From Dehalococcoidia bacterium (GTDB lineage: Bacteria > Chloroflexota > Dehalococcoidia > Bin125), in assembly GCA_022826965.1 (NCBI GenBank), contig JAJDTU010000005.1:62001-126000 (forward strand): a stretch of DNA of 64,000 bases, written 5' to 3'. How positions within the stretch are numbered: position 1 is the stretch's first letter; the number at the start of each line of letters is the position of its first letter. Positions 1 to 64,000 of the stretch are shown in pieces. The position numbers were made by a program, and so were the translations under genes. Below the pieces are notes generated by a model. It had not been told where the DNA came from, did no database searches, and was given only the letters and a program-made list of their open reading frames with translations.

Positions 1-716
1 TATTGGGTAATGACTGTGGGATCGAGATTGACTTCGATCATCGGATGACCACGCTGGCCGACGGCGAAGGCGAAGTCTGCGGCAGGCGACACAACGGCCG
101 TCGTGCCGACGAGAATCACGCAGTCCGCTTTGGACGACTCCTGATAGCAGCGCTGCAGGCAGTCGGGCGGAATCGGTTCTCCGAACATGACGGTGTCGGT
201 CTTGACGATGCCGCCGCAGTGATCACAACGCGGTGGGAAGATCTCAGGGATCTCGTCGAACGGAGAGCGCGAGTTGCAGGCGATGCAGCGGAGCAGCGTC
301 GAGCAGCCGTGAATCTCCGTCAGGCTGGCGGCGCCGGCGGCTCGATGTAGGCCGTCGACGTTCTGGGTGATGATGTGCTTGAGCACACCGATGCGCTCGA
401 GTTCGGCCATCGCGTAGTGTGCGTCGTTCGGTTCCGCCTCGGCGATCGTCGCGGTGAGTTCGTCGGGGTTGCGCCGACGCTCGGCGACGCTCTGCCACCA
501 CGCGGCTGGATCGGCGGAAAACTGTTCGTACTGATTCAGCGGCGGCTCGCCGTGCTTGGTCCAGAGGCCGTCCTTGCCTCGAAAGGTGGGGATCCCGGAT
601 TCGGCGGAGATCCCGGCACCAGTGAGAGCGATGCAGTAGCGAGACTGTGCGAGCAGTCCGGCCGCTCGCTCGATCGAGTCCTGGTGCTGGTCTCGCGGAT
701 CGGGCTGGGGGGACAT
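1..716 (-). CDS. cobB: Sir2-family NAD-dependent protein deacylase (sirtuin), 3' end beyond window
   Basis: Sirtuins remove acetyl or other acyl groups from lysines using NAD+. The frame begins at an ATG at 716 (MSPQPDPRDQ). It shows the NAD-binding motif LTGAGISAESGIPTFRG at residues 31-47, the catalytic His124 in TQNVDGLH, zinc cysteines 144/147 (LRCIAC) and 164/167 (RCDHCG), and the late VGTTAVVSPAADFA segment. About 238 residues are visible of a usual 240-250, so only a few codons are missing at the left edge. The upstream stretch holds a tiny reading frame and two hairpins that may regulate it. Family assignment is firm; substrate is unknown. Confidence 0.93.
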   Translation of the reverse strand, partial: MSPQPDPRDQHQDSIERAAGLLAQSRYCIALTGAGISAESGIPTFRGKDGLWTKHGEPPLNQYEQFSADPAAWWQSVAERRRNPDELTATIAEAEPNDAHYAMAELERIGVLKHIITQNVDGLHRAAGAASLTEIHGCSTLLRCIACNSRSPFDEIPEIFPPRCDHCGGIVKTDTVMFGEPIPPDCLQRCYQESSKADCVILVGTTAVVSPAADFAFAVGQRGHPMIEVNLDPTVITQ

Positions 717-742
717 GTGTGGCGGTCTCTCAGATATGACAA

Positions 743-797
743 CGCCCCCTGCCGGGGGCGCATCATCCTGTGTGCTTCAGGCTCCCTAACGGGAGCC
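743..797 (-). promoter_or_regulatory. Two tandem perfect hairpins in the sirtuin leader
   Basis: On the transcribed minus strand, GGCTCCC/GGGAGCC (780-786 with 791-797, 4-nt loop) is followed by CGCCCCC/GGGGGCG (743-749 with 754-760, 4-nt loop). The first stem contains the stop codon of the 21-codon frame at 786-851. Neither stem is followed by a T tract, so simple intrinsic terminators are unlikely. The second ends 26 bases before the sirtuin ATG. A translation-dependent attenuator is one reading; boundary stems or processing sites are another. Confidence 0.4.
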
Positions 798-851
798 AGG
801 ACGATCGACTTGAAGTACTCCGTAAACGAGGTGAATGTTCAGCTTGCGCAT
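786..851 (-). CDS. Possible 21-residue leader peptide upstream of the sirtuin
   Basis: An ATG at 851 opens a 21-codon frame beginning MRKLNIHLVYGVLQ and ending in TAG at 788-786. It is preceded by an excellent Shine-Dalgarno sequence (AGGAGG, 5 bases before the ATG), better than most genes here. The frame ends inside the first of two perfect hairpins ahead of the sirtuin gene. There is no run of one amino acid that would mark a classic amino-acid attenuator. It may be a regulatory leader peptide, a small protein or chance. Confidence 0.35.
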   Translation of the reverse strand: MRKLNIHLVYGVLQVDRPGSR

Positions 852-996
852 CGATTCCTCCTCTCCGTTCCCAACCGTCGTCATGGTAACTGATTTGATC
901 GAGGTTGTCACGCGCCGCCACGAGCTCCGTTCTCGGCTAAACTACCGACGTAACGAAGCCGCTCCGGACCTGTGCGTAGGCCGCTGGGAGTAGTCG

Positions 997-2316
997 ATGT
1001 CGAGGATCGCCCAGCCATTGGCCAACAGCCGATTCGGCGGTTGGGTGCTGGTCGAGAGTCCGCGGAGGCGTCCGGCGGATGGCGGGCAGCAATGGTCGTT
1101 GATGATTGTCGTCGCGGCGGCGTTGGTTGCGATGGCGGCGGTGGTGTTCGACATCCGCATCTCTCCGGGACGGGACACCGCAATCGTGCTGCCGTCACCG
1201 GTGAGCGTCGACTCGACCGAGGCCGCCACCGCTACGCAAGGCACCGTTGTGTCACCGGCCAACACGGCGACCGAACCCGCCGTCGCGGCGAGCGAGTCCA
1301 CCACGTCGACCTTGGTCGACCCACCGGCTCCATCAGGTCGGGAATCGGTGTCGCCCGCAAGCACGCAGACCGCGGTCGCGCCGCCGACCGCAGCGACGGG
1401 CCGCGATTCGTCCGAATCAACAGCTACCGCCGCTGCGGCCGCCAGCGAACAGGCTGCGTCCGCGACAGCCGAATCGGAGGTCGCCGCTCCGGCGTCCGCT
1501 GATGACCCGGCGTCGCGCATCCGCGAGTACCTCGGGCTCCACGCGGGGGCCCAGCTTCCCGTGTCGTTCAGCTACGAGGTGCAGCCTGGGGACACCGCGA
1601 GCAGCATTGCGGAGCGTTTCGGCCTGGAAGAAGCAACCGTTCTGTTCAACAACTGGGACATCTACAACCCGCACCTCCTGACTCCGGGCCAGCTACTGCA
1701 ACTGCCGCCGGTCAACGGCCTGGTCTACACCGTGCAGCCCGGCGACACGTTCGATGTGTTGATGGACAGATATCTGGCGGACCGCGACGCCACCCTGGGT
1801 TATCCGGCCAACGAAATTTCGAGTCCTCAACAGATCTTCGTCGGACAGCGGCTGTTGTTGGTCCATGGTTCAGCTTCGGTCGCGACGCCAGTCACATCGA
1901 CGGCCAGCCCCAGCCAACCGACGGCAACCTGGACGGAACCGCAGTTTGTCCTCTACCTGAGATACGACAAGATCAGCGACTACTTCGGCAGCCCGAGGGG
2001 CAACGCGATCGGCTACCACACTGGCGTGGATTACATCGCGCCTGTGGGCGAGCTCGTTGGCGCCGCGGCCGCGGGCGTGGTCTCGGTGGCGACATGGGAT
2101 CCTTCGTATGGCAACTGGGTGGAGATCGACCATGGCGGCGGATATCGGTCGCGATACGCGCACCTGGACATCATCAATGTGCGCGAGGGTCAGTGGGTCG
2201 AAGCGGGCAACTACGTGGGGACTGTGGGCAACACAGGGAATTCGTCAGGCGCGCATCTACACTTTGAGATCATCGTCAATGGCGAAGCGGTCAATCCGCT
2301 GGCCTGGCTGAACTAG
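997..2316 (+). CDS. Membrane-anchored LysM-LysM-M23 peptidoglycan endopeptidase
   Basis: Likely cuts peptide cross-links in cell-wall peptidoglycan or activates other hydrolases. A short Arg-rich cytoplasmic start is followed by one membrane segment (about residues 34-53), then a long Ala/Thr/Ser/Pro-rich linker (54-185). Two LysM peptidoglycan-binding modules follow (191-238 and 242-289, each opening with VQPGDT), then an M23/LytM domain (340-436). The M23 zinc and catalytic set is complete: H341-x3-D345, H389 in YAHL, and HLH at 420-422. The ATG at 997 follows a GGGAG site. It is a single gene ahead of two hydrolases and looks catalytically competent. Confidence 0.92.
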   Translation: MSRIAQPLANSRFGGWVLVESPRRRPADGGQQWSLMIVVAAALVAMAAVVFDIRISPGRDTAIVLPSPVSVDSTEAATATQGTVVSPANTATEPAVAASESTTSTLVDPPAPSGRESVSPASTQTAVAPPTAATGRDSSESTATAAAAASEQAASATAESEVAAPASADDPASRIREYLGLHAGAQLPVSFSYEVQPGDTASSIAERFGLEEATVLFNNWDIYNPHLLTPGQLLQLPPVNGLVYTVQPGDTFDVLMDRYLADRDATLGYPANEISSPQQIFVGQRLLLVHGSASVATPVTSTASPSQPTATWTEPQFVLYLRYDKISDYFGSPRGNAIGYHTGVDYIAPVGELVGAAAAGVVSVATWDPSYGNWVEIDHGGGYRSRYAHLDIINVREGQWVEAGNYVGTVGNTGNSSGAHLHFEIIVNGEAVNPLAWLN

Positions 2317-2366
2317 CTGTCATCCTCGAGTAGCGCGTTGTGGCCGCTTGAGGCGGAGGTGTCTTC

Positions 2367-3266
2367 ATGAGCGCTGCAGAAGCCGGATTCGATCCGACCG
2401 GATGGACGCACGACTACGCCGACACGAACGGCGTGCGACTGCACTATGTGACGCAGGGCGAAGGCCCGCTGGTGTTGTTGCTACATGGTTTTCCCGAGCA
2501 CTGGTACTCCTGGCGCTTCCAGATCGGCCCGCTGGCAGAGGCTGGTTTTCGCGTCGTGGCGCCCGACCTGAGGGGCTACAACCTCTCCGACAAACCGCGC
2601 GGCGGATACGACATCAAGAACCTGACCAAGGACGTTCGCGGACTGATTCGCGCCCTGGGCGAGCAATCGGCGACAGTAGTCGGCCACGACTGGGGCGGGG
2701 TCATCGCCCTGCAGTTCCCGATCGACTACGCGGCGGCGTGCGACCGTCTCGTCGTGATGAACGCGCCGCTGATTCGCTCGTGGTACTGGGGACGACGCAA
2801 CTACCCGAACAACACATATGCACTCATGATGCAGGTTCCGGGTTTGGCCGAACGCCGCAACTGGGCTGATGTCGACGCAACCACGAGGCAGATCTTCTCC
2901 GGCGTGGCGGCGGCCAACGACGCATTCACCGACGAAGACATCGCTGTGTTCGCCGAGGCGCTCAAGCAGCCGAAGGCGCTGTCCTCGGCGATGAAGTACT
3001 ACCGCTCGATCTACTGGCCGGACTGGTTCCTGACCTGGCCGGATCGCAACGAACGGATTACCTGTCCGACCCAGTTCATCTGGGGCAAAGAGGATCCAGC
3101 GGTTCGATTGCCGTTCATGGAGGAGGCAGCCGAACTGGTTGACGACCTGCGGACAACGCTGATCGACGACGCCGGTCACTGGGTGCAGCAGGAACGACCG
3201 GCTGAAGTGACGGCGGCGATGCTCGATTTCCTTGTCCCGCAACCAGCCGGAGCATCCTCGCAATGA
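2367..3266 (+). CDS. Alpha/beta hydrolase, epoxide hydrolase type (first of a tandem pair)
   Basis: Soluble alpha/beta-hydrolase fold enzyme resembling epoxide hydrolases and haloalkane dehalogenases. The oxyanion-hole motif LLHGFPEHWYSW lies near residues 38-49 and the nucleophile elbow GHDWGG near 108-113, with Asp as nucleophile rather than Ser. A late GHW (DDAGHWVQQE) supplies the catalytic His. Asp nucleophile plus HGFPE favours epoxide hydrolase over esterase. The substrate cannot be read. Its TGA overlaps the ATG of the next gene (ATGA), so the two paralogues are translationally coupled. Confidence 0.85.
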   Translation: MSAAEAGFDPTGWTHDYADTNGVRLHYVTQGEGPLVLLLHGFPEHWYSWRFQIGPLAEAGFRVVAPDLRGYNLSDKPRGGYDIKNLTKDVRGLIRALGEQSATVVGHDWGGVIALQFPIDYAAACDRLVVMNAPLIRSWYWGRRNYPNNTYALMMQVPGLAERRNWADVDATTRQIFSGVAAANDAFTDEDIAVFAEALKQPKALSSAMKYYRSIYWPDWFLTWPDRNERITCPTQFIWGKEDPAVRLPFMEEAAELVDDLRTTLIDDAGHWVQQERPAEVTAAMLDFLVPQPAGASSQ

Positions 3267-4273
3267 GCGACCCTTCAACGGAATCGGAGCCGCCGGGCGC
3301 GTGGACTCACGGCTTCGCGGACGGCGCTGCGGGCATCAGGCTGCACTACGCAGAGGTGCGGCCCGAGGGCGAGCTCGACGCTGCACCGCTGGTCATCCTG
3401 CTGCACGGGTTCCCCGAGTTCTGGTGGTCGTGGCGTCTGCAAATGCCGGCACTCGCTGCGGCCGGGTACTGGGTGATCGCTCCGGACCTGCGTGGCTATA
3501 ACCTCTCGGACGCCCCGAAGCAGATCGACGATTATCGGATGGACCTGCTCACGGCAGACATTCAGCAGTTGATTTCGCACTGCGGACGGGAACGCGCGAT
3601 CATCGTTGGCCACGACTGGGGCGGTGCAGTCGCCTGGCAGTTTGCGATGGAGTATGCCTCGTCCGTCGAGCGGCTGATCGTGATGAACGCTCCTCATCCC
3701 GAACGAATGGCCGATGCCTTTGGCGGGGCTCCGAACTTTCGCCAGATTGGACGCTCCTGGTACATGTTCGTGTTCCAGATCCCGATGCTGCCGGAGCGCT
3801 GGCTGGCGACCAACAACTACGAGCGTGTCGGCTGGGTGTTCCGTGACACGGCGGCTCATCCTGAGGCGTTTCCGGCGGAGGTCATGCAGGAGTATCGGCG
3901 CGCCGCGGCGCGCAACGGGCTGAGTGGGCCGCTGAACTTCTATCGCTCGGCGGTTCGAGCCGGGGTGAAGGAATCACGCGCGCGCCTAGGCAGCCAGTTC
4001 CCCGGCCTCGCCCAGGTGCTGGACGGCGTCTTCGGTCCCAGCGCCGCAGCGGCTTCGGAGTTCCCGAAGATCGGCGCTCCGACACTGCTGATCTGGGGAG
4101 AACGTGACACCGCCCTGGGCAAAGAACTCACCGAAGATATGGACGGTCTGTTTGCCGGCCCGTTCGAGCTGATGTACCTGCCCGATTGCGGACACTGGGT
4201 CCAACAGGAGGGCGCCGAAGACGTCAACCGTCTGATGCTTGAGTTCCTGGAGCGCTACCGCTCAAGCGACTGA
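3263..4273 (+). CDS. Alpha/beta hydrolase, epoxide hydrolase type (second of a tandem pair)
   Basis: A paralogue of the preceding gene with the same motifs: LLHGFPEFWWSW, GHDWGG (Asp nucleophile), RGYNLSD, and a C-terminal DCGHWVQQE. It is 336 residues, longer mainly through an expanded cap region between the nucleophile and the final His, which suggests a different substrate pocket. It overlaps the upstream gene by 4 bases and probably shares its mRNA. The gene ends at a hairpin shared with the convergent neighbour. Confidence 0.85.
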   Translation: MSDPSTESEPPGAWTHGFADGAAGIRLHYAEVRPEGELDAAPLVILLHGFPEFWWSWRLQMPALAAAGYWVIAPDLRGYNLSDAPKQIDDYRMDLLTADIQQLISHCGRERAIIVGHDWGGAVAWQFAMEYASSVERLIVMNAPHPERMADAFGGAPNFRQIGRSWYMFVFQIPMLPERWLATNNYERVGWVFRDTAAHPEAFPAEVMQEYRRAAARNGLSGPLNFYRSAVRAGVKESRARLGSQFPGLAQVLDGVFGPSAAAASEFPKIGAPTLLIWGERDTALGKELTEDMDGLFAGPFELMYLPDCGHWVQQEGAEDVNRLMLEFLERYRSSD

Positions 4274-4289
4274 CGGACTTCCCCGTCAG
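4270..4289. terminator. Hairpin between convergent genes
   Basis: CTGACGG (4270-4276) pairs perfectly with CCGTCAG (4283-4289) around a 6-base loop. The stem covers the stop codons of both convergent genes (TGA 4271-4273 on plus, 4288-4286 on minus). There is no T tract, so it would be a non-canonical or weak bidirectional terminator. Confidence 0.4.
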
Positions 4290-5347
4290 GTCAGCGGCGC
4301 GTCCGGATCGACATCGGTCGTCGCGGCGATCCAGTAACGATGGCGAATCCCCATCGACAGTTCTTCGAGATCACGAGCAACCTGCCGCTCGGTTGTCTCA
4401 TCGAGGCCCGCACCACCGCACACGCCGGTGAGCATCGAGCGCTTGAAGATCAGTCCGACCGACGCGTCAACGAATGAGAGATCGCGCGCCTTGTTGGCCA
4501 GGAAGTACTGCATGTCCTTCGAGTCGAACGGCATGGGCCCCATGCCATCGGTAGGCCACAGGCCCCAACCCAGATAACCTCCGCGGGCGACGTGCTCGCG
4601 AACCGCGCGGTGATGTTCGATCACGTCTTCGACGTGACCTTCGCGCGCGTCAAAGTGGATCAGGTTGGGACGAGCGTCGAGGATCCTGGTCCAGTTCGGG
4701 GATGCGCAGCAGTGGAACCCGGCCAGGGCACCGAGGCGTTGCACCGGCTCGATCGCGGCTCGAAGCACCGGCGTGACCTCGCGCCAGGGAAGCGGAATCG
4801 TCGGCTCGCCGACCGACGCCAGTTCGGGCTCGTCAAAGAGAATGATGGCCTGGTAACCGAGGCGTTGAAACGCCTGCGCCTGCTGCGCCGCAGCGGCGCC
4901 CAGCCAGGCTCCGAGCCGTTGCAGCGACTCCGGGTCTTCATGCGGCGAGCGACCGCTCCGGTCTCGCGACCATCGCGACAGCGTCACTGGCCCGATGATC
5001 TGTCCCTTGACCACGCTGGACTTGCGTTCGTCGGGGACGTCGGGAAGCCGCTCCAGCAGCTCGTACAGGCCGGCGGCGCGATCTCTTGGCGGCAGGTCGG
5101 CGTTGGCGAGATCCGTGTCGGAGATTTCACCCGACCAGGTGAGCACCTCGCCGTCCCACGATGCGCCCGGCAAGGAGAGACCGGTTTGCGGGATCATCAA
5201 CTCTTCGGGCATGCGATTCGGCAGTTGCGGCCAGAAGGGAAGACGCCAATAGTCCTCAAGCACCTCTGTTACCGCTGTGGCTGCGTCGGTGTGTCGGGTA
5301 GAACCGATGCCGCAGGGCAGGAGCGGCAGGTGAATGGGAGCGTCCAC
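4286..5347 (-). CDS. UROD/MetE-like TIM-barrel protein
   Basis: 353 residues resembling the C-terminal half of cobalamin-independent methionine synthase and the wider uroporphyrinogen-decarboxylase/MetE superfamily. Visible are IIGPVTLSRW, the barrel motif LFDEPELASVG, a zinc-ligand-like H-C-C cluster (GFHCCASPNW), HFDAREGHVEDVIE, and a late Cys (GVCGGAG) that could be a further metal ligand. It lacks the N-terminal folate half of MetE. A methyltransferase role is plausible; heme-pathway decarboxylation is less so. The gene is transcribed alone, divergent from nrdJ. Confidence 0.7.
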   Translation of the reverse strand: MDAPIHLPLLPCGIGSTRHTDAATAVTEVLEDYWRLPFWPQLPNRMPEELMIPQTGLSLPGASWDGEVLTWSGEISDTDLANADLPPRDRAAGLYELLERLPDVPDERKSSVVKGQIIGPVTLSRWSRDRSGRSPHEDPESLQRLGAWLGAAAAQQAQAFQRLGYQAIILFDEPELASVGEPTIPLPWREVTPVLRAAIEPVQRLGALAGFHCCASPNWTRILDARPNLIHFDAREGHVEDVIEHHRAVREHVARGGYLGWGLWPTDGMGPMPFDSKDMQYFLANKARDLSFVDASVGLIFKRSMLTGVCGGAGLDETTERQVARDLEELSMGIRHRYWIAATTDVDPDAPLT

Positions 5348-5486
5348 GTACTCAACGCTTTCTGTGGAGATGTGGGCAGCCGGCCAGGCGGGTCGGCCGG
5401 TGGAACTAGTTTACCCGTGCTTGGCGAAATGGTCGGAGGCCTCACTCGCGGCGGAATGTGGATGCGCGAACGAGTAGTAGAGTCGC

Positions 5487-5492
5487 TATACT
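5487..5492 (+). promoter_or_regulatory. Possible -10 element for nrdJ
   Basis: TATACT at this position is a good sigma-70-type -10 hexamer about 170 bases before the nrdJ start. I see no convincing -35 at 16-18 bases upstream (sequence there is GC-rich), so the call is weak. Confidence 0.3.
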
Positions 5493-5665
5493 CATCGATC
5501 GAGAAATGTCCAACGGCTCACACAGTTGATCAGTTGAGCTGCAAGGAGTAGCCTCGTTGCCCATCGCACCTTGCGATGAAGACATAAGCAGTGATGCTCA
5601 CGGCACTCGTACCGATTCCAATATGGGAACGGGCGTACTAATCTGGTAAGCGAAGGGTACAGGAA
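5493..5665 (+). promoter_or_regulatory. Hairpin-rich 5' leader of nrdJ
   Basis: This non-coding stretch before nrdJ carries a perfect 7-bp stem CATCGCA-CCT-TGCGATG (about 5563-5579). Further down is a stem CCGaTTCC/GGGAACGG around AATAT with flanking GTAC repeats (about 5610-5640). The AdoCbl riboswitch B12 box (GCCACTG-like) is not present, so a standard cobalamin riboswitch is not supported. A dedicated structured leader controlling the class II reductase is possible. Confidence 0.35.
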
Positions 5666-8551
5666 ATGACACGCGCAGACGAGCACTCCGACATTGCGGA
5701 TGACGGGATCGCCGCTGCTTCTACGGAGGCCACCGCCGAGGATCTTGCCGCCCTGCCCCCTGCCGCCCGCGTCGTGCGCGAGCCGTTGATTCGCAGGCAT
5801 TTCACCCAGCCGGGCGAAGATGTCTATGCCCAAATCGAGTGGACCTACCGCACCGCCGCGATTACGTCGGACACCGGCGACACGATCTTCGAGCAGACCG
5901 ACATCGAGACGCCCTCGTTCTGGTCGCAGACCGCCACCAACATCGTCGCCTCGAAGTACTTCTGGGGCGAAGCGGGCACGCCGCAGCGCGAGTCCTCGAT
6001 GAAGACGCTCGTTGACCGCGTTGTCGAGACGATCACGCGCTGGGGGCGCGAGGGTGGATACTTCAGCGACGGCGCCGCGGCCTCGGCGTTCTCACAGGAG
6101 CTGCGCTACCTGCTCATCAACCAGTACGCCGCGTTCAACTCGCCGGTCTGGTTCAACGTGGGGATCGAAGAGACGCCGCAATGCTCGGCCTGCTTCATCA
6201 ACTCCGTCGAAGACACGATGGAGTCGATCATGGATCTGGCGAAGCGCGAGGCGTTGCTGTTCAAATGGGGCAGCGGCACGGGCTCCAATCTCTCGACGCT
6301 GCGCTCCAGCAAGGAATCGTTGACCGGCGGCGGCAAGGCGTCCGGTCCGGTCTCGTTCATGCGCGGCTACGACGCGTTCGCCAACGTGATCAAGTCGGGC
6401 GGCAAGACGCGCCGCGCGGCCAAGATGATCATTCTCGACGCCGACCACCCGGATGTCCTGGAGTTCATCGGCTGCAAGGCGGATGAAGAGCGGAAGGCCT
6501 GGGCGCTGATCGACGCCGGCTATGACGGCTCGCTCAACGGCGACGCGTACTCGTCGGTTTCTTTCCAGAACGCGAACCACTCGGTCCGAGTTGCTGACGA
6601 GTTCATGCAGGCGGTTGAGGCGAACGGCACGTGGGCGACGCGCGAGGTCGTGACCGGCGAGGTCGTGGAGCAGATCCCGGCTCGCGAGATCCTGCGCGCG
6701 ATTTCGGCGGCGACGCACCAGTGCGGCGACCCGGGGATGCAGTTCGACACGGTGATCAATGACTGGCACACGTGCTCGAACACGGACCGGATCTACGCGT
6801 CGAACCCGTGCTCGGAGTACATGTTCCTGGACGACACGGCCTGCAACCTCGCGTCGCTGAACCTGCTCAAGTTCTACGACCTGGAGACTCACGAGTTCGA
6901 TGTCGAGTCGTACCGTCACGCCTGCCGGGTGATGATCACGGCGCAGGAGATCCTCGTCTCCAATGCGTCGTATCCGTCCCCGCTGATTGGGGACAACTCG
7001 GAGAAGTACCGACCGCTCGGGCTTGGCTACACGAACCTCGGCGCGCTGCTGATGGCTCGTGGATTGCCGTATGACTCGGTACACGGTCGCGCGTTGGCCG
7101 CCGCAGTGACGGCGCTGATGACCGGCGAGGCGTACCTGCAGTCGGCGCGGATGGCTGAGCGCATTGGTCCGTTCAGTGGATACGCTCCCAACCGCGACCC
7201 GTTCCTGCGCGTGATGCGCAAGCACCAGGCGGCTGTCGGCCGGATCGAGGGTCTCGAGAGCGTCCCGCCCGCCGTACGAGCCGCAGCCGAGGACGCCTGG
7301 CGTCAAGCAGTCAGCCTCGGCGAGGCGCACGGCTACCGCAACGCACAAGCGACCGTCCTGGCTCCGACCGGGACAATCGCGTTCATGATGGACTGTGACA
7401 CCACCGGCGTGGAACCGGACATCTCGCTGGTCAAGTTCAAGAACCTGTCTGGCGGTGGTTACTTCAAGATCGTCAACCGCACGGTCCCGGCCGCGTTGCG
7501 ACGCCTTGGCTACGCGGACGACGCCATCGAACGAATCGGTTCGCACATCGACGAGACCGGCACGATCGAAGGTGCGGCAGAGCTCATCACCGAACACCTG
7601 GCGATCTTCGACTGCGCCTTCAAGGCGCAGAACGGGCAGCGCAGCATTGCGCCGCTTGGTCACATCCGCATGCTGGGCGCGGTCCAGCCGTTCCTCTCGG
7701 GCGCGGTCTCGAAGACGGTCAACGTGCCGGAGCACACCAACGTCGACGAGATTATGCAGACCTACGTTGACGCCTGGAAGCTGGGTGTGAAGGCGGTCGC
7801 GATCTACCGTGACAACTCCAAACGTATCCAGCCACTGGAGACCGGCGAGCGAAGCGCGGTCGCGGAAGAGGCGGCGGTCTATGAGCCTGGACCCTCGCTG
7901 CCCAGCGACGAACCGATCGTGCTGGAGAGTGCGCAGTCGCCACCGGCATATCGACGACATCGACTGCCCGACGAGCGCAAGGCGCTGACGCACAAGTTCA
8001 CGATCGGCGAACACGAGGGCTACATGACGATCGGCGAGTTCGCCGACGGCAAGCCGGGCGAGGTCTTCGTTCATATCTCGAAGGAAGGTTCGGCCGTCTC
8101 CGGCTTGATGGACGCCGTGGGGACGTTGACATCGGTCGCACTGCAGTCGGGCGTGCCGCTGTCGACGCTGGTCAAGAAATTTGCGCACATGCGCTTCGAG
8201 CCCAGCGGCTGGACACGGTCGAAGGACATCCCCCACGCCGACTCGATCCTCGACTACGTCTTCCGCTGGATGGGCACGAAGTATCTGGCCGGTGAGACGT
8301 CGGACGCGATTGCGAAACAGGGTCAGATGGCGATGTCGCCGGAAGAGGTCAAACTGGCCGATGAGGATGCCGGACCCGCACCGGTCACTCCGGTGATCGC
8401 GGCGACATTGCCGCTCATCGACGACGCCTCCGCCACCGGTTTCCAGAATCAGCTTGACGCGCCGCCCTGTGCGGAGTGCGGCTCGATCATGGTGCGCTCC
8501 GGCTCATGCTTCCGCTGTATGAACTGTGGCGCGACATCGGGATGCTCATAA
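5666..8551 (+). CDS. nrdJ: Adenosylcobalamin-dependent class II ribonucleotide reductase
   Basis: Reduces ribonucleotides to deoxyribonucleotides with an adenosylcobalamin-generated radical and works without oxygen. The 961-residue chain has the N-terminal catalytic Cys region (ETPQCSACFINSVEDTME, about 170-187) and FKWGSGTGSNLSTLR. The active-site finger loop NPCSEYMFLDDTACNLASLN lies near residue 380, and APTGTIAFMMDCDTTGVEPD follows. After a linker come a TSCPD-type domain (EGYMTIGEFADGKPGEVF, about residue 785) and a C-terminal zinc ribbon (CAECG...CFRCMNCG) carrying cysteines likely used for re-reduction. This is the usual large-NrdJ architecture. The ATG follows an AGGAA site. Confidence 0.97.
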   Translation: MTRADEHSDIADDGIAAASTEATAEDLAALPPAARVVREPLIRRHFTQPGEDVYAQIEWTYRTAAITSDTGDTIFEQTDIETPSFWSQTATNIVASKYFWGEAGTPQRESSMKTLVDRVVETITRWGREGGYFSDGAAASAFSQELRYLLINQYAAFNSPVWFNVGIEETPQCSACFINSVEDTMESIMDLAKREALLFKWGSGTGSNLSTLRSSKESLTGGGKASGPVSFMRGYDAFANVIKSGGKTRRAAKMIILDADHPDVLEFIGCKADEERKAWALIDAGYDGSLNGDAYSSVSFQNANHSVRVADEFMQAVEANGTWATREVVTGEVVEQIPAREILRAISAATHQCGDPGMQFDTVINDWHTCSNTDRIYASNPCSEYMFLDDTACNLASLNLLKFYDLETHEFDVESYRHACRVMITAQEILVSNASYPSPLIGDNSEKYRPLGLGYTNLGALLMARGLPYDSVHGRALAAAVTALMTGEAYLQSARMAERIGPFSGYAPNRDPFLRVMRKHQAAVGRIEGLESVPPAVRAAAEDAWRQAVSLGEAHGYRNAQATVLAPTGTIAFMMDCDTTGVEPDISLVKFKNLSGGGYFKIVNRTVPAALRRLGYADDAIERIGSHIDETGTIEGAAELITEHLAIFDCAFKAQNGQRSIAPLGHIRMLGAVQPFLSGAVSKTVNVPEHTNVDEIMQTYVDAWKLGVKAVAIYRDNSKRIQPLETGERSAVAEEAAVYEPGPSLPSDEPIVLESAQSPPAYRRHRLPDERKALTHKFTIGEHEGYMTIGEFADGKPGEVFVHISKEGSAVSGLMDAVGTLTSVALQSGVPLSTLVKKFAHMRFEPSGWTRSKDIPHADSILDYVFRWMGTKYLAGETSDAIAKQGQMAMSPEEVKLADEDAGPAPVTPVIAATLPLIDDASATGFQNQLDAPPCAECGSIMVRSGSCFRCMNCGATSGCS

Positions 8552-8554
8552 GCG

Positions 8555-9298
8555 TCAGGACGACTCCTCGAGCTGCCGGATCAGCGCCCGTCGGCGACGC
8601 TCATACTCGGTCTGAGACAGCGTCGGCTTGTCGCGTTCCAGCGCTTCGAGCTCCGGCGACGTTGGGGAAATCCTGACCGGCTGAGCCGGTTGCGGCTGTT
8701 CAGCGTTCGCTGCAGGCGCCGGTATCGAGGCGGGCGGTGGCGGCTTCACCCGTGGCCCCCGCGGGGCGGGCGGCGGCATGGCGATGTCGTCTAGATCTTG
8801 CTGCCGCCGGGACGCAGCGAGCTGGGGCGCCTCGCGACGAACCACGACGAGCGTTCCCACCATGCGGTCGTGAATGCACTGGCGATCGGGATTCATCAGG
8901 ATCCAGCCGGCGTTGATGATCGGACCAAGCAGGCTGATGGCGTAGCCGATCAAGCCAAGCACGAGGCGCTTAATCAGCAGTTCTCGGACCCACATCCGTC
9001 GAGGAGTAATCGGTTGGCCCGACTCGTGGATGACGTACATGGCGAGCAGCGATTTGGCGGGAGACTGGCCGTCCCGGGCTGTGAACCACATCCAGTACAA
9101 CCAGAACGGTAGCAAGAGGAAGATCAGGAGATCGAGCAACTCGCAGCCGAGGCGGCGCAGATACGGTGCGGCATAGTCACCGGAGGTCGGATGCGAGCTG
9201 AGCACGCCGCACGCGCTGCAGAATGCGCCGACGCCGGGGTACTCCTCGCAGATCGGACAGTGTTCCGCGCGCAGCGCGCTCGTTCGTGGCGGGGACAT
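8555..9298 (-). CDS. Zinc-ribbon RDD membrane protein with SHOCT-like tail (paralogue 1 of 3)
   Basis: Opens with a Cys4 zinc ribbon (CPICEEYPGVGAFCSAC), then an RDD-type membrane domain of about three to four segments, including DGQSPAKSLLAMYVI and NPDRQCIHDRMVGTLVVV. A Pro-rich stretch leads to a C-terminal short helix pair (LERDKPTLSQTEYERRRRAL) like a SHOCT module. I chose the ATG at 9298: GGAAGG sits five bases upstream and the longer frame would run into the upstream gene. It is last in a run of three related genes. RDD proteins are poorly understood and some have been linked to transport. Confidence 0.75.
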   Translation of the reverse strand: MSPPRTSALRAEHCPICEEYPGVGAFCSACGVLSSHPTSGDYAAPYLRRLGCELLDLLIFLLLPFWLYWMWFTARDGQSPAKSLLAMYVIHESGQPITPRRMWVRELLIKRLVLGLIGYAISLLGPIINAGWILMNPDRQCIHDRMVGTLVVVRREAPQLAASRRQQDLDDIAMPPPAPRGPRVKPPPPASIPAPAANAEQPQPAQPVRISPTSPELEALERDKPTLSQTEYERRRRALIRQLEESS

Positions 9299-9335
9299 CA
9301 TGGCCTTCCGCCACGAGGTTAGGACAGGCGGCGGC

Positions 9336-9890
9336 TCAGCGAGGCTGCCGCGCCAGTTCGACAACCAGCGTGCCCAGAACCTTGTCGTGCAGCGTTTGCC
9401 GGTCGCGGTCCCACAGCAGCCAGGCGGCGTCAAGGAAAGAGAATGCCCAGAAGACGACCGTCAGCCAGAACCAGAGCAGCAACAATTCGCCGACCGAACT
9501 GGCCACGGCGCCGAGCAGGACGAGCAGACCGACGCAAACGACGCCGATTGCTGCGTCCCAGCCGAACTCGCGCAGCCAGACGTATCCAGCGGCGGCGGAA
9601 CGTGCGTCCGCACGTACGATGTGCAGACCCAGCAGTGACTTGCCCGGTGATTGTCCGCGAGGGGCCACGATTGCCAGCCAGATCAACCAACCGACTCCGG
9701 CCGTGAGCCAGATGATCAAGTAGTCCAAGGTGAACGCGCCGAGCCGCGACCAACGGGTTGCCGCGTAGGCCCGACGTTCGGAATCGATGTTGAGCACATC
9801 GCAACTGGCACAGAAGTAGGCGCCCGGTCCCGATGGCCGATGGCAGACGTCGCATTCGAGGACGAACGTGCGTGGCGTCGACCCGATCAC
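9336..9890 (-). CDS. Zinc-ribbon RDD membrane protein (paralogue 2 of 3)
   Basis: 184 residues: N-terminal Cys4 ribbon (CDVCHRPSGPGAYFCASC), a membrane domain with the RDD signature RGQSPGKSLLGLHIV, and a final DRDRQTLHDKVLGTLVVEL like its neighbours. It lacks the Pro-rich/SHOCT tail of paralogue 1. Its ATG overlaps the stop of paralogue 3 (ATGA), so the two are translationally coupled. Function unknown; probably a membrane partner acting with its paralogues. Confidence 0.78.
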   Translation of the reverse strand: MIGSTPRTFVLECDVCHRPSGPGAYFCASCDVLNIDSERRAYAATRWSRLGAFTLDYLIIWLTAGVGWLIWLAIVAPRGQSPGKSLLGLHIVRADARSAAAGYVWLREFGWDAAIGVVCVGLLVLLGAVASSVGELLLLWFWLTVVFWAFSFLDAAWLLWDRDRQTLHDKVLGTLVVELARQPR

Positions 9891-10537
9891 AGGGCTCGGA
9901 GCTCCGCGCTGGTCTGGGGAACCGCGCGGACGCTGATCACAAGGGTTCCGAAGATCCGGTCGTGAAGTGTTTGGCGGTCCGGGTTGAAGAAGATGGCCAC
10001 GCCGTCAGCGACGACGATTACCGCGATAGCGAGGACGATGAGGTTACTGGCGACGGAGTCTGGGTAGAGGGAGCTGAGAATCAGAATCGGCGCGTTGATC
10101 ACGACGCGATAGCCGACCTCTCTAGCCCACATCCGCCCGCGAGTGGCCGGCGAGCCGTTGGTGCGAATCACCTGCGTTGAGACGATTTGTTTGCCCGGCG
10201 TTTGACCGCGCCCAGCCAGGAAGGCGAACCAGGCGAGCCAAATCACCGAGCCGAGCCACAGTTCGAGCTCCAACACGCCGCCAAGGCTTGCGAGTCCGAG
10301 CACAAGACCGATGACGCTCGGGATTAGCCCATCCGCCAACGCACCCATGAAGCGGCTCAGTCTCGACGCCGCATATCGGGGCGAGTGCCCGTATTCGGCG
10401 TCGGAGCGGAGCACGTTGCAGGAGGTGCAGAACTTGACGCCCAATCTCGTGTCCTGGCGACAGGCAGCGCAAATGGCACCGAACAGTTCGGATGGTTGTC
10501 GATAGGGATCGGTCGGGAGCGGCTCGAATCGGCCCAC
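9887..10537 (-). CDS. Zinc-ribbon RDD membrane protein (paralogue 3 of 3)
   Basis: 216 residues: Cys4 ribbon (CAACRQDTRLGVKFCTSC), several hydrophobic segments, RGQTPGKQIVSTQVI and NPDRQTLHDRIFGTLVIS. It starts at GTG 10537 with GAGGAG eight bases upstream. It lies 23 bases after the PHP gene and is the first of the three paralogues, so the four genes form one likely transcript. The conserved ribbon-plus-RDD layout shows tandem duplication and divergence. Confidence 0.78.
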   Translation of the reverse strand: MGRFEPLPTDPYRQPSELFGAICAACRQDTRLGVKFCTSCNVLRSDAEYGHSPRYAASRLSRFMGALADGLIPSVIGLVLGLASLGGVLELELWLGSVIWLAWFAFLAGRGQTPGKQIVSTQVIRTNGSPATRGRMWAREVGYRVVINAPILILSSLYPDSVASNLIVLAIAVIVVADGVAIFFNPDRQTLHDRIFGTLVISVRAVPQTSAELRAL

Positions 10538-10560
10538 GCAAGTTGCTCCTCGCCCTGAGC

Positions 10561-11154
10561 TTAGTAGGGCAGGGCCGTCGGTCGGTAGTCGCCGCTGCGT
10601 AACGCAGCCATCAAGTCGTCGAGGGTTTCGATGTCTACCGCGAATTCGGTGGCGGCGGTGGCAACCTCGTGCAGCGCGTGAGAATCGCTGCCGCCGATCG
10701 GCGGGAGCGGCCTGGATCGTCCACGCGATGACGCGCTTTGATTCTGGAGTGGTCCGTCGCAGCCGTTCAATCCCTCGACACCATCGAACAGTTCCATGGC
10801 TGCGCGCGGAACGCGCAGTCCAGGATCGCGCGCAGGGTGAGCCAGGTACATCAATGCGTGCTGTTCGTCGCAGAGCGCACGCAGCCGCTTCGAGTCGGTG
10901 ATGCGCGGAGTCAGTTCCGTCAGACCATAGACAAGGATGTGGCCGAGCTCGGTGGTGACCTCGACGCCGGGAAGGACGAGAATGCCGACCTGTTCGGACA
11001 GTCGCGCTGCGCGCTCAGCAGGCCAGACGACATCGTGCTCGGTCAGGATCACACCATCAAGACCCCGCTCGGCGCCGCGGGCGAGCGCCTCGTGCGGCAA
11101 GAGATTGCTGTCGGTCGAGTAGACCGAGGTGTGGGTGTGCATGTCGATGAGCAT
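10561..11154 (-). CDS. PHP-domain metal-dependent phosphoesterase
   Basis: Polymerase-and-histidinol-phosphatase fold hydrolase. Metal-binding motifs are HTHTSVYSTDS (residues 6-16), ILTEHD, EVTTELGHILVYGL, AHPAR and GSDSHAL. The length of about 197 residues is typical of small stand-alone PHP enzymes that hydrolyse phosphate esters or nucleotide phosphates. I prefer the ATG at 11154 (MLIDMHTHT) to the TTG at 11175. A second PHP gene at 61512-62243 shares the layout, including the DLGHI/ELGHI strand. It heads the gene run that continues with the three RDD proteins. Confidence 0.85.
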   Translation of the reverse strand: MLIDMHTHTSVYSTDSNLLPHEALARGAERGLDGVILTEHDVVWPAERAARLSEQVGILVLPGVEVTTELGHILVYGLTELTPRITDSKRLRALCDEQHALMYLAHPARDPGLRVPRAAMELFDGVEGLNGCDGPLQNQSASSRGRSRPLPPIGGSDSHALHEVATAATEFAVDIETLDDLMAALRSGDYRPTALPY

Positions 11155-11227
11155 GTCTGTGAAGCGTCCCGCCAAGAAGCGCGTGGGTCAATGTCTGATT
11201 ATCCAGTGTCGGTAGTACGATCCTCGT

Positions 11228-11563
11228 GTGAGACGGATTGCAATGGTCACCACCGTCGTGGAAGACGAACGACAACTCGACGGCAGCCGCCATCTTGAGA
11301 TCGTTGGCGACAATGAGCGCGCAGACGCGGCGCTTCGACTGGTGATCGGCAGAGACGGCGATCTCAAGGAGGCAGAGCTGAGTCTTGGGCTCGACGGCGA
11401 GTACATGGTGATCGGGTTTGAGTCGGACACAGCCGCCGTTGTGGGCGAGGTGCTGGACGTGGATCTGGTTGCCGACGAAGGACGGGTAGCGATTCAGCAG
11501 CGCGACGACGGTGACCTCGATCTGACGCTGACTCTCGCCGGCCATCCGGAGCACGACGAGTGA
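11228..11563 (+). CDS. Small conserved-looking protein of unknown function coupled to cofD
   Basis: 111 residues from a GTG at 11228 (ATG at 11243 is an alternative). It is acidic and probably all-beta, with alternating hydrophobic strands such as AALRLVIGRDGDLKEAELSL, and has no motif I recognise. Its TGA overlaps the GTG of cofD (GTGA), so it is translated just ahead of the F420 genes and may be a small accessory protein. The coupling and frame support a real gene; function is not inferable. Confidence 0.6.
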   Translation: MRRIAMVTTVVEDERQLDGSRHLEIVGDNERADAALRLVIGRDGDLKEAELSLGLDGEYMVIGFESDTAAVVGEVLDVDLVADEGRVAIQQRDDGDLDLTLTLAGHPEHDE

Positions 11564-12501
11564 CCCGCGTCTCGGTGCTGGCCGGCGGCGTCGGGGCGGC
11601 CCGCTTCCTCGATGGACTTGTGCGCGTGATGGCGCCGCAAGACGTGACAGCGATTGTCAATGTGGGCGATGACATGGAGTGGGCCGGACTGCACATCTCG
11701 CCCGACCTCGACACGGTGACCTACACGCTCGCCGACCTCGTCAATCCCGAGACCGGATGGGGGCTCAGAGCCGAGTCGAGGCGAACCCTCGATCGGCTGT
11801 CGGAACTCGGCGGCCCGGACTGGTTCATGATCGGCGACCTTGACCTGGCCACACATCTCTACCGAACCCATCGCCTGTCGCAGGGTGATCCCCTGTCTGA
11901 GATCACTCGTGATCTGACTCAGCGGCTCGGATTGGACTGTCGTATCACTCCAGTCACCGACGACCGACTTCGCACCGTGGTGGGTACTGACGCCGGTGAG
12001 CTTGCGTTCCAGGACTACTTCGTACGGCGTCGCGCGTCGGACGCCGTACGTTCGCTGCGCTTCGATGGATCGGACTCGGCGTCGCCTGCGCCTTTCGTGC
12101 TGGACGCCATCCGCGACGCCGACGTGATCGTGATTGCACCGTCCAATCCGTTCCTGAGTATCGACCCGCTGCTCAGCGTGGGCGGCGTGCGGGAGGCGTT
12201 GGGTCAGAGCAAGGCGCCGGTAGCGGCCGTCAGTCCGATCATTGGCGGCCAGGCGGTCAAAGGTCCTGCCGGGGACATCCTGCGGTCGCTCGGACACGAT
12301 GTCTCGGCGCTCGGCGTGGCGCGGATCTATGGGGAGCTGGCCGATGTCTTCATCCTTGACGAAGCAGATGCGAGATTGGCGTCGGAGATTGAATCTGAGA
12401 CGGAGATGCGGGTGGTGGTGATGCCGACGTTGATGACGGATGTCGAAGCCAAGATGTCGCTGGCGTCCGGAACAGTGAGGGCGGCGCTCGATGCCGTCTA
12501 G
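11560..12501 (+). CDS. cofD: 2-phospho-L-lactate (or phosphoenolpyruvate) transferase of F420 synthesis
   Basis: CofD joins the activated lactyl, enolpyruvyl or glyceryl phosphate group to the deazaflavin Fo to make F420-0. The 313-residue chain begins VLAGGVGAARFLDGL (glycine-rich P-loop-like start). It contains IVNVGDDMEWAGLHISPDLD, WFMIGDLDLATHLYRT, IAPSNPFLSIDPLL and SPIIGGQAVKGPAGDIL, all hallmarks of the family. It starts at GTG 11560 overlapping the previous stop and overlaps cofC by 11 bases. F420 made here could serve enzymes such as the PPOX protein at 57705. Confidence 0.95.
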   Translation: MTRVSVLAGGVGAARFLDGLVRVMAPQDVTAIVNVGDDMEWAGLHISPDLDTVTYTLADLVNPETGWGLRAESRRTLDRLSELGGPDWFMIGDLDLATHLYRTHRLSQGDPLSEITRDLTQRLGLDCRITPVTDDRLRTVVGTDAGELAFQDYFVRRRASDAVRSLRFDGSDSASPAPFVLDAIRDADVIVIAPSNPFLSIDPLLSVGGVREALGQSKAPVAAVSPIIGGQAVKGPAGDILRSLGHDVSALGVARIYGELADVFILDEADARLASEIESETEMRVVVMPTLMTDVEAKMSLASGTVRAALDAV

Positions 12502-13192
12502 ATCGACTGAGCTAGTTGCCGTCGTCCCGGTGCGAGGGCTGCCGGCGGGGAAACGCCGCCTGGCGGCGCTGCTCGACACTGAGGAGCGCAACAGCCTTGT
12601 CAGAGCGATGCTGGACGATGTCGTGGCGTCGTTGCTGGAGGCCGACTCCGTTGATCGAGTGGCGATCGCGTCTCGCGATGCGGCCGCACGCGACGAAGCC
12701 GCGCGACTTGACGTCGAGTTCCTCGACCAGACGAACCTGCGACTGGGGTACAACCGTGCGGTGGCGTTCGCCCAGAACACGTTCAGGGATGCCGGGGCGC
12801 TGCTGGTCGTGCCGGCGGACGTGCCGCTGATTACGCCGGACGCGATCGATCTGATGGTGGCGACCGCGCCTGATGGTCCAGCCGTGGTGGTGGCGCCCGC
12901 GTACGACGGTGGCACCAACGGTCTGTTGCTGCGGCCGCCCGATGTCATTGCGCCGCTGTTCGGTCCTTCGTCGGCGAGGGCGCACGAGCAATCGGCGGCG
13001 TCGGCCGGTGAAGCCGGTGTTCCGTTTCGGACAGCATCGATTGACGTCTGGGCGTTCGATCTGGACACTCCGAGGGACTTGCGCTGGCTGCAGGAGGCGC
13101 TGCCTCAGTTGCCCGAGGGAATTGCGCCGAACTCTCGGCGGTGGCTTGTCGAGCAGGAGGCGCACATGCGCGCGTTGCGCGAGGGTGTGTAG
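12491..13192 (+). CDS. cofC: 2-phospho-L-lactate/phosphoenolpyruvate guanylyltransferase
   Basis: CofC activates phospholactate or PEP with GTP, supplying the substrate for CofD. The 233-residue nucleotidyltransferase-fold protein shows VVPVRGLPAGKRRLAALL (residues 11-28), VVPADVPLITPDAIDLM and APAYDGGTNGLLLRPP, the usual CofC signatures. It overlaps cofD by 11 bases and completes a three-gene coupled unit. A repeat of family A follows directly. No cofE or cofG/H is in the window, so the rest of the F420 pathway must lie elsewhere. Confidence 0.93.
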   Translation: MPSRSTELVAVVPVRGLPAGKRRLAALLDTEERNSLVRAMLDDVVASLLEADSVDRVAIASRDAAARDEAARLDVEFLDQTNLRLGYNRAVAFAQNTFRDAGALLVVPADVPLITPDAIDLMVATAPDGPAVVVAPAYDGGTNGLLLRPPDVIAPLFGPSSARAHEQSAASAGEAGVPFRTASIDVWAFDLDTPRDLRWLQEALPQLPEGIAPNSRRWLVEQEAHMRALREGV

Positions 13193-13210
13193 CGCTTCTT
13201 CCGGGAGATG

Positions 13211-13249
13211 GGGCCCTCACCCTAACCCTCTCCCTCAGGGAGAGGGGAC
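13211..13249. repeat. Dispersed palindromic repeat, family A (copy A1)
   Basis: Contains CCCTCACCCTAACCCTCT and an imperfect palindrome CTCTCCCTCAGGGAGAG. Closely matching copies lie at 14637, 22230 and 41054. This copy fills the gap between the convergent cofC and acyl-CoA dehydrogenase genes and could act as a transcription boundary. Confidence 0.8.
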
Positions 13250-13268
13250 CAGAGGGCGGAGGGGACGC

Positions 13269-14435
13269 TCAGGCGCGGGGCAGGCCGAAGCCTCGCTGGG
13301 CGATGATGTTTCGTTGGAGTTCGTTGCCGCCGGCTCCGAAGGTCGGCATGACTGCGGCCAGGTAACCGTTTTCCGCTGAGCCTTCGATGGGCGCGCGTTC
13401 GTCGTTGCCGTTGAGTTGGCCGTAGAGGCCCATGGCGTGGAGCGAGAAGTTCTGCAGGCGCTGCATCATCTCGGTCGAGAAGATCTTGACCTGGCTGGCC
13501 TCGTAGTTGGGCGATTCCTCGCGTTTGAGCATGTCGAGGATGCGGTAGCTGAGGTGCTGGAGCACTTCGAGCTGGACTTTGAAATCGGCCATCGTGCCCT
13601 TGATGCCGGCGTCGTCGATTGGGCGACCCATCGGGGTGTCGGATGTGGCCCAGTCCATCAGACGGTCGTATACGGCGCGGACCGAGGAGACGGTAAAGAT
13701 CGAGATGCGCTCGCGGTCGAGGGCGTGGGCGGCGTAGTACCAGCCTCGGTTTTCCTCGCCGACGAGCACGTTCGTCGGGACGCGGACGTCCTCGAAGTAG
13801 ACCTCGTTGGTTCGATAGCCGGCCATCGTCCAGAGTGGCTTGACGGTAATTCCGGCGGACTGCATGTCGACCAGCATCATGGAGACGCCGCGGTGCTTGG
13901 GCGCGTCGGGGTCGGTGCGAGTGGCGAGCCAAACGTACTCGCTGCGGTGGGCGCCGGAGGTGAAGCGCTTGATGCCGTTGAGGATGTAGTCGTCGCCGTC
14001 CTTGACGGCGCGGAGCTGGAGGGAGGCGAGGTCGGAACCGGCGTCGGGCTCGGTGTAGCCGAGGGCGAATTCGACTTCGCCACGGGCGATCGGCGGGAGG
14101 AAGCGTTCCTGTTGCTCGTCGGTGCCGAAGCGCATCAGGGTCGGTCCGACCTGCTGCGTGGCGACGGTCGCCTGGGGCGCGCCGGCGTAGTTCATTGCCT
14201 CCCAGAAGAGGTACTGCTCCTCGAGCGAGCGTTCCTGCCCGCCGTACTCGGCCGGCCAGGACATGGTGAGCCAGCCGCGATCGGCCAGCAAGCGGCGAAA
14301 GCCTCGCTCTTCGGTCATGGTGTCGGTGGTGGGGTCGCCGATGGTGGCGCGGAGATCGGGCGTCCATTCCTGGTCGAGGAACTCGTTGACTTCGGACTCG
14401 AAGGCGAGGGCCTTGTCGCTGAATCGATATTCCAT
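13269..14435 (-). CDS. Acyl-CoA dehydrogenase family flavoenzyme
   Basis: 388 residues with the full family layout: N-terminal helical domain, the beta-domain signature FALGYTEPDAGSDLASLQLR (about 130-150), FTSGAHRSEYVWLATRTDPD, and a C-terminal helical domain (YEASQVKIFSTEMMQRLQNF, APIEGSAENGYLAAVMPTFG). It probably oxidises an acyl-CoA alpha-beta bond, passing electrons to an electron-transfer flavoprotein. The C-terminal region around the usual catalytic Glu is divergent, so the substrate is uncertain. The gene stands alone between repeat A1 and a small gene. Confidence 0.88.
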   Translation of the reverse strand: MEYRFSDKALAFESEVNEFLDQEWTPDLRATIGDPTTDTMTEERGFRRLLADRGWLTMSWPAEYGGQERSLEEQYLFWEAMNYAGAPQATVATQQVGPTLMRFGTDEQQERFLPPIARGEVEFALGYTEPDAGSDLASLQLRAVKDGDDYILNGIKRFTSGAHRSEYVWLATRTDPDAPKHRGVSMMLVDMQSAGITVKPLWTMAGYRTNEVYFEDVRVPTNVLVGEENRGWYYAAHALDRERISIFTVSSVRAVYDRLMDWATSDTPMGRPIDDAGIKGTMADFKVQLEVLQHLSYRILDMLKREESPNYEASQVKIFSTEMMQRLQNFSLHAMGLYGQLNGNDERAPIEGSAENGYLAAVMPTFGAGGNELQRNIIAQRGFGLPRA

Positions 14436-14586
14436 GTGGGTAGCTCCCTGGGAGGCGCGACGGCCTGACGGTGATGACTCGATTGAATGTTATCGCAGGG
14501 TTGGGGGCGGGCACGGCGGGGCCGGGGGTTCGGTTGATCCCGGCTGAGAAAAAAACGCGCATGAAAAAAAGAGAGAGGGTTGGCGA

Positions 14587-14925
14587 TTACAAGGGGTCGT
14601 CGTCTTCTTCGGGTGGTGCTTCCTCTGCATGGGTGGGGGAACCCTCACCCCAGCCCTCTCCCAGAGGGAGAGGGGGACAGAAGGAGCTCCCGGAGGTGGG
14701 GCCGACTGGGGCGGTGTGGTCGTGGAGGTCTCGGAGGAGGTGGCGGGCGACTTCGTAGGGGTCGGTGGCGAGGTAGACCTGGTAGTTGCGGCGTGCTCGC
14801 TCGTTGGGGGCGTGCATTTCGCGGACGAGGGTGTCGAGGGCGTTGAGTTGCTTGTAGGCGGAGCCGCTGTTGGCCTGGCGCCAGAGCCGATCCATGTTGG
14901 CTCGGAAGTGGTAGGGGTTGGGCAT
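14587..14925 (-). CDS. Small hypothetical protein with a palindromic repeat in its 3' coding part
   Basis: 112 residues from an ATG at 14925 preceded by AGGAG. The first ~75 residues look like an ordinary helical protein (MPNPYHFRANMDRLWRQ, NALDTLVREMHAPNERARRN). From about residue 82 the frame reads through repeat A2, giving PPLPLGEGWGEGS, and ends in an acidic EEDDDPL tail. The helical part probably ended or continued differently before the repeat arrived. I recognise no family. Two long T runs lie downstream on the coding strand (about 14551-14575). Confidence 0.55.
   Translation of the reverse strand: MPNPYHFRANMDRLWRQANSGSAYKQLNALDTLVREMHAPNERARRNYQVYLATDPYEVARHLLRDLHDHTAPVGPTSGSSFCPPLPLGEGWGEGSPTHAEEAPPEEDDDPL
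14637..14677. repeat. Dispersed palindromic repeat, family A (copy A2, inside a reading frame)
   Basis: CCCTCACCCCAGCCCTCTCC followed by AGAGGGAGAGGGGG, the same element as A1, A3 and A4. Unlike those, it lies within the reading frame of the small protein at 14587-14925 and is translated in frame. Confidence 0.8.
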
Positions 14926-14961
14926 GAGGAATGCTCCTGGGGGTTGGATAGTACTGGTGTT

Positions 14962-14974
14962 CTGATAGTATCAG
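14962..14974. promoter_or_regulatory. Perfect inverted repeat ahead of the small gene
   Basis: CTGATA-G-TATCAG is a perfect 13-bp palindrome 37 bases upstream of the ATG at 14925. A partial second copy (CCAGTACTATCC on the minus strand) sits closer to the gene. Both contain TACTAT, a possible -10 hexamer. An operator overlapping a promoter would look like this, but chance cannot be excluded. Confidence 0.3.
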
Positions 14975-14990
14975 GAAACGAAGCAGGCAG

Positions 14991-15047
14991 GGAGCCCCCC
15001 TCTGTCACTACGTGACATCTCCCCCCGCCTGACGGCGGGGGGAGAGA
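14991..15047. repeat. Dispersed palindromic repeat, family B (copy B1)
   Basis: GGAGCCCCCCTCTG...CATCTCCCCCCGCC with CGGCGGGGGGAGA: a long stem formed by the C-run and G-run arms. In this copy the central TGCCTTCGGCA hairpin of other members is replaced by TGTCACTACGTGACA, also a perfect hairpin. Such compensatory change suggests the structure is what is kept. Confidence 0.75.
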
Positions 15048-15116
15048 GGAGGGAGGGGAGAGAAAGGGCGCTCACCGCCCGCCCACGCGGGGCGTCGCTG
15101 GCAGACAGGCGCTGCG

Positions 15117-15146
15117 TGGCCCCGCCTTCGCGGGGCCGACTTTGGT
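15117..15146. repeat. Dispersed palindromic repeat, family C (copy C1)
   Basis: GGCCCCGCCTTCGCGGGGCC hairpin followed by GACTTTGGTTGG. The hairpin plus GACTTTG tail recurs at 41107 and 48874, each time just after a family B or A element. Confidence 0.75.
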
Positions 15147-15182
15147 TGGTTTATGCGCAGGTCTCCTCGCGGAGGAGGACTG

Positions 15183-16565
15183 TCAAGAGCGGGCTTTGTT
15201 TGGGGCGGAGCGGAGGATGAAGGTGGCGGCTCCGTTGAGTACCGTTCGGCCGGAATTGACTGCCTGTGCGATCGGTTCCGGTGGGTGCTGCGGGACGCGG
15301 GCACGAAGGATGACCGGCCGCAGGATGATGATCGCGACGAGGATCGCGAGCACGGCGAACGACATCGGCGGGAACAGCGTCTCCATGGTCAGGCTCTGGG
15401 CGACGGCGCCGAGCGGCAGGCCGACGGCCTGGGCGATGCCCATACCGAGGAAGATTAGGCCCATGATTCTTCCGCGCATCTCGTTCGGCGTCTCGTGGGC
15501 GAGGGTGGCGTTGGCGGAGACCATCGCGATCGACATGCCGACGCCGAGCATCAGGTTGCCCATCATGGCGTTGATCACGCTCGGTGGGTTGACGAAGACG
15601 ACGAATCCGAGCGCCATTACGATCACGCCGATGGCGGTGATCATTCCCTTGCGCTCGATCCACGAGAAACGCACGAGGAAGAGGGAGGCGATCATCGCGC
15701 CGCCGCCCCAGAAGACGGCGATGTAGCTGAACTCGGACCAAGTTGCTCCGACGACGGTGGTGACCCACTGGGGGCCGAGGGTGCCGGTGGGTGGCATGAT
15801 CAACGACATCATCAGGACGACGATTATCACCGTCCAGAGGACGACCGATTTGGAGCGCGCGTACCGGAATCCGTCGCGAATGTCGCGAATGGCCTGTCCG
15901 GGTCCCTGGCCGCGGCTCGCCATGTGAGCCGCCGAGAAGACGGTGCGGTAGGCCATCATGGCGAGGATGAGGACCTCGCCGAGGTGTCCGAAGGAGGAGA
16001 CTGCGAAGACCGCGCCGTGGCCGAGATGGTCGATCATCAGGCCTGAAGCGAAGATGGCGACGGGCATGGCGAACTGCATCGCGGCGGCGTTCAGGGCGAT
16101 GCCCGACGGCGTGAGGCGCGGCCCGAGGATTTCCGGGGTGATCGCGTTTCTGGTGGGTCCATCGATCGCGTGTGCGGCGGAGGCGACGATGGTGAGTGCG
16201 AAGAAGATGATGATGTCGGTCGTGCCGCCCGAACCGGTCCAAATCATGACCGCGATCAAGATGTTGCTGATGAAAGCGATCGCCTGGGTGACCATCAACA
16301 GGCGACGTCGATCGAATCGGTCGGCCAGCGCACCGCCGAAGAGGCCGAAGCCGATCATGCCGATGCCGCGAATTGTGCCGATCGCGCCGACCATGAGGAT
16401 CTCGATGTCGTCGGGCGCGACGAGCTGGATCCAGGCGATTGAGGCGACGAACTGGAGCGGCATCATCGACTGACCGACGATGAAACCGGTTAGCAGCAGC
16501 CGGAACTCGCGCAGGCGGAGCGGCTCCATCATGCCGGGACGCGAGGCAGGCGGGCTGGCGCTCAT
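15183..16565 (-). CDS. Major facilitator superfamily transporter
   Basis: 460 residues with roughly 10-12 hydrophobic segments. MFS hallmarks include GLFGGALADRFDRRRLLMVT between the second and third segments (loop 2-3 motif) and LMIDHLGHGAVFAVSS. It is closest to the exporter group that also contains enterobactin/macrolide exporters, but the substrate is unknown. It overlaps the methyltransferase gene by 4 bases (ATGA). It is last in the minus-strand run headed by the thioredoxin-fused and UGSC selenoprotein genes, so its cargo may relate to that system. Confidence 0.85.
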   Translation of the reverse strand: MSASPPASRPGMMEPLRLREFRLLLTGFIVGQSMMPLQFVASIAWIQLVAPDDIEILMVGAIGTIRGIGMIGFGLFGGALADRFDRRRLLMVTQAIAFISNILIAVMIWTGSGGTTDIIIFFALTIVASAAHAIDGPTRNAITPEILGPRLTPSGIALNAAAMQFAMPVAIFASGLMIDHLGHGAVFAVSSFGHLGEVLILAMMAYRTVFSAAHMASRGQGPGQAIRDIRDGFRYARSKSVVLWTVIIVVLMMSLIMPPTGTLGPQWVTTVVGATWSEFSYIAVFWGGGAMIASLFLVRFSWIERKGMITAIGVIVMALGFVVFVNPPSVINAMMGNLMLGVGMSIAMVSANATLAHETPNEMRGRIMGLIFLGMGIAQAVGLPLGAVAQSLTMETLFPPMSFAVLAILVAIIILRPVILRARVPQHPPEPIAQAVNSGRTVLNGAATFILRSAPNKARS

Positions 16566-17194
16566 GTTTGTAGTTTCGCGGCTTCGAGCACGGCGTGTCG
16601 CGGTCCCTGATGCACTTTCCGGACGTGCTGCTTGCCGAAGATGTCGGCGAGTCGACGCTGGAGGTATCGGCGGAGGCCATTGACGGCGACGAGAGCGAGG
16701 GAGCCTCCGTCCTTCAAGGCGTCGTGGGCGTCGAGCAGCAACAGGTCGATGGCGTCGTTGCCTGCCTGAGCGGGGAGATTGGAGACGACCAGGTCGTAGG
16801 TTGACGCGTGTTGGCGAAGGTCGCTGATTCCGTCGCTCAAGGTTGCCGTCGCGTTGTCCAGGTTGTTGTGTGTGATGTTTTCGGCGGTGGCTTCGACTGC
16901 GCGAATGTCGGTGTCGACCAGATCCACCCTAGAGGCGGGCCAGCGGACCGCGAGCGTGAGGCCGAGCGCTCCGTAGCCGCAGCCCAAATCCAGCACGCGG
17001 TCTACGGGCGTCATTGCTTCCAACTCGCGCAGCAACAGATCCGTGCCGTCGTCCAGCGAGCGGGCCGAGAACAGCCCGTGGCGGGAGCGGAGGAGCAATC
17101 GGCGGCCGTGCACGTCGACGGTGACCTGGGGATGGCTCGCCAGGCGCGTCCGCAGGGCCGAGAGATGGTCCTGTTCGAGGGAGGGCTGACTCAC
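16562..17194 (-). CDS. RsmC-like class I SAM-dependent methyltransferase
   Basis: 210 residues: SAM-binding motif VLDLGCGYGALGLTLA (residues 67-82), acidic loop DLVDTDIRAVEAT, and catalytic-site motif SNLPAQAG (138-145), where rRNA guanine N2 methyltransferases of the RsmC/RlmG type have N-P-P. The Leu in place of the first Pro is a departure, so an RNA target is likely but not certain. Starts at GTG 17194 overlapping the upstream stop (GTGA) and ends overlapping the MFS gene, hence tightly coupled to both. Confidence 0.75.
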   Translation of the reverse strand: MSQPSLEQDHLSALRTRLASHPQVTVDVHGRRLLLRSRHGLFSARSLDDGTDLLLRELEAMTPVDRVLDLGCGYGALGLTLAVRWPASRVDLVDTDIRAVEATAENITHNNLDNATATLSDGISDLRQHASTYDLVVSNLPAQAGNDAIDLLLLDAHDALKDGGSLALVAVNGLRRYLQRRLADIFGKQHVRKVHQGPRHAVLEAAKLQT

Positions 17195-18282
17195 ATCGCC
17201 TCGATCGTTGCGGAGACAGGGGTGTAGCGATCCATGTGCTCGGGGTCCATGCGTCTGACGATGCCGGGATAGATTCCGGTCCGTTTGCCGGCGGTCGCTC
17301 CTGCGACGGCGATTTGGATGTGAGATGGGTCAGACACTTTCGACATCGGCTGGTCCAGGTCTTGCGGACCGATTCCTTCTCTGCGCAAGGTTGGCTCGGA
17401 GATGCCTCCGCCCACGCGATCGGTCGCGAGGCGCTCGCGAATCGGGAGCGCCGTCCGTTCCATCATCGCCTCGCGGATGTCGTCCTTGGACCAGCGGTCG
17501 CGGCGAAACACGTCGGCGTGCTCCGGGCTGACCACGAGCATCGACGGCCCGATCTGTCCGTTGGGGCTGAAGATGCGCTGGAATCCCATCGCGATCGAGC
17601 CGACGAGGGCGCGGGCAGTGCGGCTGTACTCGTCGATGCAGAGTCGGGGTCCTCCGATGACGGGGATGAGCGTGACGACGCTGTCGTTGGGGTCGTAGCC
17701 GTGTTCGACGTGCAGAGGCGGCCAGGGAGAGGCATCCTCGTGTTCGGCGAACGTGAGCGTGAACTTGTGTGCGCCGCCCTGGACGGTTTGATCGATCTCT
17801 CCTTCTCTGGCTCCGCCGATGTTGCGGAAGACCAGGCGCAGGGCTCGGCCGATGGTCATGTTGGCGCGATTGCCCTGGCCGAGCGCGTTGAGTCCCCAGT
17901 TCATTGCGATTTGCTGGCGGATTGGTCCGTTGACGATCATCATCGGCGCGATGCCGTCGGTGCTGGCGATCGTGCCGTGGAGCGGGAAGCGGCCGCCGGC
18001 GGCGGCTTTGACGGCGGCGAGGATGACGGGCAGATACTCGGGCCTGGCTCCGGCGGCTACGGCGTTGATCGCGATCTTCTCGACGGTGGCCGGGGCGTAG
18101 CTGGGCGGAATGTTGCCGATCACTTCAGATGGCGAGCGATCGGTTCCGGTCAGCATTCGCTCGACCCGTTGTTGTGTCGGTGGAACGAGCGGGAGCCCGT
18201 CGGTGATTCCGTGGTCGAACATGAACTCATAGACATCGTCGTGCTGGGCGATGTCGATGGTTCGTGAGAGCAGCCGGCTCAT
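17191..18282 (-). CDS. UGSC-associated protein of unknown function (paralogue 1, 363 aa)
   Basis: One of three paralogues beside the UGSC selenoprotein. Conserved blocks shared with the others are TDGLPLVPPT (residues 27-36), TVEKIAINAVAAG followed by RPEYLP, NGPIRQQIAMN, ALGQGNRANMTIGRALRL, IGGPRLCID, SPEHADVFRRDRWSKDD, and a C-terminal VAGATAGKRTGIYPG. No signal peptide or membrane segment is visible. Invariant Asn, Arg and His residues suggest an enzyme, but I cannot name a reaction. Six bases separate it from paralogue 2 upstream. Confidence 0.8.
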   Translation of the reverse strand: MSRLLSRTIDIAQHDDVYEFMFDHGITDGLPLVPPTQQRVERMLTGTDRSPSEVIGNIPPSYAPATVEKIAINAVAAGARPEYLPVILAAVKAAAGGRFPLHGTIASTDGIAPMMIVNGPIRQQIAMNWGLNALGQGNRANMTIGRALRLVFRNIGGAREGEIDQTVQGGAHKFTLTFAEHEDASPWPPLHVEHGYDPNDSVVTLIPVIGGPRLCIDEYSRTARALVGSIAMGFQRIFSPNGQIGPSMLVVSPEHADVFRRDRWSKDDIREAMMERTALPIRERLATDRVGGGISEPTLRREGIGPQDLDQPMSKVSDPSHIQIAVAGATAGKRTGIYPGIVRRMDPEHMDRYTPVSATIEAM

Positions 18283-18288
18283 AGAGAA

Positions 18289-19392
18289 TCAGGAGCGGAC
18301 GAGGGCGGAGGGGGGCACGAATGTGGGCGGAGGAGCGGTGGGATTGCCGTCGCCGAAGATGCCCTGGTAGATGCTGGTCCACTTGCCGGCGTGGCTGCCG
18401 GCGACGGTGATGGCGATGAACGATGGGTCGGCGACCTTGGACAGCGGCCTGTCAAGGTCTTCTTCGGTCAGGCCATACTTCTCCGGCAGGTACTCGCCGA
18501 TTCCACCGCCCATGGTGGGGGAGGCGAGGCGTTCGCGCAGCGGGAGCGCGGTGAATTCCATGATCGCTTCGCGGAAGTTGTCCTTGGTCCAACCGCTGGC
18601 GCGATAGACGTCCGCGTGTTCGGGGCTGATCACGAACATCGAGGGTGTGACCTGTCCGCGGGGCTTGAGCACCTGCTGGAAGGCCATGGCGATCGAGCCG
18701 GTCAGCGAGCGGGCGTTGCGACTGTACTGATCGATGCAGACCCTCGGGCCGCCGGTGATCGGGATGAGCGAGACGACGCTGTCATCGGGCTCGTAGCCAT
18801 ACTCGACATGGAACGGGTCCCAGGGGGAGTAGTCCTCGTCCTCGGCGTAGCTGAGGGTCCACTTGTGGCCGCCGCCCTGGATGGCCTGCTCGATCTCTCC
18901 GGGGACGGCGCCGCCGATGTTGCGCAGCATGAGTCGGAGGGCTCGACCGAGGGTCGAATTGGCTCGGTTGCCCTGGCCGAGCGCGTTGAGTCCCCAGTTC
19001 ATACCGATCTGTTCGCGGACGGGTCCGTTGACGAGCATCATCGGAGCGAGGCCGGCGGTCGTGGCGATCGACCCGTGGAGCGGGAACTGTCCGCCGGCGG
19101 CGGCCTCGACCGAGGCCAGCACGGTGGGGAAGTACTCGGGCTTGCAGCCGGCCATGACGGCGTTGATGGCCGCCTTTTCGACGGTCATCGGGGCCATGTT
19201 GGGCGGCAGCGTGGCGGCGACCTTCTGTGGGTCGTTCCAGTGCTCGGGAGCGGAGGCCAGCATGCGGTCGACTCGCTCGCGGGTGGGTGGGACGACGGGC
19301 AGGCCGTCGGTGATGCCCTGCGAGAACATGAACTCGTAGACGTCGTCGTGGTCGGCGATTTCGATGATTCGCGTGACGGAGTCGGAGGACAC
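18289..19392 (-). CDS. UGSC-associated protein of unknown function (paralogue 2)
   Basis: 367 residues from a GTG at 19392 (MSSDSVTRIIEIADHDDVYE). The longer frame from 19473 is rejected because its first residues only translate repeat B2. It shares ITDGLPVVPPTRERV, TVEKAAINAVMAG, NGPVREQIGMNWGLNALGQG, GNRANSTLGRALRL, GGPRVCIDQYSR, SPEHADVYRASGWTKD and a C-terminal VAGSHAGKWTSIYQG with paralogue 1, its closest relative here. It follows the selenoprotein gene on the same strand with repeat B2 in the 109-base gap. Function unknown; probably forms a complex or pathway with its neighbours. Confidence 0.8.
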   Translation of the reverse strand: MSSDSVTRIIEIADHDDVYEFMFSQGITDGLPVVPPTRERVDRMLASAPEHWNDPQKVAATLPPNMAPMTVEKAAINAVMAGCKPEYFPTVLASVEAAAGGQFPLHGSIATTAGLAPMMLVNGPVREQIGMNWGLNALGQGNRANSTLGRALRLMLRNIGGAVPGEIEQAIQGGGHKWTLSYAEDEDYSPWDPFHVEYGYEPDDSVVSLIPITGGPRVCIDQYSRNARSLTGSIAMAFQQVLKPRGQVTPSMFVISPEHADVYRASGWTKDNFREAIMEFTALPLRERLASPTMGGGIGEYLPEKYGLTEEDLDRPLSKVADPSFIAITVAGSHAGKWTSIYQGIFGDGNPTAPPPTFVPPSALVRS

Positions 19393-19413
19393 GGCTGTGC
19401 CTTGTCGGTGAGT

Positions 19414-19463
19414 GGGGAGCCCCCTCTGCCTTCGGCATCTCCCCCCGCTTCGCGGGGGGAGAA
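19414..19463. repeat. Dispersed palindromic repeat, family B (copy B2, inside the UGSC operon)
   Basis: GGGGAGCCCCCTCTGCCTTC, then GGCATCTCCCCCCGC and GCGGGGGGAGA. It sits between the selenoprotein and paralogue 2 genes, so it would be transcribed within the operon mRNA and could fold into a stable stem that affects downstream expression. Confidence 0.8.
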
Positions 19464-19501
19464 AACGGAGCACGGGATCGCTCGCGTTGATGGGCCCGTA
19501 G

Positions 19502-20032
19502 CTACTCGACGGGGGCCATCAGGGTGTCGAGGATTTCGTCGACGAAGCGCTCGGCGTGTTCGTGCATCTCGGTGTCCGTGCGGTCCTGCATCGGATGCGG
19601 GATGAAGACTCGGCGGACCTCTTCGAGTCCGAGGCGTTCGGCCTGGTGGCTGGCGGCCTTGATGAACTCAGAGGTGGCGACGAAAACACTGGGCTTGCCC
19701 TGCAGTTCGAAGAAAACGGTGTCGTGCACACTGCACGTCGTGCAGGATCCTCAATCAGCGAGCGCTTCGATGACGAAGTCGCACTCCTCCAGGATCGCAT
19801 CTTTGATTGGCTGCGGGGCCGGCTTGGCGACGGTCGGCTTCATGAAACGCCGGGTCTCGACGCCTGGGGCGCGCTCGTGCAGGAGTTGCTCGAGCCGGTC
19901 GAGGAAGACATCGCCGCGCGGCTTGGAGATGTCGAGCAGGGCGATGGTGCCATGCAGCGCCTCGGGGCGCGGCGTGAGTTGCCGCTTGATCGGCACTCGT
20001 TCGTCGGTTGGGTCAAGGATCTGGGTAACCAT
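19502..20032 (-). CDS. UGSC-family selenoprotein, in-frame UGA read as selenocysteine
   Basis: A single 176-residue protein if TGA at 19753-19751 is read as selenocysteine (residue 94). The frame before it ends ...CDFVIEALAD and the frame after continues GSCTTCSVHDTVFFE, giving the motif U-G-S-C plus a second T-T-C. The downstream half (AERLGLEEVRRVFIPHPM) matches the family pattern I know from metagenomic UGSC proteins. ATG 20032 has GGAGAGG just upstream. Two overlapping stems just after the UGA could form a bacterial SECIS. U94 with C97 suggests thiol/selenol redox chemistry; the actual reaction is unknown. The alternative is a nonsense-mutated gene. Confidence 0.85.
19723..19753 (-). promoter_or_regulatory. 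UGA codon and candidate bacterial SECIS hairpin
   Basis: Directly after the UGA (19753-19751) the minus strand holds CTGCACG-A-CGTGCAG (19745-19731), a near-perfect stem. An alternative stem is CGTGCA-GTG-TGCACG (19737-19723), with a GUG apical loop about 20 bases after the UGA. Bacterial SECIS elements lie in this position and typically expose a G/GU in a small apical loop to SelB. The exact fold was judged by eye. Confidence 0.6.
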
Positions 20033-20092
20033 TGGACCTCTCCATCAACGCGCCGTCTGCAGGGTTGCGGCGCGCCGTGTGTCTAACGCAGT

Positions 20093-21793
20093 CTACTCTT
20101 CCACATCGCTCGTACCGGTCTCACGGAAGCTCGGTTCGAAGGCTCCCAGGTCGCGTCCGCCCGACTGGCGCTTGTCCATTTTGGATCCGCCCCTACTGCG
20201 GATTGACAGCGCACCGTTGGGGCCGATGTTCGCGCTGGTCGGCGTGGAGTAGACCCCGGTCGCCCAGCCCCCGAGGATCGTCGAGAACTTCGCGGCGGAA
20301 GAGCCGGCGACGACGAGGATGATGTTGGACTTGTCGGCAAACTTCGGCACCGGCCGGTCGAGCGCCGCCTCGCCGCCGAAGCGCTCAACAACGGACGGCG
20401 GCAGTCCTGCGCCGGCGTCGTCGGAGCGCAGGCGGTGTTTCAGCGGGATGGCCGTCTCCTCCATGATGCACTCGCGGACATCGTCCTTGGACCAGCCGGA
20501 GCGTCCGAAGATGCCGGCGTGGTCGGGCGAGAGCACGACCAACGTGTCGACCATGGGTGATTTGGGGTCCTGCATGGCGCTCATCGAGGCAGCCAGAGTT
20601 CCGGCCATGCCACGGCCGTCGCGGGAACGCTCGTCGGCGATGGTGGCCGGTCCGCCGGACATCGCCATGAGCGTGGCGACGTCGTCGGTTGGCTCGAAGC
20701 CGTACTCGACGGCGAGCGAGTCCCAGGGACTGGCGTCTTCGTTCTCGGCGAAGTTCATCGTGAGGCGATGCGGGCCGCCCTGGGTGGCGCGATCGGTGCC
20801 GCCGGGGACACTGCCGCCGACGTTGCGCGCGCAGAGGCGCAGGGCTCGGCCAATGGCGGCGTTGGCTCGGTTGCCTGAGCCGAGCGCTCCGTGCAGATAG
20901 TTCATGCCGATGCGGTCGCGGATCGGGCCGTTGAAGATACCGACGGGGGTGGCACCCATGGTTGTGGCCAGAACGCCGTGGATGTTGAAGCTCTCGGTGC
21001 AGGCGACCTCGACCAAGGCGATGATCGACGGCAAATACTCGGGCTTGGCGCCGGCCATGACGGCGTTGATGGCGACCTTCTCGACGGTGATGGGGGCCAG
21101 GTTGGGCGGGACGATCGCGACCTCATCCTGCGGGTCGCGGGTCGTGCCCTGGAGCATCTTCCAGACTCGCTCGCGGGTCGGCGGTACGACGGGGAAGCCG
21201 TCGGTGTAGCCCTGGTCGTACATGAAGTCGTGGATGTCGTCGGACGAGGCGAGATCGACGAGGCGGGAGAGCAGATCGCCGCTCTTGATCGCCTGCAGGC
21301 GCTCGTAGACGCCGGGCTCATAGTTGCGGGCGCCGCAGCCGGGTCGTTGCTCGGGCAGCGACTCCCAGTCAATGGAGGTCTCGACGCCAGGGCGCCCGGC
21401 CAGGGTCATCGATTCGCCCGCGATCTCGCGCCACTCGTGCTTGTCGAATCCGAAGGTTTGCAATGTGCAGTTCTGCTCTTCGTCGTAGAGGAACAGGGTT
21501 GGGACCGTGTCGATGTCGGTCTCGTAGGAGAGGTCGAGGGCGTCGTCGTCGAGCAAGGGCATGGTCAGGTCGTGACGTTCCTTGAGGACGGGGATGTCGT
21601 CGGTCTTCTGGACGGCGACCCAGACATCGAGGCCGTCGTCGGTGTCTCGATGCACGGCCTCGAGCAAGGGGAGCGTCAGGTTGCAGGTGTCGCAGTCTTC
21701 TTTGACCAGGGCGAGCAGGATCGGACCCCTGGGCGGAAACTGCATCTCCTGGCCATCGGCGTCGAGCAGTGAGAATTTGGTCGGTGGGTGCAT
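20093..21793 (-). CDS. Thioredoxin-like domain fused to UGSC-associated domain (paralogue 3, 566 aa)
   Basis: Residues 1 to ~125 form a thioredoxin/TlpA-like domain with a CxxC centre (DCDTCNLTLPLLEAV) and the cis-Pro segment DTVPTLFLYD. The rest matches paralogues 1 and 2: YTDGFPVVPPTRERV, TVEKVAINAVMAG, NGPIRDRIGMN, GNRANAAIGRALRL, SPDHAGIFGRSGWSKDD. No signal peptide is evident, so it is probably cytoplasmic. It is the promoter-proximal gene of the operon and lies 60 bases before the selenoprotein. The fusion ties this unknown family physically to dithiol redox chemistry, fitting a role in reducing or working with the UGSC protein. Confidence 0.85.
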   Translation of the reverse strand: MHPPTKFSLLDADGQEMQFPPRGPILLALVKEDCDTCNLTLPLLEAVHRDTDDGLDVWVAVQKTDDIPVLKERHDLTMPLLDDDALDLSYETDIDTVPTLFLYDEEQNCTLQTFGFDKHEWREIAGESMTLAGRPGVETSIDWESLPEQRPGCGARNYEPGVYERLQAIKSGDLLSRLVDLASSDDIHDFMYDQGYTDGFPVVPPTRERVWKMLQGTTRDPQDEVAIVPPNLAPITVEKVAINAVMAGAKPEYLPSIIALVEVACTESFNIHGVLATTMGATPVGIFNGPIRDRIGMNYLHGALGSGNRANAAIGRALRLCARNVGGSVPGGTDRATQGGPHRLTMNFAENEDASPWDSLAVEYGFEPTDDVATLMAMSGGPATIADERSRDGRGMAGTLAASMSAMQDPKSPMVDTLVVLSPDHAGIFGRSGWSKDDVRECIMEETAIPLKHRLRSDDAGAGLPPSVVERFGGEAALDRPVPKFADKSNIILVVAGSSAAKFSTILGGWATGVYSTPTSANIGPNGALSIRSRGGSKMDKRQSGGRDLGAFEPSFRETGTSDVEE

Positions 21794-21824
21794 GTCCGTA
21801 GTTTAGCGTTGATCGGGGAATCGA

Positions 21825-21853
21825 TTGACGCTGTCGCAGGATGGCGCGACACT
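21825..21853 (+). promoter_or_regulatory. Possible sigma-70 promoter
   Basis: TTGACG (21825-21830), 17 bases, then GACACT (21848-21853), about 40 bases before the ATG at 21896. It lies in the divergent gap shared with the thioredoxin-fusion gene. A weak but well-spaced match. Confidence 0.35.
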
Positions 21854-21895
21854 ATGGCAAAGCCGATCGGTAGAACGGTTGAGGGGTGTGATCGA

Positions 21896-22225
21896 ATGGC
21901 TCAGCTTCGACGGTTCGTCCTTGCTCTGGTGCTGGTCGGAGGCTTGAGCGCGTTGACGCTGGGAGCGGTCGCGGCGGGTGAGTACGCCTTGAGTGAGCCG
22001 ATGCAAATCGCCGAGGCGGGCGGGGACGAGGAGGATTCGATTCACGTCTCGGACGAGACGCTTGCGACCTCGCTGTTCATTCCGTTCTGCTTCGTTGGCG
22101 CGACGGTGGTGATCTTCATCTGGGCGATTCGCAATCGGGCGAAGCCGATCGACGACGAAACCCCGATGCCGTGGTGGCGGACTCGCGAGTGGTACACGCG
22201 GGGTTCGGAAGAGGACGAGGCGTAG
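21896..22225 (+). CDS. Small two-segment membrane protein of unknown function
   Basis: 109 residues from ATG 21896, which has GAGGGG nine bases upstream; the longer frame from 21788 lacks such a site. A hydrophobic N-terminal segment (FVLALVLVGGLSALTLGAVA) may be a signal anchor. A short acidic loop leads to a second membrane segment (LFIPFCFVGATVVIFIWAI) and a cytoplasmic tail rich in charged residues and Trp (PMPWWRTREWYTRG). Divergent from the UGSC operon. Nothing identifies its role. Confidence 0.6.
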   Translation: MAQLRRFVLALVLVGGLSALTLGAVAAGEYALSEPMQIAEAGGDEEDSIHVSDETLATSLFIPFCFVGATVVIFIWAIRNRAKPIDDETPMPWWRTREWYTRGSEEDEA

Positions 22226-22229
22226 GCGA

Positions 22230-22266
22230 GGGCCCTCACCCTAACCCTCTCCCTCAGGGAGAGGGA
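22230..22266. repeat. Dispersed palindromic repeat, family A (copy A3)
   Basis: GGGCCCTCACCCTAACCCTC then CTCAGGGAGAGGG, almost identical to A1. Lies just past the end of the small membrane protein gene in a convergent gap. Confidence 0.8.
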
Positions 22267-22360
22267 ATTCGGGATGGGACCACGCGCAGGGATTTCGCGT
22301 TCGACTCTGGGACGAACTGGACACTGGCTGGTGAGCTGGGATTGAGGCTATTCGGGCAGA

Positions 22361-22408
22361 GGAGCCCCCCTCTGCCTGCGGCATCTCCCCCCACGGAGCG
22401 GGGGGAGA
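22361..22408. repeat. Dispersed palindromic repeat, family B (copy B3)
   Basis: GGAGCCCCCCTCTGCCTGCG, then GCATCTCCCCCCAC and GAGCGGGGGGAGA. Second element in the same convergent gap as A3, before the end of the thioredoxin/TPR gene. Confidence 0.8.
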
Positions 22409-22450
22409 AAGAGTGCGTCCCGGGATTCGGCCGCGGTGGGCGGACTGGGA

Positions 22451-23566
22451 TCAGAAGAGCAGGCGGCCCAGGCGCTTGCGATATTCGACGACGACTGGTT
22501 GATCGTCTCCGAGCATTGAGAAGATTCCGAGCAGCGTCTTTCTGGCTGCCTCATCGCCGGCCGATTTGTCGATCCTGACCGACTCGAGCATCTCGTCGAG
22601 GGCCTGCATCCACTGGCTCTCGACCGCGAGCAGGCAACCGTGACGATATCGAGCCATCGGGTCATCCGGATTTGCCGCGGCGGTGTGGCGAATCTCGTCG
22701 GCCTCGTAGCCGTCGAGTGCGGCCGTCAGCTCCATCGAGGTCAGCACGCTCTTGCTCATGGGATGATTGGGCCAGCGACGGGCGAGTTCGGCGCCGCGTT
22801 CGTTTTCACCCATGCGCACCAGGATGGCTGCGAGTCCAACTCCGGCCGGCTCGTGGTTTGGATCTTCCTCCAAGGCGGCCTCGAAGTGGAGCCTGGCGAT
22901 CGGGATCTGATTCTCCTGCATCATCCGGTAACCCTCGGCCGCCTTGATGTCGGCCTCGGAAGGGATGAGGGAGTCGTAGAAGGATCGGACCTGTTCCTCT
23001 GGGACGGCCCCGACGAACTTATTGACGAGCTGTCCACCGACGAAGGCGAAGACGGCAGGGATGCCTTCCACCTGGAGCGCCTGTGCGACCTGGGGGTTTT
23101 CGTCCGTGTTGACCTTGACGAGTTGGACCTGGCCGTCTCGCTCGTAGGCGAGCTTTTCCAGGATCGGACCGAGGACGCGACAGGGGCCGCACCAGGGCGC
23201 CCAGCAGTCGACCACGACCGGCAACTCGTGCGAACGCTCGATCACGTCTCGGGTGAAGGTAGCGTCGGTCGCATCGATGACGGCGGCGACGTGGCCGTGA
23301 AGGCCGTCCGGCTCTTGCGGTTCGGACGACTCGGTTGATTCGTCAGGCTGCGCAGGAGGCGGGGTTCGCCGAAGCGGGACGGGCTGCTGCGGTGGAGGCG
23401 CGGCCGGCTGTTGTTGCACCCGACGCATCGGTTGACCGGAGGCCGAGTAGATGATCGGTCCTGACGGTTGCTGCTGTTGTTGTGGGGGCGGAGGCGCACC
23501 ACGAGGGTCTCTGGGTTGGACTCGGTCGCGCGGGAACGGAATCGGGTCGGGCGGACGCTGAGTCAT
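22451..23566 (-). CDS. Thioredoxin-TPR protein (CnoX/YbbN-like) with Pro/Gln-rich N-terminus
   Basis: 371 residues: a disordered Pro/Gln-rich leader (about 1-90), then a thioredoxin domain with intact WAPWCGPCRVLGPILEKLA (about 122-140) and the cis-Pro segment EGIPAVFAFVGG. A C-terminal helical TPR-like region follows (DIKAAEGYRMMQ, HFEAALEEDPNHEPAGVGLA). The thioredoxin-plus-TPR layout is that of CnoX/YbbN chaperone-redoxins, although the family often has a degenerate active site and this one keeps CxxC. The Pro/Gln tail is unusual. Last gene of the minus-strand run that includes the pyruvate dehydrogenase genes. Confidence 0.85.
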   Translation of the reverse strand: MTQRPPDPIPFPRDRVQPRDPRGAPPPPQQQQQPSGPIIYSASGQPMRRVQQQPAAPPPQQPVPLRRTPPPAQPDESTESSEPQEPDGLHGHVAAVIDATDATFTRDVIERSHELPVVVDCWAPWCGPCRVLGPILEKLAYERDGQVQLVKVNTDENPQVAQALQVEGIPAVFAFVGGQLVNKFVGAVPEEQVRSFYDSLIPSEADIKAAEGYRMMQENQIPIARLHFEAALEEDPNHEPAGVGLAAILVRMGENERGAELARRWPNHPMSKSVLTSMELTAALDGYEADEIRHTAAANPDDPMARYRHGCLLAVESQWMQALDEMLESVRIDKSAGDEAARKTLLGIFSMLGDDQPVVVEYRKRLGRLLF

Positions 23567-23602
23567 GCGATTCTCCGGACGCTGGAATGGTGACAGGAGC
23601 GC

Positions 23603-23803
23603 TTACCAGTTGGTGTAGCGCTTGCGCTTGGGGAAATTGGCGGAGCGGTTCTTGGTCGAGTTGTTCTCGAAGATGCCTGAGACCACTCGCTCTGCTTCCG
23701 CGTCGCAGGTCGGACAGGGATGGGGCTCCGACGCGCGCGACATGGGACGGATCTTCTCGAAATTCTCGCTGCACTTCTCGCAGCGATAGGTATAGACGGG
23801 CAT
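23603..23803 (-). CDS. FmdB-family zinc ribbon protein
   Basis: 66 residues: MPVYTYRCEKCSENFEKIRP, then CPTCDAEAERVVSG, the two CxxC pairs of the FmdB regulatory-type zinc ribbon, and a basic tail. FmdB-like proteins are common and short; some are annotated as transcriptional regulators, but the function of most is unproven. Lies between the folP-like and thioredoxin genes on the same strand. Confidence 0.88.
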   Translation of the reverse strand: MPVYTYRCEKCSENFEKIRPMSRASEPHPCPTCDAEAERVVSGIFENNSTKNRSANFPKRKRYTNW

Positions 23804-23827
23804 GGCGTCATCTCCTCGTGCGCAGGA

Positions 23828-24706
23828 TCATCGAATCGAGTTTACCGCGCCTTCGGCTCGGTGTATTGCTCGCGCGGCGGCGGAGACGCTGAGCGCCCAG
23901 GCGACCTCCTGCACGTCGTGTACGCGCACCACATGCGCGCCCATCCAGGCGGCGAGCGCGTTGAACGCGATCGTCGCCTCGATCATGCCTGGCTTCGCCT
24001 GCGCGTCATGGGATCGCAGCTCGCCGTGTCCCAGCATCTCGGCCAGGAAGCCTTTGCGCGAGGCCGAGATCAGGACCGGGTGTCCAAGCCGGGCGAGGTT
24101 GGGCAGATCGAGAAGCAGACGCAGGTTGTCCTGAAGTCCACGTCCGAACTGAAAGCCGGGGTCGATCCAGACCTGCGGCGCGCCAGCAGCCGTGATTTCG
24201 CTCGCCCGGCTACCGAGATACTCGCGGACCTCGACCGTGACATCTTCGTACTCGTGGGTCACTTCGCGATGACGCTGCGGTCGGCCGCGCATGTGCATCA
24301 CGGCGATCGGGGTGCCGGTCTCGACGGCGACCTGCACCGTGTCCGGGTCTGCGCCGGTAATGTCGTTGATCAGATGGGCGCCGGCGTCGACCGCGGCCCG
24401 GGCGACCGCGGCCGTCCAGGTATCGACCGAGACGAGATGGCCCTCCGCGACCAGCGACTCAACGACCGGGGAGACGCGCGCGATCTCTTCGTCAGAGGAG
24501 ATCTCCGCCGCTCCGGTGCGGGTTGATTGAGCGCCGACATCAATGATCGATGCGCCCGCATTTCGCAACTCGGCTGCGCGTCGAGGCGCGTCGCCAACGG
24601 CGACGATTGAATCCGTCACCGGGGAATCGGTCGCGACATTGAGGATGCCCATCACGTGGCAACGGTCAGTGGCGTCGAGCGTTTGTCCGCCGAGCTCGAT
24701 CAGCAT
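23828..24706 (-). CDS. folP: Dihydropteroate-synthase family protein, divergent motifs
   Basis: 292 residues with the pterin-binding TIM barrel. Family blocks are recognisable but altered: MGILNVATDSPVTDS where NVTPDSFSDGG is usual, GAQSTRTG for ESTRPG, HLINDITGADPD, VMHMRGRPQ, WIDPGFQFGRGLQDNLRLL, and SASRKGF with the conserved Arg/Lys intact. Folate synthesis from pterin and p-aminobenzoate is the default call. The changed substrate loop leaves room for a different pterin-like substrate. It lies 10 bases after lpd in the same run. Confidence 0.78.
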   Translation of the reverse strand: MLIELGGQTLDATDRCHVMGILNVATDSPVTDSIVAVGDAPRRAAELRNAGASIIDVGAQSTRTGAAEISSDEEIARVSPVVESLVAEGHLVSVDTWTAAVARAAVDAGAHLINDITGADPDTVQVAVETGTPIAVMHMRGRPQRHREVTHEYEDVTVEVREYLGSRASEITAAGAPQVWIDPGFQFGRGLQDNLRLLLDLPNLARLGHPVLISASRKGFLAEMLGHGELRSHDAQAKPGMIEATIAFNALAAWMGAHVVRVHDVQEVAWALSVSAAARAIHRAEGAVNSIR

Positions 24707-24716
24707 GTTGTCAGCC

Positions 24717-26171
24717 TCAGCGACGCCGCGTGAGATAGTGGGGACTGCGGCCGAAGAAGACCTGTGCGGCCTCCATGATCGATTCGTTCAGCGTTGGATG
24801 CGCATGGATGGACTCCGCCAGGTCGGAGGCGCGCGCGCCGAGCTCGACGGCCAGCACGCCTTCGCCGATGAGCTCCCCGGCGCCGGGTCCGACGACCTGC
24901 ATGCCGAGCACACGCTCGGAGCCGCGTTCGATCACCAGTCGGGTGAGACCGTCGTTGCGCCCGGAGGCCGAGGCGCGTCCCAGCGCAGCCCACGGGAAGC
25001 TGACCGTTGACGCCTCAATGTCGAGTGCGGTGGCTTCTGCCTGGGTGAGTCCGCACCAGGCGATCTCCGGGTCGGTGAAGATGACTGCGGGCACGGCGAG
25101 GGGACGGAACGCGGAGGGCTCACCGACGATCGCCTCGACCGCGACGGATGCCTCGGCGGTCGCCTTATGCGCCAACATCGGTTCGCCGGCGACATCGCCG
25201 ATGGCGAAGATTGAGGGCTCTGCTGTGCGTCGTTGCTGGTCGGTGACGATGAAGCCATTGGCGTCAACGTGGGCCTCGGTTCGGTGCAACCCGAGTCCCG
25301 CGCTGTTGGGTCGGCGTCCGGTGGCGATCAGCACGCGGTCGAAGCGTTCGGTCGTTTCGACCCCTTCCTTGTCGGCGATCACTGCTTCGATGCCGTCCTC
25401 GACTTCGGACAAGGAAACGACGGCCGTGTCGACCCTGATCGACTCCAATCTCGAACGCAGGCTGCGCTCGAGGATCCGCACCAGGTCGCGCTCGACACCG
25501 GTGAGGATTTGCGGCAGCGCCTCGACGACCGTCACCTGGGAACCAAGTTCGGCGTAGACCGTTCCCAACTCGAGGCCGATGTATCCGCCGCCGATTACGA
25601 GGAGAGACTCGGGCACTTCGGTCAGGTTCAATGCGTCTGTCGAATCCATGATGCGGTCCGACTCGACCTGAAGAGCACGCGGGACGACCGGTGTCGAACC
25701 GGTGGCGACGATGAGGGCGTCGAAGTCGACCGGTACGACCTCGCCGTTGGACTCGACGTTGAGCTGGCCCGCGTCGCGGATGCGTCCGTAGCCCTGCTGG
25801 TAGCGGACGTTGTGCTGCCGTCGGAGCAGACCGAGGCCATTGGTCATCTTGCGGACGACGCCATCCTTCCAGTCGCGCAGGGCGTCGACGTCGATGGCCG
25901 GCTCGCCGAAGTTGATGCCCCACTCGGAGGCGTGCCGCGCCTCGCGCAGCAACTTGGCCACGTGGAGCAGCGCCTTGGAGGGAATGCAGCCCTCGTAGAG
26001 GCAGATGCCACCGGGTTGGGGACGGGTGTCGATCAAGGTGACTTCGATGCCACGTTCGGCTGCGTGAAAGGCGGCCGGATAGCCGCCCGGCCCTGCCCCG
26101 AGCACGACGAGATGGAATTCGCCGTTGGCAAGATGTAATCCGCCGTCGGCGGGTGCGTCGGCGGTGGACAC
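24717..26171 (-). CDS. lpdA: Dihydrolipoyl dehydrogenase (E3)
   Basis: Reoxidises dihydrolipoyl groups of the pyruvate dehydrogenase E2 with NAD+. The 484-residue flavoprotein has LGAGPGGYPAAFHAAERG (FAD), the redox disulfide GGICLYEGCIPSK (CxxxxC), VIGGGYIGLELGTVYAELG (NAD), FAIGDVAGEPMLAHKA, and the C-terminal catalytic HAHPTLNESIMEA with the His-Glu pair. Four bases from the end of aceF, directly in the E1-E2-E3 order. Confidence 0.95.
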   Translation of the reverse strand: MSTADAPADGGLHLANGEFHLVVLGAGPGGYPAAFHAAERGIEVTLIDTRPQPGGICLYEGCIPSKALLHVAKLLREARHASEWGINFGEPAIDVDALRDWKDGVVRKMTNGLGLLRRQHNVRYQQGYGRIRDAGQLNVESNGEVVPVDFDALIVATGSTPVVPRALQVESDRIMDSTDALNLTEVPESLLVIGGGYIGLELGTVYAELGSQVTVVEALPQILTGVERDLVRILERSLRSRLESIRVDTAVVSLSEVEDGIEAVIADKEGVETTERFDRVLIATGRRPNSAGLGLHRTEAHVDANGFIVTDQQRRTAEPSIFAIGDVAGEPMLAHKATAEASVAVEAIVGEPSAFRPLAVPAVIFTDPEIAWCGLTQAEATALDIEASTVSFPWAALGRASASGRNDGLTRLVIERGSERVLGMQVVGPGAGELIGEGVLAVELGARASDLAESIHAHPTLNESIMEAAQVFFGRSPHYLTRRR

Positions 26172-26174
26172 GGG

Positions 26175-27593
26175 TTATCCCCCGAGCGCCAGCACGAGCG
26201 GCTGGCGGATGACATCGGCGATCCAGGTCATGAACCGGGCTCCGTCGGCGCCGTCCATGACTCGGTGATCGAAGGTGAACGACATTGGCAGGATGCTGCG
26301 TGGTTCCCAGCCATCCAGTGCGTCGGACCATTCGGGGCGTCGCTCGGCTCGGCCGATGCCCAGGATCGCCGTGTTCGGGTGGTGGATGATGGGCGTGAAA
26401 TGACCGGTTCCCATGCCGCCAAGATTGGTCAAGGTGAAACTGCTGCCGCGGAAGTCCTGAAGCCCCAGGTCTCCCGAGCGAGCGCGTTCGGAGATGTCGG
26501 TCAACTCGACGGAGAGCTCGACGATGTTCTTCTTGTCGACGTCACGGATTACCGGCACGACCAATCCCCGGGGCGTGTCAACGGCCACGCCGACGTTGAC
26601 GTACTTCTTGAGGATGAGTTCATCGCTCTCAACGTCGATTGAACTGTTGACATGCGGGTGCGCGAGGAGCGCTGCGGCGGTGATCTTGAGCAGGATCGCG
26701 GTGATGGTCAGACGTCCGCCGGCCTCTTCCGCGCGGTCGCGGTAATCGCGGCGGACCTGCTCCAGCTCCGTCACGTCGGCCGTGTGGAACAGCGTGACGT
26801 GCGGTACTTCGTGCCAGGAGACGGTCATGTTGCGCTTGATCGTGCGACGCAGGCGGCTCATGGGAAGTCGCTCGACGGCGCCGAACTCAGAGAAGTCGGG
26901 CAGCGGCCCGGGGGAACGCGCCGAGTGTCCCTGGTCCGGAGCCTGGGACGGCGTCTCTCGTGCGTGACGCTTGACGTCGGCCTGGTCAATCCTGCCGCCC
27001 GGTCCACTGCCGGGCACCGTGCGAATATCGACGCCGATTTCGCGCGCGAATCGTCTCACCGACGGTGAGGCGAACACGGGCCGGGACTCGAGGTCGCCCT
27101 CGACCAGCGGCGCGGGCGCCGCGGGGGGGACGCGCAGGATGGGCGCCGGATGGTCGCGATCGACTTTTGGCGTGGGAGCTGCAGCCGGCTCCGGCTCTGC
27201 CGGAGGTGTTGGGTCAGCCTGCGGCATTGGGTCAGCCTGCGGCGGGGATGACGAGTTGGCGGCCGGTTGCGCCGGGGTCTCTTGAACGGGTGACGGCGGC
27301 GGGGCAGACGGCGGGGCGGGCGACGGAGCAGGTGTGGGGGCCGAATCGACGGTGAGGACAGGATCGCCCGGGCGGATCGTGTCGCCGGTTCGGACATGTA
27401 TCTCGGTGACGGTTCCTGCGACCGGCGAGGGCAGGTCGAGGGTAGCTTTCTCGGTCTCGATTTCGGCGATCGGCTGCTCCAGGACGATCTCATCGCCGAT
27501 GCTCACGTAGACCTGAAGGACATCCGCCTCTTCGATGTCTTCGCCCAGGTCGGGCAGGAGAACAACGCCGGCGCCTGATGCGGTAGTCGTCAT
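26175..27593 (-). CDS. aceF: Dihydrolipoyllysine acetyltransferase (pyruvate dehydrogenase E2)
   Basis: Transfers the acetyl group to CoA and forms the core of the complex. Domains of the 472-residue chain: one lipoyl domain (residues 8-85) with the lipoylated Lys in IETEKATLDLPSP, a Pro/Ala-rich linker, and a peripheral-subunit-binding domain (SPSVRRFAREIGVDIRTVPG, about 175-210). The C-terminal catalytic acyltransferase domain has the active site FTFDHRVMDGADGARFM. A single lipoyl domain is at the low end for E2 partners of homodimeric E1. Nine bases follow aceE. Confidence 0.95.
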   Translation of the reverse strand: MTTTASGAGVVLLPDLGEDIEEADVLQVYVSIGDEIVLEQPIAEIETEKATLDLPSPVAGTVTEIHVRTGDTIRPGDPVLTVDSAPTPAPSPAPPSAPPPSPVQETPAQPAANSSSPPQADPMPQADPTPPAEPEPAAAPTPKVDRDHPAPILRVPPAAPAPLVEGDLESRPVFASPSVRRFAREIGVDIRTVPGSGPGGRIDQADVKRHARETPSQAPDQGHSARSPGPLPDFSEFGAVERLPMSRLRRTIKRNMTVSWHEVPHVTLFHTADVTELEQVRRDYRDRAEEAGGRLTITAILLKITAAALLAHPHVNSSIDVESDELILKKYVNVGVAVDTPRGLVVPVIRDVDKKNIVELSVELTDISERARSGDLGLQDFRGSSFTLTNLGGMGTGHFTPIIHHPNTAILGIGRAERRPEWSDALDGWEPRSILPMSFTFDHRVMDGADGARFMTWIADVIRQPLVLALGG

Positions 27594-27602
27594 GTTGAAT
27601 CC

Positions 27603-30299
27603 CTAGCGCAGCATCGGGTCGGGACGAGCCGGGTCGATTCCCAGCGTCTCGCGAGCCCTGAGCAGCAGGTCGCCGTCGATCTCGTCACGTCGGGCCAAGG
27701 CGCTCAGCGCGGACCAGGCGACGTGATTGGCGTCTACCTCGAAGAAGTCACGCAGGGCTTCCCGGGTGTCGGACCGGCCGAAGCCGTCGGTCCCGAGGGC
27801 GGTCAATGGACCCGGCAGCCAACGGGCGACCAGGTCGGGTAGTGAGGCGGTGTAGTCGGTTGCCGCGACGATCGGGGCATCGCAGCCGTCGAGGGAGGAC
27901 TCGAGCCAGGACGCGCGCCGCTCCTCGAACGGATGCAGGCGATTCCAGCGATCGGTCTGCAGCGCTTCACGTCTCAGTTCCGTGTATGACGTCACCGCCC
28001 AGACGTCGGCGCGGACGTCGAAGTCGTCGCGCAGGATTTGCTGAGCACGGCGGACCTCGTTGAGAATCGGACCGCTGCCGAACAACCGAATCTGTGGAGC
28101 TTCGCAGGGCACGAGCGGATAGATGCCGCGCAGGATGCCCTCGCGGACAATCTCCGACTCGGGCATTGGAGGTTGCACGTAGGACTCGTTTTCGACCGTG
28201 ATGTAGTAGAAGATGCTCTCGTCTTCGTCGTGCATGCGGCGAATGCCGTCCTGGACGATGACGGCAATCTCGTAGGCGTATGCCGGGTCGTAGGCGACGA
28301 GATTGGGGATCGTCGAGGCGAGGACGTGGCTGTGGCCGTCCTGGTGCTGTAGTCCTTCACCGTGGAGCGTCGTGCGGCCGGCGGTGGCGCCGATGAGGAA
28401 TCCGCGGGTGTGTGCGTCGCCGGCGGCGAAGGCCAGGTCACCGAAGCGCTGAAGTCCGAACATCGAGTAGAAGATGAAGAACGGGATCATCGGCACCTTG
28501 AGCGAGGAGTAGGCCATGCCTCCGGCCATGAACGAACACATCGCTCCGGCTTCGGTGATCCCTTCCTCAAGGATCTGACCGTCGCGCGACTCCTTGTAGA
28601 AGAGGAGCCGATCGGAGTCGACGGGCTCGTAGAGCTGGCCGGTCGACGCGTAGATGCCGAACTCGCGGAACATGCCTTCCATACCGAACGTGCGGGATTC
28701 GTCGGGCACGATTGGGACGATGTGCTGGCCGAGTTCGCGGTCGCGCATCATGCGGCTGAGCATCCGGACGAAGCCCATCGTGGTCGAGGCTTCGCGCTCG
28801 CCCGTGCCCTCGTGGAACTCAGAGAACGTTTCGTCGGGCGGCGCGGTCAGATTCGACTTCGGCGAGCGGCGCTCGGGAACGTGGCCGCCGAGGGTCGTCT
28901 TGCGCTCGGCGATGTAGTTGGCCTCTCGACTCTCGCTCGCCGGCCGGTATAGCGGTGCTCCGACGACCTCGGCGTCCGACAACGGGATCGCGAAGCGGTC
29001 GCGAAACTGCATGAGCTCGCGCTCGTTGAGTTCCTTCTGCTGATGCGTGATGTTGCGACCCTCGCCGGCCTCACCCAATCCGTAGCCCTTGATCGTCCGG
29101 GCCAGAATCACGGTCGGCGCGCCGCGATGGTTGACGGCGGCGTTGTAGGCCGCGTGGACCTTGAGCGGGTCGTGCCCGCCCAATCTCATTCGCCAGAGTT
29201 CGTCGTCCGAGATGTCGTCGACCATACGCAGCAGTCGAGGATCGACGCCCCAGAAATGCTTGCGGATGTAGCTGCCTCCGGCGACGGTGTACTTCTGATA
29301 CTCGCCGTCAACGACTTCGCCCATTCGCTGTACGAGCAAGCCGTGTTCGTCCCGCGCCAGGAGTTGGTCCCACTCCGAGCCCCAGATGACCTTGATCACA
29401 TTCCAGCCGACACCGCGGAAGACGGCCTCGAGTTCCTGAATGATCTGTCCGTTGCCGCGTACGGGACCGTCGAGGCGTTGGAGGTTGCAGTTGACGACGA
29501 AGATCAGGTTGTCCAGTTCCTCGCGAGAGGCGAGCGCGATCGAGCCGAGCGATTCCGGTTCGTCGGTCTCGCCGTCGCCGAGGAAGCACCAGACCTTGCG
29601 GTCGGTCGGGGGAAGCAAGTCGCGGTTCTCGAGGTAGCGAATAAAGCGCGCCTGGTAGATCGCCTGGATCGGTCCGAGCCCCATTGAGACTGTTGGGAAC
29701 TGCCAGTAGTCATCCATCAACCACGGGTGCGGGTAGGAAGGCAGTCCGCCGGACAGTTCCTGTCGGAACTTGTGCAGGCGGTCGGGAGAGAGTCGCCGTT
29801 CGACATAACCGCGCGCATAGATGCCGGGCGCCGAGTGCCCCTGGAAGTAGACCAAGTCTCCGCCCGATGGGTGGTCCTGGCCGCGGAAGAAGTGGTTGAA
29901 GCCGACCTCGTATAGCGTCGCAGCCGAGGCGTAGGTCGAAATGTGGCCGCCGATGCCGTGATTGATCTGGTTCGCCTCGACGACCATCGCCATGGCGTTC
30001 CAGCGAATAATCGACTTGATCCGGCGTTCGATGTTGAGTTCACCGGGATACGGGGGCTGCTTTTCGATGGGGATCGTGTTGACGTATGGCGTTTGCGATG
30101 TGACCGGCAGCCGGATGCCGGAGCGCTGCGCCTCGATCTGCAGGGTCTGCAGCAGGCGCGAGACTCGCTCTGGTCCACGACGTCGCGCGACGTCCCTCAG
30201 CGAGTCGATCCAGTCGTTGGTTTCGAGCCAATCATCCGCTCCGGCGGCGTCTGGGACGCGGGCCAGCGCCGACTGCCAGGGAGACTCGGAGGTTGTCAT
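27603..30299 (-). CDS. aceE: Pyruvate dehydrogenase E1, homodimeric type
   Basis: Thiamine-diphosphate enzyme that decarboxylates pyruvate and acetylates E2 lipoyl groups. The 898 residues fit the single-chain AceE type (about 890), not the split alpha/beta type. Visible are GGHISTYASAATLYEVGFNH, YFQGHSAPGIYARGYVERRL, the ThDP motif FLGDGETDEPESLGS, and VVNCNLQRLDGPVRGNG. First gene of aceE-aceF-lpd and the genes after it, divergent from lipB-lipA across about 94 bases. No strong Shine-Dalgarno is visible before its ATG (A-rich instead). Confidence 0.96.
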   Translation of the reverse strand: MTTSESPWQSALARVPDAAGADDWLETNDWIDSLRDVARRRGPERVSRLLQTLQIEAQRSGIRLPVTSQTPYVNTIPIEKQPPYPGELNIERRIKSIIRWNAMAMVVEANQINHGIGGHISTYASAATLYEVGFNHFFRGQDHPSGGDLVYFQGHSAPGIYARGYVERRLSPDRLHKFRQELSGGLPSYPHPWLMDDYWQFPTVSMGLGPIQAIYQARFIRYLENRDLLPPTDRKVWCFLGDGETDEPESLGSIALASREELDNLIFVVNCNLQRLDGPVRGNGQIIQELEAVFRGVGWNVIKVIWGSEWDQLLARDEHGLLVQRMGEVVDGEYQKYTVAGGSYIRKHFWGVDPRLLRMVDDISDDELWRMRLGGHDPLKVHAAYNAAVNHRGAPTVILARTIKGYGLGEAGEGRNITHQQKELNERELMQFRDRFAIPLSDAEVVGAPLYRPASESREANYIAERKTTLGGHVPERRSPKSNLTAPPDETFSEFHEGTGEREASTTMGFVRMLSRMMRDRELGQHIVPIVPDESRTFGMEGMFREFGIYASTGQLYEPVDSDRLLFYKESRDGQILEEGITEAGAMCSFMAGGMAYSSLKVPMIPFFIFYSMFGLQRFGDLAFAAGDAHTRGFLIGATAGRTTLHGEGLQHQDGHSHVLASTIPNLVAYDPAYAYEIAVIVQDGIRRMHDEDESIFYYITVENESYVQPPMPESEIVREGILRGIYPLVPCEAPQIRLFGSGPILNEVRRAQQILRDDFDVRADVWAVTSYTELRREALQTDRWNRLHPFEERRASWLESSLDGCDAPIVAATDYTASLPDLVARWLPGPLTALGTDGFGRSDTREALRDFFEVDANHVAWSALSALARRDEIDGDLLLRARETLGIDPARPDPMLR

Positions 30300-30393
30300 C
30301 GTTTTTTCAGTCTAGTCAACACGACGCGGCCTGCCCGTCGCGAGACTGGCCGCTCTATAGACTTAAACAAACGGAAACCGACCTGGGAACGCT

Positions 30394-31104
30394 ATGTCTC
30401 GACGCCATCAGGGGGCAGTTCTGGAGCGCGACGCGCCCCGGTTGGAGCACTCGAAGATCGTCCAGATAGCTCATCCGGGTCCGGTCGAGTACGGCTCCGC
30501 GCTGGCATGGCAGGCGGATCGGGCCGCCTCGGTGGCACTAGGCACACTGCCGGAAGTTGTTGCGCTGCTGGAGCATCCGCCCGTTTACACGCAGGGTCGT
30601 CGTGGCGGACGTGAGCACGTTCTCGCCGCGCTCGAGGCTCCGATCGTTGACACCGATCGGGGCGGAGATGTGACGTTTCACGGTCCCGGACAACTGATCG
30701 TCTGGCCGATCCTGCGCTTACGCGAACGGGGCATTGGCATTGCCGGCTACGTTCGCGGCCTGGAGCAGGTTGCGATCGAGGCGGCAGCACAGTTCGGCGT
30801 GGACGCGGACCGAGTTCGAGGACGGCCGGGCGTGTGGATTGACAATCGCAAGCTTGCCAGCGTCGGTGTCCGCCTGCAATCGGGTGTTTCCCGTCATGGT
30901 CTGGCTTTGAACTGTGATGTCGACCTCTCCTGGTTCGACGGCATTCGCGCCTGCGGGGTCGAGGGAAGCGTCGCAACCTCCCTGTCGCACGAGACCGGCG
31001 AACGGATCAGCGTTGCAACGTGCGTGCCGGCAGTGGAGCGAGCCGTTGCCGAGGTGTTTCAGTTGAGACTGTCGCCGACAGCCGACATCGGCGGTCTGCC
31101 ATGA
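30394..31104 (+). CDS. lipB: Lipoyl(octanoyl) transferase
   Basis: Transfers octanoyl from acyl-carrier protein to lipoyl domains such as that of AceF. Motifs in the 236-residue chain: VYTQGRRGGREHVL, the signature TDRGGDVTFHGPGQLIVWP, the catalytic Lys in NRKLASVGVRLQ, and the catalytic Cys in IRACGVEG. The ATG at 30394 follows GGGAA. Its TGA overlaps the lipA ATG. Placement beside the pyruvate dehydrogenase genes couples the enzyme complex to its cofactor supply. Confidence 0.95.
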   Translation: MSRRHQGAVLERDAPRLEHSKIVQIAHPGPVEYGSALAWQADRAASVALGTLPEVVALLEHPPVYTQGRRGGREHVLAALEAPIVDTDRGGDVTFHGPGQLIVWPILRLRERGIGIAGYVRGLEQVAIEAAAQFGVDADRVRGRPGVWIDNRKLASVGVRLQSGVSRHGLALNCDVDLSWFDGIRACGVEGSVATSLSHETGERISVATCVPAVERAVAEVFQLRLSPTADIGGLP

Positions 31105-31991
31105 CGACCCTGCGCGAACGTAAGCCGTCCTGGATCCGCGCCCAGTTTCCCGCCGGGGAACGCTACACGGAGGTCGTGCAGCTCTTGCGCGATGAGACGC
31201 TGAACACCGTTTGCCAGGAGGCGCGCTGCCCCAACATCGGCGAGTGCTTCAATCGAGGCACGGCGACATTCATGATCCTCGGGGACACATGCACGCGCGC
31301 CTGCGGATTCTGCGCCGTGACATCCGGTAAGCCGGGGCCGATCGACTGGACAGAACCGCGACGGTTGGCGGAAGCGGTCGAACGCCTGAACCTCTCGTAC
31401 GTCGTCATCACTTCGGTCAATCGCGACGACGTCACCGACGGCGGCGCGCAGATCTTCGCCTCGTGCATCGAGCTGATCCGACGGGCGCGACCAGAGACGG
31501 CGGTCGAGGTGCTGATCCCTGACTTCGTCGGTGACCGGCAGGCGCTGGAGACGGTTCTCGCGGCTAGACCGACCGTGCTGAATCACAATGTGGAGACCGT
31601 CGCGCGCCTGTACCCGCGCGTCCGTTTCCAGGCGCGATATGAACGCTCTCTTGAACTCTTGCAGCGTGCCTCCGATTGGGCGCCACACATACCGACGAAG
31701 ACCGGTTTCATGCTCGGTCTCGGCGAGGAGCGGGACGAGGTGTCGGAGCTGCTCGCAGATCTGCGACGGTCACAGGTCGATCTGTTGACCGTGGGCCAGT
31801 ACCTTCGCCCGTCGGACAAGCACTTGCCGGTCGCGCGCTACGTTCGGCCTGAGGAGTTCGACGAGATTCGCGAGGAAGCGCTGTCGCTGGGATTTCGGCA
31901 CGTGGAATCGGGCCCGATGGTTCGCAGTTCGTACCACGCCGACGAGCAGGCGCGTGCCGCCCAGCTGACCAAGGTTGCGCTACACGGCTGA
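31101..31991 (+). CDS. lipA: Lipoyl synthase (radical SAM)
   Basis: Inserts two sulfurs into protein-bound octanoyl groups. The 296-residue protein carries both iron-sulfur motifs: auxiliary cluster CQEARCPNIGEC and radical-SAM CTRACGFC. It also has the C-terminal RSSYHADEQA, whose Ser is an auxiliary-cluster ligand in the family, and TVGQYLRPSDKHLPVARYV. The start at ATG 31101 overlaps the lipB stop (ATGA). A longer frame from GTG 31020 is rejected because it lies wholly within lipB. Confidence 0.97.
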   Translation: MTTLRERKPSWIRAQFPAGERYTEVVQLLRDETLNTVCQEARCPNIGECFNRGTATFMILGDTCTRACGFCAVTSGKPGPIDWTEPRRLAEAVERLNLSYVVITSVNRDDVTDGGAQIFASCIELIRRARPETAVEVLIPDFVGDRQALETVLAARPTVLNHNVETVARLYPRVRFQARYERSLELLQRASDWAPHIPTKTGFMLGLGEERDEVSELLADLRRSQVDLLTVGQYLRPSDKHLPVARYVRPEEFDEIREEALSLGFRHVESGPMVRSSYHADEQARAAQLTKVALHG

Positions 31992-32003
31992 TTGGCCGCG
32001 CGG

Positions 32004-32840
32004 CTAGGACTCTTCCGCTTCGTCGTCGACCTGAGGGATGAGCAGCACGTCGCCGGGGTGAATGAAGCTGTAGGCGTCGAGTTTGTTCAGATCCATGATC
32101 GCCTCAACGGTCGAGTCGTAGCGCTCAGCGATGTCGTAGAGGGTGTCGCCTTCTTCGACGGTGTACTCGATCGCGGTGAGGGCCCTGGGGTCGATCTGTT
32201 CGACCTCCGCCTCTTCATCCGCCGCGGATGCCGGTTTGGGAGCCTGCACGACAATCGGCTTGATCGGCGCGGATGACTGCGATGTGGTGTCCGCTGCGGG
32301 GTCCGGCGTTGCCGAGGTGGTTGTCGAGGTGGTTGTCGTGACTGCGGTCACGGTCGTGGTGGGCCGCGTCTGCTGTGTCTGATGCGCGGTCGGCGGCTGG
32401 ACCTCAGGAGTCTGCATTTCGGTGTCGCCGCTACGGTCTATGGCCGCGACGTCGTGCTGAATCGTGCTGACCGCCTCGGGCGTCGGAGACTCGCTCGAGC
32501 CGATCGCTCCGCCGATGAAGAGCAGGATCGAGAGGGCCGCCACAGGCGCCACGACCGCCGCGAGCGGCACGCCTGTCTGGTGTTGGCGGAGCGCCTGGAC
32601 GCGTGCGCCGCTGAGTCCGTATGCGCCGACATCTGCGAACGGCGCGCGTTGTTGTCGCGAGGACTGGAAGCCCAGGGTTGTCGTGCGGGCCTGGAACCAC
32701 AACGCGGTTGCCGTGATTGCCAGCATGACGCCAAGGACGAGCAGCCAGAGGCCGTGTCCGGGCCAGGTGAGGTGGAGGATCAGCAGGAGCAGGAAGGCGG
32801 CGCCGGCGAACGCGGCAGCAGGCTTGATATCGAGTCGCAT
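32004..32840 (-). CDS. Membrane protein with C-terminal LysM domain
   Basis: 278 residues. Two adjacent hydrophobic segments near the start (about residues 8-25 and 30-48) and a third (about 93-115) anchor the protein. A Thr/Ser/Pro-rich linker (including a TTTSTTTS run) follows, and then a LysM module ([20 protein letters not shown] to GDVLLIPQ, about 225-270). This points to a membrane protein that binds peptidoglycan, perhaps in wall organisation. No catalytic domain is present. Convergent with lipA, 12 bases apart. Confidence 0.8.
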
Positions 32841-33007
32841 GGTGGTCGTGGCCTCGCCGCCGAAGCATCGACAGGCTCACTCTAGCCCAAGCTCGGCACA
32901 CGCGGTCAGCAGGCCGTCGACGCTGGTCGCGTACACTCGCTGGAAAGGTGCGGCTCGCCACGTTTCGCTACGGAGTGGAGCGCCGGCGCGAGGGGGAGTG
33001 TCACTCG

Positions 33008-34294
33008 ATGACGCAGACGCAGTCGGACACGCCGTCGCTGAGTGAGTTAGCGGAGGCCGCCGGCCTGCGCATGGAGGAGATGGACGGACACCAGCGCGAG
33101 GTGGGTTCGTCGGACATTTTTGAGCGGGTCTCTCACTTCCAGCTCGCCGACCAGGCCCGGGCGGCAGGTCTGTACCCATTCTTTCAGCCGATTGAGTTGA
33201 ACGAAGGACCGGAGGCGGTGGTCGACGGCAAGCGGGTGGTGATGTTGGGCTCCAACAACTACCTGGGGCTGACGCGTCATCCGGCTGTGCTGCAGGCGGC
33301 GCATGAGGCGCTCGAGCGGTACGGGCCGTCAATGACCGGCTCGCGCCTGCTCAATGGCACCAGCCCGATTCATCTTGAGCTCGAGGAGGCGCTTGCGGAC
33401 TTTCTCGGCGCCGAGACCGCCATCGTGTTCTCGACCGGCTACCTGGCCAACCTTGGAGCGGTGTCGGCGCTGGTCGACCGACATGGGGTGTCTGTCCTGG
33501 ATCGCGATGTTCATGCCTCGATCTACGACGCCGCCGGCCTGGCGCTGGGCAAGTACACGAGATTCCAACACAACGACCCCAAGCATCTCGACCGGGTGCT
33601 GTCGAACCTGGCGCCGGAACAACCGAGGTTGGTGCTGATCGACGGGGCGTATTCGATGGGCGGGGACCTGGCGCCGCTGCCCGAGCTGCGCGAGGTGTGC
33701 CGCAAGCACAACACACGGATGCTGGTTGACGACGCACACGCGATCGGTACCGTCGGACCGCGTGGTCGGGGAACCCGTTCGCACTTCGAGCTGGAGGAAC
33801 CGGACGATCTGACGATCGGAACGTTCAGTAAGACGCTGGCCTCGGTCGGCGGATTCTGCGCCGGACCGCGGATGGTGATTGAATACATCCGCCACTTCTC
33901 GCGGCCGATGCTCTTCACCGCCGCGCTGCCGCCGGCTTCGGCTGCCGCTGCGCTGGCGGCGTTGCGGTTGATCGACGAGGAGCACTGGAGAGTCAAGCGG
34001 GTCCAGGAGATCGGCGCGCGCATGCGGCGCGAGCTTGCGGCGCTCGGATTCGACGTGGCCAACTCGGCCACGCCGATCATCCCGATTCGTGTCGGCGACG
34101 AGGTGCGAACCGCCGCCTTCTGGCGAGATCTGTTGAGCAACGGCGTCTATACGAATGCGGTGATTGCGCCGGCGGTGCCGCGCGGCCAGGCGATCCTTCG
34201 AACCTCTTACATCGCTACGCACACGGACGAACAGCTCGAGCGTGCACTGCAGGTATTCGCGGAGGCCGGACGCCGCCACGGCGTGATCGAGTAG
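33008..34294 (+). CDS. Alpha-oxoamine synthase, serine palmitoyltransferase-like
   Basis: PLP enzyme condensing an amino acid with an acyl-CoA. The 428-residue chain has the N-terminal block AAGLYPFFQPIEL and GKRVVMLGSNNYLGLTRHP, the PLP-stacking His in RDVHASIYDA (169), the Asp pair in VDDAHAIGTVG (about 241), and the Schiff-base lysine K275 in GTFSKTLASVGGF. The GLYP-F start and TPIIPI region resemble bacterial serine palmitoyltransferases more than biotin-pathway BioF, and no other bio genes are near. The ATG at 33008 has GGGGGAG upstream. Four genes follow closely. Family certain; substrate inferred. Confidence 0.75.
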   Translation: MTQTQSDTPSLSELAEAAGLRMEEMDGHQREVGSSDIFERVSHFQLADQARAAGLYPFFQPIELNEGPEAVVDGKRVVMLGSNNYLGLTRHPAVLQAAHEALERYGPSMTGSRLLNGTSPIHLELEEALADFLGAETAIVFSTGYLANLGAVSALVDRHGVSVLDRDVHASIYDAAGLALGKYTRFQHNDPKHLDRVLSNLAPEQPRLVLIDGAYSMGGDLAPLPELREVCRKHNTRMLVDDAHAIGTVGPRGRGTRSHFELEEPDDLTIGTFSKTLASVGGFCAGPRMVIEYIRHFSRPMLFTAALPPASAAAALAALRLIDEEHWRVKRVQEIGARMRRELAALGFDVANSATPIIPIRVGDEVRTAAFWRDLLSNGVYTNAVIAPAVPRGQAILRTSYIATHTDEQLERALQVFAEAGRRHGVIE

Positions 34295-34300
34295 CGCGTC

Positions 34301-35278
34301 GTGCGGGTGCTGCTGACCGGAGGCAGCGGCTTCGTCGGCGGACACGTCGCTCGCGTTCTGGCTGCCGAGGGCCACGAATTGCGCCTTCTGGTGCGGCCAA
34401 CCAGCGACACCTCGTTTGTTGATGACCTCGAGCTCGAACGAGCCGTCGGCGACCTGCGTCAGCCTGAGACACTGCACTCGGCCTGTCAGGGCGTGGACGC
34501 AGTTGTGCATGCGGCTGCCGTCTTGCGGGCGGTCCAGCAGGGCGATTTCATGCACGCGAACAAAGCGGGAACCAAAGGCCTCGCGGAGGCGGCGGCCAAT
34601 GCCGGGGTTGAGCGCTTTGTCTATGTGTCGTCGATTGCCGCGAGGGGTCCGGCTCCCGGACTCGAGCCGGAATCGCCGGAGACGCCGCTACATCCCGTCT
34701 CGGCCTACGGCCGTTCGAAGGCGGCCGGGGAAGAGGCGCTGCTCGAACATCGCGGGCAGTTCTCGATCACGATCATCAGACCGCCGGCGGTCTATGGACC
34801 GGCTGATACCGGGTTGCAGGCATTCTTCTGGATGGCACAGCGCGGCTTCTGCGTGCGGCTTGAGGACGGCAGCAATCTGATCGATGTCGTCTACGGCCCC
34901 GACCTGGCCGAAGCTGTGGGGGCAGTGCTGCGCTCGCCTCCGCAGGAGCTGGCTCAATATGAGCCTCGCAGCGAGGAAGGGCCGTTCTCCTGGAACGACA
35001 TGCTGACGGGTCTGGGTCAGGTGGCAGGCAGGAATCTCTGGATCCCGTCGCTACCGGGTGGGGCGTTTCATGGATTCGCCCGTTGCCTTGAGTACTGGTC
35101 GGCGCTCAGCAACGGTGTGCCGTTGCTGGATCGGACCCGGGTGATTGAAATGCGACAGCGCGCCTGGATCTGCGATGCATCGTCGCTGACGGCCGATACC
35201 GGTTGGCGCGCAACGACGCCGCTTGCGGTTGGGTTGAAGCAAACGATGGCCTGGTACGTCGAACATGGCCTCGCGTGA
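34301..35278 (+). CDS. NAD-dependent epimerase/dehydratase (extended SDR)
   Basis: 325 residues with the Rossmann motif VLLTGGSGFVGGHVARVL at the start, VDAVVHAAAVLR, YVSSIAARG and the catalytic YGRSK. It belongs to extended SDRs such as dihydroflavonol reductases and 3-beta-hydroxysteroid dehydrogenases. Next to a serine-palmitoyltransferase-like gene, reduction of a 3-keto sphingoid base is an attractive but unproven role, as bacterial ketosphinganine reductases come from this fold. Starts at GTG 34301, six bases after the upstream stop. Confidence 0.8.
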   Translation: MRVLLTGGSGFVGGHVARVLAAEGHELRLLVRPTSDTSFVDDLELERAVGDLRQPETLHSACQGVDAVVHAAAVLRAVQQGDFMHANKAGTKGLAEAAANAGVERFVYVSSIAARGPAPGLEPESPETPLHPVSAYGRSKAAGEEALLEHRGQFSITIIRPPAVYGPADTGLQAFFWMAQRGFCVRLEDGSNLIDVVYGPDLAEAVGAVLRSPPQELAQYEPRSEEGPFSWNDMLTGLGQVAGRNLWIPSLPGGAFHGFARCLEYWSALSNGVPLLDRTRVIEMRQRAWICDASSLTADTGWRATTPLAVGLKQTMAWYVEHGLA

Positions 35279-35864
35279 CGAGCTGATGCCGAACCTGTGG
35301 TCGTTCGATCTCGACGGCGTGTTAGCCGAACCGCCCTTTGGCTGGAATCCGGCGATCAACCGCAATGTGTCACTTGAGCGGGCCGTCGACGCCGAGTTGC
35401 CTCCGGTTCCCGACATCACATGGATCGACCGCCTGCTCACAGAGACGTGGTATCGCGTCCGCTACGTGCTTCGTCCGCCACGGCCAGGCGCCCTGGACGC
35501 GGTGCGCTGCGCGTCGGAGCGAGGGCGGGTGATCGTACTCACAGGACGACATGAGCGAGGTCGGCGGCAAACGCAGGCATGGCTGATCCGACATGGCTTT
35601 GCCGAGCTGGTGGACGAACTCGTCATGAACGCTTCAGCGTTGGGGTCTGCTCGGTACAAAGAGGCCTATCTACGAGCGAGCGGCGCGACACTGCATGTCG
35701 ACGACGACGCGGCCACTGTGGCGCTGCTGGCGAGGAACGGGGTGAAGAGCGGATTGGTGGAATGGCCGCGGAACCGAGATCTCAGGTATCCGCCGGGCGT
35801 GACTCGCTGCGCGGATCTGCGACAAGTGCAAGACCTTGTCAGAGAGCTGTCACCAGATGATTGA
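35265..35864 (+). CDS. HAD-superfamily-like phosphatase
   Basis: 199 residues with HAD-type motifs: FDLDGVLAEPPFGW (motif I near residue 14), VIVLTGRHERGRR (motif II), and LHVDDDAATVALLARNG (acidic motif IV). This suggests a phosphohydrolase, but the substrate is unknown. Overlaps the SDR gene by 14 bases and the SRPBCC gene by 8, so it is co-translated with both and may serve the same lipid-like pathway. ATG 35286 is an alternative start. Confidence 0.65.
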   Translation: MASRDELMPNLWSFDLDGVLAEPPFGWNPAINRNVSLERAVDAELPPVPDITWIDRLLTETWYRVRYVLRPPRPGALDAVRCASERGRVIVLTGRHERGRRQTQAWLIRHGFAELVDELVMNASALGSARYKEAYLRASGATLHVDDDAATVALLARNGVKSGLVEWPRNRDLRYPPGVTRCADLRQVQDLVRELSPDD

Positions 35865-36213
35865 GCCGATCGAGATCGACGCGGCCCCTCAGCGTGTGTG
35901 GGACCTCCTGCGAGCGGAGGCGCAGCTCGGCGTGGACGAGGGTCAGGCGACGGTGTTATCGGAGTCGCGCGGGCGGGAACTGTTGCTCGACGTTAGCATG
36001 GGTATTGGATTCCGTGTTCAACACGCCTACCGGATCGAGCGGCGCGGCGATGGTTGCATGGTCGCCGATCGGATCCGCCCAATCGGCTGGCGCTGGCGAC
36101 TGAGCAACGTGTTCCTCTTCGGGCGCGGGATCCGTCCGATCGAGGCTGCGGCGGCGCAAGGGCTGCGCAACCTCAAGGCGGCGGCCGAGGATCGGAGCGT
36201 GACGGGCTGTTAG
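35857..36213 (+). CDS. SRPBCC (START-like) ligand-binding protein
   Basis: 118 residues from ATG 35857 (MIEPIEIDAAPQRVWDLLRA), the typical opening of the SRPBCC helix-grip fold that binds hydrophobic ligands. Later strands (YRIERRGDGCMVADRIRPIG) and a C-terminal helix fit the fold. Binding or carrying a lipid intermediate would suit its place after the synthase-like genes. The longer frame from 35836 starts inside the HAD-like gene without a better site. Confidence 0.65.
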   Translation: MIEPIEIDAAPQRVWDLLRAEAQLGVDEGQATVLSESRGRELLLDVSMGIGFRVQHAYRIERRGDGCMVADRIRPIGWRWRLSNVFLFGRGIRPIEAAAAQGLRNLKAAAEDRSVTGC

Positions 36214-36278
36214 CACCTGCAGACGGAGCCGCCAGCGTTACCAGCGGCGATATCAATGATTCGTGAGGAGTGCGTGTA

Positions 36279-36335
36279 ATGCGGTCGATCTGTTATGTGT
36301 ACTATGTTAATGGCGGAATGGGGGCTTCCGAGTGA
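36279..36335 (+). CDS. Possible 18-residue small frame with good ribosome site
   Basis: ATG 36279 is preceded by GAGGAG eight bases away and reads MRSICYVYYVNGGMGASE before TGA. It ends 15 bases before the GTG of the next gene. It is Tyr-rich (CYVYYV). Could be a leader peptide or chance. Confidence 0.25.
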   Translation: MRSICYVYYVNGGMGASE

Positions 36336-36350
36336 AGTTAGGCGCATAAG

Positions 36351-37739
36351 GTGCTCTTCATTGATGGACTGCGGACGGCCCGACTTCTCAGACTCTTCCT
36401 TCTGGCAACGGTCGTATTGACCGCGTTCCTGGCCGGCGCCGCCCTTCGAGTCGCCGATGCCGAAGAGCCCGGCGAGGAGGAGGTCAACAGCGCGGAATCC
36501 ACCGCCATCACGGCGGCCACGTACTCGAACAGCCTTAGCGGTCGCGTCTACGTGTGGGATCGCGGTCGCTTGCGTCCTGCCTCGGAGGCTCGAGTTTCGA
36601 CCGGCAACGCGCTGGTACGCACGGACACCAGCGGACGCTTTGAGTTCTCGGCGGAGCAGAGAACGGGCTCGCTTTCCATCGTCCAGCCCGGTTACGACAC
36701 CGTGAAGCGGCCGATCTACTACGACCGGACGGTCATCGTATTGCGCAGCCTCGTGGTGCGTGCGATCTACATCCCGTTCGGAGAGGTGACCAAGCCCGCG
36801 GTCCAGGCGTGGGCGCATGACCTGGTGGATCGCAACCTGATCAACGCTGTGGTCGTTGACCTCAAGGACGAGACGGGGCAGGTCTTCTCGATTGCTGCGA
36901 CGCCGACGGTTGAGCGGATCGGCGCGTCGCGGGATGGGAGTTCCGTCGCAGCATTCCTCGAGGAGCTGCAGAACAAGGGGGTCTACCGGATTGGCCGGGT
37001 CGTGACGTTCCTCGATAACACGTACCCGTGGTGGTTCACAGATAACGCGCTTCACCATGTCAACGGCGGTCTGTTCTTCGACGGTATGGGGAGCACCTGG
37101 TCATCGGCCTACACGTCCGGCGCCCGCGCGTACAACGTCGAGATCGGCGTTGCTGCGGCAGACTACGTCGAAGAGATCCAGTATGACTACGTGCGCTTGC
37201 CGTACGAGAACGGGCTGCGGGAACGGATCGACCGAACCGAGGCGGATCGAGTGGCGGCGATCACACGATTCGCTCAGGAGGCGAGCGAGGCGTTGCATCT
37301 CGCCGGCGTCGCGGTGTCGTTCGACACGTTCGGCGTCGTGTCCACAGCGGGTAACGACCAGGGGATCGGGCAATCGGTCGAAGGGCTGGCGCAGTATCTC
37401 GACTACATCTCTCCGATGGTGTATCCGAGCGGCTGGCACGCCGGCTCGCTGGGCTTTGCCTACCCGCCTGCGCATCCCGGTCCGGTGGTGCGGATCAACG
37501 TGGAGGCGACCGTCGACCGAGCTCGACCACACGGGACGGCGTTGGTCCGGCCGTGGTTACAGGACTTCCACGACTACGGGTCGCGCGGACTGCCCTACTA
37601 CGCGGAGCAGGTGCATGCTCAGATCGCCGCGACGGCTGCTGCGGGCGGCATCGGATTCATGCTCTGGGACCCATCGCTCGCGTATGAGGAGCAAGCACTG
37701 CAACAGGCGTTGGAGCTGACGTGGTCGCCATACGGGTAG
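36351..37739 (+). CDS. Secreted putative glycoside-hydrolase-like protein (DUF4015 type)
   Basis: 462 residues from GTG 36351. An N-terminal signal peptide (ARLLRLFLLATVVLTAFLAG) is followed by a short carboxypeptidase-regulatory-like beta region (SGRVYVWDRGRLRPAS, DTSGRFEFS) and a TIM-barrel domain. The barrel includes NAVVVDLKDETGQVFS, GRVVTFLDN, EEIQYDYVRLPYENGL, VSFDTFGVVST, LDYISPMVYPSGW and GIGFMLWDPSLAYE. This matches the DUF4015/putative glycoside hydrolase family, whose members are suspected to act on cell-surface sugars. Follows the sphingoid-like cluster but across a 137-base gap. Confidence 0.82.
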   Translation: MLFIDGLRTARLLRLFLLATVVLTAFLAGAALRVADAEEPGEEEVNSAESTAITAATYSNSLSGRVYVWDRGRLRPASEARVSTGNALVRTDTSGRFEFSAEQRTGSLSIVQPGYDTVKRPIYYDRTVIVLRSLVVRAIYIPFGEVTKPAVQAWAHDLVDRNLINAVVVDLKDETGQVFSIAATPTVERIGASRDGSSVAAFLEELQNKGVYRIGRVVTFLDNTYPWWFTDNALHHVNGGLFFDGMGSTWSSAYTSGARAYNVEIGVAAADYVEEIQYDYVRLPYENGLRERIDRTEADRVAAITRFAQEASEALHLAGVAVSFDTFGVVSTAGNDQGIGQSVEGLAQYLDYISPMVYPSGWHAGSLGFAYPPAHPGPVVRINVEATVDRARPHGTALVRPWLQDFHDYGSRGLPYYAEQVHAQIAATAAAGGIGFMLWDPSLAYEEQALQQALELTWSPYG

Positions 37740-37766
37740 CCACCTGCGTGCCGGCTGCTCGAGTGT

Positions 37767-38549
37767 TTAGATCCCTGTTCCCCATCCGGCGTCGACCAAG
37801 AAGCGGTTGAGTTGGCCGTTGAACTCCTCGGCGCGTTCGAAGTAGACGCTGTGGCCAGTGGCGGGAATCTCGTAGTACTGCGAGCCGGGCACGTGCGCCT
37901 GAGCGGCGCGCATCGCGGCGGGCGGAACCAACGGGTCGTTACCGCCGACGACCCAGAGGATCGGCATTGGCAGGTTTGCTACCGCGTCGGGGTTCGGCGC
38001 CAACGCGCCCAGCGCTCCCAGGAGCGCCGGATCCCTCGGCGGATTCATCGACATAATCTCTTCGTAGAGGAACGCCAGGGCGGGATCCCTCTTGCGCAGG
38101 CCCTGGTCGAAGGCCAGCGCCTCAAGGCCCTGTTCGCGTAAGGCCGCCCGGGATTCTTCCCACACCGGTTGGATCTCCTCGTTCATCAGGCCGCCGAGGG
38201 TGTCGGCCATGACCAGGGCGGCGACGCGATGCGGAGCTTGTACGGCGGCGCCGAGACAACTCCAGCCGCCCATCGATTGCGCTACTAGTGCGGCCTTTTC
38301 GATTCGCAACTCATCCATGAGAGCGATCAAGTCATCGACGAAGGCGGCGGGTCCCGGTCCGCCAGTGGCGATGCTGCGACCCCAGCCGCGGTGGTCGAAA
38401 GCGATGCAGCGATAGCTCGAGGCGAAGACGGGCACCTGTTGCCACCAGGAGAGATGATTGCCTCCGGCGCCGTGAGCGAAGACGATGGCCGGACCGTCTC
38501 CGGTCTCCTCGTAGAAGATGTCGCAGTTCGGTCGTGTCAACGTGGGCAT
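37767..38549 (-). CDS. Alpha/beta hydrolase
   Basis: 260 residues: oxyanion-hole FAHGAGGNHLSWWQQ, nucleophile elbow AQSMGGWSC (Ser), Asp in WVVGGNDPLVPP, and His in ATGHSVYFERAEEF. This is a complete Ser-Asp-His triad, so a serine hydrolase (esterase or C-C hydrolase) rather than an epoxide hydrolase. Length is typical. Monocistronic between a convergent and a divergent neighbour; substrate unknown. Confidence 0.88.
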   Translation of the reverse strand: MPTLTRPNCDIFYEETGDGPAIVFAHGAGGNHLSWWQQVPVFASSYRCIAFDHRGWGRSIATGGPGPAAFVDDLIALMDELRIEKAALVAQSMGGWSCLGAAVQAPHRVAALVMADTLGGLMNEEIQPVWEESRAALREQGLEALAFDQGLRKRDPALAFLYEEIMSMNPPRDPALLGALGALAPNPDAVANLPMPILWVVGGNDPLVPPAAMRAAQAHVPGSQYYEIPATGHSVYFERAEEFNGQLNRFLVDAGWGTGI

Positions 38550-38642
38550 CCGCTCCTCCTCAATCCCAACTCGTAGGCTTTTGATGCACTATTGATTCGG
38601 GGGCGAGGCTAGCAGCCGTCCGTTGACCAGAAGGACTCGGAT

Positions 38643-39566
38643 ATGGCAACGATGCGAGTCGCACTGACGGGGCACGACCAACCGGTCGGTTCCGCGATTG
38701 CGAGCGAGCTGCGACGGCATGATCTGGAGTTGATGCTGCTAGACATCGAGTCGGCAGGCGATCTCGAGTCGGTGATCGGCGGCGCCACTCATGTGGTTCA
38801 CGCGTCGTCGTTGACCGAGCGCGGCCACTCTGGCTCGGCCTACACGGAGGCGAATGTTCATGCCACTACGGCTCTGCTGGACGCTTGCCGGCAGCGGGAG
38901 ATTGAGCAGGTGGTGTTCGTCTCGACGACCGAGACCTACGGGCGACGGCTACCTCCCTGGCCGGTGACCGAGAGCTGGGTGCCTCGGCCAATCGGGCCGG
39001 CGCTGCAGAGCCGGGTCGCAGCCGAGCGGGTGGCGCGGACGTATCGACGGCGCGTGCCGCTGTCGATTCTGAGACCTGCGCCGCTGATCGGCGAGGGCGA
39101 CAGCACGGTGATGAAGGTGCTTCGGCACTTCATCTCTCGACCTCGGGCGGCGCTGGTTGCGGGGGGAGCGGCGCCGGTGTCGATTCTCGCGGCAGCCGAT
39201 CTGGGGCGCTCTGTGTGGGCGATGCTGAGCCAGACGGAGGAGTCGGTCGATCAGGTCTTCCATGTCGCCTCGGCGCATACGACGTGGCGGGAACTTGCGC
39301 TGGAAGCGTGTCAGTTGCGAGGGGTCGAGGCGCGGTTCTGGAACGCTCCGTACTTCGTCGCCCGGGGGCTGGATGCGATGCGGCTATCGGGGTGGGTACT
39401 CCCGGAACCGGAGGACGTCGACGCGTACACGGCGATTACCGGCCGCCCGCATCTGATCGATGACTCAAGGGCGCGGGTGACGCTGGGGTATGCGCCGCTG
39501 CTCGGCGCGCGGGCAGCGCTGGCTCAGGCGCTGGATGTGTACGGGCATCCCAACACTTCAGTATGA
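38643..39566 (+). CDS. NAD-dependent epimerase/dehydratase family protein
   Basis: 307 residues of the extended SDR fold, but the first glycine motif is degraded (VALTGHDQPVGSAIASEL rather than GxxGxxG). The later blocks THVVHASSLTERGHSG, VVFVSTTETYGR and APLIGEGDSTVMKVL are present. The usual YxxxK catalytic pair is not evident where expected (LQSRVAAERVAR follows). NAD binding or catalysis may therefore be altered. Related to but distinct from the SDR at 34301. Monocistronic. Confidence 0.75.
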   Translation: MATMRVALTGHDQPVGSAIASELRRHDLELMLLDIESAGDLESVIGGATHVVHASSLTERGHSGSAYTEANVHATTALLDACRQREIEQVVFVSTTETYGRRLPPWPVTESWVPRPIGPALQSRVAAERVARTYRRRVPLSILRPAPLIGEGDSTVMKVLRHFISRPRAALVAGGAAPVSILAAADLGRSVWAMLSQTEESVDQVFHVASAHTTWRELALEACQLRGVEARFWNAPYFVARGLDAMRLSGWVLPEPEDVDAYTAITGRPHLIDDSRARVTLGYAPLLGARAALAQALDVYGHPNTSV

Positions 39567-39629
39567 AGGGGATATCCGCTTCAGGTGAATTGCGCGTGGA
39601 CTAGCTTCCCCGGTTCGGCGGGAGATGGG

Positions 39630-40787
39630 CTAGCCGGCGGCCTGGACGGCGTCGGCGACCTTGTAGGCGAGACCTTCCTCGAAGATGCTCGGCACGATGC
39701 GGTCGGGCGTCGGGTCCTGCACGAAGTCGGCGATGGCCTGGGCTGCGGCAATCTTGTGCTCGTCCTCGATCTTGGGGATGCCACCGTCGAGCAGTCCGCG
39801 GAACATACCAGGGAAGCCGAGGGCGTTGTTGATTTGATTGGCGAAGTCGGAGCGGCCGGTGGCGATGATCGCAGCGCCGGCCTCGGCCGCCTCGTCGGGC
39901 ATGATCTCGGGTGTGGGGTTGGCCATGGCGAAGACCATGGAGTTGTCGTTCATCGAGGCGACATCGGCAACAGTGACCAGGCCGGGGCCCGCCAGGCCGA
40001 GGAAGAGGTCGCTCCCACGCATCACCTGAGAGGTCTGGGGGATGCTGCCATCCGGGTTGTTGCTGTGCTCGCACCACTGGGCGGCGACCTGCTTCCAGGG
40101 GTTGAGGTCTTCGCGGTCGATGGTCAGCAGGCCCTTGGAGTCGATCAGTGAGATGTCCTCGCAGCCCATCTCGCGGAGGATGGCGCCGCAAGCGATACCG
40201 CTGGCGCCGGCTCCGAGGATGACGGTGCGAATGTCCTTGAAGTCGCGGTTCGTGAGGCGCAGGGCGTTGATCACGCCAGCGAGTGCGACGACGGCCGTGC
40301 CGTGCTGGTCGTCGTGCATGACGGGGATGTCAAGCGAGTCGTGCAATCGCTGCTCGATCTCGAAGCAGCGGGGAGCGGAGATGTCCTCGAGGTTGATGCC
40401 GCCGAGCGAGGGGGCGATGGCTTCGATCGAGGCGACGATGTCGTCGACTTCGCGAACGGCGAGGGCGATGGGGATCGCGTCGACGCCGGCGAAGTTGCGG
40501 AAGAGGACACACTTGCCTTCCATCACCGGCAGCGCGGCCTGCGGGCCGATATCGCCCAGTCCGAGGACGGCGGAGCCGTCGGTGATGACGGCGACGAGGT
40601 TACCGACACCGGTCATGACGCGGGCGAGCGACGGGTCGCGGGCGATTTCGAGGCAGGGCGCGGCGACACCGGGGGTGTAGACAACGGAGAGGTCGTCGTG
40701 GTTTTCGACGGTGACCTTCGACGCGTAGTCGACCTTGCCGCCCCATTCACGATGCATCTCGATGGCGCGCTGGTCGTAGTCGCTCAT
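39630..40787 (-). CDS. Malic enzyme (oxidative decarboxylating malate dehydrogenase)
   Basis: Converts malate to pyruvate with NAD(P)+. 385 residues from ATG 40787 (MSDYDQRAIEMHREWGGKVD); the longer frame from 40853 is not needed. Motifs: VVYTPGVAAPCLEIA, LVAVITDGSAVLGLGDIGP, MHDDQHGTAVVALAG, and the dinucleotide fold VILGAGASGIACGAILREMG. It lacks the C-terminal phosphotransacetylase-like half of MaeB. It supplies pyruvate that the dehydrogenase complex nearby could use. Confidence 0.93.
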   Translation of the reverse strand: MSDYDQRAIEMHREWGGKVDYASKVTVENHDDLSVVYTPGVAAPCLEIARDPSLARVMTGVGNLVAVITDGSAVLGLGDIGPQAALPVMEGKCVLFRNFAGVDAIPIALAVREVDDIVASIEAIAPSLGGINLEDISAPRCFEIEQRLHDSLDIPVMHDDQHGTAVVALAGVINALRLTNRDFKDIRTVILGAGASGIACGAILREMGCEDISLIDSKGLLTIDREDLNPWKQVAAQWCEHSNNPDGSIPQTSQVMRGSDLFLGLAGPGLVTVADVASMNDNSMVFAMANPTPEIMPDEAAEAGAAIIATGRSDFANQINNALGFPGMFRGLLDGGIPKIEDEHKIAAAQAIADFVQDPTPDRIVPSIFEEGLAYKVADAVQAAG

Positions 40788-40990
40788 TGTCCCGCTCTTT
40801 CTGAGGCCCACATACCCACATGGCGTCAGCCGGGGCCAGGAATTTGTATTCATGCACTGTAGTATCGGGAGCCGAGTTGGTCACTAGGTAGATGAGTGGG
40901 GCGCGCGCGCGAGGATCAGCGTGAGGCTGACTTTCGTAGCAATGGTTACATCCGTTCGGGAGGTTGCCTCGTTTGAGTCGAGGGAGGGTT

Positions 40991-41044
40991 GGGGCCTGCC
41001 CCCTCTGCCTTCGGCATCTCCCCCCGCTCCGCGGGGGGAGAGGG
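40991..41044. repeat. Dispersed palindromic repeat, family B (copy B4)
   Basis: GCCCCCTCTGCCTTCGGCAT, CTCCCCCCGCTCC, GCGGGGGGAG: full family B structure. First element in the four-repeat gap. Confidence 0.8.
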
Positions 41045-41053
41045 GAACGGGAG

Positions 41054-41092
41054 GGAACCCTCACCCTAGCCCTCTCCCAGAGGGAGAGGGGA
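41054..41092. repeat. Dispersed palindromic repeat, family A (copy A4)
   Basis: GGAACCCTCACCCTAGCCCT, then CTCCCAGAGGGAGAGGGG. Closest to A2 in sequence (both have CCCAGAGGGAGAGGGG instead of the CCCTCAGGGAGAGGG of A1/A3), so the family has at least two sub-types. Confidence 0.8.
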
Positions 41093-41106
41093 CTGGGTGA
41101 GCGGTA

Positions 41107-41142
41107 CGGGGCCCCGCCTGCGCGGGGCCGACTTTGAATTGT
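41107..41142. repeat. Dispersed palindromic repeat, family C (copy C2)
   Basis: GGGGCCCCGCCTGCGCGGGG, then CCGACTTTGAATTG. The hairpin and GACTTTG tail match C1 and C4. Confidence 0.8.
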
Positions 41143-41168
41143 TGGGGGGCGCCGGGCTTGATTTGCTT

Positions 41169-41192
41169 GGCGGGCCGACTTTGGGTTGTTGG
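41169..41192. repeat. Partial family C repeat (copy C3)
   Basis: GGCGGGCCGACTTTGGGTTG retains only the right hairpin arm and the GACTTTG tail of family C, about 60 bases after C2. It appears to be a truncated second copy. Confidence 0.6.
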
Positions 41193-41197
41193 GGTCT

Positions 41198-41572
41198 CTA
41201 GAGGACGGTTCCTTCGAGGATGCCTCGGTGGGCTCGGAGGACGAGCTGTCCTTCTTCTCGACGTTCGACGATGAGGGGCTTGCGACAGTGACGGCAGGGG
41301 GCGGTTTCCTTGCGCCTGAGCAGGCCTTTGGGTGGGACTCGGGCGACGGTCTGTTCCTTGCAGTAGGGGCAGGTCACGTCCCAGCGCATGCAGGCCCTGA
41401 TGCGCAGCGGCTCGTCGTCGTTCTTGCCTCGAGAGACGACCAGATCGTAGTTGCAGCTTTTGCAGCGGGTGACGACTCGCCGCGTGCGGCCGGTATCGGG
41501 CGGCACGCCGACATCGAGAGACTTCGAACAGTTCGGGCAACGGATGTGCCTGGTCTCGATGTTGGCAGCCAT
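41198..41572 (-). CDS. Zinc-ribbon protein with four CxxC pairs, function unknown
   Basis: 124 residues: CPNCSKSLDV, CKSCNYDLVV, CPYCKEQTVA and CRHCRKPLIV give two complete Cys4 zinc ribbons joined by a basic linker. No membrane segment. Double ribbons like this occur in nucleic-acid- or protein-binding accessory proteins, but I recognise no family. Starts at ATG 41572, 92 bases from the divergent gene start at 41665. Confidence 0.65.
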   Translation of the reverse strand: MAANIETRHIRCPNCSKSLDVGVPPDTGRTRRVVTRCKSCNYDLVVSRGKNDDEPLRIRACMRWDVTCPYCKEQTVARVPPKGLLRRKETAPCRHCRKPLIVERREEGQLVLRAHRGILEGTVL

Positions 41573-41664
41573 GGGATCATCCTACCGAGCCGGGGGCGGA
41601 GGCAGGCCGGTGGCGGGAGCTTCGCAGTTACCGCAGATTCTGGTTGATGGCATACTCTGCCTGT

Positions 41665-42561
41665 ATGAGTCACCACTCGATGGAGCCGCGCGGCGCCCGC
41701 GACTTCTCAAGTCCTCAAGTCCGAGTGCGAGGCGCCAACGACTTCAGGCAGTATTCGAGTCAACGCCTGCGCCTGCCAAACGAACGTCCGCCTCTGGGCC
41801 CGAGACTCAGAGGGGCGCTGGGCGCTCTGCTTGCCCTCGCGATCGTCGGCGGGATTGGCGTGGCGGTGTACTTCGGGGTCACGCTGTTGCTGGAGGAGGA
41901 CGACGCGCCGGCGGCTGAGGTTGAACAGGCCGTGGAGGCGGTCGAGGCGGACGGTCCGGAGGAGGAATCCACGGCATCCGTTGACCCGGAGGATGCTCAG
42001 TCGGAGGATACGAGCGTTGCCGAGCAGTCGTCGGCAGCGGTTGCGACGGACGATCAGCAGTCCGGGGCTGTGGATTCGGCCGCCGCGGAACCGGATTCAA
42101 CCGAATCGGCAGCCTCCGGCCAACAGACCTCGCAGCCTCAGCAGAGCAGCGTTGCGATCGCATTGATCGAGCCGACGGTGTCGGCCCAGCAGGTGACGCC
42201 TGCGCAGGTGGGAGGCGCGGAGATCGTCGCTGAGCGGGTCACGGCGGAGCCGGTGCCATCGGGGATTCCGCGCTCGCTGGCCGACGGCGCGGCCTACGAT
42301 CCGAGCGAGCCGGCGACGGTGTTCACCGCCCGCTGGCCTGTTGGTACGACGCTGAGATTGACCCGATTGCCGGGCGCCACGGTGCTAAGTGACGACGAGC
42401 AGGAGCAGGTGGTTGGATCGGTGGCGATGGTGGTGGTGCGGGGCACCGAGTCGTCGAACACGGACTTGCAGTTGAGCCCGGCGGCGTTCGAGCAGCTTGC
42501 CTTCTACGGGACGGAGCGGATTATCGCGGTGCGGGTCGAGGTGACGGCAGCGCCGCCCTAG
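41665..42561 (+). CDS. Membrane-anchored protein with RlpA-like barrel
   Basis: 298 residues if started at ATG 41665 (ATG 41647 is possible; neither has a clear ribosome site, and TACTCT seven bases upstream may make it leaderless). A single membrane segment (GALGALLALAIVGGIGVAVY) is followed by an acidic Ser/Gln/Glu-rich linker. The C-terminal domain (WPVGTTLRLTRLPG, LSPAAFEQLAFYG, IIAVRVEV) resembles the double-psi barrel of RlpA lytic transglycosylases. The catalytic Asp/His positions are not obvious, so it may only bind the wall. Confidence 0.6.
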   Translation: MSHHSMEPRGARDFSSPQVRVRGANDFRQYSSQRLRLPNERPPLGPRLRGALGALLALAIVGGIGVAVYFGVTLLLEEDDAPAAEVEQAVEAVEADGPEEESTASVDPEDAQSEDTSVAEQSSAAVATDDQQSGAVDSAAAEPDSTESAASGQQTSQPQQSSVAIALIEPTVSAQQVTPAQVGGAEIVAERVTAEPVPSGIPRSLADGAAYDPSEPATVFTARWPVGTTLRLTRLPGATVLSDDEQEQVVGSVAMVVVRGTESSNTDLQLSPAAFEQLAFYGTERIIAVRVEVTAAPP

Positions 42562-42570
42562 GGGGTTCGG

Positions 42571-42810
42571 TCAGGAGCGGCGGCGGCGGCCGAAGGGCAT
42601 TCGCAGTTCTTCGCCGTAGTTGAGGAAGTCTTTTTCGGCGCCGCACTTGGAGCAGCGGCCGTGCGAGACCTGCTGCTTGGGCCGGTCGATCTCCCAGGAG
42701 TGAGAGCATTCCTCAGGCTCAGGCGACACGCTGACGACCGGCTGATCGGCTGTCGCAGCCTGGCTGCGAGCCCTGGTTCTACGCTCGGCCACGTTTTCCG
42801 CCTTGTCCAC
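42571..42810 (-). CDS. Small zinc-binding-type protein, function unknown
   Basis: 79 residues from GTG 42810. A charged N-terminus leads to CSHSWEIDRPKQQVSHGRCS with KCGAEKDF, a possible Cys/His zinc site, and an Arg-rich tail (PFGRRRRS). Convergent with the RlpA-like gene, nine bases apart. No recognisable family. Confidence 0.5.
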   Translation of the reverse strand: MDKAENVAERRTRARSQAATADQPVVSVSPEPEECSHSWEIDRPKQQVSHGRCSKCGAEKDFLNYGEELRMPFGRRRRS

Positions 42811-42906
42811 GGGGATACACAGGTGCGCGCAGCCTATGACAAACAGGACACACTAGCTAACTTTGACATAACGTGGAACGAGAAGACGCGGAGTTCGAAC
42901 TGAGGA

Positions 42907-43338
42907 TCAGGATGTGCGCTCGTAGAGGGTGTGGTACTTGTCGCCACCGGAAATCGCTTGCCTGATGTCCTCGCGATCGAGTTCGTAGAGGCGACCCAGC
43001 GCGGCGCGGGCGTCGTCCTCTGCAGTCGGATCGCCGGCGCAGCGTTCCAGGATTCGCTCGAACAGTTCCGCTTCGACGAACGAATCGACGCGACCGGCCC
43101 AGGGGAAGAAGACGAACGACTCGGGGTCGTCGAAGCTGGGTCGGAGCTTTCTAAGTTCGCGGATTCGGTCCTGGGGTGAGCGGACGGGCTCGACGACTCG
43201 AATGTAGGGACCCTCGGAATCGTTGCGTCGACCGTCGATCAGGAGTCGCTCCTGCAACCAACCGAAGCCGATGACGACGACATCGGCTTCGCGCAGCGCG
43301 CGCAGCGTCTCTTCCAGGTCGAATCCCTCGTCGGCCAT
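42907..43338 (-). CDS. Hypothetical protein
   Basis: 143 residues, acidic, with regular helix/strand character: LEETLRALREADVVVIGFGW, then RPSFDDPESFVFFPWAGRVD, then DARAALGRLYELDREDIRQA. The frame and its divergence from the diiron gene support a real gene. I see no motif that names it. Confidence 0.6.
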   Translation of the reverse strand: MADEGFDLEETLRALREADVVVIGFGWLQERLLIDGRRNDSEGPYIRVVEPVRSPQDRIRELRKLRPSFDDPESFVFFPWAGRVDSFVEAELFERILERCAGDPTAEDDARAALGRLYELDREDIRQAISGGDKYHTLYERTS

Positions 43339-43444
43339 GCGCGCAGTATACGATCAGCCTGCGGTTGATGACGAGATCGACGGGGCACGGCAGCATGGGG
43401 CGGTGGGTATGATCGGGCAAACGAGGGGTCAGGGCTGAGTTGAG

Positions 43445-44272
43445 ATGAAACGATCGCCCAACGCCGTCCGACCGCATCGCAGCGCCGAGCAGGCGGATGC
43501 GTTCCGGACGCTGTTCCGGCAGCAGAGCGATCGGCTGTGGAACGCGGACCGCGACGTGGACTGGGCGGGCGGCTCGGTGATTCCGGAATCGCGTCGCGGT
43601 CCGTGGCTGCGGATGATGAATGTGTTTCACGGGCTCGAGGTGATGGGTCTGGACACGATCCAGGTGATGATGAGCCAGGCGACGCACCAGGTCCGCGATC
43701 CGGCATTGAACCTGTACCTCGCGGCGCAGTGCCAGGACGAGGCGCGTCACGTGTACGTGCTGGACCGTTATCTGACCGAGGTGGACGGACACGGTTACAT
43801 CTCGAAGCCGGAGGCGTTCCTGATCGAGCGCTTTGGTGGGATGGCGTCGTGGGGTATCTATCGGGTCGAGAACTGGCTGACGTCGACGCTGTTCAGCGAG
43901 AACTTCGCCGCGTTGTTCCTGCAACAGGCGCTGGAAGTCGACGATGTCGATCCGCTGGCCAAAGAGATCTTCCGTTTGATCCTGCGCGACGAGGTTCGGC
44001 ATGTGAACTTTCTGCACACGATCCTGCCGCGGCTGATTGATCGGCTGCCGAACGCCGGGCGGTTCTACATCTGGCAGAGCCAGCTGTTGCTAGCGGGGGC
44101 GGTGGCGTTGGGGCTTCGCCGGATCAAGGGGGATGTGGCAGCGCTGGGGATCGATGTTGACGGGTACAAGGCGACGCTGCTGGATAACCTCGAGGTGCAG
44201 TTCAAGGACGCCGGGCTGGACTCGTTCCTGAAGATCGAGACGTACGCCCGGGTGATCAACGCGGCGACATGA
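43445..44272 (+). CDS. Ferritin-like diiron protein
   Basis: 275-residue helical protein with a complete ferritin-like carboxylate ligand set: E64 (HGLEVMG), E99-x2-H102 (DEARHVYV), E153 (FSENFAAL) and E183-x2-H186 (DEVRHVNF). This matches the R2-like/AurF-like/desaturase superfamily with a likely di-iron site used for oxygen activation. It probably carries out an oxidation; the substrate is unknown. Its TGA overlaps the NUDIX ATG by 4 bases, so the two genes are translationally coupled. Confidence 0.82.
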   Translation: MKRSPNAVRPHRSAEQADAFRTLFRQQSDRLWNADRDVDWAGGSVIPESRRGPWLRMMNVFHGLEVMGLDTIQVMMSQATHQVRDPALNLYLAAQCQDEARHVYVLDRYLTEVDGHGYISKPEAFLIERFGGMASWGIYRVENWLTSTLFSENFAALFLQQALEVDDVDPLAKEIFRLILRDEVRHVNFLHTILPRLIDRLPNAGRFYIWQSQLLLAGAVALGLRRIKGDVAALGIDVDGYKATLLDNLEVQFKDAGLDSFLKIETYARVINAAT

Positions 44273-44835
44273 GCAGCATCGATGACTGGCGCAGGTTGAG
44301 CTCGGAGATCATCGAGGACTTCAGATTCTTCAAGCTGCGCAAGGACATCTCGCGCCATCCGACGTCGGGGCGGGAGCATCGGTTCTTCATCTTCGAGTTT
44401 CCCGACTGGGTCAACATCATGCCGATCACGCCGGAGCGGGAGGTCGTGTTCGTCAAGCAGTTCCGACACGGGACGCGAGAGCTGACGCTGGAGATCCCGG
44501 GCGGGATCGTCGATCCGGGCGAGTCGCCGAAGGAAGCGGCGATGCGCGAGATGTTCGAGGAGTCGGGGTATCACTCACCAGATGCGGTTGAACTGGGCTG
44601 GGTGCATCCGAATCCGGCGCTGCAGGAGAATCGCTGCTGGTCGTACCTGGCGCAGGATGTCTCTCGTGTCGTTGACGACGATCACGTGGTGGGGACGTCG
44701 AGCGAGGCGATCGAGGTGACGACGGTGCCGTTGTCGGAGATCGCCGGTCTGGTAAACGACAAGCTAATCACGCACGCGTTGACGATCGCGGCGTTCGATC
44801 ACTACTGGCGGTGGAGCGGTCAGGTGGAGGGGTAG
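44269..44835 (+). CDS. NUDIX hydrolase, ADP-ribose pyrophosphatase-like
   Basis: 188 residues with a full Nudix box, GGIVDPGESPKEAAMREMFE followed by ESGY (about residues 78-101). It cleaves nucleoside diphosphates linked to another moiety, most likely ADP-ribose by similarity of FVKQFRHGTRELTLEIPGG. Coupled to the upstream diiron gene. Repeat B5 follows it. Confidence 0.88.
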   Translation: MSSIDDWRRLSSEIIEDFRFFKLRKDISRHPTSGREHRFFIFEFPDWVNIMPITPEREVVFVKQFRHGTRELTLEIPGGIVDPGESPKEAAMREMFEESGYHSPDAVELGWVHPNPALQENRCWSYLAQDVSRVVDDDHVVGTSSEAIEVTTVPLSEIAGLVNDKLITHALTIAAFDHYWRWSGQVEG

Positions 44836-44864
44836 GGGGCCTTGGAGGGGTAGTCAGATGTGGT

Positions 44865-44917
44865 GGGAGCCCCCCTCTGCCTGCGGCATCTCCCCCCGCT
44901 GGCGCGAGGGGAGAGGG
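44865..44917. repeat. Dispersed palindromic repeat, family B (copy B5)
   Basis: GGGAGCCCCCCTCTGCCTGC, then GGCATCTCCCCCCGC and GCGAGGGGAGAGGGG, with one change in the right arm. Fills the convergent gap between the NUDIX and cupin genes. Confidence 0.75.
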
Positions 44918-44936
44918 GATCAGACGGGGAGAGGGT

Positions 44937-45311
44937 TTAGGCGCGGAGGGTGTCTACGTCGAAGTCGTTGGGGAGGGGGATGAAGAGGCTGCGACGGGGG
45001 CCTTCGAGATCTCGGGTGATGTGACCTCGGCCGGTGACATCGTCGGCAAGGAGGATGTCTCCACCGTGGAGTTGGACCTTGGAACCATCGCCGACCTCGA
45101 TCTCGACGGTTCCGCTGAGGGTGACGACGAACTGTCGGCGCGGGGCGTTGTGGAAGTCGAGCTCGCCGCCGACGGGCGTGGTGCGGAAGGTGATGCCTTC
45201 GGCTTCGAACATGTCGGACAGGCCTCCGTAACGACTCTCTTTGAGGGGGATGTCGATGGTTTCGAAGTGGGATTCGCCGTCATCGCCGGTGTAGACGCGG
45301 GTGATTTCCAT
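44937..45311 (-). CDS. Cupin-domain protein (tandem copy 1)
   Basis: 124 residues from ATG 45311, which has GGAGGG just upstream (a longer frame from 45371 is rejected). Small beta-barrel cupin: FRTTPVGGELDFHNAPRRQF, TLSGTVEIEVGDGSK, GGDILLADDVTGRGH. Metal ligands are plausible (His in DFHNA, a later RGH) but not the classic HxH spacing. Similar to the next gene. Substrate unknown. Confidence 0.78.
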   Translation of the reverse strand: MEITRVYTGDDGESHFETIDIPLKESRYGGLSDMFEAEGITFRTTPVGGELDFHNAPRRQFVVTLSGTVEIEVGDGSKVQLHGGDILLADDVTGRGHITRDLEGPRRSLFIPLPNDFDVDTLRA

Positions 45312-45333
45312 TGGATTCCCTCCAGAGGGCTGG

Positions 45334-45720
45334 CTAGTCGTCGAACGAACGCGCCCAACGGTGGACATCAAAGTCGTCGGGCAGGAAGACCATCAGGCTG
45401 AGGCGGGGGCCTTCCAGATCGGTCGTCAGGTGACCGGGGCCTTCGACGTCTTCGGCGTAGCAGATCTCGCCGGGACCGAAGCTGCGCACGTCGCCGCTTG
45501 AAACCTCGGTCTGCACCGAACCCTGAATCACGATGATCATCGTCTTCGCCGAGGCATTGTGCCAGTCGTTGACCAGACCGGGTTCGGAGATGCGGAATGA
45601 CATGTGATCGGGGCGCAGGTTGCGAGTGAACGCACCGACATCGAACTCCTTGAGCGCGATCTCGATGTCCTCGAAATGGGACGTGCCGTCATCGCCCTGG
45701 TACATGCGCGTCAGTTGCAT
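45334..45720 (-). CDS. Cupin-domain protein (tandem copy 2)
   Basis: 128 residues, paralogous to the gene 23 bases downstream: both open with R-x-Y-x-GDDG-SHFE (MQLTRMYQGDDGTSHFEDIE) and share a D/N-W/F-HNA block (LVNDWHNASAKTM), GSVQTEV, GEICYAEDVEGPGH, and DLEGPRLSL with PDDFDV near the end. A cupin that may bind a small acid or sugar. Follows the HAD gene on the same strand. Confidence 0.78.
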   Translation of the reverse strand: MQLTRMYQGDDGTSHFEDIEIALKEFDVGAFTRNLRPDHMSFRISEPGLVNDWHNASAKTMIIVIQGSVQTEVSSGDVRSFGPGEICYAEDVEGPGHLTTDLEGPRLSLMVFLPDDFDVHRWARSFDD

Positions 45721-45744
45721 GGCTTGCCTCCTGCGCCGTTGATG

Positions 45745-46431
45745 CTATCGCGTGTAGAACAGACGCCAGTAGTCGCCGAGTTCGGCGAGGGACTGGACGA
45801 TCAGGTCGGGGCAGACGTCGTCCGGGATTGGCTCATGCGCACGGCGGACCCAGACCGTTGTGGCGCCGAGCTCGGAGGCCGGCCGGATGTCGTGGGCGAT
45901 GGATCCGCCGATGTGGAGTTGCTGATCGGCCGTGATGGCGCGGGATTCGTAGAGGGCGTTCCAGTGGTCGTGGTCGGGCTTGTAGCTCTGTACGTCTTCG
46001 GCGGTGACGCATTGGTCGAAGTCGCCGCCGAGCTTGCGGACGCTGACGTCGAGGCTAGTCCTGGTGACGTTGGAGAGGATGGCCAGCGGTGTGCCGACTG
46101 TTGCCAGTCGGCGGAGGAAGCCGCCGGCATCGGGGAAGGGCGGCCAGTTGGCGATGGAATCGGCGAAGGCCTGAGCGGACTCGGCGCTCAGGTCGACGCC
46201 GAAATCCGCAGCGGTTCGCTGGATGGAGATGGCGAGCACTTCGTCGTATGGGCGGTAGTACTCGTGCTCGACTTCGAGCTCCACTTCAATCCGCCGGGCG
46301 ACGAGCGCCTCGCGATCCACGCCGGCGAGTTCTGGCATCGAGTCGATTGCCGCTCTGGCTCCGGATTGCCAGTCGATGAGGGTGCCGTAGCAGTCGAACG
46401 AAACGACGGCCGCGTCGCGCGGATGCATCAT
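45745..46431 (-). CDS. HAD-superfamily haloacid dehalogenase-like hydrolase
   Basis: 228 residues: nucleophile motif VVSFDCYGTLIDWQSGARAA, cap region, LAILSNVTRTSLDVSV (motif II Ser), YKPDHDHWNALYES (motif III Lys), and GGSIAHDIRPASELGATTVW (motif IV). Looks like type II haloacid dehalogenases, though phosphatase activity is common in this group. Overlaps the dinB stop by 4 bases. Confidence 0.87.
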   Translation of the reverse strand: MMHPRDAAVVSFDCYGTLIDWQSGARAAIDSMPELAGVDREALVARRIEVELEVEHEYYRPYDEVLAISIQRTAADFGVDLSAESAQAFADSIANWPPFPDAGGFLRRLATVGTPLAILSNVTRTSLDVSVRKLGGDFDQCVTAEDVQSYKPDHDHWNALYESRAITADQQLHIGGSIAHDIRPASELGATTVWVRRAHEPIPDDVCPDLIVQSLAELGDYWRLFYTR

Positions 46432-47675
46432 GGCGTCCTCCTGTTTGAGCCCGATTGTGGGCCGCTCGATTGGGGGCCGAAGTGCACGATATCGCTGCCG
46501 TACTTCTGGTTCAGATCTCGGACTGCATCGTCGACCGCGCGCTGGCGCTCGCGCCGGGCCGTCGATTGGGGAGGTTCGGCTGCCGGCTGGCCGGAGCGGT
46601 CGAAGAACGAGAGCTGGGACGCGACGGGGCGGTGTTCGAGGCCCGAGACGCCGACGCCGACCAGGCGGAATCGGCGCACCGGCGAGAGCTGTTCGCTGAG
46701 GAGCGCCAGCGCCGTGTGTTCAATGGTGTCGCGGTCGGTCGTGGGACTGGAGAGGGTCCGCTGGCGGGTGAAGGTGGTGAAGTCAGACAGGCGGAGTTTG
46801 ATCTGCACGGTGCGGGCGCGGAAGCCCTGCTCCGTCAGGCGCCTGGCGACGCCGGCGGCTTGGTCCGACACCACGGTCCGCAGCTTTGCCTGATCGCCCA
46901 CGTCCTCGGCGAAGGTGGTCTCGGAGGAGATCGACTTGGTTTCGCGCTCGAGCGAGACGTCGCGGTCGTCGATACCTCGGGCGAGTTGCCAGAACCACTC
47001 GCCGCGCGAGCCGAACCGGTCGATCAGCCAGGGCAGCGGCTGTTGGGAGAGGTCGCCAATGGTCTCGATGCCGGCGGCGCGGAGACGATCGGAGGTCTTC
47101 GGGCCGACGCCCCAGAGGTCGGAGATTGGGAGCGGGGCGAGAAAGGCTGCCTCGCCGCCCGGCGCGACGACGGTCAAGCCGTCGGGCTTCTGACGATCGG
47201 ACGCGATCTTGGCCACCGACTTGCTGGTCGAGACGCCGCAGGAGACCGTGAGCTGAGTCTCGCGCTTGACGCGATCGCGAATCCACTGGCCGACTTCGGC
47301 CGGGGTAGCGCCGTCCTCAACTCGTTGGGTGACATCGACGAACGCTTCGTCGACTGAGAGCGGCTCGACCAGGGGAGAGACGTCGCGCAGGATCGACATC
47401 ACCTGAGCGGAGACCTCGCGGTAGCGGGAGAAGCGGGGCCGCACGATCTCGGCGTGCGGGCAGAGCCGGACCGCGGTGCGCATGGGCATTGCCGAGCGGC
47501 AGCCGTAGACGCGCGACTCGTACGAGGCTGCGGCGACGACGCCGCGACTCTGCGGGGAACCGCCGACGAGCACCGGCTTGCCGCGCAGCTCGGGTCGATC
47601 GCGTTGCTCGACGGACGCGAAGAAGGCGTCCATGTCGGCGTGAATGATGTGCCGGATCGGGGCCGCTGAACTCAC
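46428..47675 (-). CDS. dinB: DNA polymerase IV (Y-family)
   Basis: Translesion DNA polymerase. The 415 residues include the catalytic acid motifs IHADMDAFFASVEQRDRPEL (Asp near residue 15) and PLSVDEAFVDVTQ (Asp-Glu), the QSRGVVAAASYESRVYGC loop, the helix-hairpin-helix thumb (WGVGPKTSDRLRAAGIETIG), and the little-finger domain with LSDFTTFTRQRTL. The C-terminal tail lacks an obvious clamp-binding peptide. Starts at GTG 47675, divergent from the TPR-like gene. First gene of a dinB-HAD-cupin-cupin run. Confidence 0.93.
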   Translation of the reverse strand: MSSAAPIRHIIHADMDAFFASVEQRDRPELRGKPVLVGGSPQSRGVVAAASYESRVYGCRSAMPMRTAVRLCPHAEIVRPRFSRYREVSAQVMSILRDVSPLVEPLSVDEAFVDVTQRVEDGATPAEVGQWIRDRVKRETQLTVSCGVSTSKSVAKIASDRQKPDGLTVVAPGGEAAFLAPLPISDLWGVGPKTSDRLRAAGIETIGDLSQQPLPWLIDRFGSRGEWFWQLARGIDDRDVSLERETKSISSETTFAEDVGDQAKLRTVVSDQAAGVARRLTEQGFRARTVQIKLRLSDFTTFTRQRTLSSPTTDRDTIEHTALALLSEQLSPVRRFRLVGVGVSGLEHRPVASQLSFFDRSGQPAAEPPQSTARRERQRAVDDAVRDLNQKYGSDIVHFGPQSSGPQSGSNRRTP

Positions 47676-47709
47676 GCCACTACGCTATCAATTCGGTGGA
47701 GATCGACCG

Positions 47710-48342
47710 ATGAGCCTGCTGGATCGACTGCCCTGGAGACGACCGCAGGCCGGCGTCGCGGCAAAGGCGGCAAGGGCGGCAGAGGCGGCAGAGCACCTTT
47801 CGCAGGCTGAAGCGCTGTTGCGGGCGGGGGCAGCGACCGGCGAGATTCGGCGACATGCAGCGAGCGCGCGTCGACATAACGAGGCTGAACGGGCGTGGGC
47901 AGCGATCCTGCTTGGCGACCTCGACGCAGCCCTGCGGCACGGTTACGCGGCCGCCAACGAGCGACCGTACGATGTCGACTCGCGGATCGTCCACGGGACC
48001 GTGCGGCTCGCGAGGAGTGAGCTTGAGCATGCGGAGCATGAGTTCGAAGCGGTGATCGAGGAGTTCGGGGCGGAGTCCGACGCGATGGATGGCAAGCGGG
48101 CGGTCATCCTCGCGCATGGATTCGCCCCACTCGACGAGCTGCCGGCTACGGATGCCGACTGGTTGGCGGCGGCAAGGTTGCTGACGACGCTGTGGCGCCT
48201 GGCCGAATGCGTTGACGTTCGGTTGGCAGGCCTTGAGGGCGGGCATGCCGACGGGCTCGCGATCATCAGGGCCGCGCTGGCTGAGGGACAGGCGAGAGAC
48301 ATGATTTTCGATCATGGGGAGTTTGATCATGGGACTGTTTGA
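47710..48342 (+). CDS. TPR-like helical protein, function unknown
   Basis: 210 residues from ATG 47710 with GGAG upstream (the longer frame from 47644 is rejected). Ala/Glu/Leu-rich helical repeats (AAEAAEHLSQAEALLRAG, NEAERAWAAILLGDLDAALR, LARSELEHAEHEFEAVIEEF) resemble tetratricopeptide scaffolds. It overlaps the next gene by 14 bases. No domain beyond the helical repeats is visible. Confidence 0.6.
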   Translation: MSLLDRLPWRRPQAGVAAKAARAAEAAEHLSQAEALLRAGAATGEIRRHAASARRHNEAERAWAAILLGDLDAALRHGYAAANERPYDVDSRIVHGTVRLARSELEHAEHEFEAVIEEFGAESDAMDGKRAVILAHGFAPLDELPATDADWLAAARLLTTLWRLAECVDVRLAGLEGGHADGLAIIRAALAEGQARDMIFDHGEFDHGTV

Positions 48343-48652
48343 TGGGTTGAAGCGGAGGCTCTCGGCGCTGAACGAGGTGCGTGAAGCGACGCAAGCGGAA
48401 GAGGCGACGTTGGCCGACGTCGCGACGGTTCGCCGGGCGCTACTGGTTGAGGCCCAGCGGCTAGGTCGGCGCGAACGGATATCGGTGACGATGCTGATGG
48501 AGCACTCGGACGAGGACCTGCGGCGGCTTGACCTGTTTCAGATCATCGGTCACCTGGACGCGGAGGGGGAGATTGCCAACGTGGAGCAGGACTCGTTCGG
48601 CAATCTCAAGTTCGATCTGGCGACGCTTCGGGAGGGGTCGGATCGGACTTGA
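48329..48652 (+). CDS. Small hypothetical protein coupled to the TPR-like gene
   Basis: 107 residues from ATG 48329 with GGGGAG seven bases upstream. Helical, charged (LKRRLSALNEVREATQAEEA, LMEHSDEDLRRLDLFQIIGH). A C-terminal short segment ends FGNLKFDLATLREG. Overlaps the upstream gene. No family recognised. Confidence 0.6.
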   Translation: MGLFDGLKRRLSALNEVREATQAEEATLADVATVRRALLVEAQRLGRRERISVTMLMEHSDEDLRRLDLFQIIGHLDAEGEIANVEQDSFGNLKFDLATLREGSDRT

Positions 48653-48776
48653 TGATCGCACTATGCAGGTTATGTTGGCGTCAGGGCCGTGGCGTCGACA
48701 TAACGGTCGAGTGCAGGGGGAGTGGGTCCGCTAGCAGAGCGCTGGGAGGGCTCCAGCGTCGCCTCCGTCAGGGTGG

Positions 48777-48828
48777 TGCCCCCCTCTGCCTTCGGCATCT
48801 CCCCCCGCGAAGCGGGGGGAGAGGGGAC
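48777..48828. repeat. Dispersed palindromic repeat, family B (copy B6)
   Basis: TGCCCCCCTCTGCCTTCGGC, then ATCTCCCCCCGCG and AAGCGGGGGGAGAGGGG, a near-perfect family B member. Confidence 0.8.
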
Positions 48829-48873
48829 AGCGGAAGTGAGTCCTTTCACGGAGTGGCGAGGTACGCGCCACGT

Positions 48874-48905
48874 GGTCCCGTCTGAACGGGGCCGACTTTG
48901 GGTGA
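48874..48905. repeat. Dispersed palindromic repeat, family C (copy C4)
   Basis: GTCCCGTCTGAACGGGGCCG with tail ACTTTGGGT. The arm differs from C1/C2 (CCCGT/ACGGG instead of CCCCGC/GCGGGG) while keeping the tail, the same pairing logic with changed bases. Confidence 0.7.
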
Positions 48906-48927
48906 TTGCGGGTGGGAAGGAGTGGCC

Positions 48928-49995
48928 CTACGGGGTGCGCTCGAAGACGAGCTCGAACTCCATGATTCCGACTTCGTCGATTGAGAGGACTCGGAAGCCG
49001 GTGGGGGCTTCGATGTCGTAGTCAGTGAGGACGATTTCGGTTGAGCCTGCGACGACGACGAGTCCGTCCACGTACTGGCCCTGCAGCGCGATGCTGACCG
49101 GGTTGGTGACGCCGTGCAGATCGAGGGTCCCGTTGACGGTGACGTTGAGGGTCTCGTCTCCGACGGGCAGCGCGTCGATGGGAATCGGCTCGAGCAGGAC
49201 GAAGCTGGCGAAGGGATAGGTGTCGGATTCGAGGCCTCGGGTGCGGAGGGCGCTGTCGCGGAAGCCCTGATCGCTCTTCAAGGTGCGCAGATCGGCTTCG
49301 ATGGTCACTGCGGAGATCATGACACCGTCGAACTCGAGCGTGGCCACGATGTCGCTGGTGCGGCCAACCGCGGTCGCGGTGCCGATGTTGGCCAGTTCCT
49401 CGCCGATGCGGTAACCGACGAAGGAGACGCCACGGTCGGAGATGGTCCAGGTGCCGGCGAGATCCTGCAGCGCGGGATCCTCAGGCGTCATTACCTGCTG
49501 CTGTTCTGAGTCCTGGGCGGACTGCTGCTCCGTGTGTTGTTGGGCTTGTTGTTGGGCCTGTTGCTGGACCCGCTGCTGGGCGGACTGTTGTTCGGCTTGC
49601 TGCGGCTGTTCCTGTTCTTGCTGCTGTGAGCCGTAGCCATAGGCGTCGGCCGACTGCTGCTGTTCAGCCTGTGCCGGTTGGTCCTGGGACGGTGCGGCTT
49701 GCTGTTGAGCGGGTTCGCCCTGAGGGTCGGCGGCGCCCTGCTGTTGAGCGGCCGCCGGCTCCTGTGCGGAATCCTCGGCGCTGGCGTCGGCTTGCTGTTC
49801 AACCTCAGCCGCCTGCTCTTGTTCTTCCTGGCGGATCGATTCGACCGCCGATTGCAAGGCGGCCGGCGGCGGCGGACTGTCGAAGACTCCGAGCTGCCAG
49901 AGGACGACCAAGAGTATGGCGAGCAGGGCGCCGCCGAGCACGAGGCTGATGGCGAACAGTCGGCGCGGGCCCATGTTCAGCAGTTGGCTCAACAC
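48928..49995 (-). CDS. Membrane-anchored YceI-like protein with long Gln-rich linker
   Basis: 355 residues: one membrane segment (RLFAISLVLGGALLAILLVV, about 12-31), a very long Gln/Glu/Ala linker (55-170), then a YceI/lipocalin-like domain. That domain has GTWTISDRGVSFVGYRIGEE, the YceI pattern of short strands with SDIVATLEFDGVMISAVTIE and LDLHGVTNPVSIALQG. YceI proteins bind isoprenoid-like lipids or help in electron transport in some bacteria. The extended Gln region is unusual and variable in composition. It follows ftsY by 26 bases. Confidence 0.85.
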   Translation of the reverse strand: MLSQLLNMGPRRLFAISLVLGGALLAILLVVLWQLGVFDSPPPPAALQSAVESIRQEEQEQAAEVEQQADASAEDSAQEPAAAQQQGAADPQGEPAQQQAAPSQDQPAQAEQQQSADAYGYGSQQQEQEQPQQAEQQSAQQRVQQQAQQQAQQHTEQQSAQDSEQQQVMTPEDPALQDLAGTWTISDRGVSFVGYRIGEELANIGTATAVGRTSDIVATLEFDGVMISAVTIEADLRTLKSDQGFRDSALRTRGLESDTYPFASFVLLEPIPIDALPVGDETLNVTVNGTLDLHGVTNPVSIALQGQYVDGLVVVAGSTEIVLTDYDIEAPTGFRVLSIDEVGIMEFELVFERTP

Positions 49996-50021
49996 TTCCA
50001 GCTCCTCAAGTTATGTCGAGA

Positions 50022-51014
50022 CTACTCGTCGTCGAGCAGCGCGTCGACGAACGCTTCTGCGTCGAATGGCGCGATGTCGCCGAGTTGTTCGCCGGTGCCG
50101 GCGAAGCGTACGGGGATGCCGAGTTCCTCGGCGATGGCGAAGACGATGCCGCCCTTACTGGTACCGTCGAGCTTGGCGAGGCAGACGGCGGTGATGCCGG
50201 TGGCCTGCGAGAACTGACGTGCCTGGCTGAGGCCGTTCTGTCCGCTGGTGGCGTCGATCACGAGCAGGACCTCGTGAGGCGCGCCGGCGTGCCGCGACTC
50301 GACGACTCGGCGGACCTTGCCCAGTTCGGCCATGAGGTTTCGCTGCGTCTGGAGACGACCGGCGGTGTCGATGAGCACGACATCGGCCTGCCTGGCGAGC
50401 GCGGACTCGATGGCGTCGTAGGCGACGGCGCCGGGGTCGGCGCCTTGCTGATGCGCGACGACGGGCGCGTCGATTCGTTCGCCCCAGGTCTGTAGTTGCT
50501 CGATTGCGGCGGCGCGGAAGGTGTCGGCGGCTGCGAGGACGACGGACTTGCCCTCTTGCTGATAGGCGTGGGCGAGTTTGGCGATCGAGGTGGTTTTGCC
50601 AGCGCCGTTGACTCCGACGACCAGGACGACGTGAGGCAGCTCGGGGGAGCCGGCGCCGTTCCGCGCTTGCCACAGCGCACCGTCGGTCCGCGGACGCTCG
50701 AGTCCGTCGATCATTCGCTCTCGCAGCAACTGTCGAATGGATGAGGCGTCGAGGCCGCGCGATTCCTCGCGGAGCTCTTCCACCCATTGCGCCGAGGTGG
50801 CTCCGCCCACGTCTCCGAGGATGAGCGTTTCTTCGAGTTCCTCCCAAAAGTCCTCGTCGACGCGGGTGCGGGTGAAGACGCGCCTGAGCGCTCCGAGCTG
50901 GCCTTGCCTGGTGTTGGCGACGCTGCGGCGATACTCCTCGCGGACTTCCTGCGCGTCAACGTCGTCCGACTGAGCGTCGGCGTCGCGCCGGAGACGGCGG
51001 AACAGGCTGACCAT
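50022..51014 (-). CDS. ftsY: Signal recognition particle receptor FtsY
   Basis: SRP-GTPase receptor for co-translational membrane targeting. The 330 residues show the N-domain helices, then the GTPase motifs VVGVNGAGKTTSIAKLAHAY (P-loop), VVLAAADTFRAAAIEQLQTW, IDTAGRLQTQRNLMAEL and AKLDGTSKGGIVFAIAEEL. The acidic A-domain of E. coli FtsY is absent, as in many bacteria. Starts one base into the esterase stop (TGATG). Confidence 0.96.
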   Translation of the reverse strand: MVSLFRRLRRDADAQSDDVDAQEVREEYRRSVANTRQGQLGALRRVFTRTRVDEDFWEELEETLILGDVGGATSAQWVEELREESRGLDASSIRQLLRERMIDGLERPRTDGALWQARNGAGSPELPHVVLVVGVNGAGKTTSIAKLAHAYQQEGKSVVLAAADTFRAAAIEQLQTWGERIDAPVVAHQQGADPGAVAYDAIESALARQADVVLIDTAGRLQTQRNLMAELGKVRRVVESRHAGAPHEVLLVIDATSGQNGLSQARQFSQATGITAVCLAKLDGTSKGGIVFAIAEELGIPVRFAGTGEQLGDIAPFDAEAFVDALLDDE

Positions 51015-51679
51015 CAGCTGTCCGATCCGTCACGGAGCAGGCACTCGGCCAGCCAGGCGGAGAGATCGTGCATGCTCTGGCGGCCGATCTCGTGCTGCAT
51101 CGGGTATTCGCGGTAGTCAAGATTCATGCGCATCGCCTGGAGTCGATCACGGGAGTTGCGGCCGCGGTCTATCTCGACGAGCGGATCATTGGTTCCGTGC
51201 TGGACGAGGAGCGGCAGGTCGGGGGCGTTGATGTGGACATCGTCGGCCGCTTCGTCGGAGAGCCAGGTGGAGAGCATCGCAGCGCCGCGCCAGCGGTGCG
51301 GTTCGCTGAGCGCCAGCCGATATGCCAGTGAGCCGCCCTGGGAGAAGCCCAACAGCGCGACGCGTTCCGTATCGACGTTGTAGCGCTCGGAGGCTGAGTC
51401 GATGAAGGCGGAGAGCGCGGCGGCGACGCGCTCGAGTTCACCGTCGAGGGGACGGTCGTTGGGACCGCGCTGCATCCAGGTGAACATGGGTCCGTAGGAG
51501 TAGCCCGCGCCCTCGAGGCGGAACTCGGCCTGCGGGCAGATGACTTGCAGTTTTCCTTCGGCCAGCATGGGAGCGAGCGGGGCGAGGTCCTGGCAATGCG
51601 CACCGTGTCCGTGGAGGGCGACCAACGTGGGATGCGGACCGCTGCCGGCGGGCGTCCAGACGGCGTGTACGAAGTCCAT
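51014..51679 (-). CDS. Phospholipase/carboxylesterase-like alpha/beta hydrolase
   Basis: 221 residues: LVALHGHGAHCQDLAPLAPM (oxyanion hole), nucleophile elbow ALLGFSQGGSLAYRLAL, HGTNDPLVEIDRGRN (Asp), and a later EYPMQHEIGRQSMHD with the likely catalytic His. The set belongs to the YpfH/carboxylesterase-lysophospholipase group. It is inserted between smc and ftsY, which are often adjacent in bacteria. No special link to chromosome work is evident. Confidence 0.8.
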   Translation of the reverse strand: MDFVHAVWTPAGSGPHPTLVALHGHGAHCQDLAPLAPMLAEGKLQVICPQAEFRLEGAGYSYGPMFTWMQRGPNDRPLDGELERVAAALSAFIDSASERYNVDTERVALLGFSQGGSLAYRLALSEPHRWRGAAMLSTWLSDEAADDVHINAPDLPLLVQHGTNDPLVEIDRGRNSRDRLQAMRMNLDYREYPMQHEIGRQSMHDLSAWLAECLLRDGSDS

Positions 51680-51735
51680 GAGGATCAGGTTAGGGCAGGG
51701 CCGGCGGGAGACGTTAGGTCGAGGATCGCACCTTG

Positions 51736-54700
51736 TCAGGCGTCGCGGCGGGGTAGCTCGTCGACGCGGACGCTGAGGAGTCGACTGACGCCTGCGGCGC
51801 CCATGGTGACGCCGTAGATGCTGTGGGCCTGTTCGATGGTGCGTCGGTTGTGCGTGATGAGCACGAACTGGGTCTTCGCGGCGCGCTCCTGGAGCGCGGT
51901 GACGAAGCGCTCGACATTGGCCTCGTCGAGGGCTGCGTCGACCTCGTCGAGGATGCAGAAGGGGGCGGGTCGCACCTCGAGCAGCGCGAAGAGGAGGGCA
52001 ATGGCGGTCAGGGCGCGCTCGCCGCCGGAGAGCAGGCCGAGCGCCGAGACGCGCTTGCCGGGCGGCTGCGCCTTGATGTCGACGCCGAGTCGTCGGCGCT
52101 GTTCGGTTGATTCCGCTTCCTCGTCGGCGCCGATCGATTCCTCGGTCAGTACCAGCTGGGCTTTGCCGCCTCGGAACATGAGCTGGAAGTAGCGCTGGAA
52201 CGCCTCGTCGACCTGGCGGCAGGCTTCGCGGAAGCGGCTTTCGATCAGTTGCTCCAGGTCGTACTCGGCCTGGCGCAGGGACGCTTCCGTGTCTTCGAGG
52301 TCGGCGATCTGGGTCTCGATGCCCTGCCAGCGAGCCTGCTCGGACTCGAACTCGTGCGCGGCGCCGGGATCGACCGGTCCGAGACGCTGGAGTTTGGCCC
52401 TGGCCTCGGTGACGGAGGCGTGGAGCTCTGCCACGCTTGGAGCGGCGACGGCGACGGCGCTCGGAGCACGCAGGACGGCGGGCGACGCTCCGTTGCCGGA
52501 TCCATTGCCTGATCCATTGCCCGATCCGTTGCCAGTGTGATGGGCGGCGCCGTTGAGCTCGAAGGCCGCCTGCGCGGCGTGATGCAACGCGTTGAGGTCA
52601 ATGCCTTCTGCCGCGGCGTCGGCGGCGAGCCGTGCACGCGCGGACTCGGCCTCGCGCAAGGCGGCTGCGGCTTCGATGGCCTGTCGCTCGGCGTTCAGGC
52701 GAGCTTGCTGCGTGCCCTCGATCTCGGCGGCGGCTTGCGTGCGGCGGTCGTTGAGGAGGTCAAGGTGCTCTCGAGCGGTTTCGAGTTTGTCGGAATCGGA
52801 GGCGGTGGAAGCGGCGCGCTCCAACTCCGGTTCACGTTGACGGATGTTCGATTCGACGACTTCGAGTTCTCGTCTCAAGGAGGACAGTCGGGCGCGGTCG
52901 GATCGGGTTCGTTCTCGGGCCGTGTGCTGGGCTCTCGCTTCCGCGAGTTCGGCGGCGAGGCGGTCGCGCTCCTGCTCCAGTGCGCTGATGTCGATGGGGC
53001 TTCGCGAGCGAGCTTCTTGCAGCGCGTCGGTGGTCTGTTGCAGTTGTCGTCTCGCCTGTTCGAGCTTCGAGCGTAGCTGGGCCGCGGCGGATCGGACGGT
53101 GCGGCGTTCGGCCATGGTCGCTGAGCGGCGGCGATTGGCGGCTTCGAGCTCGGCCGCCGCTTCGGATGCTGTGGATCGTTGTTCGTCGAGTTCGGCGCTG
53201 GCGGCGGCGAGCGCGGCCTCGAGCTCGCTGAGCGGTGTTCCGGCCTGGCTCTCGGCGGTCAGCGCTTCCAGCTCGGTATTGATCTGGTCTCGCTCGGACC
53301 GGAGTTCGCTTAACTGGCTGACCAGTCGTCTTGCGCCGGGCTTTGAACCACCGGCCTGCACGAGGCCGTCGGGTCTGACCACGATCCCGGCGGGAGTGAT
53401 CGCGGTTCGTCCGCCGGCGGCGGCTTGCCGGGCGGCGTCGATTCCGTCGACGAAATCGACGGCGGCGATCAGGGAATCGACCAGCTCGGTGACGCGACCG
53501 GCATGGATGGCGGATACGCGCCCGGCGTCAGCTTCGAGGCCCAGCCGGGCGGCATTGATGGCCCCGTCGAGGCTGTCGTGAAGCGTGGCGTCCAGCAACT
53601 CGCCGAAGATGGCGTCGGCGCGGGCCGGGTCGTTGAGTCGTTCGTGCACGATCTTGCGGAGGGTGTCGGTGGGCGTGAGACGCTGCCGGAGCGCCTCGAT
53701 CTGAGCGTTGGTCTGGTCCATGCGGCGAGTGAGCGATGTGCGCTTCCGCTGTTGCTCGTCGAGTCCTTCTCGAGCATCCGCGAACTCTCGATGCGAGCGC
53801 TCGAGTGCCCGCTCGGATGACTGGTACGCCGTTTGTGAACTGCGAGCGCAGCGCTCAGCGTCGGCGACATCGCCAGCCGTGAGATGCGCCTGCACGGCGG
53901 CGGCCTTCCAACGGCGGACCAGTCGCTTTGCGTCGCTGCGGGCGATGCTCTCGTCGGACAGAGCGCGTTGATGGCGCGTGGATGCGATGGCCTGATCGCG
54001 TTCGAGCTGATCGCGGCGGTTCCTGGACTCGGAGAGGGAGCGGTTGATGTTGGCCAGGGCCGCCTGCGTGGTTTCGAGGTCGATGGCGGACGAAACGCCC
54101 GGCTCGCGGCCCAGGCGGGCGGACAGATCGGAGACCTCTCGACTGAGCCAGGAACGCTGCTGCTGATCGAGTTCCTGTTGGTGTTCCAGTGTTCGCAGTT
54201 GCGCTCTGGCAGCGCTCAACCTGGCTGCGGACTCGTCCACGGTGCGACGCGCGAGCGCGGCTTCGCGCTCGATTGCTGCGAGGGCGTTAGTCGCGTCGTC
54301 TCGACGGCGCTCGGCGTCCGCTCTGGCTGCCTCGGCCGACTGCGCGGCATCGTGCCGCAGGAGCAAGTCATGCTCCGACTCGGCTGCAGCAGCAGCGAAG
54401 TAGCGGCGTTGGGCTTCCTCGAGCTGGTGCTGGAGTTCCCCGAGTCGGCGAGCTCGGCGGGCGGAGCGCTCGAGACTCCTCAGTCTTGGCGCGAGTTCAT
54501 CGCGCAGCAGGCGAGCGCGTTCGAGATGTTCCCGGGCGCGGAGCCGGCGGCGGCGAGACTCCTCCATCTGGTGGCGATGCTGGCGAACGCCGCCGACTTC
54601 CTCGATCGCCTGGCGTCGCTCGTGCGGCCGCAGACGAAGCATCTCGTCAACGAGGCCCTGGCTCATCAGGGCGAAGCCGCCCGAGCCGAGGCCGCTGTTG

Positions 54701-55089
54701 CGGAACATGTCCTGCACATCCCTGAGACGGCCGACTCGGCCGTTGACTCGGATCTCCGATTGGCCGTCGCGGTGGACGCGACGGACGATTTCGACCTCGG
54801 CGGCGTCGAGTTCGAGCCAACGGTCGCTGTTGTCGAACTGGACGCGCACCTCGGCGAATCCGCTGGCGGCGCGGTCTCGGCCTCCCGAGAAGACAACGTC
54901 CTCGGCCCGCCTGGTACGCAATGCGCGGCCCGAGCCTGCGCCGATCGCCCAGCGGAGGGCGTCCATGACGTTTGACTTGCCGGAACCGTTGGGACCGACG
55001 ATCGCTGTGACAGGGTCGTCGAATTGCAGCGACGTTCGGGCGGCAAACGACTTGTAGCCATGCAGATCGACCGCCCGGAGTCGTGTCAT
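51736..55089 (-). CDS. smc: Chromosome segregation SMC ATPase
   Basis: 1,117 residues from ATG 55089 (the frame continues upstream to 55728, but those 213 codons lie within rnc). N-terminal head: YKSFAARTSLQFDDPVTAIV and the P-loop VGPNGSGKSNVMDALRWAIG. Long coiled coils flank a hinge (about residues 500-620, IHAGRVTELVDSLIAAVDFV). The C-terminal head has LLSGGERALTAIALLFALL and the Walker B LDEVDAALDEANVERF. A (Asn-Gly-Ser-Gly)n tract interrupts the C-terminal coil near residue 855, which is unusual. The ATG overlaps the rnc stop. Confidence 0.96.
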   Translation of the reverse strand: MTRLRAVDLHGYKSFAARTSLQFDDPVTAIVGPNGSGKSNVMDALRWAIGAGSGRALRTRRAEDVVFSGGRDRAASGFAEVRVQFDNSDRWLELDAAEVEIVRRVHRDGQSEIRVNGRVGRLRDVQDMFRNSGLGSGGFALMSQGLVDEMLRLRPHERRQAIEEVGGVRQHRHQMEESRRRRLRAREHLERARLLRDELAPRLRSLERSARRARRLGELQHQLEEAQRRYFAAAAAESEHDLLLRHDAAQSAEAARADAERRRDDATNALAAIEREAALARRTVDESAARLSAARAQLRTLEHQQELDQQQRSWLSREVSDLSARLGREPGVSSAIDLETTQAALANINRSLSESRNRRDQLERDQAIASTRHQRALSDESIARSDAKRLVRRWKAAAVQAHLTAGDVADAERCARSSQTAYQSSERALERSHREFADAREGLDEQQRKRTSLTRRMDQTNAQIEALRQRLTPTDTLRKIVHERLNDPARADAIFGELLDATLHDSLDGAINAARLGLEADAGRVSAIHAGRVTELVDSLIAAVDFVDGIDAARQAAAGGRTAITPAGIVVRPDGLVQAGGSKPGARRLVSQLSELRSERDQINTELEALTAESQAGTPLSELEAALAAASAELDEQRSTASEAAAELEAANRRRSATMAERRTVRSAAAQLRSKLEQARRQLQQTTDALQEARSRSPIDISALEQERDRLAAELAEARAQHTARERTRSDRARLSSLRRELEVVESNIRQREPELERAASTASDSDKLETAREHLDLLNDRRTQAAAEIEGTQQARLNAERQAIEAAAALREAESARARLAADAAAEGIDLNALHHAAQAAFELNGAAHHTGNGSGNGSGNGSGNGASPAVLRAPSAVAVAAPSVAELHASVTEARAKLQRLGPVDPGAAHEFESEQARWQGIETQIADLEDTEASLRQAEYDLEQLIESRFREACRQVDEAFQRYFQLMFRGGKAQLVLTEESIGADEEAESTEQRRRLGVDIKAQPPGKRVSALGLLSGGERALTAIALLFALLEVRPAPFCILDEVDAALDEANVERFVTALQERAAKTQFVLITHNRRTIEQAHSIYGVTMGAAGVSRLLSVRVDELPRRDA
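52490..52533. repeat. 12-bp tandem repeat in smc
   Basis: Nearly identical 12-bp units GGATCCATTGCC, TGATCCATTGCC, CGATCCGTTGCC plus a partial fourth. On the coding strand they encode a Gly-Asn-Gly-Ser repeat. Slippage could change the copy number between strains. Confidence 0.8.
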
Positions 55090-55817
55090 ACGGTCTGCTC
55101 CTCGAGCATCGCCAGGGCATGGCCGGCGGCGTCCATCTCGGCCGCTTGCTTGCTGCGCCCCACGCCCTCGGCCAGCGCGCGACCTTGCACTTCGACTATG
55201 GCGCGAAACGAGCGGTCGTGCGGCGGTCCGGTCTCTTCCACGATTGCGTAGGTGGGCTGTGCACCGTCCTGGGCCTGGACGAGCTGCTGGAGTTGAGACT
55301 TCGAGTCGGGTTCGACATCGTCCTCTGAGAGCGAATCCAGATTCGGGGCCAGCAGGCGCAGGATGACATCGGTGGCAGCGGCATCGCCACCGTCGAGCCA
55401 GACTGCGCCGAAGACGGCTTCGAGAGAGCGGCTCAATACGCTGAGGCGGTCTCGCGCGCCATCGTTGGAGATGCCTGCTCCCATGAGCAGGCATGGGCCC
55501 AGACCGATCTCGCGACCGATCCGTCCCAGGGTCTCGTTGCGCACCAGCTGCGAGCGGGCGACGGTCAGCCAGCCCTCTGCGGCTTCGGGGAAGATGAGAT
55601 AGAGCCGGCGGGCCACGACGGCGCCCAGGACGGCGTCGCCAAGGAACTCGAGACGTTCGTTGGATTCCAGGTCGGCCTCGGCGGCCTCGTTGAGATATGA
55701 GCGATGGATCAGCGCCTGCCTCAGGCACCGGTCGTCAGCGAACCGGTATTGGAGACGGTCCTGCAACGCCTCCAATAGCGTGGTTGCAGATGAACGGGGT
55801 CGGTCAATCTCGGACAC
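55086..55817 (-). CDS. rnc: Ribonuclease III
   Basis: 243 residues: catalytic motif NERLEFLGDAVLGAVVARRL (about 52-71), LSRSLEAVFGAVWLDGGDAA, and the C-terminal double-stranded-RNA-binding domain (YAIVEETGPPHDRSFRAIVE, SKQAAEMDAAGHALAML). Processes rRNA and structured RNAs. Overlaps smc by 4 bases (ATGA) and is divergent from the CCA enzyme across 28 bases. Confidence 0.96.
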   Translation of the reverse strand: MSEIDRPRSSATTLLEALQDRLQYRFADDRCLRQALIHRSYLNEAAEADLESNERLEFLGDAVLGAVVARRLYLIFPEAAEGWLTVARSQLVRNETLGRIGREIGLGPCLLMGAGISNDGARDRLSVLSRSLEAVFGAVWLDGGDAAATDVILRLLAPNLDSLSEDDVEPDSKSQLQQLVQAQDGAQPTYAIVEETGPPHDRSFRAIVEVQGRALAEGVGRSKQAAEMDAAGHALAMLEEQTV

Positions 55818-55845
55818 GCTGCATACCCACGAACTGACGGAGCGA

Positions 55846-57069
55846 GTGCTCCAGTCGATACGTCGGCGATCTCCTGCCGCCGAGACACTGCTTCATACGT
55901 TATGTCATTTCGCATCTGAGCGCGACGAGTCGCTGTTCGTGGTCGGAGGCCTGGTTCGAGACCTGCTGGTGGGCTCGGACGACCTGGACGCGAACCCGCT
56001 GGATATCGATCTGGCGATCGAAGGCGATCCTGAACGATACGTCCCGCTGCTCGCGGGGGCCGCGGCCGAGAGACCGGTTTTCCACGAGCGTTTCGGCACG
56101 GCGAGCGCGACTCTTGTCGACCACACGCGGATTGACCTTGCCCTGGCGAGGAGCGAGCGATATTCGTCCGCCGGGGCGCTGCCGTCGGTATCGGCCGCGC
56201 CAATCGATGTGGATCTGGCTCGGCGGGATTTCTCGATCAATGCGATGGCGTTGGCGTTGACGGGCGATCAGGCCGGCGCGTTGCTCGACCCGTTCGGCGG
56301 TATCGGCGACCTGGCGCGGCGGCGGATCAGGACGTTGCATCGGGAATCGTTTCGAGACGACCCAACCCGACTGATCCGGGCTGCACGCTATGCGTCGCGC
56401 ATCGGCGCGACGATCGAGCGACGGACGGCCGGCGATGCGGCGCGAGACGGTCATCATCTCGCAGCGCTGACGGCGGAGCGCTTCGGCGATGCGTGGCGGC
56501 TGCTGTTGGAGGAGCCGGACCCCTCGTCGGCGCTACGGGTTGCCCGGAGATTGAAGATCCCTCAATCGCGCGAGCCACGATGGACGTTGCCGGCGGCTGC
56601 GCTCCGCGCGTGCCGGTCGGCTGAGATGTTCTGGGCCGGCGTGGGCCTGCTGACGGACGATCCCGCGGTTTCGGACTGGCTGCCGAAGTCGGCGGCGACG
56701 CGGCGAGCGGAGCGCGACGCTTTCGACGCGGGTGTGTGGCTGCGGGGCAGACGGAGGAGCCTGGGCAACATTCGGCGGCCATCGCGGGTTGCAGACATGC
56801 TGAGCGCCGTTGCCGATCCGGCGCTTGAAGCGGCTGCGGAGCTATGGGACGGCCGTTCGGGGGCTGCGGTGTCCGGGTATCTGATTGGCCGGTCGGAGGT
56901 GCGCTCTCCGATCTCACCGTCCGCTCTGATTGCGCTCGGGATGCCGGCCGGACCGGGCGTGGGGGAAACGATCAGGGAGATCGAAGCACTGGTGTGGGAT
57001 GGCGAGCTCGACCCCGACGATCGCTCGGCTGTTGCTCGGTTGAAACAGCGGATACGATTGTCGCGATGA
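55846..57069 (+). CDS. CCA-adding enzyme / poly(A) polymerase family nucleotidyltransferase
   Basis: 407 residues from GTG 55846; the frame begins further upstream but would overlap rnc. Class II nucleotidyltransferase motifs: FVVGGLVRDLLVGSDDLDAN, the catalytic DIDLAIEGDPERYV, RRDFSINAMALAL, and the tRNA-head segment DDPTRLIRAARYASRIGATI. It adds or repairs tRNA 3' CCA ends or adds poly(A). The C-terminal half is divergent and no HD domain is evident. The start codon is uncertain (GTG 55780 is the other option). Confidence 0.87.
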   Translation: MLQSIRRRSPAAETLLHTLCHFASERDESLFVVGGLVRDLLVGSDDLDANPLDIDLAIEGDPERYVPLLAGAAAERPVFHERFGTASATLVDHTRIDLALARSERYSSAGALPSVSAAPIDVDLARRDFSINAMALALTGDQAGALLDPFGGIGDLARRRIRTLHRESFRDDPTRLIRAARYASRIGATIERRTAGDAARDGHHLAALTAERFGDAWRLLLEEPDPSSALRVARRLKIPQSREPRWTLPAAALRACRSAEMFWAGVGLLTDDPAVSDWLPKSAATRRAERDAFDAGVWLRGRRRSLGNIRRPSRVADMLSAVADPALEAAAELWDGRSGAAVSGYLIGRSEVRSPISPSALIALGMPAGPGVGETIREIEALVWDGELDPDDRSAVARLKQRIRLSR

Positions 57070-57410
57070 GTACCGACGCTTCCGTCTCCGAGGGCACGTG
57101 GCCGTGTGTTGTTTGCGGCGAGGCGGCCGGACCTGAAGCTCGCTCAGACTGTTATCGCTGCGGCGAATTTTTTCATCTGCGCCTGACGACGACGGCGACC
57201 GGACCTGACTGCGGCGATGTGTGGATCGACGACGAGGTCATGGCGCTGCAGTTCGCGTGTCGCAACTGCCTGGCCGAACAGGCCGGCGAGTCGCGGTCTG
57301 AGGTCGATGAGCCCCCCGCAGCGGAGCGCACAGCCGCGCCGTCCAAGCCCCGAGCGCGCCGAGCGAGCGGCGGCGCGACGGCACGCGATCTCGCCCGGCG
57401 GCGTCGTTGA
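57066..57410 (+). CDS. Small zinc-binding protein (PHD/ribbon-like), function unknown
   Basis: 114 residues from ATG 57066, overlapping the CCA stop (ATGA). Cysteine spacing CVVCGEAAGPEARSDCYRCG with FFHLRL, then CGDVW and CRNCLAEQ suggests a cross-braced treble-clef or PHD-like zinc site. A basic Arg/Ala/Pro tail follows. No family assignment. Confidence 0.55.
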   Translation: MSTDASVSEGTWPCVVCGEAAGPEARSDCYRCGEFFHLRLTTTATGPDCGDVWIDDEVMALQFACRNCLAEQAGESRSEVDEPPAAERTAAPSKPRARRASGGATARDLARRRR

Positions 57411-57411
57411 G

Positions 57412-57708
57412 ATGCCTCGTCAGCGACCCCGCCGACGCCGACGCCGCGGCAGCGCGACCGCTTCGCAACCACAGGTGTCGATTGACGATTCGCGCAAGGA
57501 ACGGGTCGAGAACACACGTCGCTGGTGGCTGCCGACGGCGGGGGTCGTGGCGGCGATGGGGCTGGGGATCTGGCTGGGATGGGCCTTCTCGGACTTCGGC
57601 GGCCTGGTGGAGCAGATCGTGCTGTGGGTGGGCGTGCTGATGGCGGGACTGGGCGGCGGGCGACTGTTCAGGCGATCCTTGCAGCGACGGCGCGACGGTG
57701 AGCGCTAG
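57412..57708 (+). CDS. Small Arg-rich two-segment membrane protein, function unknown
   Basis: 98 residues from ATG 57412. Strongly basic N-terminus (MPRQRPRRRRRRGSATASQP), then two hydrophobic segments (LPTAGVVAAMGLGIWLGWAF and VEQIVLWVGVLMAGLGGGRL) and a basic tail. Only one base separates it from the upstream stop. Its stop overlaps the stop of the convergent PPOX gene (57705). Confidence 0.5.
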   Translation: MPRQRPRRRRRRGSATASQPQVSIDDSRKERVENTRRWWLPTAGVVAAMGLGIWLGWAFSDFGGLVEQIVLWVGVLMAGLGGGRLFRRSLQRRRDGER

Positions 57709-58124
57709 TCGCGGGTCAGGTTGACGCCGCTGCCCTGCACGGAGTCGAGTCGGATGACGACGGCTGTACCGGTTCGCTCCATGTCGCGCTGTTTCTCAAG
57801 GTCGTGCTGACCTTCCCAGATGCGGTCGCGGTCCGCGGGATCAGTGGTCACGGCCGCCTGTCCGCGGAAGATGTAGAACTTGCGCGCCGGCATGTTGGTG
57901 TAGATCACCGCGACGTTGGGATTCTGAGCGATTGCCGCGAGCGTGGACGAGGTCTCGCCTCGCACCCAGATGGCCAGGGCGTCGTCGCCGAACGTCTGGG
58001 TGCTGCCGCGGAAACTGACGACAGGGAGTGAGTCGGCGCTGACGGCCATCATTGAGAGGGGGAAGCCTTCGTCGAGCGCGGCGTTGACCCGCTCGTGAAT
58101 CTCGTCAGGAAGCACCAGGGACAT
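57705..58124 (-). CDS. PPOX-class split-barrel flavin/F420-binding protein
   Basis: 139 residues of the pyridoxamine-phosphate-oxidase-like split barrel: FPLSMMAVSADSLPVVSFRG, ALAIWVRGETSSTLAAIAQN, VAVIYTNMPARKFYIFRGQA. Such small proteins bind FMN or F420 and reduce varied substrates. With cofD/cofC present, F420 use is plausible. Its stop overlaps the stop of the convergent membrane gene by 3 bases. Confidence 0.78.
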   Translation of the reverse strand: MSLVLPDEIHERVNAALDEGFPLSMMAVSADSLPVVSFRGSTQTFGDDALAIWVRGETSSTLAAIAQNPNVAVIYTNMPARKFYIFRGQAAVTTDPADRDRIWEGQHDLEKQRDMERTGTAVVIRLDSVQGSGVNLTRD

Positions 58125-58178
58125 CGTGGACTCCTCGGATTGCAGATGAAGTGGACGGAGTGGTCGCTAACGTGGTCG

Positions 58179-58706
58179 CTACGTTGTTCGCTGGGCGATT
58201 CGGCGTTGCATCCAGAGCGCGTCGCTCGGGAGACCCGTGGGCCAATCCTCAGGGCGGACGGCGACGTCGCGCAGCGGCGTGTAGCCCAAGCGTAACCAGA
58301 AGTAGAGCGCCACTCCATTGTCGGGCGGCAGGGGCGACAACGCGATCTGCGCGCCGGCCAGCTCGGCGGCCTGTTCGAGCAGGGGCACGGATGCGCCTCC
58401 GTAACCGTAGGCACGCCAGCGGGCGTCAATCGCGAGCCAGGTCCAGACCAGGGCGAGGGTATCCGTGCCGTCCGCCAACTTGATGAGGCGGCCGCACAAC
58501 GCGCCGACGATCTGATCATCGCCGTGTATCCACCAGCCCTGGTCGCCGTCGTCGAGGCGGTGGTCGATCAGGCATGGTTCGGCTCGACCGGCGATTGCCT
58601 GGGCGGCCTCGGCGAGCCACTCGGCGTGGACTCGTTCCGCTCCAAAGCGATGGATGGTTGCGCGCGCGCCGCGAACGGTCTGCGGCCAGTTGGCCGCGAA
58701 AATCAC
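58179..58706 (-). CDS. GNAT-family N-acetyltransferase
   Basis: 175 residues: DQIVGALCGRLIKLADGTDT, TWLAIDARWRAYGYGGASVP (the acetyl-CoA-binding A motif, R/Q-x-x-G-x-G/A as RAYGYGG), and VALYFWLRLGYTPLRDVAVR. Substrate unknown. Overlaps dinG by 4 bases (ATGA) and so is co-translated with the helicase. Confidence 0.85.
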   Translation of the reverse strand: MIFAANWPQTVRGARATIHRFGAERVHAEWLAEAAQAIAGRAEPCLIDHRLDDGDQGWWIHGDDQIVGALCGRLIKLADGTDTLALVWTWLAIDARWRAYGYGGASVPLLEQAAELAGAQIALSPLPPDNGVALYFWLRLGYTPLRDVAVRPEDWPTGLPSDALWMQRRIAQRTT

Positions 58707-61483
58707 GGGCCGCCTCCGACCGCAGGCAGGAATTGCTTGAGGTCTTCCGCGACTCGGTTGAGCGGTTCGCGAATGACCGGCGCCGGCGGGAGCGCATCGA
58801 TGAAGTGTCGGCCGTAACGACGGCTGGTGACTCGACCGTCGAGGATGACTGCGGCTCCACGGTCCGATTGGGTTCGGATGAGCCGGCCGATGCCCTGCCG
58901 GAACTGCAGGATGGCGGCCGGCAGCGAGAACTCCATGAATTCGTTGTCGTATTGCTCGCCTCGCGCCCTGAGCACCGGGTCGGTAGGCGGGACAAACGGG
59001 AGCCGGGTCATGATCAAGAGGGAGAGTGCATCGCCGGGGATGTCGACGCCGGTCCAGAGCGCGGCGACGCCGAAGACGACGAGCTTTGGATCGTTGCGCA
59101 GGGCCTCGACGATGGTCGCAGCGGCTCCGTCGCGACCCTGCCGAAGCAGCACGAGTCCGGCCTGTTCGAGCTCGTTCTGGACTCGCCGATGGACCTGGTT
59201 CATGGCGCTGTAGGAGCGGAAGAGGACCATGGTGCGACCGCCCGCGGCCTCGGCGAGGATGCGAACCGCCCTGGCGACGGATTCGTTGTGTTCGTGGTCA
59301 TCGGCGTCGAGCGCATCGGTGGGGAGATAGATCCGGCAGTTTCGCTCGTAGTCGAATGGAGATCCGTATTGCGCTTCGGACGCATCTTCGACGCCGAGCC
59401 GTTCGCGCAGGTAGGCGAAGGCGGAGTCTTCCTTTGCGCTGGTGGCGAGGGTGGCGCCGGTGAGCACGGTTGCATGCAGGTCGTTCCAGAGCGGTTGCAG
59501 GTGAGGTGCGACGCTGAGCGGCGCTGCCTGAATGCTCGCCTCGCCGGACTTGCGGTGCTCGCGAGTGACCCAGGCAACTTCCTCAGAGGATTGTTCCAGG
59601 ACGGTTTGCGAGAGCTGTTCCGTTCGCGCATTGAAGTCGTCGAGCAGATTGCGCGCCTCCAGGCTGACGGAGGTGAAGTCGCGTTCCTCGTCGCCCTGCG
59701 ATTCCCTGGCCTGCTCCGCGCCGGCGTCTGCGATGCCTTCGATGGCACCTGCGCAAGCGCTCAACGTCGCCTTGGTGTCTTCCCAGAGGAGTTCGAGCTC
59801 GGACCAGGCTCGACTGTTGCGGCTGCCGGGACTCAGGATGACGCGATATTCGTTGCCCGTGCCGCCTTCGGCGTTCTCCGAAGCGTATGCGGCGAGTCGT
59901 TCGTAGAAGCGGCCGACGGCTTGCTCCGATTGGGCGGCTTGCATTGTGAGGCGCTGGGACTCGGCGGTCAGACCGACGTGTGCGGCGCGGCGCACAAGGG
60001 CATCCGGTCCTTCGGCGCCTCGCTGTAACGGTTCGTTGATCCATGCCTCGCTCATCTGGCGAGTGAGTTGGTCGGTGGCGACGTCTTCGAGGGCGTGCGA
60101 TTCGTCGACGATCACGACAGGGGCTTCCGGCATGGTGATGGCGCCGCTGGTCAGCGCGCGGACGAGCAGGGCGTGGTTGGCGATCACGATGTGGGAGGCG
60201 GCTGCCTGTCGCTGAACCTGGAGCAGGAAGCAGGTGCCGTTCATCGCGTAGCGGCAGGTGCGATCGGAGAGGCAGGCGGTATTGCGCGCTGACAGTTGGT
60301 CCCAGCGGGAGAGCATGGGCGCGGGGATTCGGAGTTCGGAGCGGTCGCCGCGCCGGGACAAGGTCCTCCAGACTGCGGCGCGGGCCAGCAGCACCGGATC
60401 GTCCCAGTCGGCGACCCGTCCGAGTTCGCGATCGAGGCTCTGCTGGCAGAGGTAGTTGTCGCGACCCTTGACGACGGTGGCCTTGAGCGCCTCGGCGGCT
60501 TCGGTCGAGACGCCGGCGATGAGGCGACGAGCGAACTCGACGTCCTTGCCTTCCAGTTGTTGCTGCAGGTTGATCGTGTGCGTGCTGACGATGACGGCGC
60601 TGCCGGTCTTGAGCGACCAGAGCGCCGCGGGCACGAGATAGGCGAGCGACTTGCCGGTGCCGGTGCCGGCCTCGACGATCTGTGCCCCGCCGTACTGAAG
60701 CGTGTTGGCCACGTCGAGCGCCATGGCGCGTTGCTCGTCGCGCTGCTCGAAGTCGAGATCGTCGGCCGAGTCGAATGCGGCGCGAACGAGATCCTCCAGT
60801 GATCCGCGCGGCAGGTCGACGGGCGCCAGTCCGTGCGGGCTCGTTGATTCGCTGGGTGATTGGGACTGAGCTGACGCTCGGTCGGCGGCCTCGATTGACC
60901 AGTCTCGGATGACCCGCCCGGGCATCCAGAAGGCCGACGCGTTGCTACTGAGCTCCGCGAGGGCAGCCTGGGCCAGCGTCGGGAGGCGGGCGAATCGATT
61001 GCCCAGTTCGAGCAAGACCTGGCGGGCGGCTTCGGCGTCGGCGAGGGCTCGATGGGCTGCGTCGACCTGGATGTCATATCGGCTGCAGAGATCGCCGAGG
61101 CGATGCGAGGGGGCGGCCGGATCAACGATCTGGGCGAGCGGCAGGGTGTCGATCGAGGGTCGGGAGAGTTCGACGCCGGCGGCTTCGAGAAACCGTTCGT
61201 CGAAGGGCACGTTGTGACCAATCAGCGTGGCATCTTCGATCAACTCGCGAAGCCGGGACTCGACTTCGTTCCAGGCCGGGGCGTCGATGAGCATCGACGG
61301 CGAGATGCCAGTGATGCGCTGCACGCGCAGCGGCGGCATCTCGAGCGGGCGCACCAGGGTGCTCCAGCGGTCGAGTACCTGTTCGGGGGTGCAGCGGACG
61401 ATGCCGACTTCGATGATCTCATCGAGGCCGGGCTTGAGACCTGTCATTTCCAGGTCGATGGCGGCGTAGATCCGGTCAGACAC
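58703..61483 (-). CDS. dinG: DnaQ-type exonuclease fused to DinG/Rad3-like helicase
   Basis: 926 residues from GTG 61483. The N-terminal DEDD exonuclease has AIDLEMTGLKPGLDEIIEVG, GHNVPFDERFLEAAGV and HRALADAEAARQVL. The XPD-like helicase has the Walker A EAGTGTGKSLAYLVPAALW, motif II VIVDESHALEDVATDQ, cysteines of the FeS-type region (CLSDRTCRYAMNGTCFLLQV), and later motifs such as DIPGDALSLLIMTRLPFVPP and QGIGRLIRTQSDRGAAVIL. This is the layout of Firmicute-type DinG, acting in repair of structured DNA. Confidence 0.93.
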   Translation of the reverse strand: MSDRIYAAIDLEMTGLKPGLDEIIEVGIVRCTPEQVLDRWSTLVRPLEMPPLRVQRITGISPSMLIDAPAWNEVESRLRELIEDATLIGHNVPFDERFLEAAGVELSRPSIDTLPLAQIVDPAAPSHRLGDLCSRYDIQVDAAHRALADAEAARQVLLELGNRFARLPTLAQAALAELSSNASAFWMPGRVIRDWSIEAADRASAQSQSPSESTSPHGLAPVDLPRGSLEDLVRAAFDSADDLDFEQRDEQRAMALDVANTLQYGGAQIVEAGTGTGKSLAYLVPAALWSLKTGSAVIVSTHTINLQQQLEGKDVEFARRLIAGVSTEAAEALKATVVKGRDNYLCQQSLDRELGRVADWDDPVLLARAAVWRTLSRRGDRSELRIPAPMLSRWDQLSARNTACLSDRTCRYAMNGTCFLLQVQRQAAASHIVIANHALLVRALTSGAITMPEAPVVIVDESHALEDVATDQLTRQMSEAWINEPLQRGAEGPDALVRRAAHVGLTAESQRLTMQAAQSEQAVGRFYERLAAYASENAEGGTGNEYRVILSPGSRNSRAWSELELLWEDTKATLSACAGAIEGIADAGAEQARESQGDEERDFTSVSLEARNLLDDFNARTEQLSQTVLEQSSEEVAWVTREHRKSGEASIQAAPLSVAPHLQPLWNDLHATVLTGATLATSAKEDSAFAYLRERLGVEDASEAQYGSPFDYERNCRIYLPTDALDADDHEHNESVARAVRILAEAAGGRTMVLFRSYSAMNQVHRRVQNELEQAGLVLLRQGRDGAAATIVEALRNDPKLVVFGVAALWTGVDIPGDALSLLIMTRLPFVPPTDPVLRARGEQYDNEFMEFSLPAAILQFRQGIGRLIRTQSDRGAAVILDGRVTSRRYGRHFIDALPPAPVIREPLNRVAEDLKQFLPAVGGGP

Positions 61484-61511
61484 GCCCCGTGCCAGTTGCG
61501 TTCAGTTGGTA

Positions 61512-62243
61512 CTACGGAGCTTCGTCGTCGGAACAGGGTCCGAACGGGCGAAACTCGTTGATGTTGAGACCTTCGTAACAGGTGGTTGCGCCGTCGTGCA
61601 GCAGTTGCACGGTGTGTTCGCGGCAAGTGAGGCGCTCCGGGAAGACGGTCGTGTAGCTGCCGATACCCGAGGTGGAGTGCGCGTCGGAGCCGCCGGTGAC
61701 TGGTTTGCCGAGGATACGGGCGACTTCGAGGGCGAACAGGTTCTCGCGCCTCGTGTTGCCGCCGTTGCCGACCTCGATCCCGTGCACGACCTGGAAGACG
61801 TGCATCTTTTCGGCGGCCTCATGCGGGGTCATCGAGAACGGCTCTTCTCCCTTGCGGCGGAAGGTAACCGGGTCGAAGAAGTGGCGGAAGGGATGGGCGA
61901 CCGACATGAATGCGCCGATCTCGTCGCATACCTCGCGCAGCCGCTCAGCGGAGCGAATACCGGGGTAGTACTGGTCGATCCCGAAGACGACGATATGGCC
62001 GAGGTCGGTGGAGACTTCCATGCCCGCGTTGAGGTAGATACCCGCGTCAACCAGCTCCTCATTGAACCGGTTCCAGTCGTATCGCTCCCAGACGCGATCG
62101 TGTTCAGACAGGTTGACGCCGGTGAGACCGATCCGTTTGGCTTCCTCGAGCAACTCATCCGGCTGCAGCGCGGAATCGGCTGCTCCACGAACGGTGTGTA
62201 TGTGTCCGTCCAGAATCGTGCCGGGCATCGACTGAGGATCCAC
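61512..62243 (-). CDS. PHP-domain metal-dependent phosphoesterase (second)
   Basis: 243 residues from GTG 62243, which has GGAG five bases upstream (ATG 62228 is an option). Motifs DGHIHTVRGAADSAL, NLSEHD, MEVSTDLGHIVVFGI, SVAHPFRHFF and TGGSDAHSTSGIG follow the PHP metal-binding pattern. Longer than the PHP gene at 10561, with an added substrate-side segment (YPGIRSAERLREVCDEIGAF). Ends 28 bases from dinG. Substrate unknown. Confidence 0.85.
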   Translation of the reverse strand: MDPQSMPGTILDGHIHTVRGAADSALQPDELLEEAKRIGLTGVNLSEHDRVWERYDWNRFNEELVDAGIYLNAGMEVSTDLGHIVVFGIDQYYPGIRSAERLREVCDEIGAFMSVAHPFRHFFDPVTFRRKGEEPFSMTPHEAAEKMHVFQVVHGIEVGNGGNTRRENLFALEVARILGKPVTGGSDAHSTSGIGSYTTVFPERLTCREHTVQLLHDGATTCYEGLNINEFRPFGPCSDDEAP

Positions 62244-62282
62244 GTGGTCTCCAGGTCCAAGGCGAAGTGGGTTGCTGAACTG

Positions 62283-62288
62283 AGTATA
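62283..62288 (-). promoter_or_regulatory. Possible -10 element for the PHP gene
   Basis: Read on the minus strand, TATACT (62288-62283) stands about 40 bases before GTG 62243. No clear -35 is seen at 16-18 bases upstream. Low-confidence. Confidence 0.25.
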
Positions 62289-62316
62289 CGCACCGATCCG
62301 GGGATTTCCCGGCCGG

Positions 62317-62736
62317 TCAGGCGGAGGCCAGATGCGGGAGCATCCAGCCGTAACATCCCGCGGCGAGCAAGGCGGTCAGGGCGAATCGACGCCAGAGCCA
62401 GCGTTGCCAGGCAACGGCTCCGAGCGTGAGCAGCGCGATGCAGGCGATGATGCCTGCCGTGAACTGCCACGAGGGACTCCCGAGACCGTTCGTGCCGCCG
62501 TCGGCCAGATTGAGGAAGAGCACGCCCAACAGCAGGCCCAGCACGGCGCAACCGGCCTGCACGACGAGAGCGGCGCCGAGACTGACCATGACCCAGTTGG
62601 ACGGGTCCGGGAACTGGCGGCGGAGCCAGTTGGTCGTGGGGACGTTGACGAGCAGCGGCCCAAAGATGCCCAGGGCAAGGACACCGACGGCCGCGCCGGC
62701 GACGAACCCGGAGAAGAGCGCGGCGACGGCTTCCAT
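62317..62736 (-). CDS. Small multi-pass membrane protein, function unknown
   Basis: 139 residues with about four hydrophobic segments (AALFSGFVAGAAVGVLALGI; VMVSLGAALVVQAGCAVLGL; FTAGIIACIALLTLGAVAWQ; ALTALLAAGCYGWMLPHLAS). No motif I recognise. Two bases from the end of ispE, so co-transcribed with it. A hairpin CCGGG/CCCGG follows it at about 62298-62312. Confidence 0.6.
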   Translation of the reverse strand: MEAVAALFSGFVAGAAVGVLALGIFGPLLVNVPTTNWLRRQFPDPSNWVMVSLGAALVVQAGCAVLGLLLGVLFLNLADGGTNGLGSPSWQFTAGIIACIALLTLGAVAWQRWLWRRFALTALLAAGCYGWMLPHLASA

Positions 62737-62738
62737 GA

Positions 62739-63680
62739 CTAGACGGTCCAGAATTCGGTCGCCTCGGACCGGCTCAAGGGCCTGGCTGTGGCCGTGAAGC
62801 CGCTGGAACGCTGCAACTGCCTGGCGGCCCCGGCTGCGGCGTGAGGCGAGAGCAGGGCGAAGATTGTGGGTCCCGCTCCGGCCAGCAACGGCACGACCGG
62901 TTCCTCTCCCAACTCACGCGCCGAGGCAGCGAGCGCCGCGCCCATCCGGCGCCAAGCGTCTGTCAAGCCCTGCATCACCTCGCGTGCGGGGCGATCGAAC
63001 GAGTTCACGCAGTGGTCCTGCGTCGGCGGCCTGCCGGTCGCGATGCTCGCGGTCAGTGCTTCGGTCGCATCCCCGCGTCGGAGGTCGGACGAACGCAGCG
63101 AGCGATACATGGTCGCGGTTTTGTTGGCCGGGACCGGAATCTCCGGACGATGCAGCAACAGCGACCAATCGTCGAGCATGCCAGAGGGGATGAAGAGCGG
63201 CTCGACTCGTTCTCCGCGGCCGAACATGCGCACGGTTCCGCCGACGAGGCAGGCCGGAACATCGGAACCGACTTGAGATCCAATCTGGCACAGTTCCTCG
63301 TCGGTCAGCGGCAAGCGCCAGGCTGCGCGCGCGAGTCGCAGAAATGCGGCGGCGTCAGTCGAACCGCCGCCAAGTCCGGCGGTCACTGGTATGCGCTTGA
63401 CGACCTCGATTGAGGCTCCGGACGGCAGGGCGACATGTTCATCCAGTGCGTCCCAGGCACGACCCACGATGTCATCGTCGGTCTCGATTGACATTGGTCG
63501 GCCGGCATCTGAGCGGTAAGAGATCTCCCTGGCGGAGTTCGTTGGGGTGAGGCGCACCTCGTCCGCCAGGTCAAGCGAGATCGCGATCGAGGCGAGGTCG
63601 TGAAAGCCGTCGTCGCGCTTGCCGATCACTTCGAGCGTCAGGTTGAGCTTGGCGGCCGCCCTGGTGATCCACGTGGTCAT
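62739..63680 (-). CDS. ispE: 4-diphosphocytidyl-2-C-methylerythritol kinase
   Basis: GHMP kinase of the MEP isoprenoid pathway. 313 residues from ATG 63680 (MTTWITRAAAKLNLTLEVIG); the longer frame from 63812 is inside rsmA. Motifs: RAAAKLNLTLEV with the substrate Lys, the ATP loop VTAGLGGGSTDAAAFLRLA, IGSQVGSDVPACLVGG and LAGAGPTIFALLSPHAAAGA. Overlaps the rsmA stop (ATGA), a common pairing in bacteria. Confidence 0.95.
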   Translation of the reverse strand: MTTWITRAAAKLNLTLEVIGKRDDGFHDLASIAISLDLADEVRLTPTNSAREISYRSDAGRPMSIETDDDIVGRAWDALDEHVALPSGASIEVVKRIPVTAGLGGGSTDAAAFLRLARAAWRLPLTDEELCQIGSQVGSDVPACLVGGTVRMFGRGERVEPLFIPSGMLDDWSLLLHRPEIPVPANKTATMYRSLRSSDLRRGDATEALTASIATGRPPTQDHCVNSFDRPAREVMQGLTDAWRRMGAALAASARELGEEPVVPLLAGAGPTIFALLSPHAAAGAARQLQRSSGFTATARPLSRSEATEFWTV

Positions 63681-64000
63681 TTGGCCCGCTCGGCGTGCTC
63701 GGAGGCGTAATGGGAGATGTGCTGATCGCGCCACCAGGCGAGTCTCGCCCACTCCTGGAGGGTCAGGGTTGCGGGGCGGCGCGCCGGATCGATGTCGCAG
63801 GCGGTGAGCCACTCGTCGGCGCCGCCGGGAGGTAACCAGACGCCCTGCGCAAGCGCATTGTGCAGCTGTTTTCTGGGACTGCGGAATCCTCCGCGAACGA
63901 CTTCGAAGAATCGCTCGATGCTCGGGACCTCGACCGCCGGCTGATCGCGTATGCGCAGCATGACTACGGCTGAGCGCACCTGGGGCGGCGGATCGAACGC
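63677..64000 (-). CDS. rsmA: 16S rRNA dimethyladenosine transferase, C-terminal part
   Basis: About 107 residues at the right edge, 5' end missing. The late motif AFDPPPQVRSAVVMLRIRD and the C-terminal helical region (FFEVVRGGFRSPRKQLHNAL, DIDPARRPATLTLQEWARLA) are those of KsgA/RsmA. The enzyme dimethylates two adenines near the 16S rRNA 3' end. Its adjacency to ispE supports the call. Confidence 0.92.
   Translation of the reverse strand, partial: AFDPPPQVRSAVVMLRIRDQPAVEVPSIERFFEVVRGGFRSPRKQLHNALAQGVWLPPGGADEWLTACDIDPARRPATLTLQEWARLAWWRDQHISHYASEHAERAK

Follow-up and report, generated by a model that had tools for sequence, protein, structure and literature searches.

A UGSC-family selenoprotein gene of a Dehalococcoidia bacterium and its relation to a near-obligate partner family and to GrdB

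Introduction

UGSC proteins were described in the GOS selenoproteome, in which the family comprised 255 sequences and 21 Cys homologues (PMC2398784, published in 2008). A 'likely Trx-like fold' was proposed for these proteins, and a fusion of UGSC to a domain termed 'Unknown_1' was already reported in the same source. Reviews up to 2026 still list UGSC proteins without a function. A second group that bears on the present work is formed by GrdB and PrdB, together with short GrdB-like selenoproteins (PF07355). Both a second chain and thioredoxin take part in the action of the selenoproteins GrdB and PrdB, and their chemistry (PMC13188914, PMC10838667) is the basis of the reductive C-X cleavage considered below.

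Here we analyze a UGSC gene in a stretch of 64,000 nucleotides (the window) from the genome of a Dehalococcoidia bacterium (GCA_022826965.1, contig JAJDTU010000005.1, positions 62,001 to 126,000). A first-pass annotation, made from the letters of the window, had joined two short reading frames across a TGA and called the product a selenoprotein of this family. We find that the gene is a further member of the known UGSC family; the useful new part lies in a partner module that accompanies it and in its kinship with GrdB.

Results

The selenoprotein gene and its reading frame

On the minus strand, the frame running from 20032 to 19502 begins with ATG and contains 93 codons, an in-frame TGA at 19751..19753 (codon 94), 82 further codons and a terminal TAG. 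Read through, it gives a protein of 176 residues with selenocysteine (Sec) at residue 94 and the junction peptide ALADUGSCTTCSVHD, so that the two same-frame pieces and the U-G-S-C-T-T-C motif named in the first-pass annotation are both confirmed. A Shine-Dalgarno-like GGAGAGG (20037..20043, minus strand) precedes the ATG at a distance of 4 nt. The mechanical list of open reading frames reports 19751-20032 and 19502-19729 separately, the very fragmentation that had been predicted for gene callers. On the plus strand, a long antisense ORF (19556-20086) lies over the selenoprotein gene, and a simple GC-frame gene caller picked this antisense ORF instead.

The translated protein scores 153.2 bits against NF041046 (curated cut-off 125) and 151.3 bits against PF24696 (curated cut-off 25), which bears out the proposed family assignment. 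In a Pfam scan of the protein at E 1e-3, PF24696 alone matched, with no hit to PF07355. In its length, its U-G-S-C motif, its in-frame UGA and its scores over both curated cut-offs, the protein is like the known UGSC family.

Comparison with close relatives indicates that both halves are protein-coding, as had been claimed from the letters. On either side of the TGA, dN is far smaller than dS, the pattern of purifying selection; for one relative (L043), dS is 0.46 and dN 0.024 upstream of the TGA, and dS is 0.47 and dN 0.005 downstream. GC3 is 0.82 before the TGA and 0.83 after it.

To sample the family more widely, we retrieved the 80 nearest relatives with peptide patterns that leave out the Sec. 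These come from Chloroflexota, Actinomycetota, Acidobacteriota, Proteobacteria and other phyla, and each carries UGSC with TGA at the same codon (80/80). Isolate genomes are represented among the UGSC loci by Ilumatobacter nonamiensis (L094), Sulfitobacter sp. M05 (L075) and Pseudonocardia nigra (L101). A search of 301 Chloroflexota genomes gave 71 UGSC matches, nearly all with one TGA; the two exceptions that were examined, L187 and L190, lack Sec and Cys alike at the site (GDTRSGS and ADMGVTP, respectively). The comparison with UGSC proteins that the first-pass annotation had suggested bore out its interpretation, with one correction: the family models matched and the relatives share the Sec column, but the Cys form with which an alignment was envisaged is absent from the 71 Chloroflexota matches. 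In this respect the sample differs from the account in PMC2398784.

Recoding of the internal TGA

The genes proposed for a check (selA, selB, selC and selD) all have counterparts in the genome to which the window belongs (3.0 Mb in 14 contigs, 97% complete), whose closest public relatives are Dehalococcoidia/Chloroflexota metagenome assemblies. We found SelA (420 bits), SelB (score over the cut-off), tRNA-Sec (70 bits, anticodon tca), and a SelD that has an in-frame TGA of its own, in CGGUGSK. SelA was also detected in 19 of 20 genomes that have a near relative of the UGSC gene and belong, by record title, to other phyla. The genome contains four UGSC genes (the window gene and three more), with one TGA each, and four GRDB-like genes (L150, L163, L165 and L166), each with one in-frame TGA followed by PxC. 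The latter probably encode additional selenoproteins of this superfamily. Counting the four UGSC genes, the four GRDB-like genes and SelD, the number of selenoprotein genes in the genome is probably nine or more.

A hairpin, CGTGC-AGTGT-GCACG (19723..19737, minus strand), begins 13 nt downstream of the TGA, with G as the second base of its loop; a small apical loop containing G is a common feature of SECIS elements (PMC1088965). Across 87 distinct genes, the stem positions pair in 99.5% of cases, compared to a mean of 92.9% and a maximum of 94.7% for shuffled controls. In every gene with the Trp codon TGG in place of the Cys codon TGC, the third codon base opposite is C instead of G. C-G and G-C pairs occur at this position in a ratio of 82:5 (Fisher 2.7e-8, the 87 genes being related and their counts hence non-independent), and each of the five genes with G-C belongs to a different genome (L004, L124, L128, L133 and L143). 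The G to C change of the facing base is seen also in Val codons, where it is silent, and four further genes have GCC facing GGC in the hairpin. Folded as a single sequence, the window RNA favors another hairpin, and such folding is inconsistent; the SECIS assignment therefore rests on covariation. An Rfam search over the window gave no match. Judged by its covariation, the hairpin after the TGA is the SECIS of this gene.

These data bear on two alternatives to selenocysteine. In the first, the TGA would be a real stop, either breaking a Cys-type gene into a pseudogene or introduced by a sequencing or assembly error. The two short pieces of the plain ORF list are what such a lesion would leave, yet a TGA at the same codon in 80/80 relatives from independent assemblies, purifying selection on the codons downstream of the TGA (dN far below dS), a covarying hairpin and a complete Sec machinery make this explanation extremely improbable. 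The second alternative, a changed genetic code in which TGA would stand for Trp or some other amino acid, would account for the open frame and nothing beyond it. We regard it as more improbable still, given that tRNA-Sec and SelB are present and that TGA is the ordinary stop of 10 of the 16 long genes in the window; this last observation implies that recoding of the internal TGA depends on its context, with the code itself unchanged. From the sequence evidence, the window gene almost certainly encodes a genuine selenoprotein.

A partner family accompanies UGSC

The selenoprotein gene sits among three copies of a second family, a setting that the first-pass annotation had not described. Immediately upstream, P3 (20093..21793, minus strand) ends 60 nt before the UGSC gene. 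On the other side lie P1 (18289..19392, minus strand), for which we prefer a GTG start at 19392 over the mechanical start at 19473, and P2 (17191..18282, minus strand), which is ∼62% identical to P1. Conserved residues of the partner family include, in P1 numbering, D29-G30, G123-P124, N145, G149-R150 and E184. The three proteins share one domain of about 340-360 residues, which in P3 occupies approximately residues 176-520 and follows an N-terminal thioredoxin-like domain. Sequence searches revealed no relative of the partner family in Pfam, NCBIfam or the PDB, and PDB sequence searches with the UGSC, GRDB and partner profiles likewise gave no clear relative.

Association of the two families is close. 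Each of the genome's four UGSC genes has a partner gene beside it. Either family is present in 32 of the 301 Chloroflexota genomes, with both in 31, UGSC only in one, the partner only in one and neither in 268 (Fisher 6e-40, uncorrected and with phylogeny ignored); the two genomes with a single family (G251 and G073) are fragmented assemblies. In at least 64 of the 71 cases in these genomes, a partner gene on the same strand lies within 1.5 kb of the UGSC gene (a lower bound, with no more than 7 candidates scored in any genome), and a partner is adjacent to UGSC in 63 of the 80 relatives. For UGSC loci without a close partner, the partner was found elsewhere in the genome in 10/10 genomes tested. 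The partner family is found in several phyla.

Fusions point the same way. At no fewer than eight loci, UGSC and partner form one chain, with UGSC first and one TGA inside the coding part. One natural fusion was modeled with a pLDDT of 88.6 and a pTM of 0.90, scores that favor a fixed placement of the two domains relative to each other in the predicted structure. In a fold search with this model, the matches listed cover the UGSC half only. At one locus (L187; G178 C21), two genes for UGSC-partner fusions adjoin each other; one of them has Sec, and the other lacks both Sec and Cys at this position.

The 'Unknown_1' domain of PMC2398784 was likewise fused to UGSC, in metagenome proteins, and is probably the same family as the partner. 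We found no description of the near-obligate partner, of its thioredoxin fusion or of a kinship with GrdB in the literature on UGSC, to the extent that this literature was accessible. On that basis the module of partner and UGSC is new, and the 'Unknown_1' fusion is the sole precedent that we found.

The N-terminus of P3 carries a thioredoxin-type redox motif, CDTC (residues 34-37; 21683..21694, minus strand). In 18 homologues, C34 and T36 are invariant and C37 nearly so, and V97-P98, at the cis-proline position, is conserved. Pfam models of redoxin type (Thioredoxin_2, AhpC-TSA and Redoxin) match weakly but repeatedly, in up to 8 of the 18 homologues, and none matches P3 itself. With both the CxxC motif and the cis-proline position present, the region is, by these sequence features, a thioredoxin-like domain.

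Neighboring genes

Downstream of P2, and overlapping it by 4 nt, is a gene for a small methyltransferase (16562..17194, minus strand; MTS domain, PF05175, RsmC-like), which in turn overlaps by 4 nt a gene whose sequence suggests a putative MFS-type transporter (15183..16565, minus strand). Both are likely co-transcribed with the module. A similar order of UGSC, methyltransferase, transporter and acyl-CoA dehydrogenase occurs at L054. Clustering of the neighborhoods of UGSC loci showed no constant third gene that would point to a substrate. Two of the UGSC paralogues lie amid genes for class III CoA-transferases, thiolase-like proteins, acyl-CoA dehydrogenase and carboxyl-transferases, which hints at carboxylate catabolism, though these neighbors are not constant across relatives. 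Near one UGSC paralogue is a 768-aa ORF (L205, 2921-5227, minus strand) with LUD, 4Fe-4S and CCG domains.

The window also contains a dispersed repeat, CTCTGCCTTCGGCATC (GATGCCGAAGGCAGAGGG on the opposite strand), at 19424, 41003 and 48784 in plus-strand reading, with looser copies at 22370 and 44875. At up to two mismatches there are five copies, compared to 0.15 expected. Six other places in the genome with weak translated matches may be more copies.

Predicted fold and kinship with GrdB

The AlphaFold2 model of the UGSC protein (pLDDT 96) has five strands alternating with helices and no beta hairpin. The sheet is flavodoxin-like, its third strand is central, and Sec94 is placed where the helix after this strand begins; the invariant Cys97 is one helix turn past it. 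In a thioredoxin fold, a beta-alpha-beta unit would precede a beta hairpin and a helix; in the model, a helix lies between each strand and the next. The structural neighbors in the PDB are flavodoxin-like, CheY-like and lumazine-synthase-like. One of the top neighbors is chain 8s7v_H from the activation complex of methyl-coenzyme M reductase (Z 10.0, with many common folds scoring alike). The UGSC fold is therefore predicted to be flavodoxin-like rather than thioredoxin-like, unlike the proposal in PMC2398784.

Profile comparison relates UGSC to GrdB, a link that likewise goes beyond the first-pass annotation. Using hhalign, UGSC and GRDB profiles from the same phylum aligned with a probability of 95.4% (E 1.9e-8), and the two Sec columns were matched to each other. 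Controls stayed at ≤2%, whether reversed, shuffled or drawn from ∼30 unrelated families. After removal of the motif columns the value was still 85%. The profile alignments indicate that the Sec half of UGSC is homologous to the Sec half of GrdB/PrdB. Shared with GrdB, PrdB and the short GrdB-like selenoproteins are this homologous domain and the landmarks UGxCxxC and E..GIP, and we count the second chain and the thioredoxin of GrdB and PrdB as a further likeness to the UGSC module. There are also differences. UGSC has no PF07355 match of its own, and the PF07355 matches seen in the GRDB-like genes stop at the Sec codon; UGSC has 176 aa, compared to ∼440 aa for full GrdB; and the partner is not GrdE or PrdA.

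Discussion

How might UGSC and its partner act? We propose that SelB and tRNA-Sec (anticodon UCA), guided by the hairpin after the UGA, would insert Sec at residue 94. Given the near-obligate co-occurrence, adjacency and natural fusions, the partner domain of P1, P2 and P3 may dock on UGSC and supply the substrate site. Sec94 would be the attacking selenolate and Cys97 the resolving residue, and a thioredoxin-like domain with a CxTC motif, like that of P3, could return the pair to its reduced state. By homology to GrdB/PrdB, selenolate attack on a polarized carbon-heteroatom bond would lead to reductive cleavage; this is the weakest step. That UGSC and partner form a two-part reductase is likely, and the whole explanation, in which UGSC contributes the selenolate to a two-part reductase driven by thioredoxin, with GrdB-type selenolate attack, is fairly probable. 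Taken by itself, GrdB-type chemistry is a possibility that we put forward by analogy and with reserve.

Another reading accepts the selenoprotein but makes it a general thiol oxidoreductase, redoxin- or peroxiredoxin-like and directed against oxidants, with the partner as a client or regulator. The UxxC motif, the thioredoxin-like domain fused to P3 and the 'likely Trx-like fold' put forward in PMC2398784 are in keeping with this. However, the model, with a helix between all five strands, no beta hairpin and flavodoxin- and CheY-like PDB neighbors, argues for a different fold, the sequence kinship of UGSC is to GrdB, and a single constant partner of ∼360 residues would be unusual for a general redoxin. 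We consider this reading unlikely.

At the other extreme, UGSC could be a C-X bond reductase strictly of the GrdB/PrdB type, with an electrophilic, pyruvoyl-like cofactor formed in the partner. The kinship of the Sec domain to GrdB would fit, as would the use of a second chain by GrdB and PrdB and the placement of two paralogues beside CoA-transferase, acyl-CoA dehydrogenase and thiolase-like genes. The partner, however, has no similarity to GrdE/PrdA: none of 25 family members has a Pfam match of GrdE/PrdA type, which leaves the pyruvoyl part of the analogy unsupported. Moreover, the only frequent Cys of the partner, C83 of P1, is Ala in P2, so formation of a pyruvoyl group by cleavage at Cys is improbable. 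The strict form is accordingly very unlikely in our view, and we retain the thioredoxin-driven two-part reductase as the preferred reading.

The genome has four sets of UGSC and partner, and two of these sets adjoin catabolic genes linked to CoA, which suggests several carboxylate-type substrates. More broadly, and quite tentatively, UGSC and partner may represent a new family of selenium-dependent, thioredoxin-driven C-heteroatom reductases in many aquatic bacteria, combining a Sec domain akin to GrdB with an as yet undescribed substrate-activating subunit. UGSC proteins are among the commonest selenoproteins of aquatic metagenomes (PMC2398784), and their partner family, present in several phyla, is absent from Pfam and NCBIfam. 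Now that UGSC has a constant partner, a probable reductant, a predicted fold and kin whose chemistry is known, its function is open to concrete experiments.
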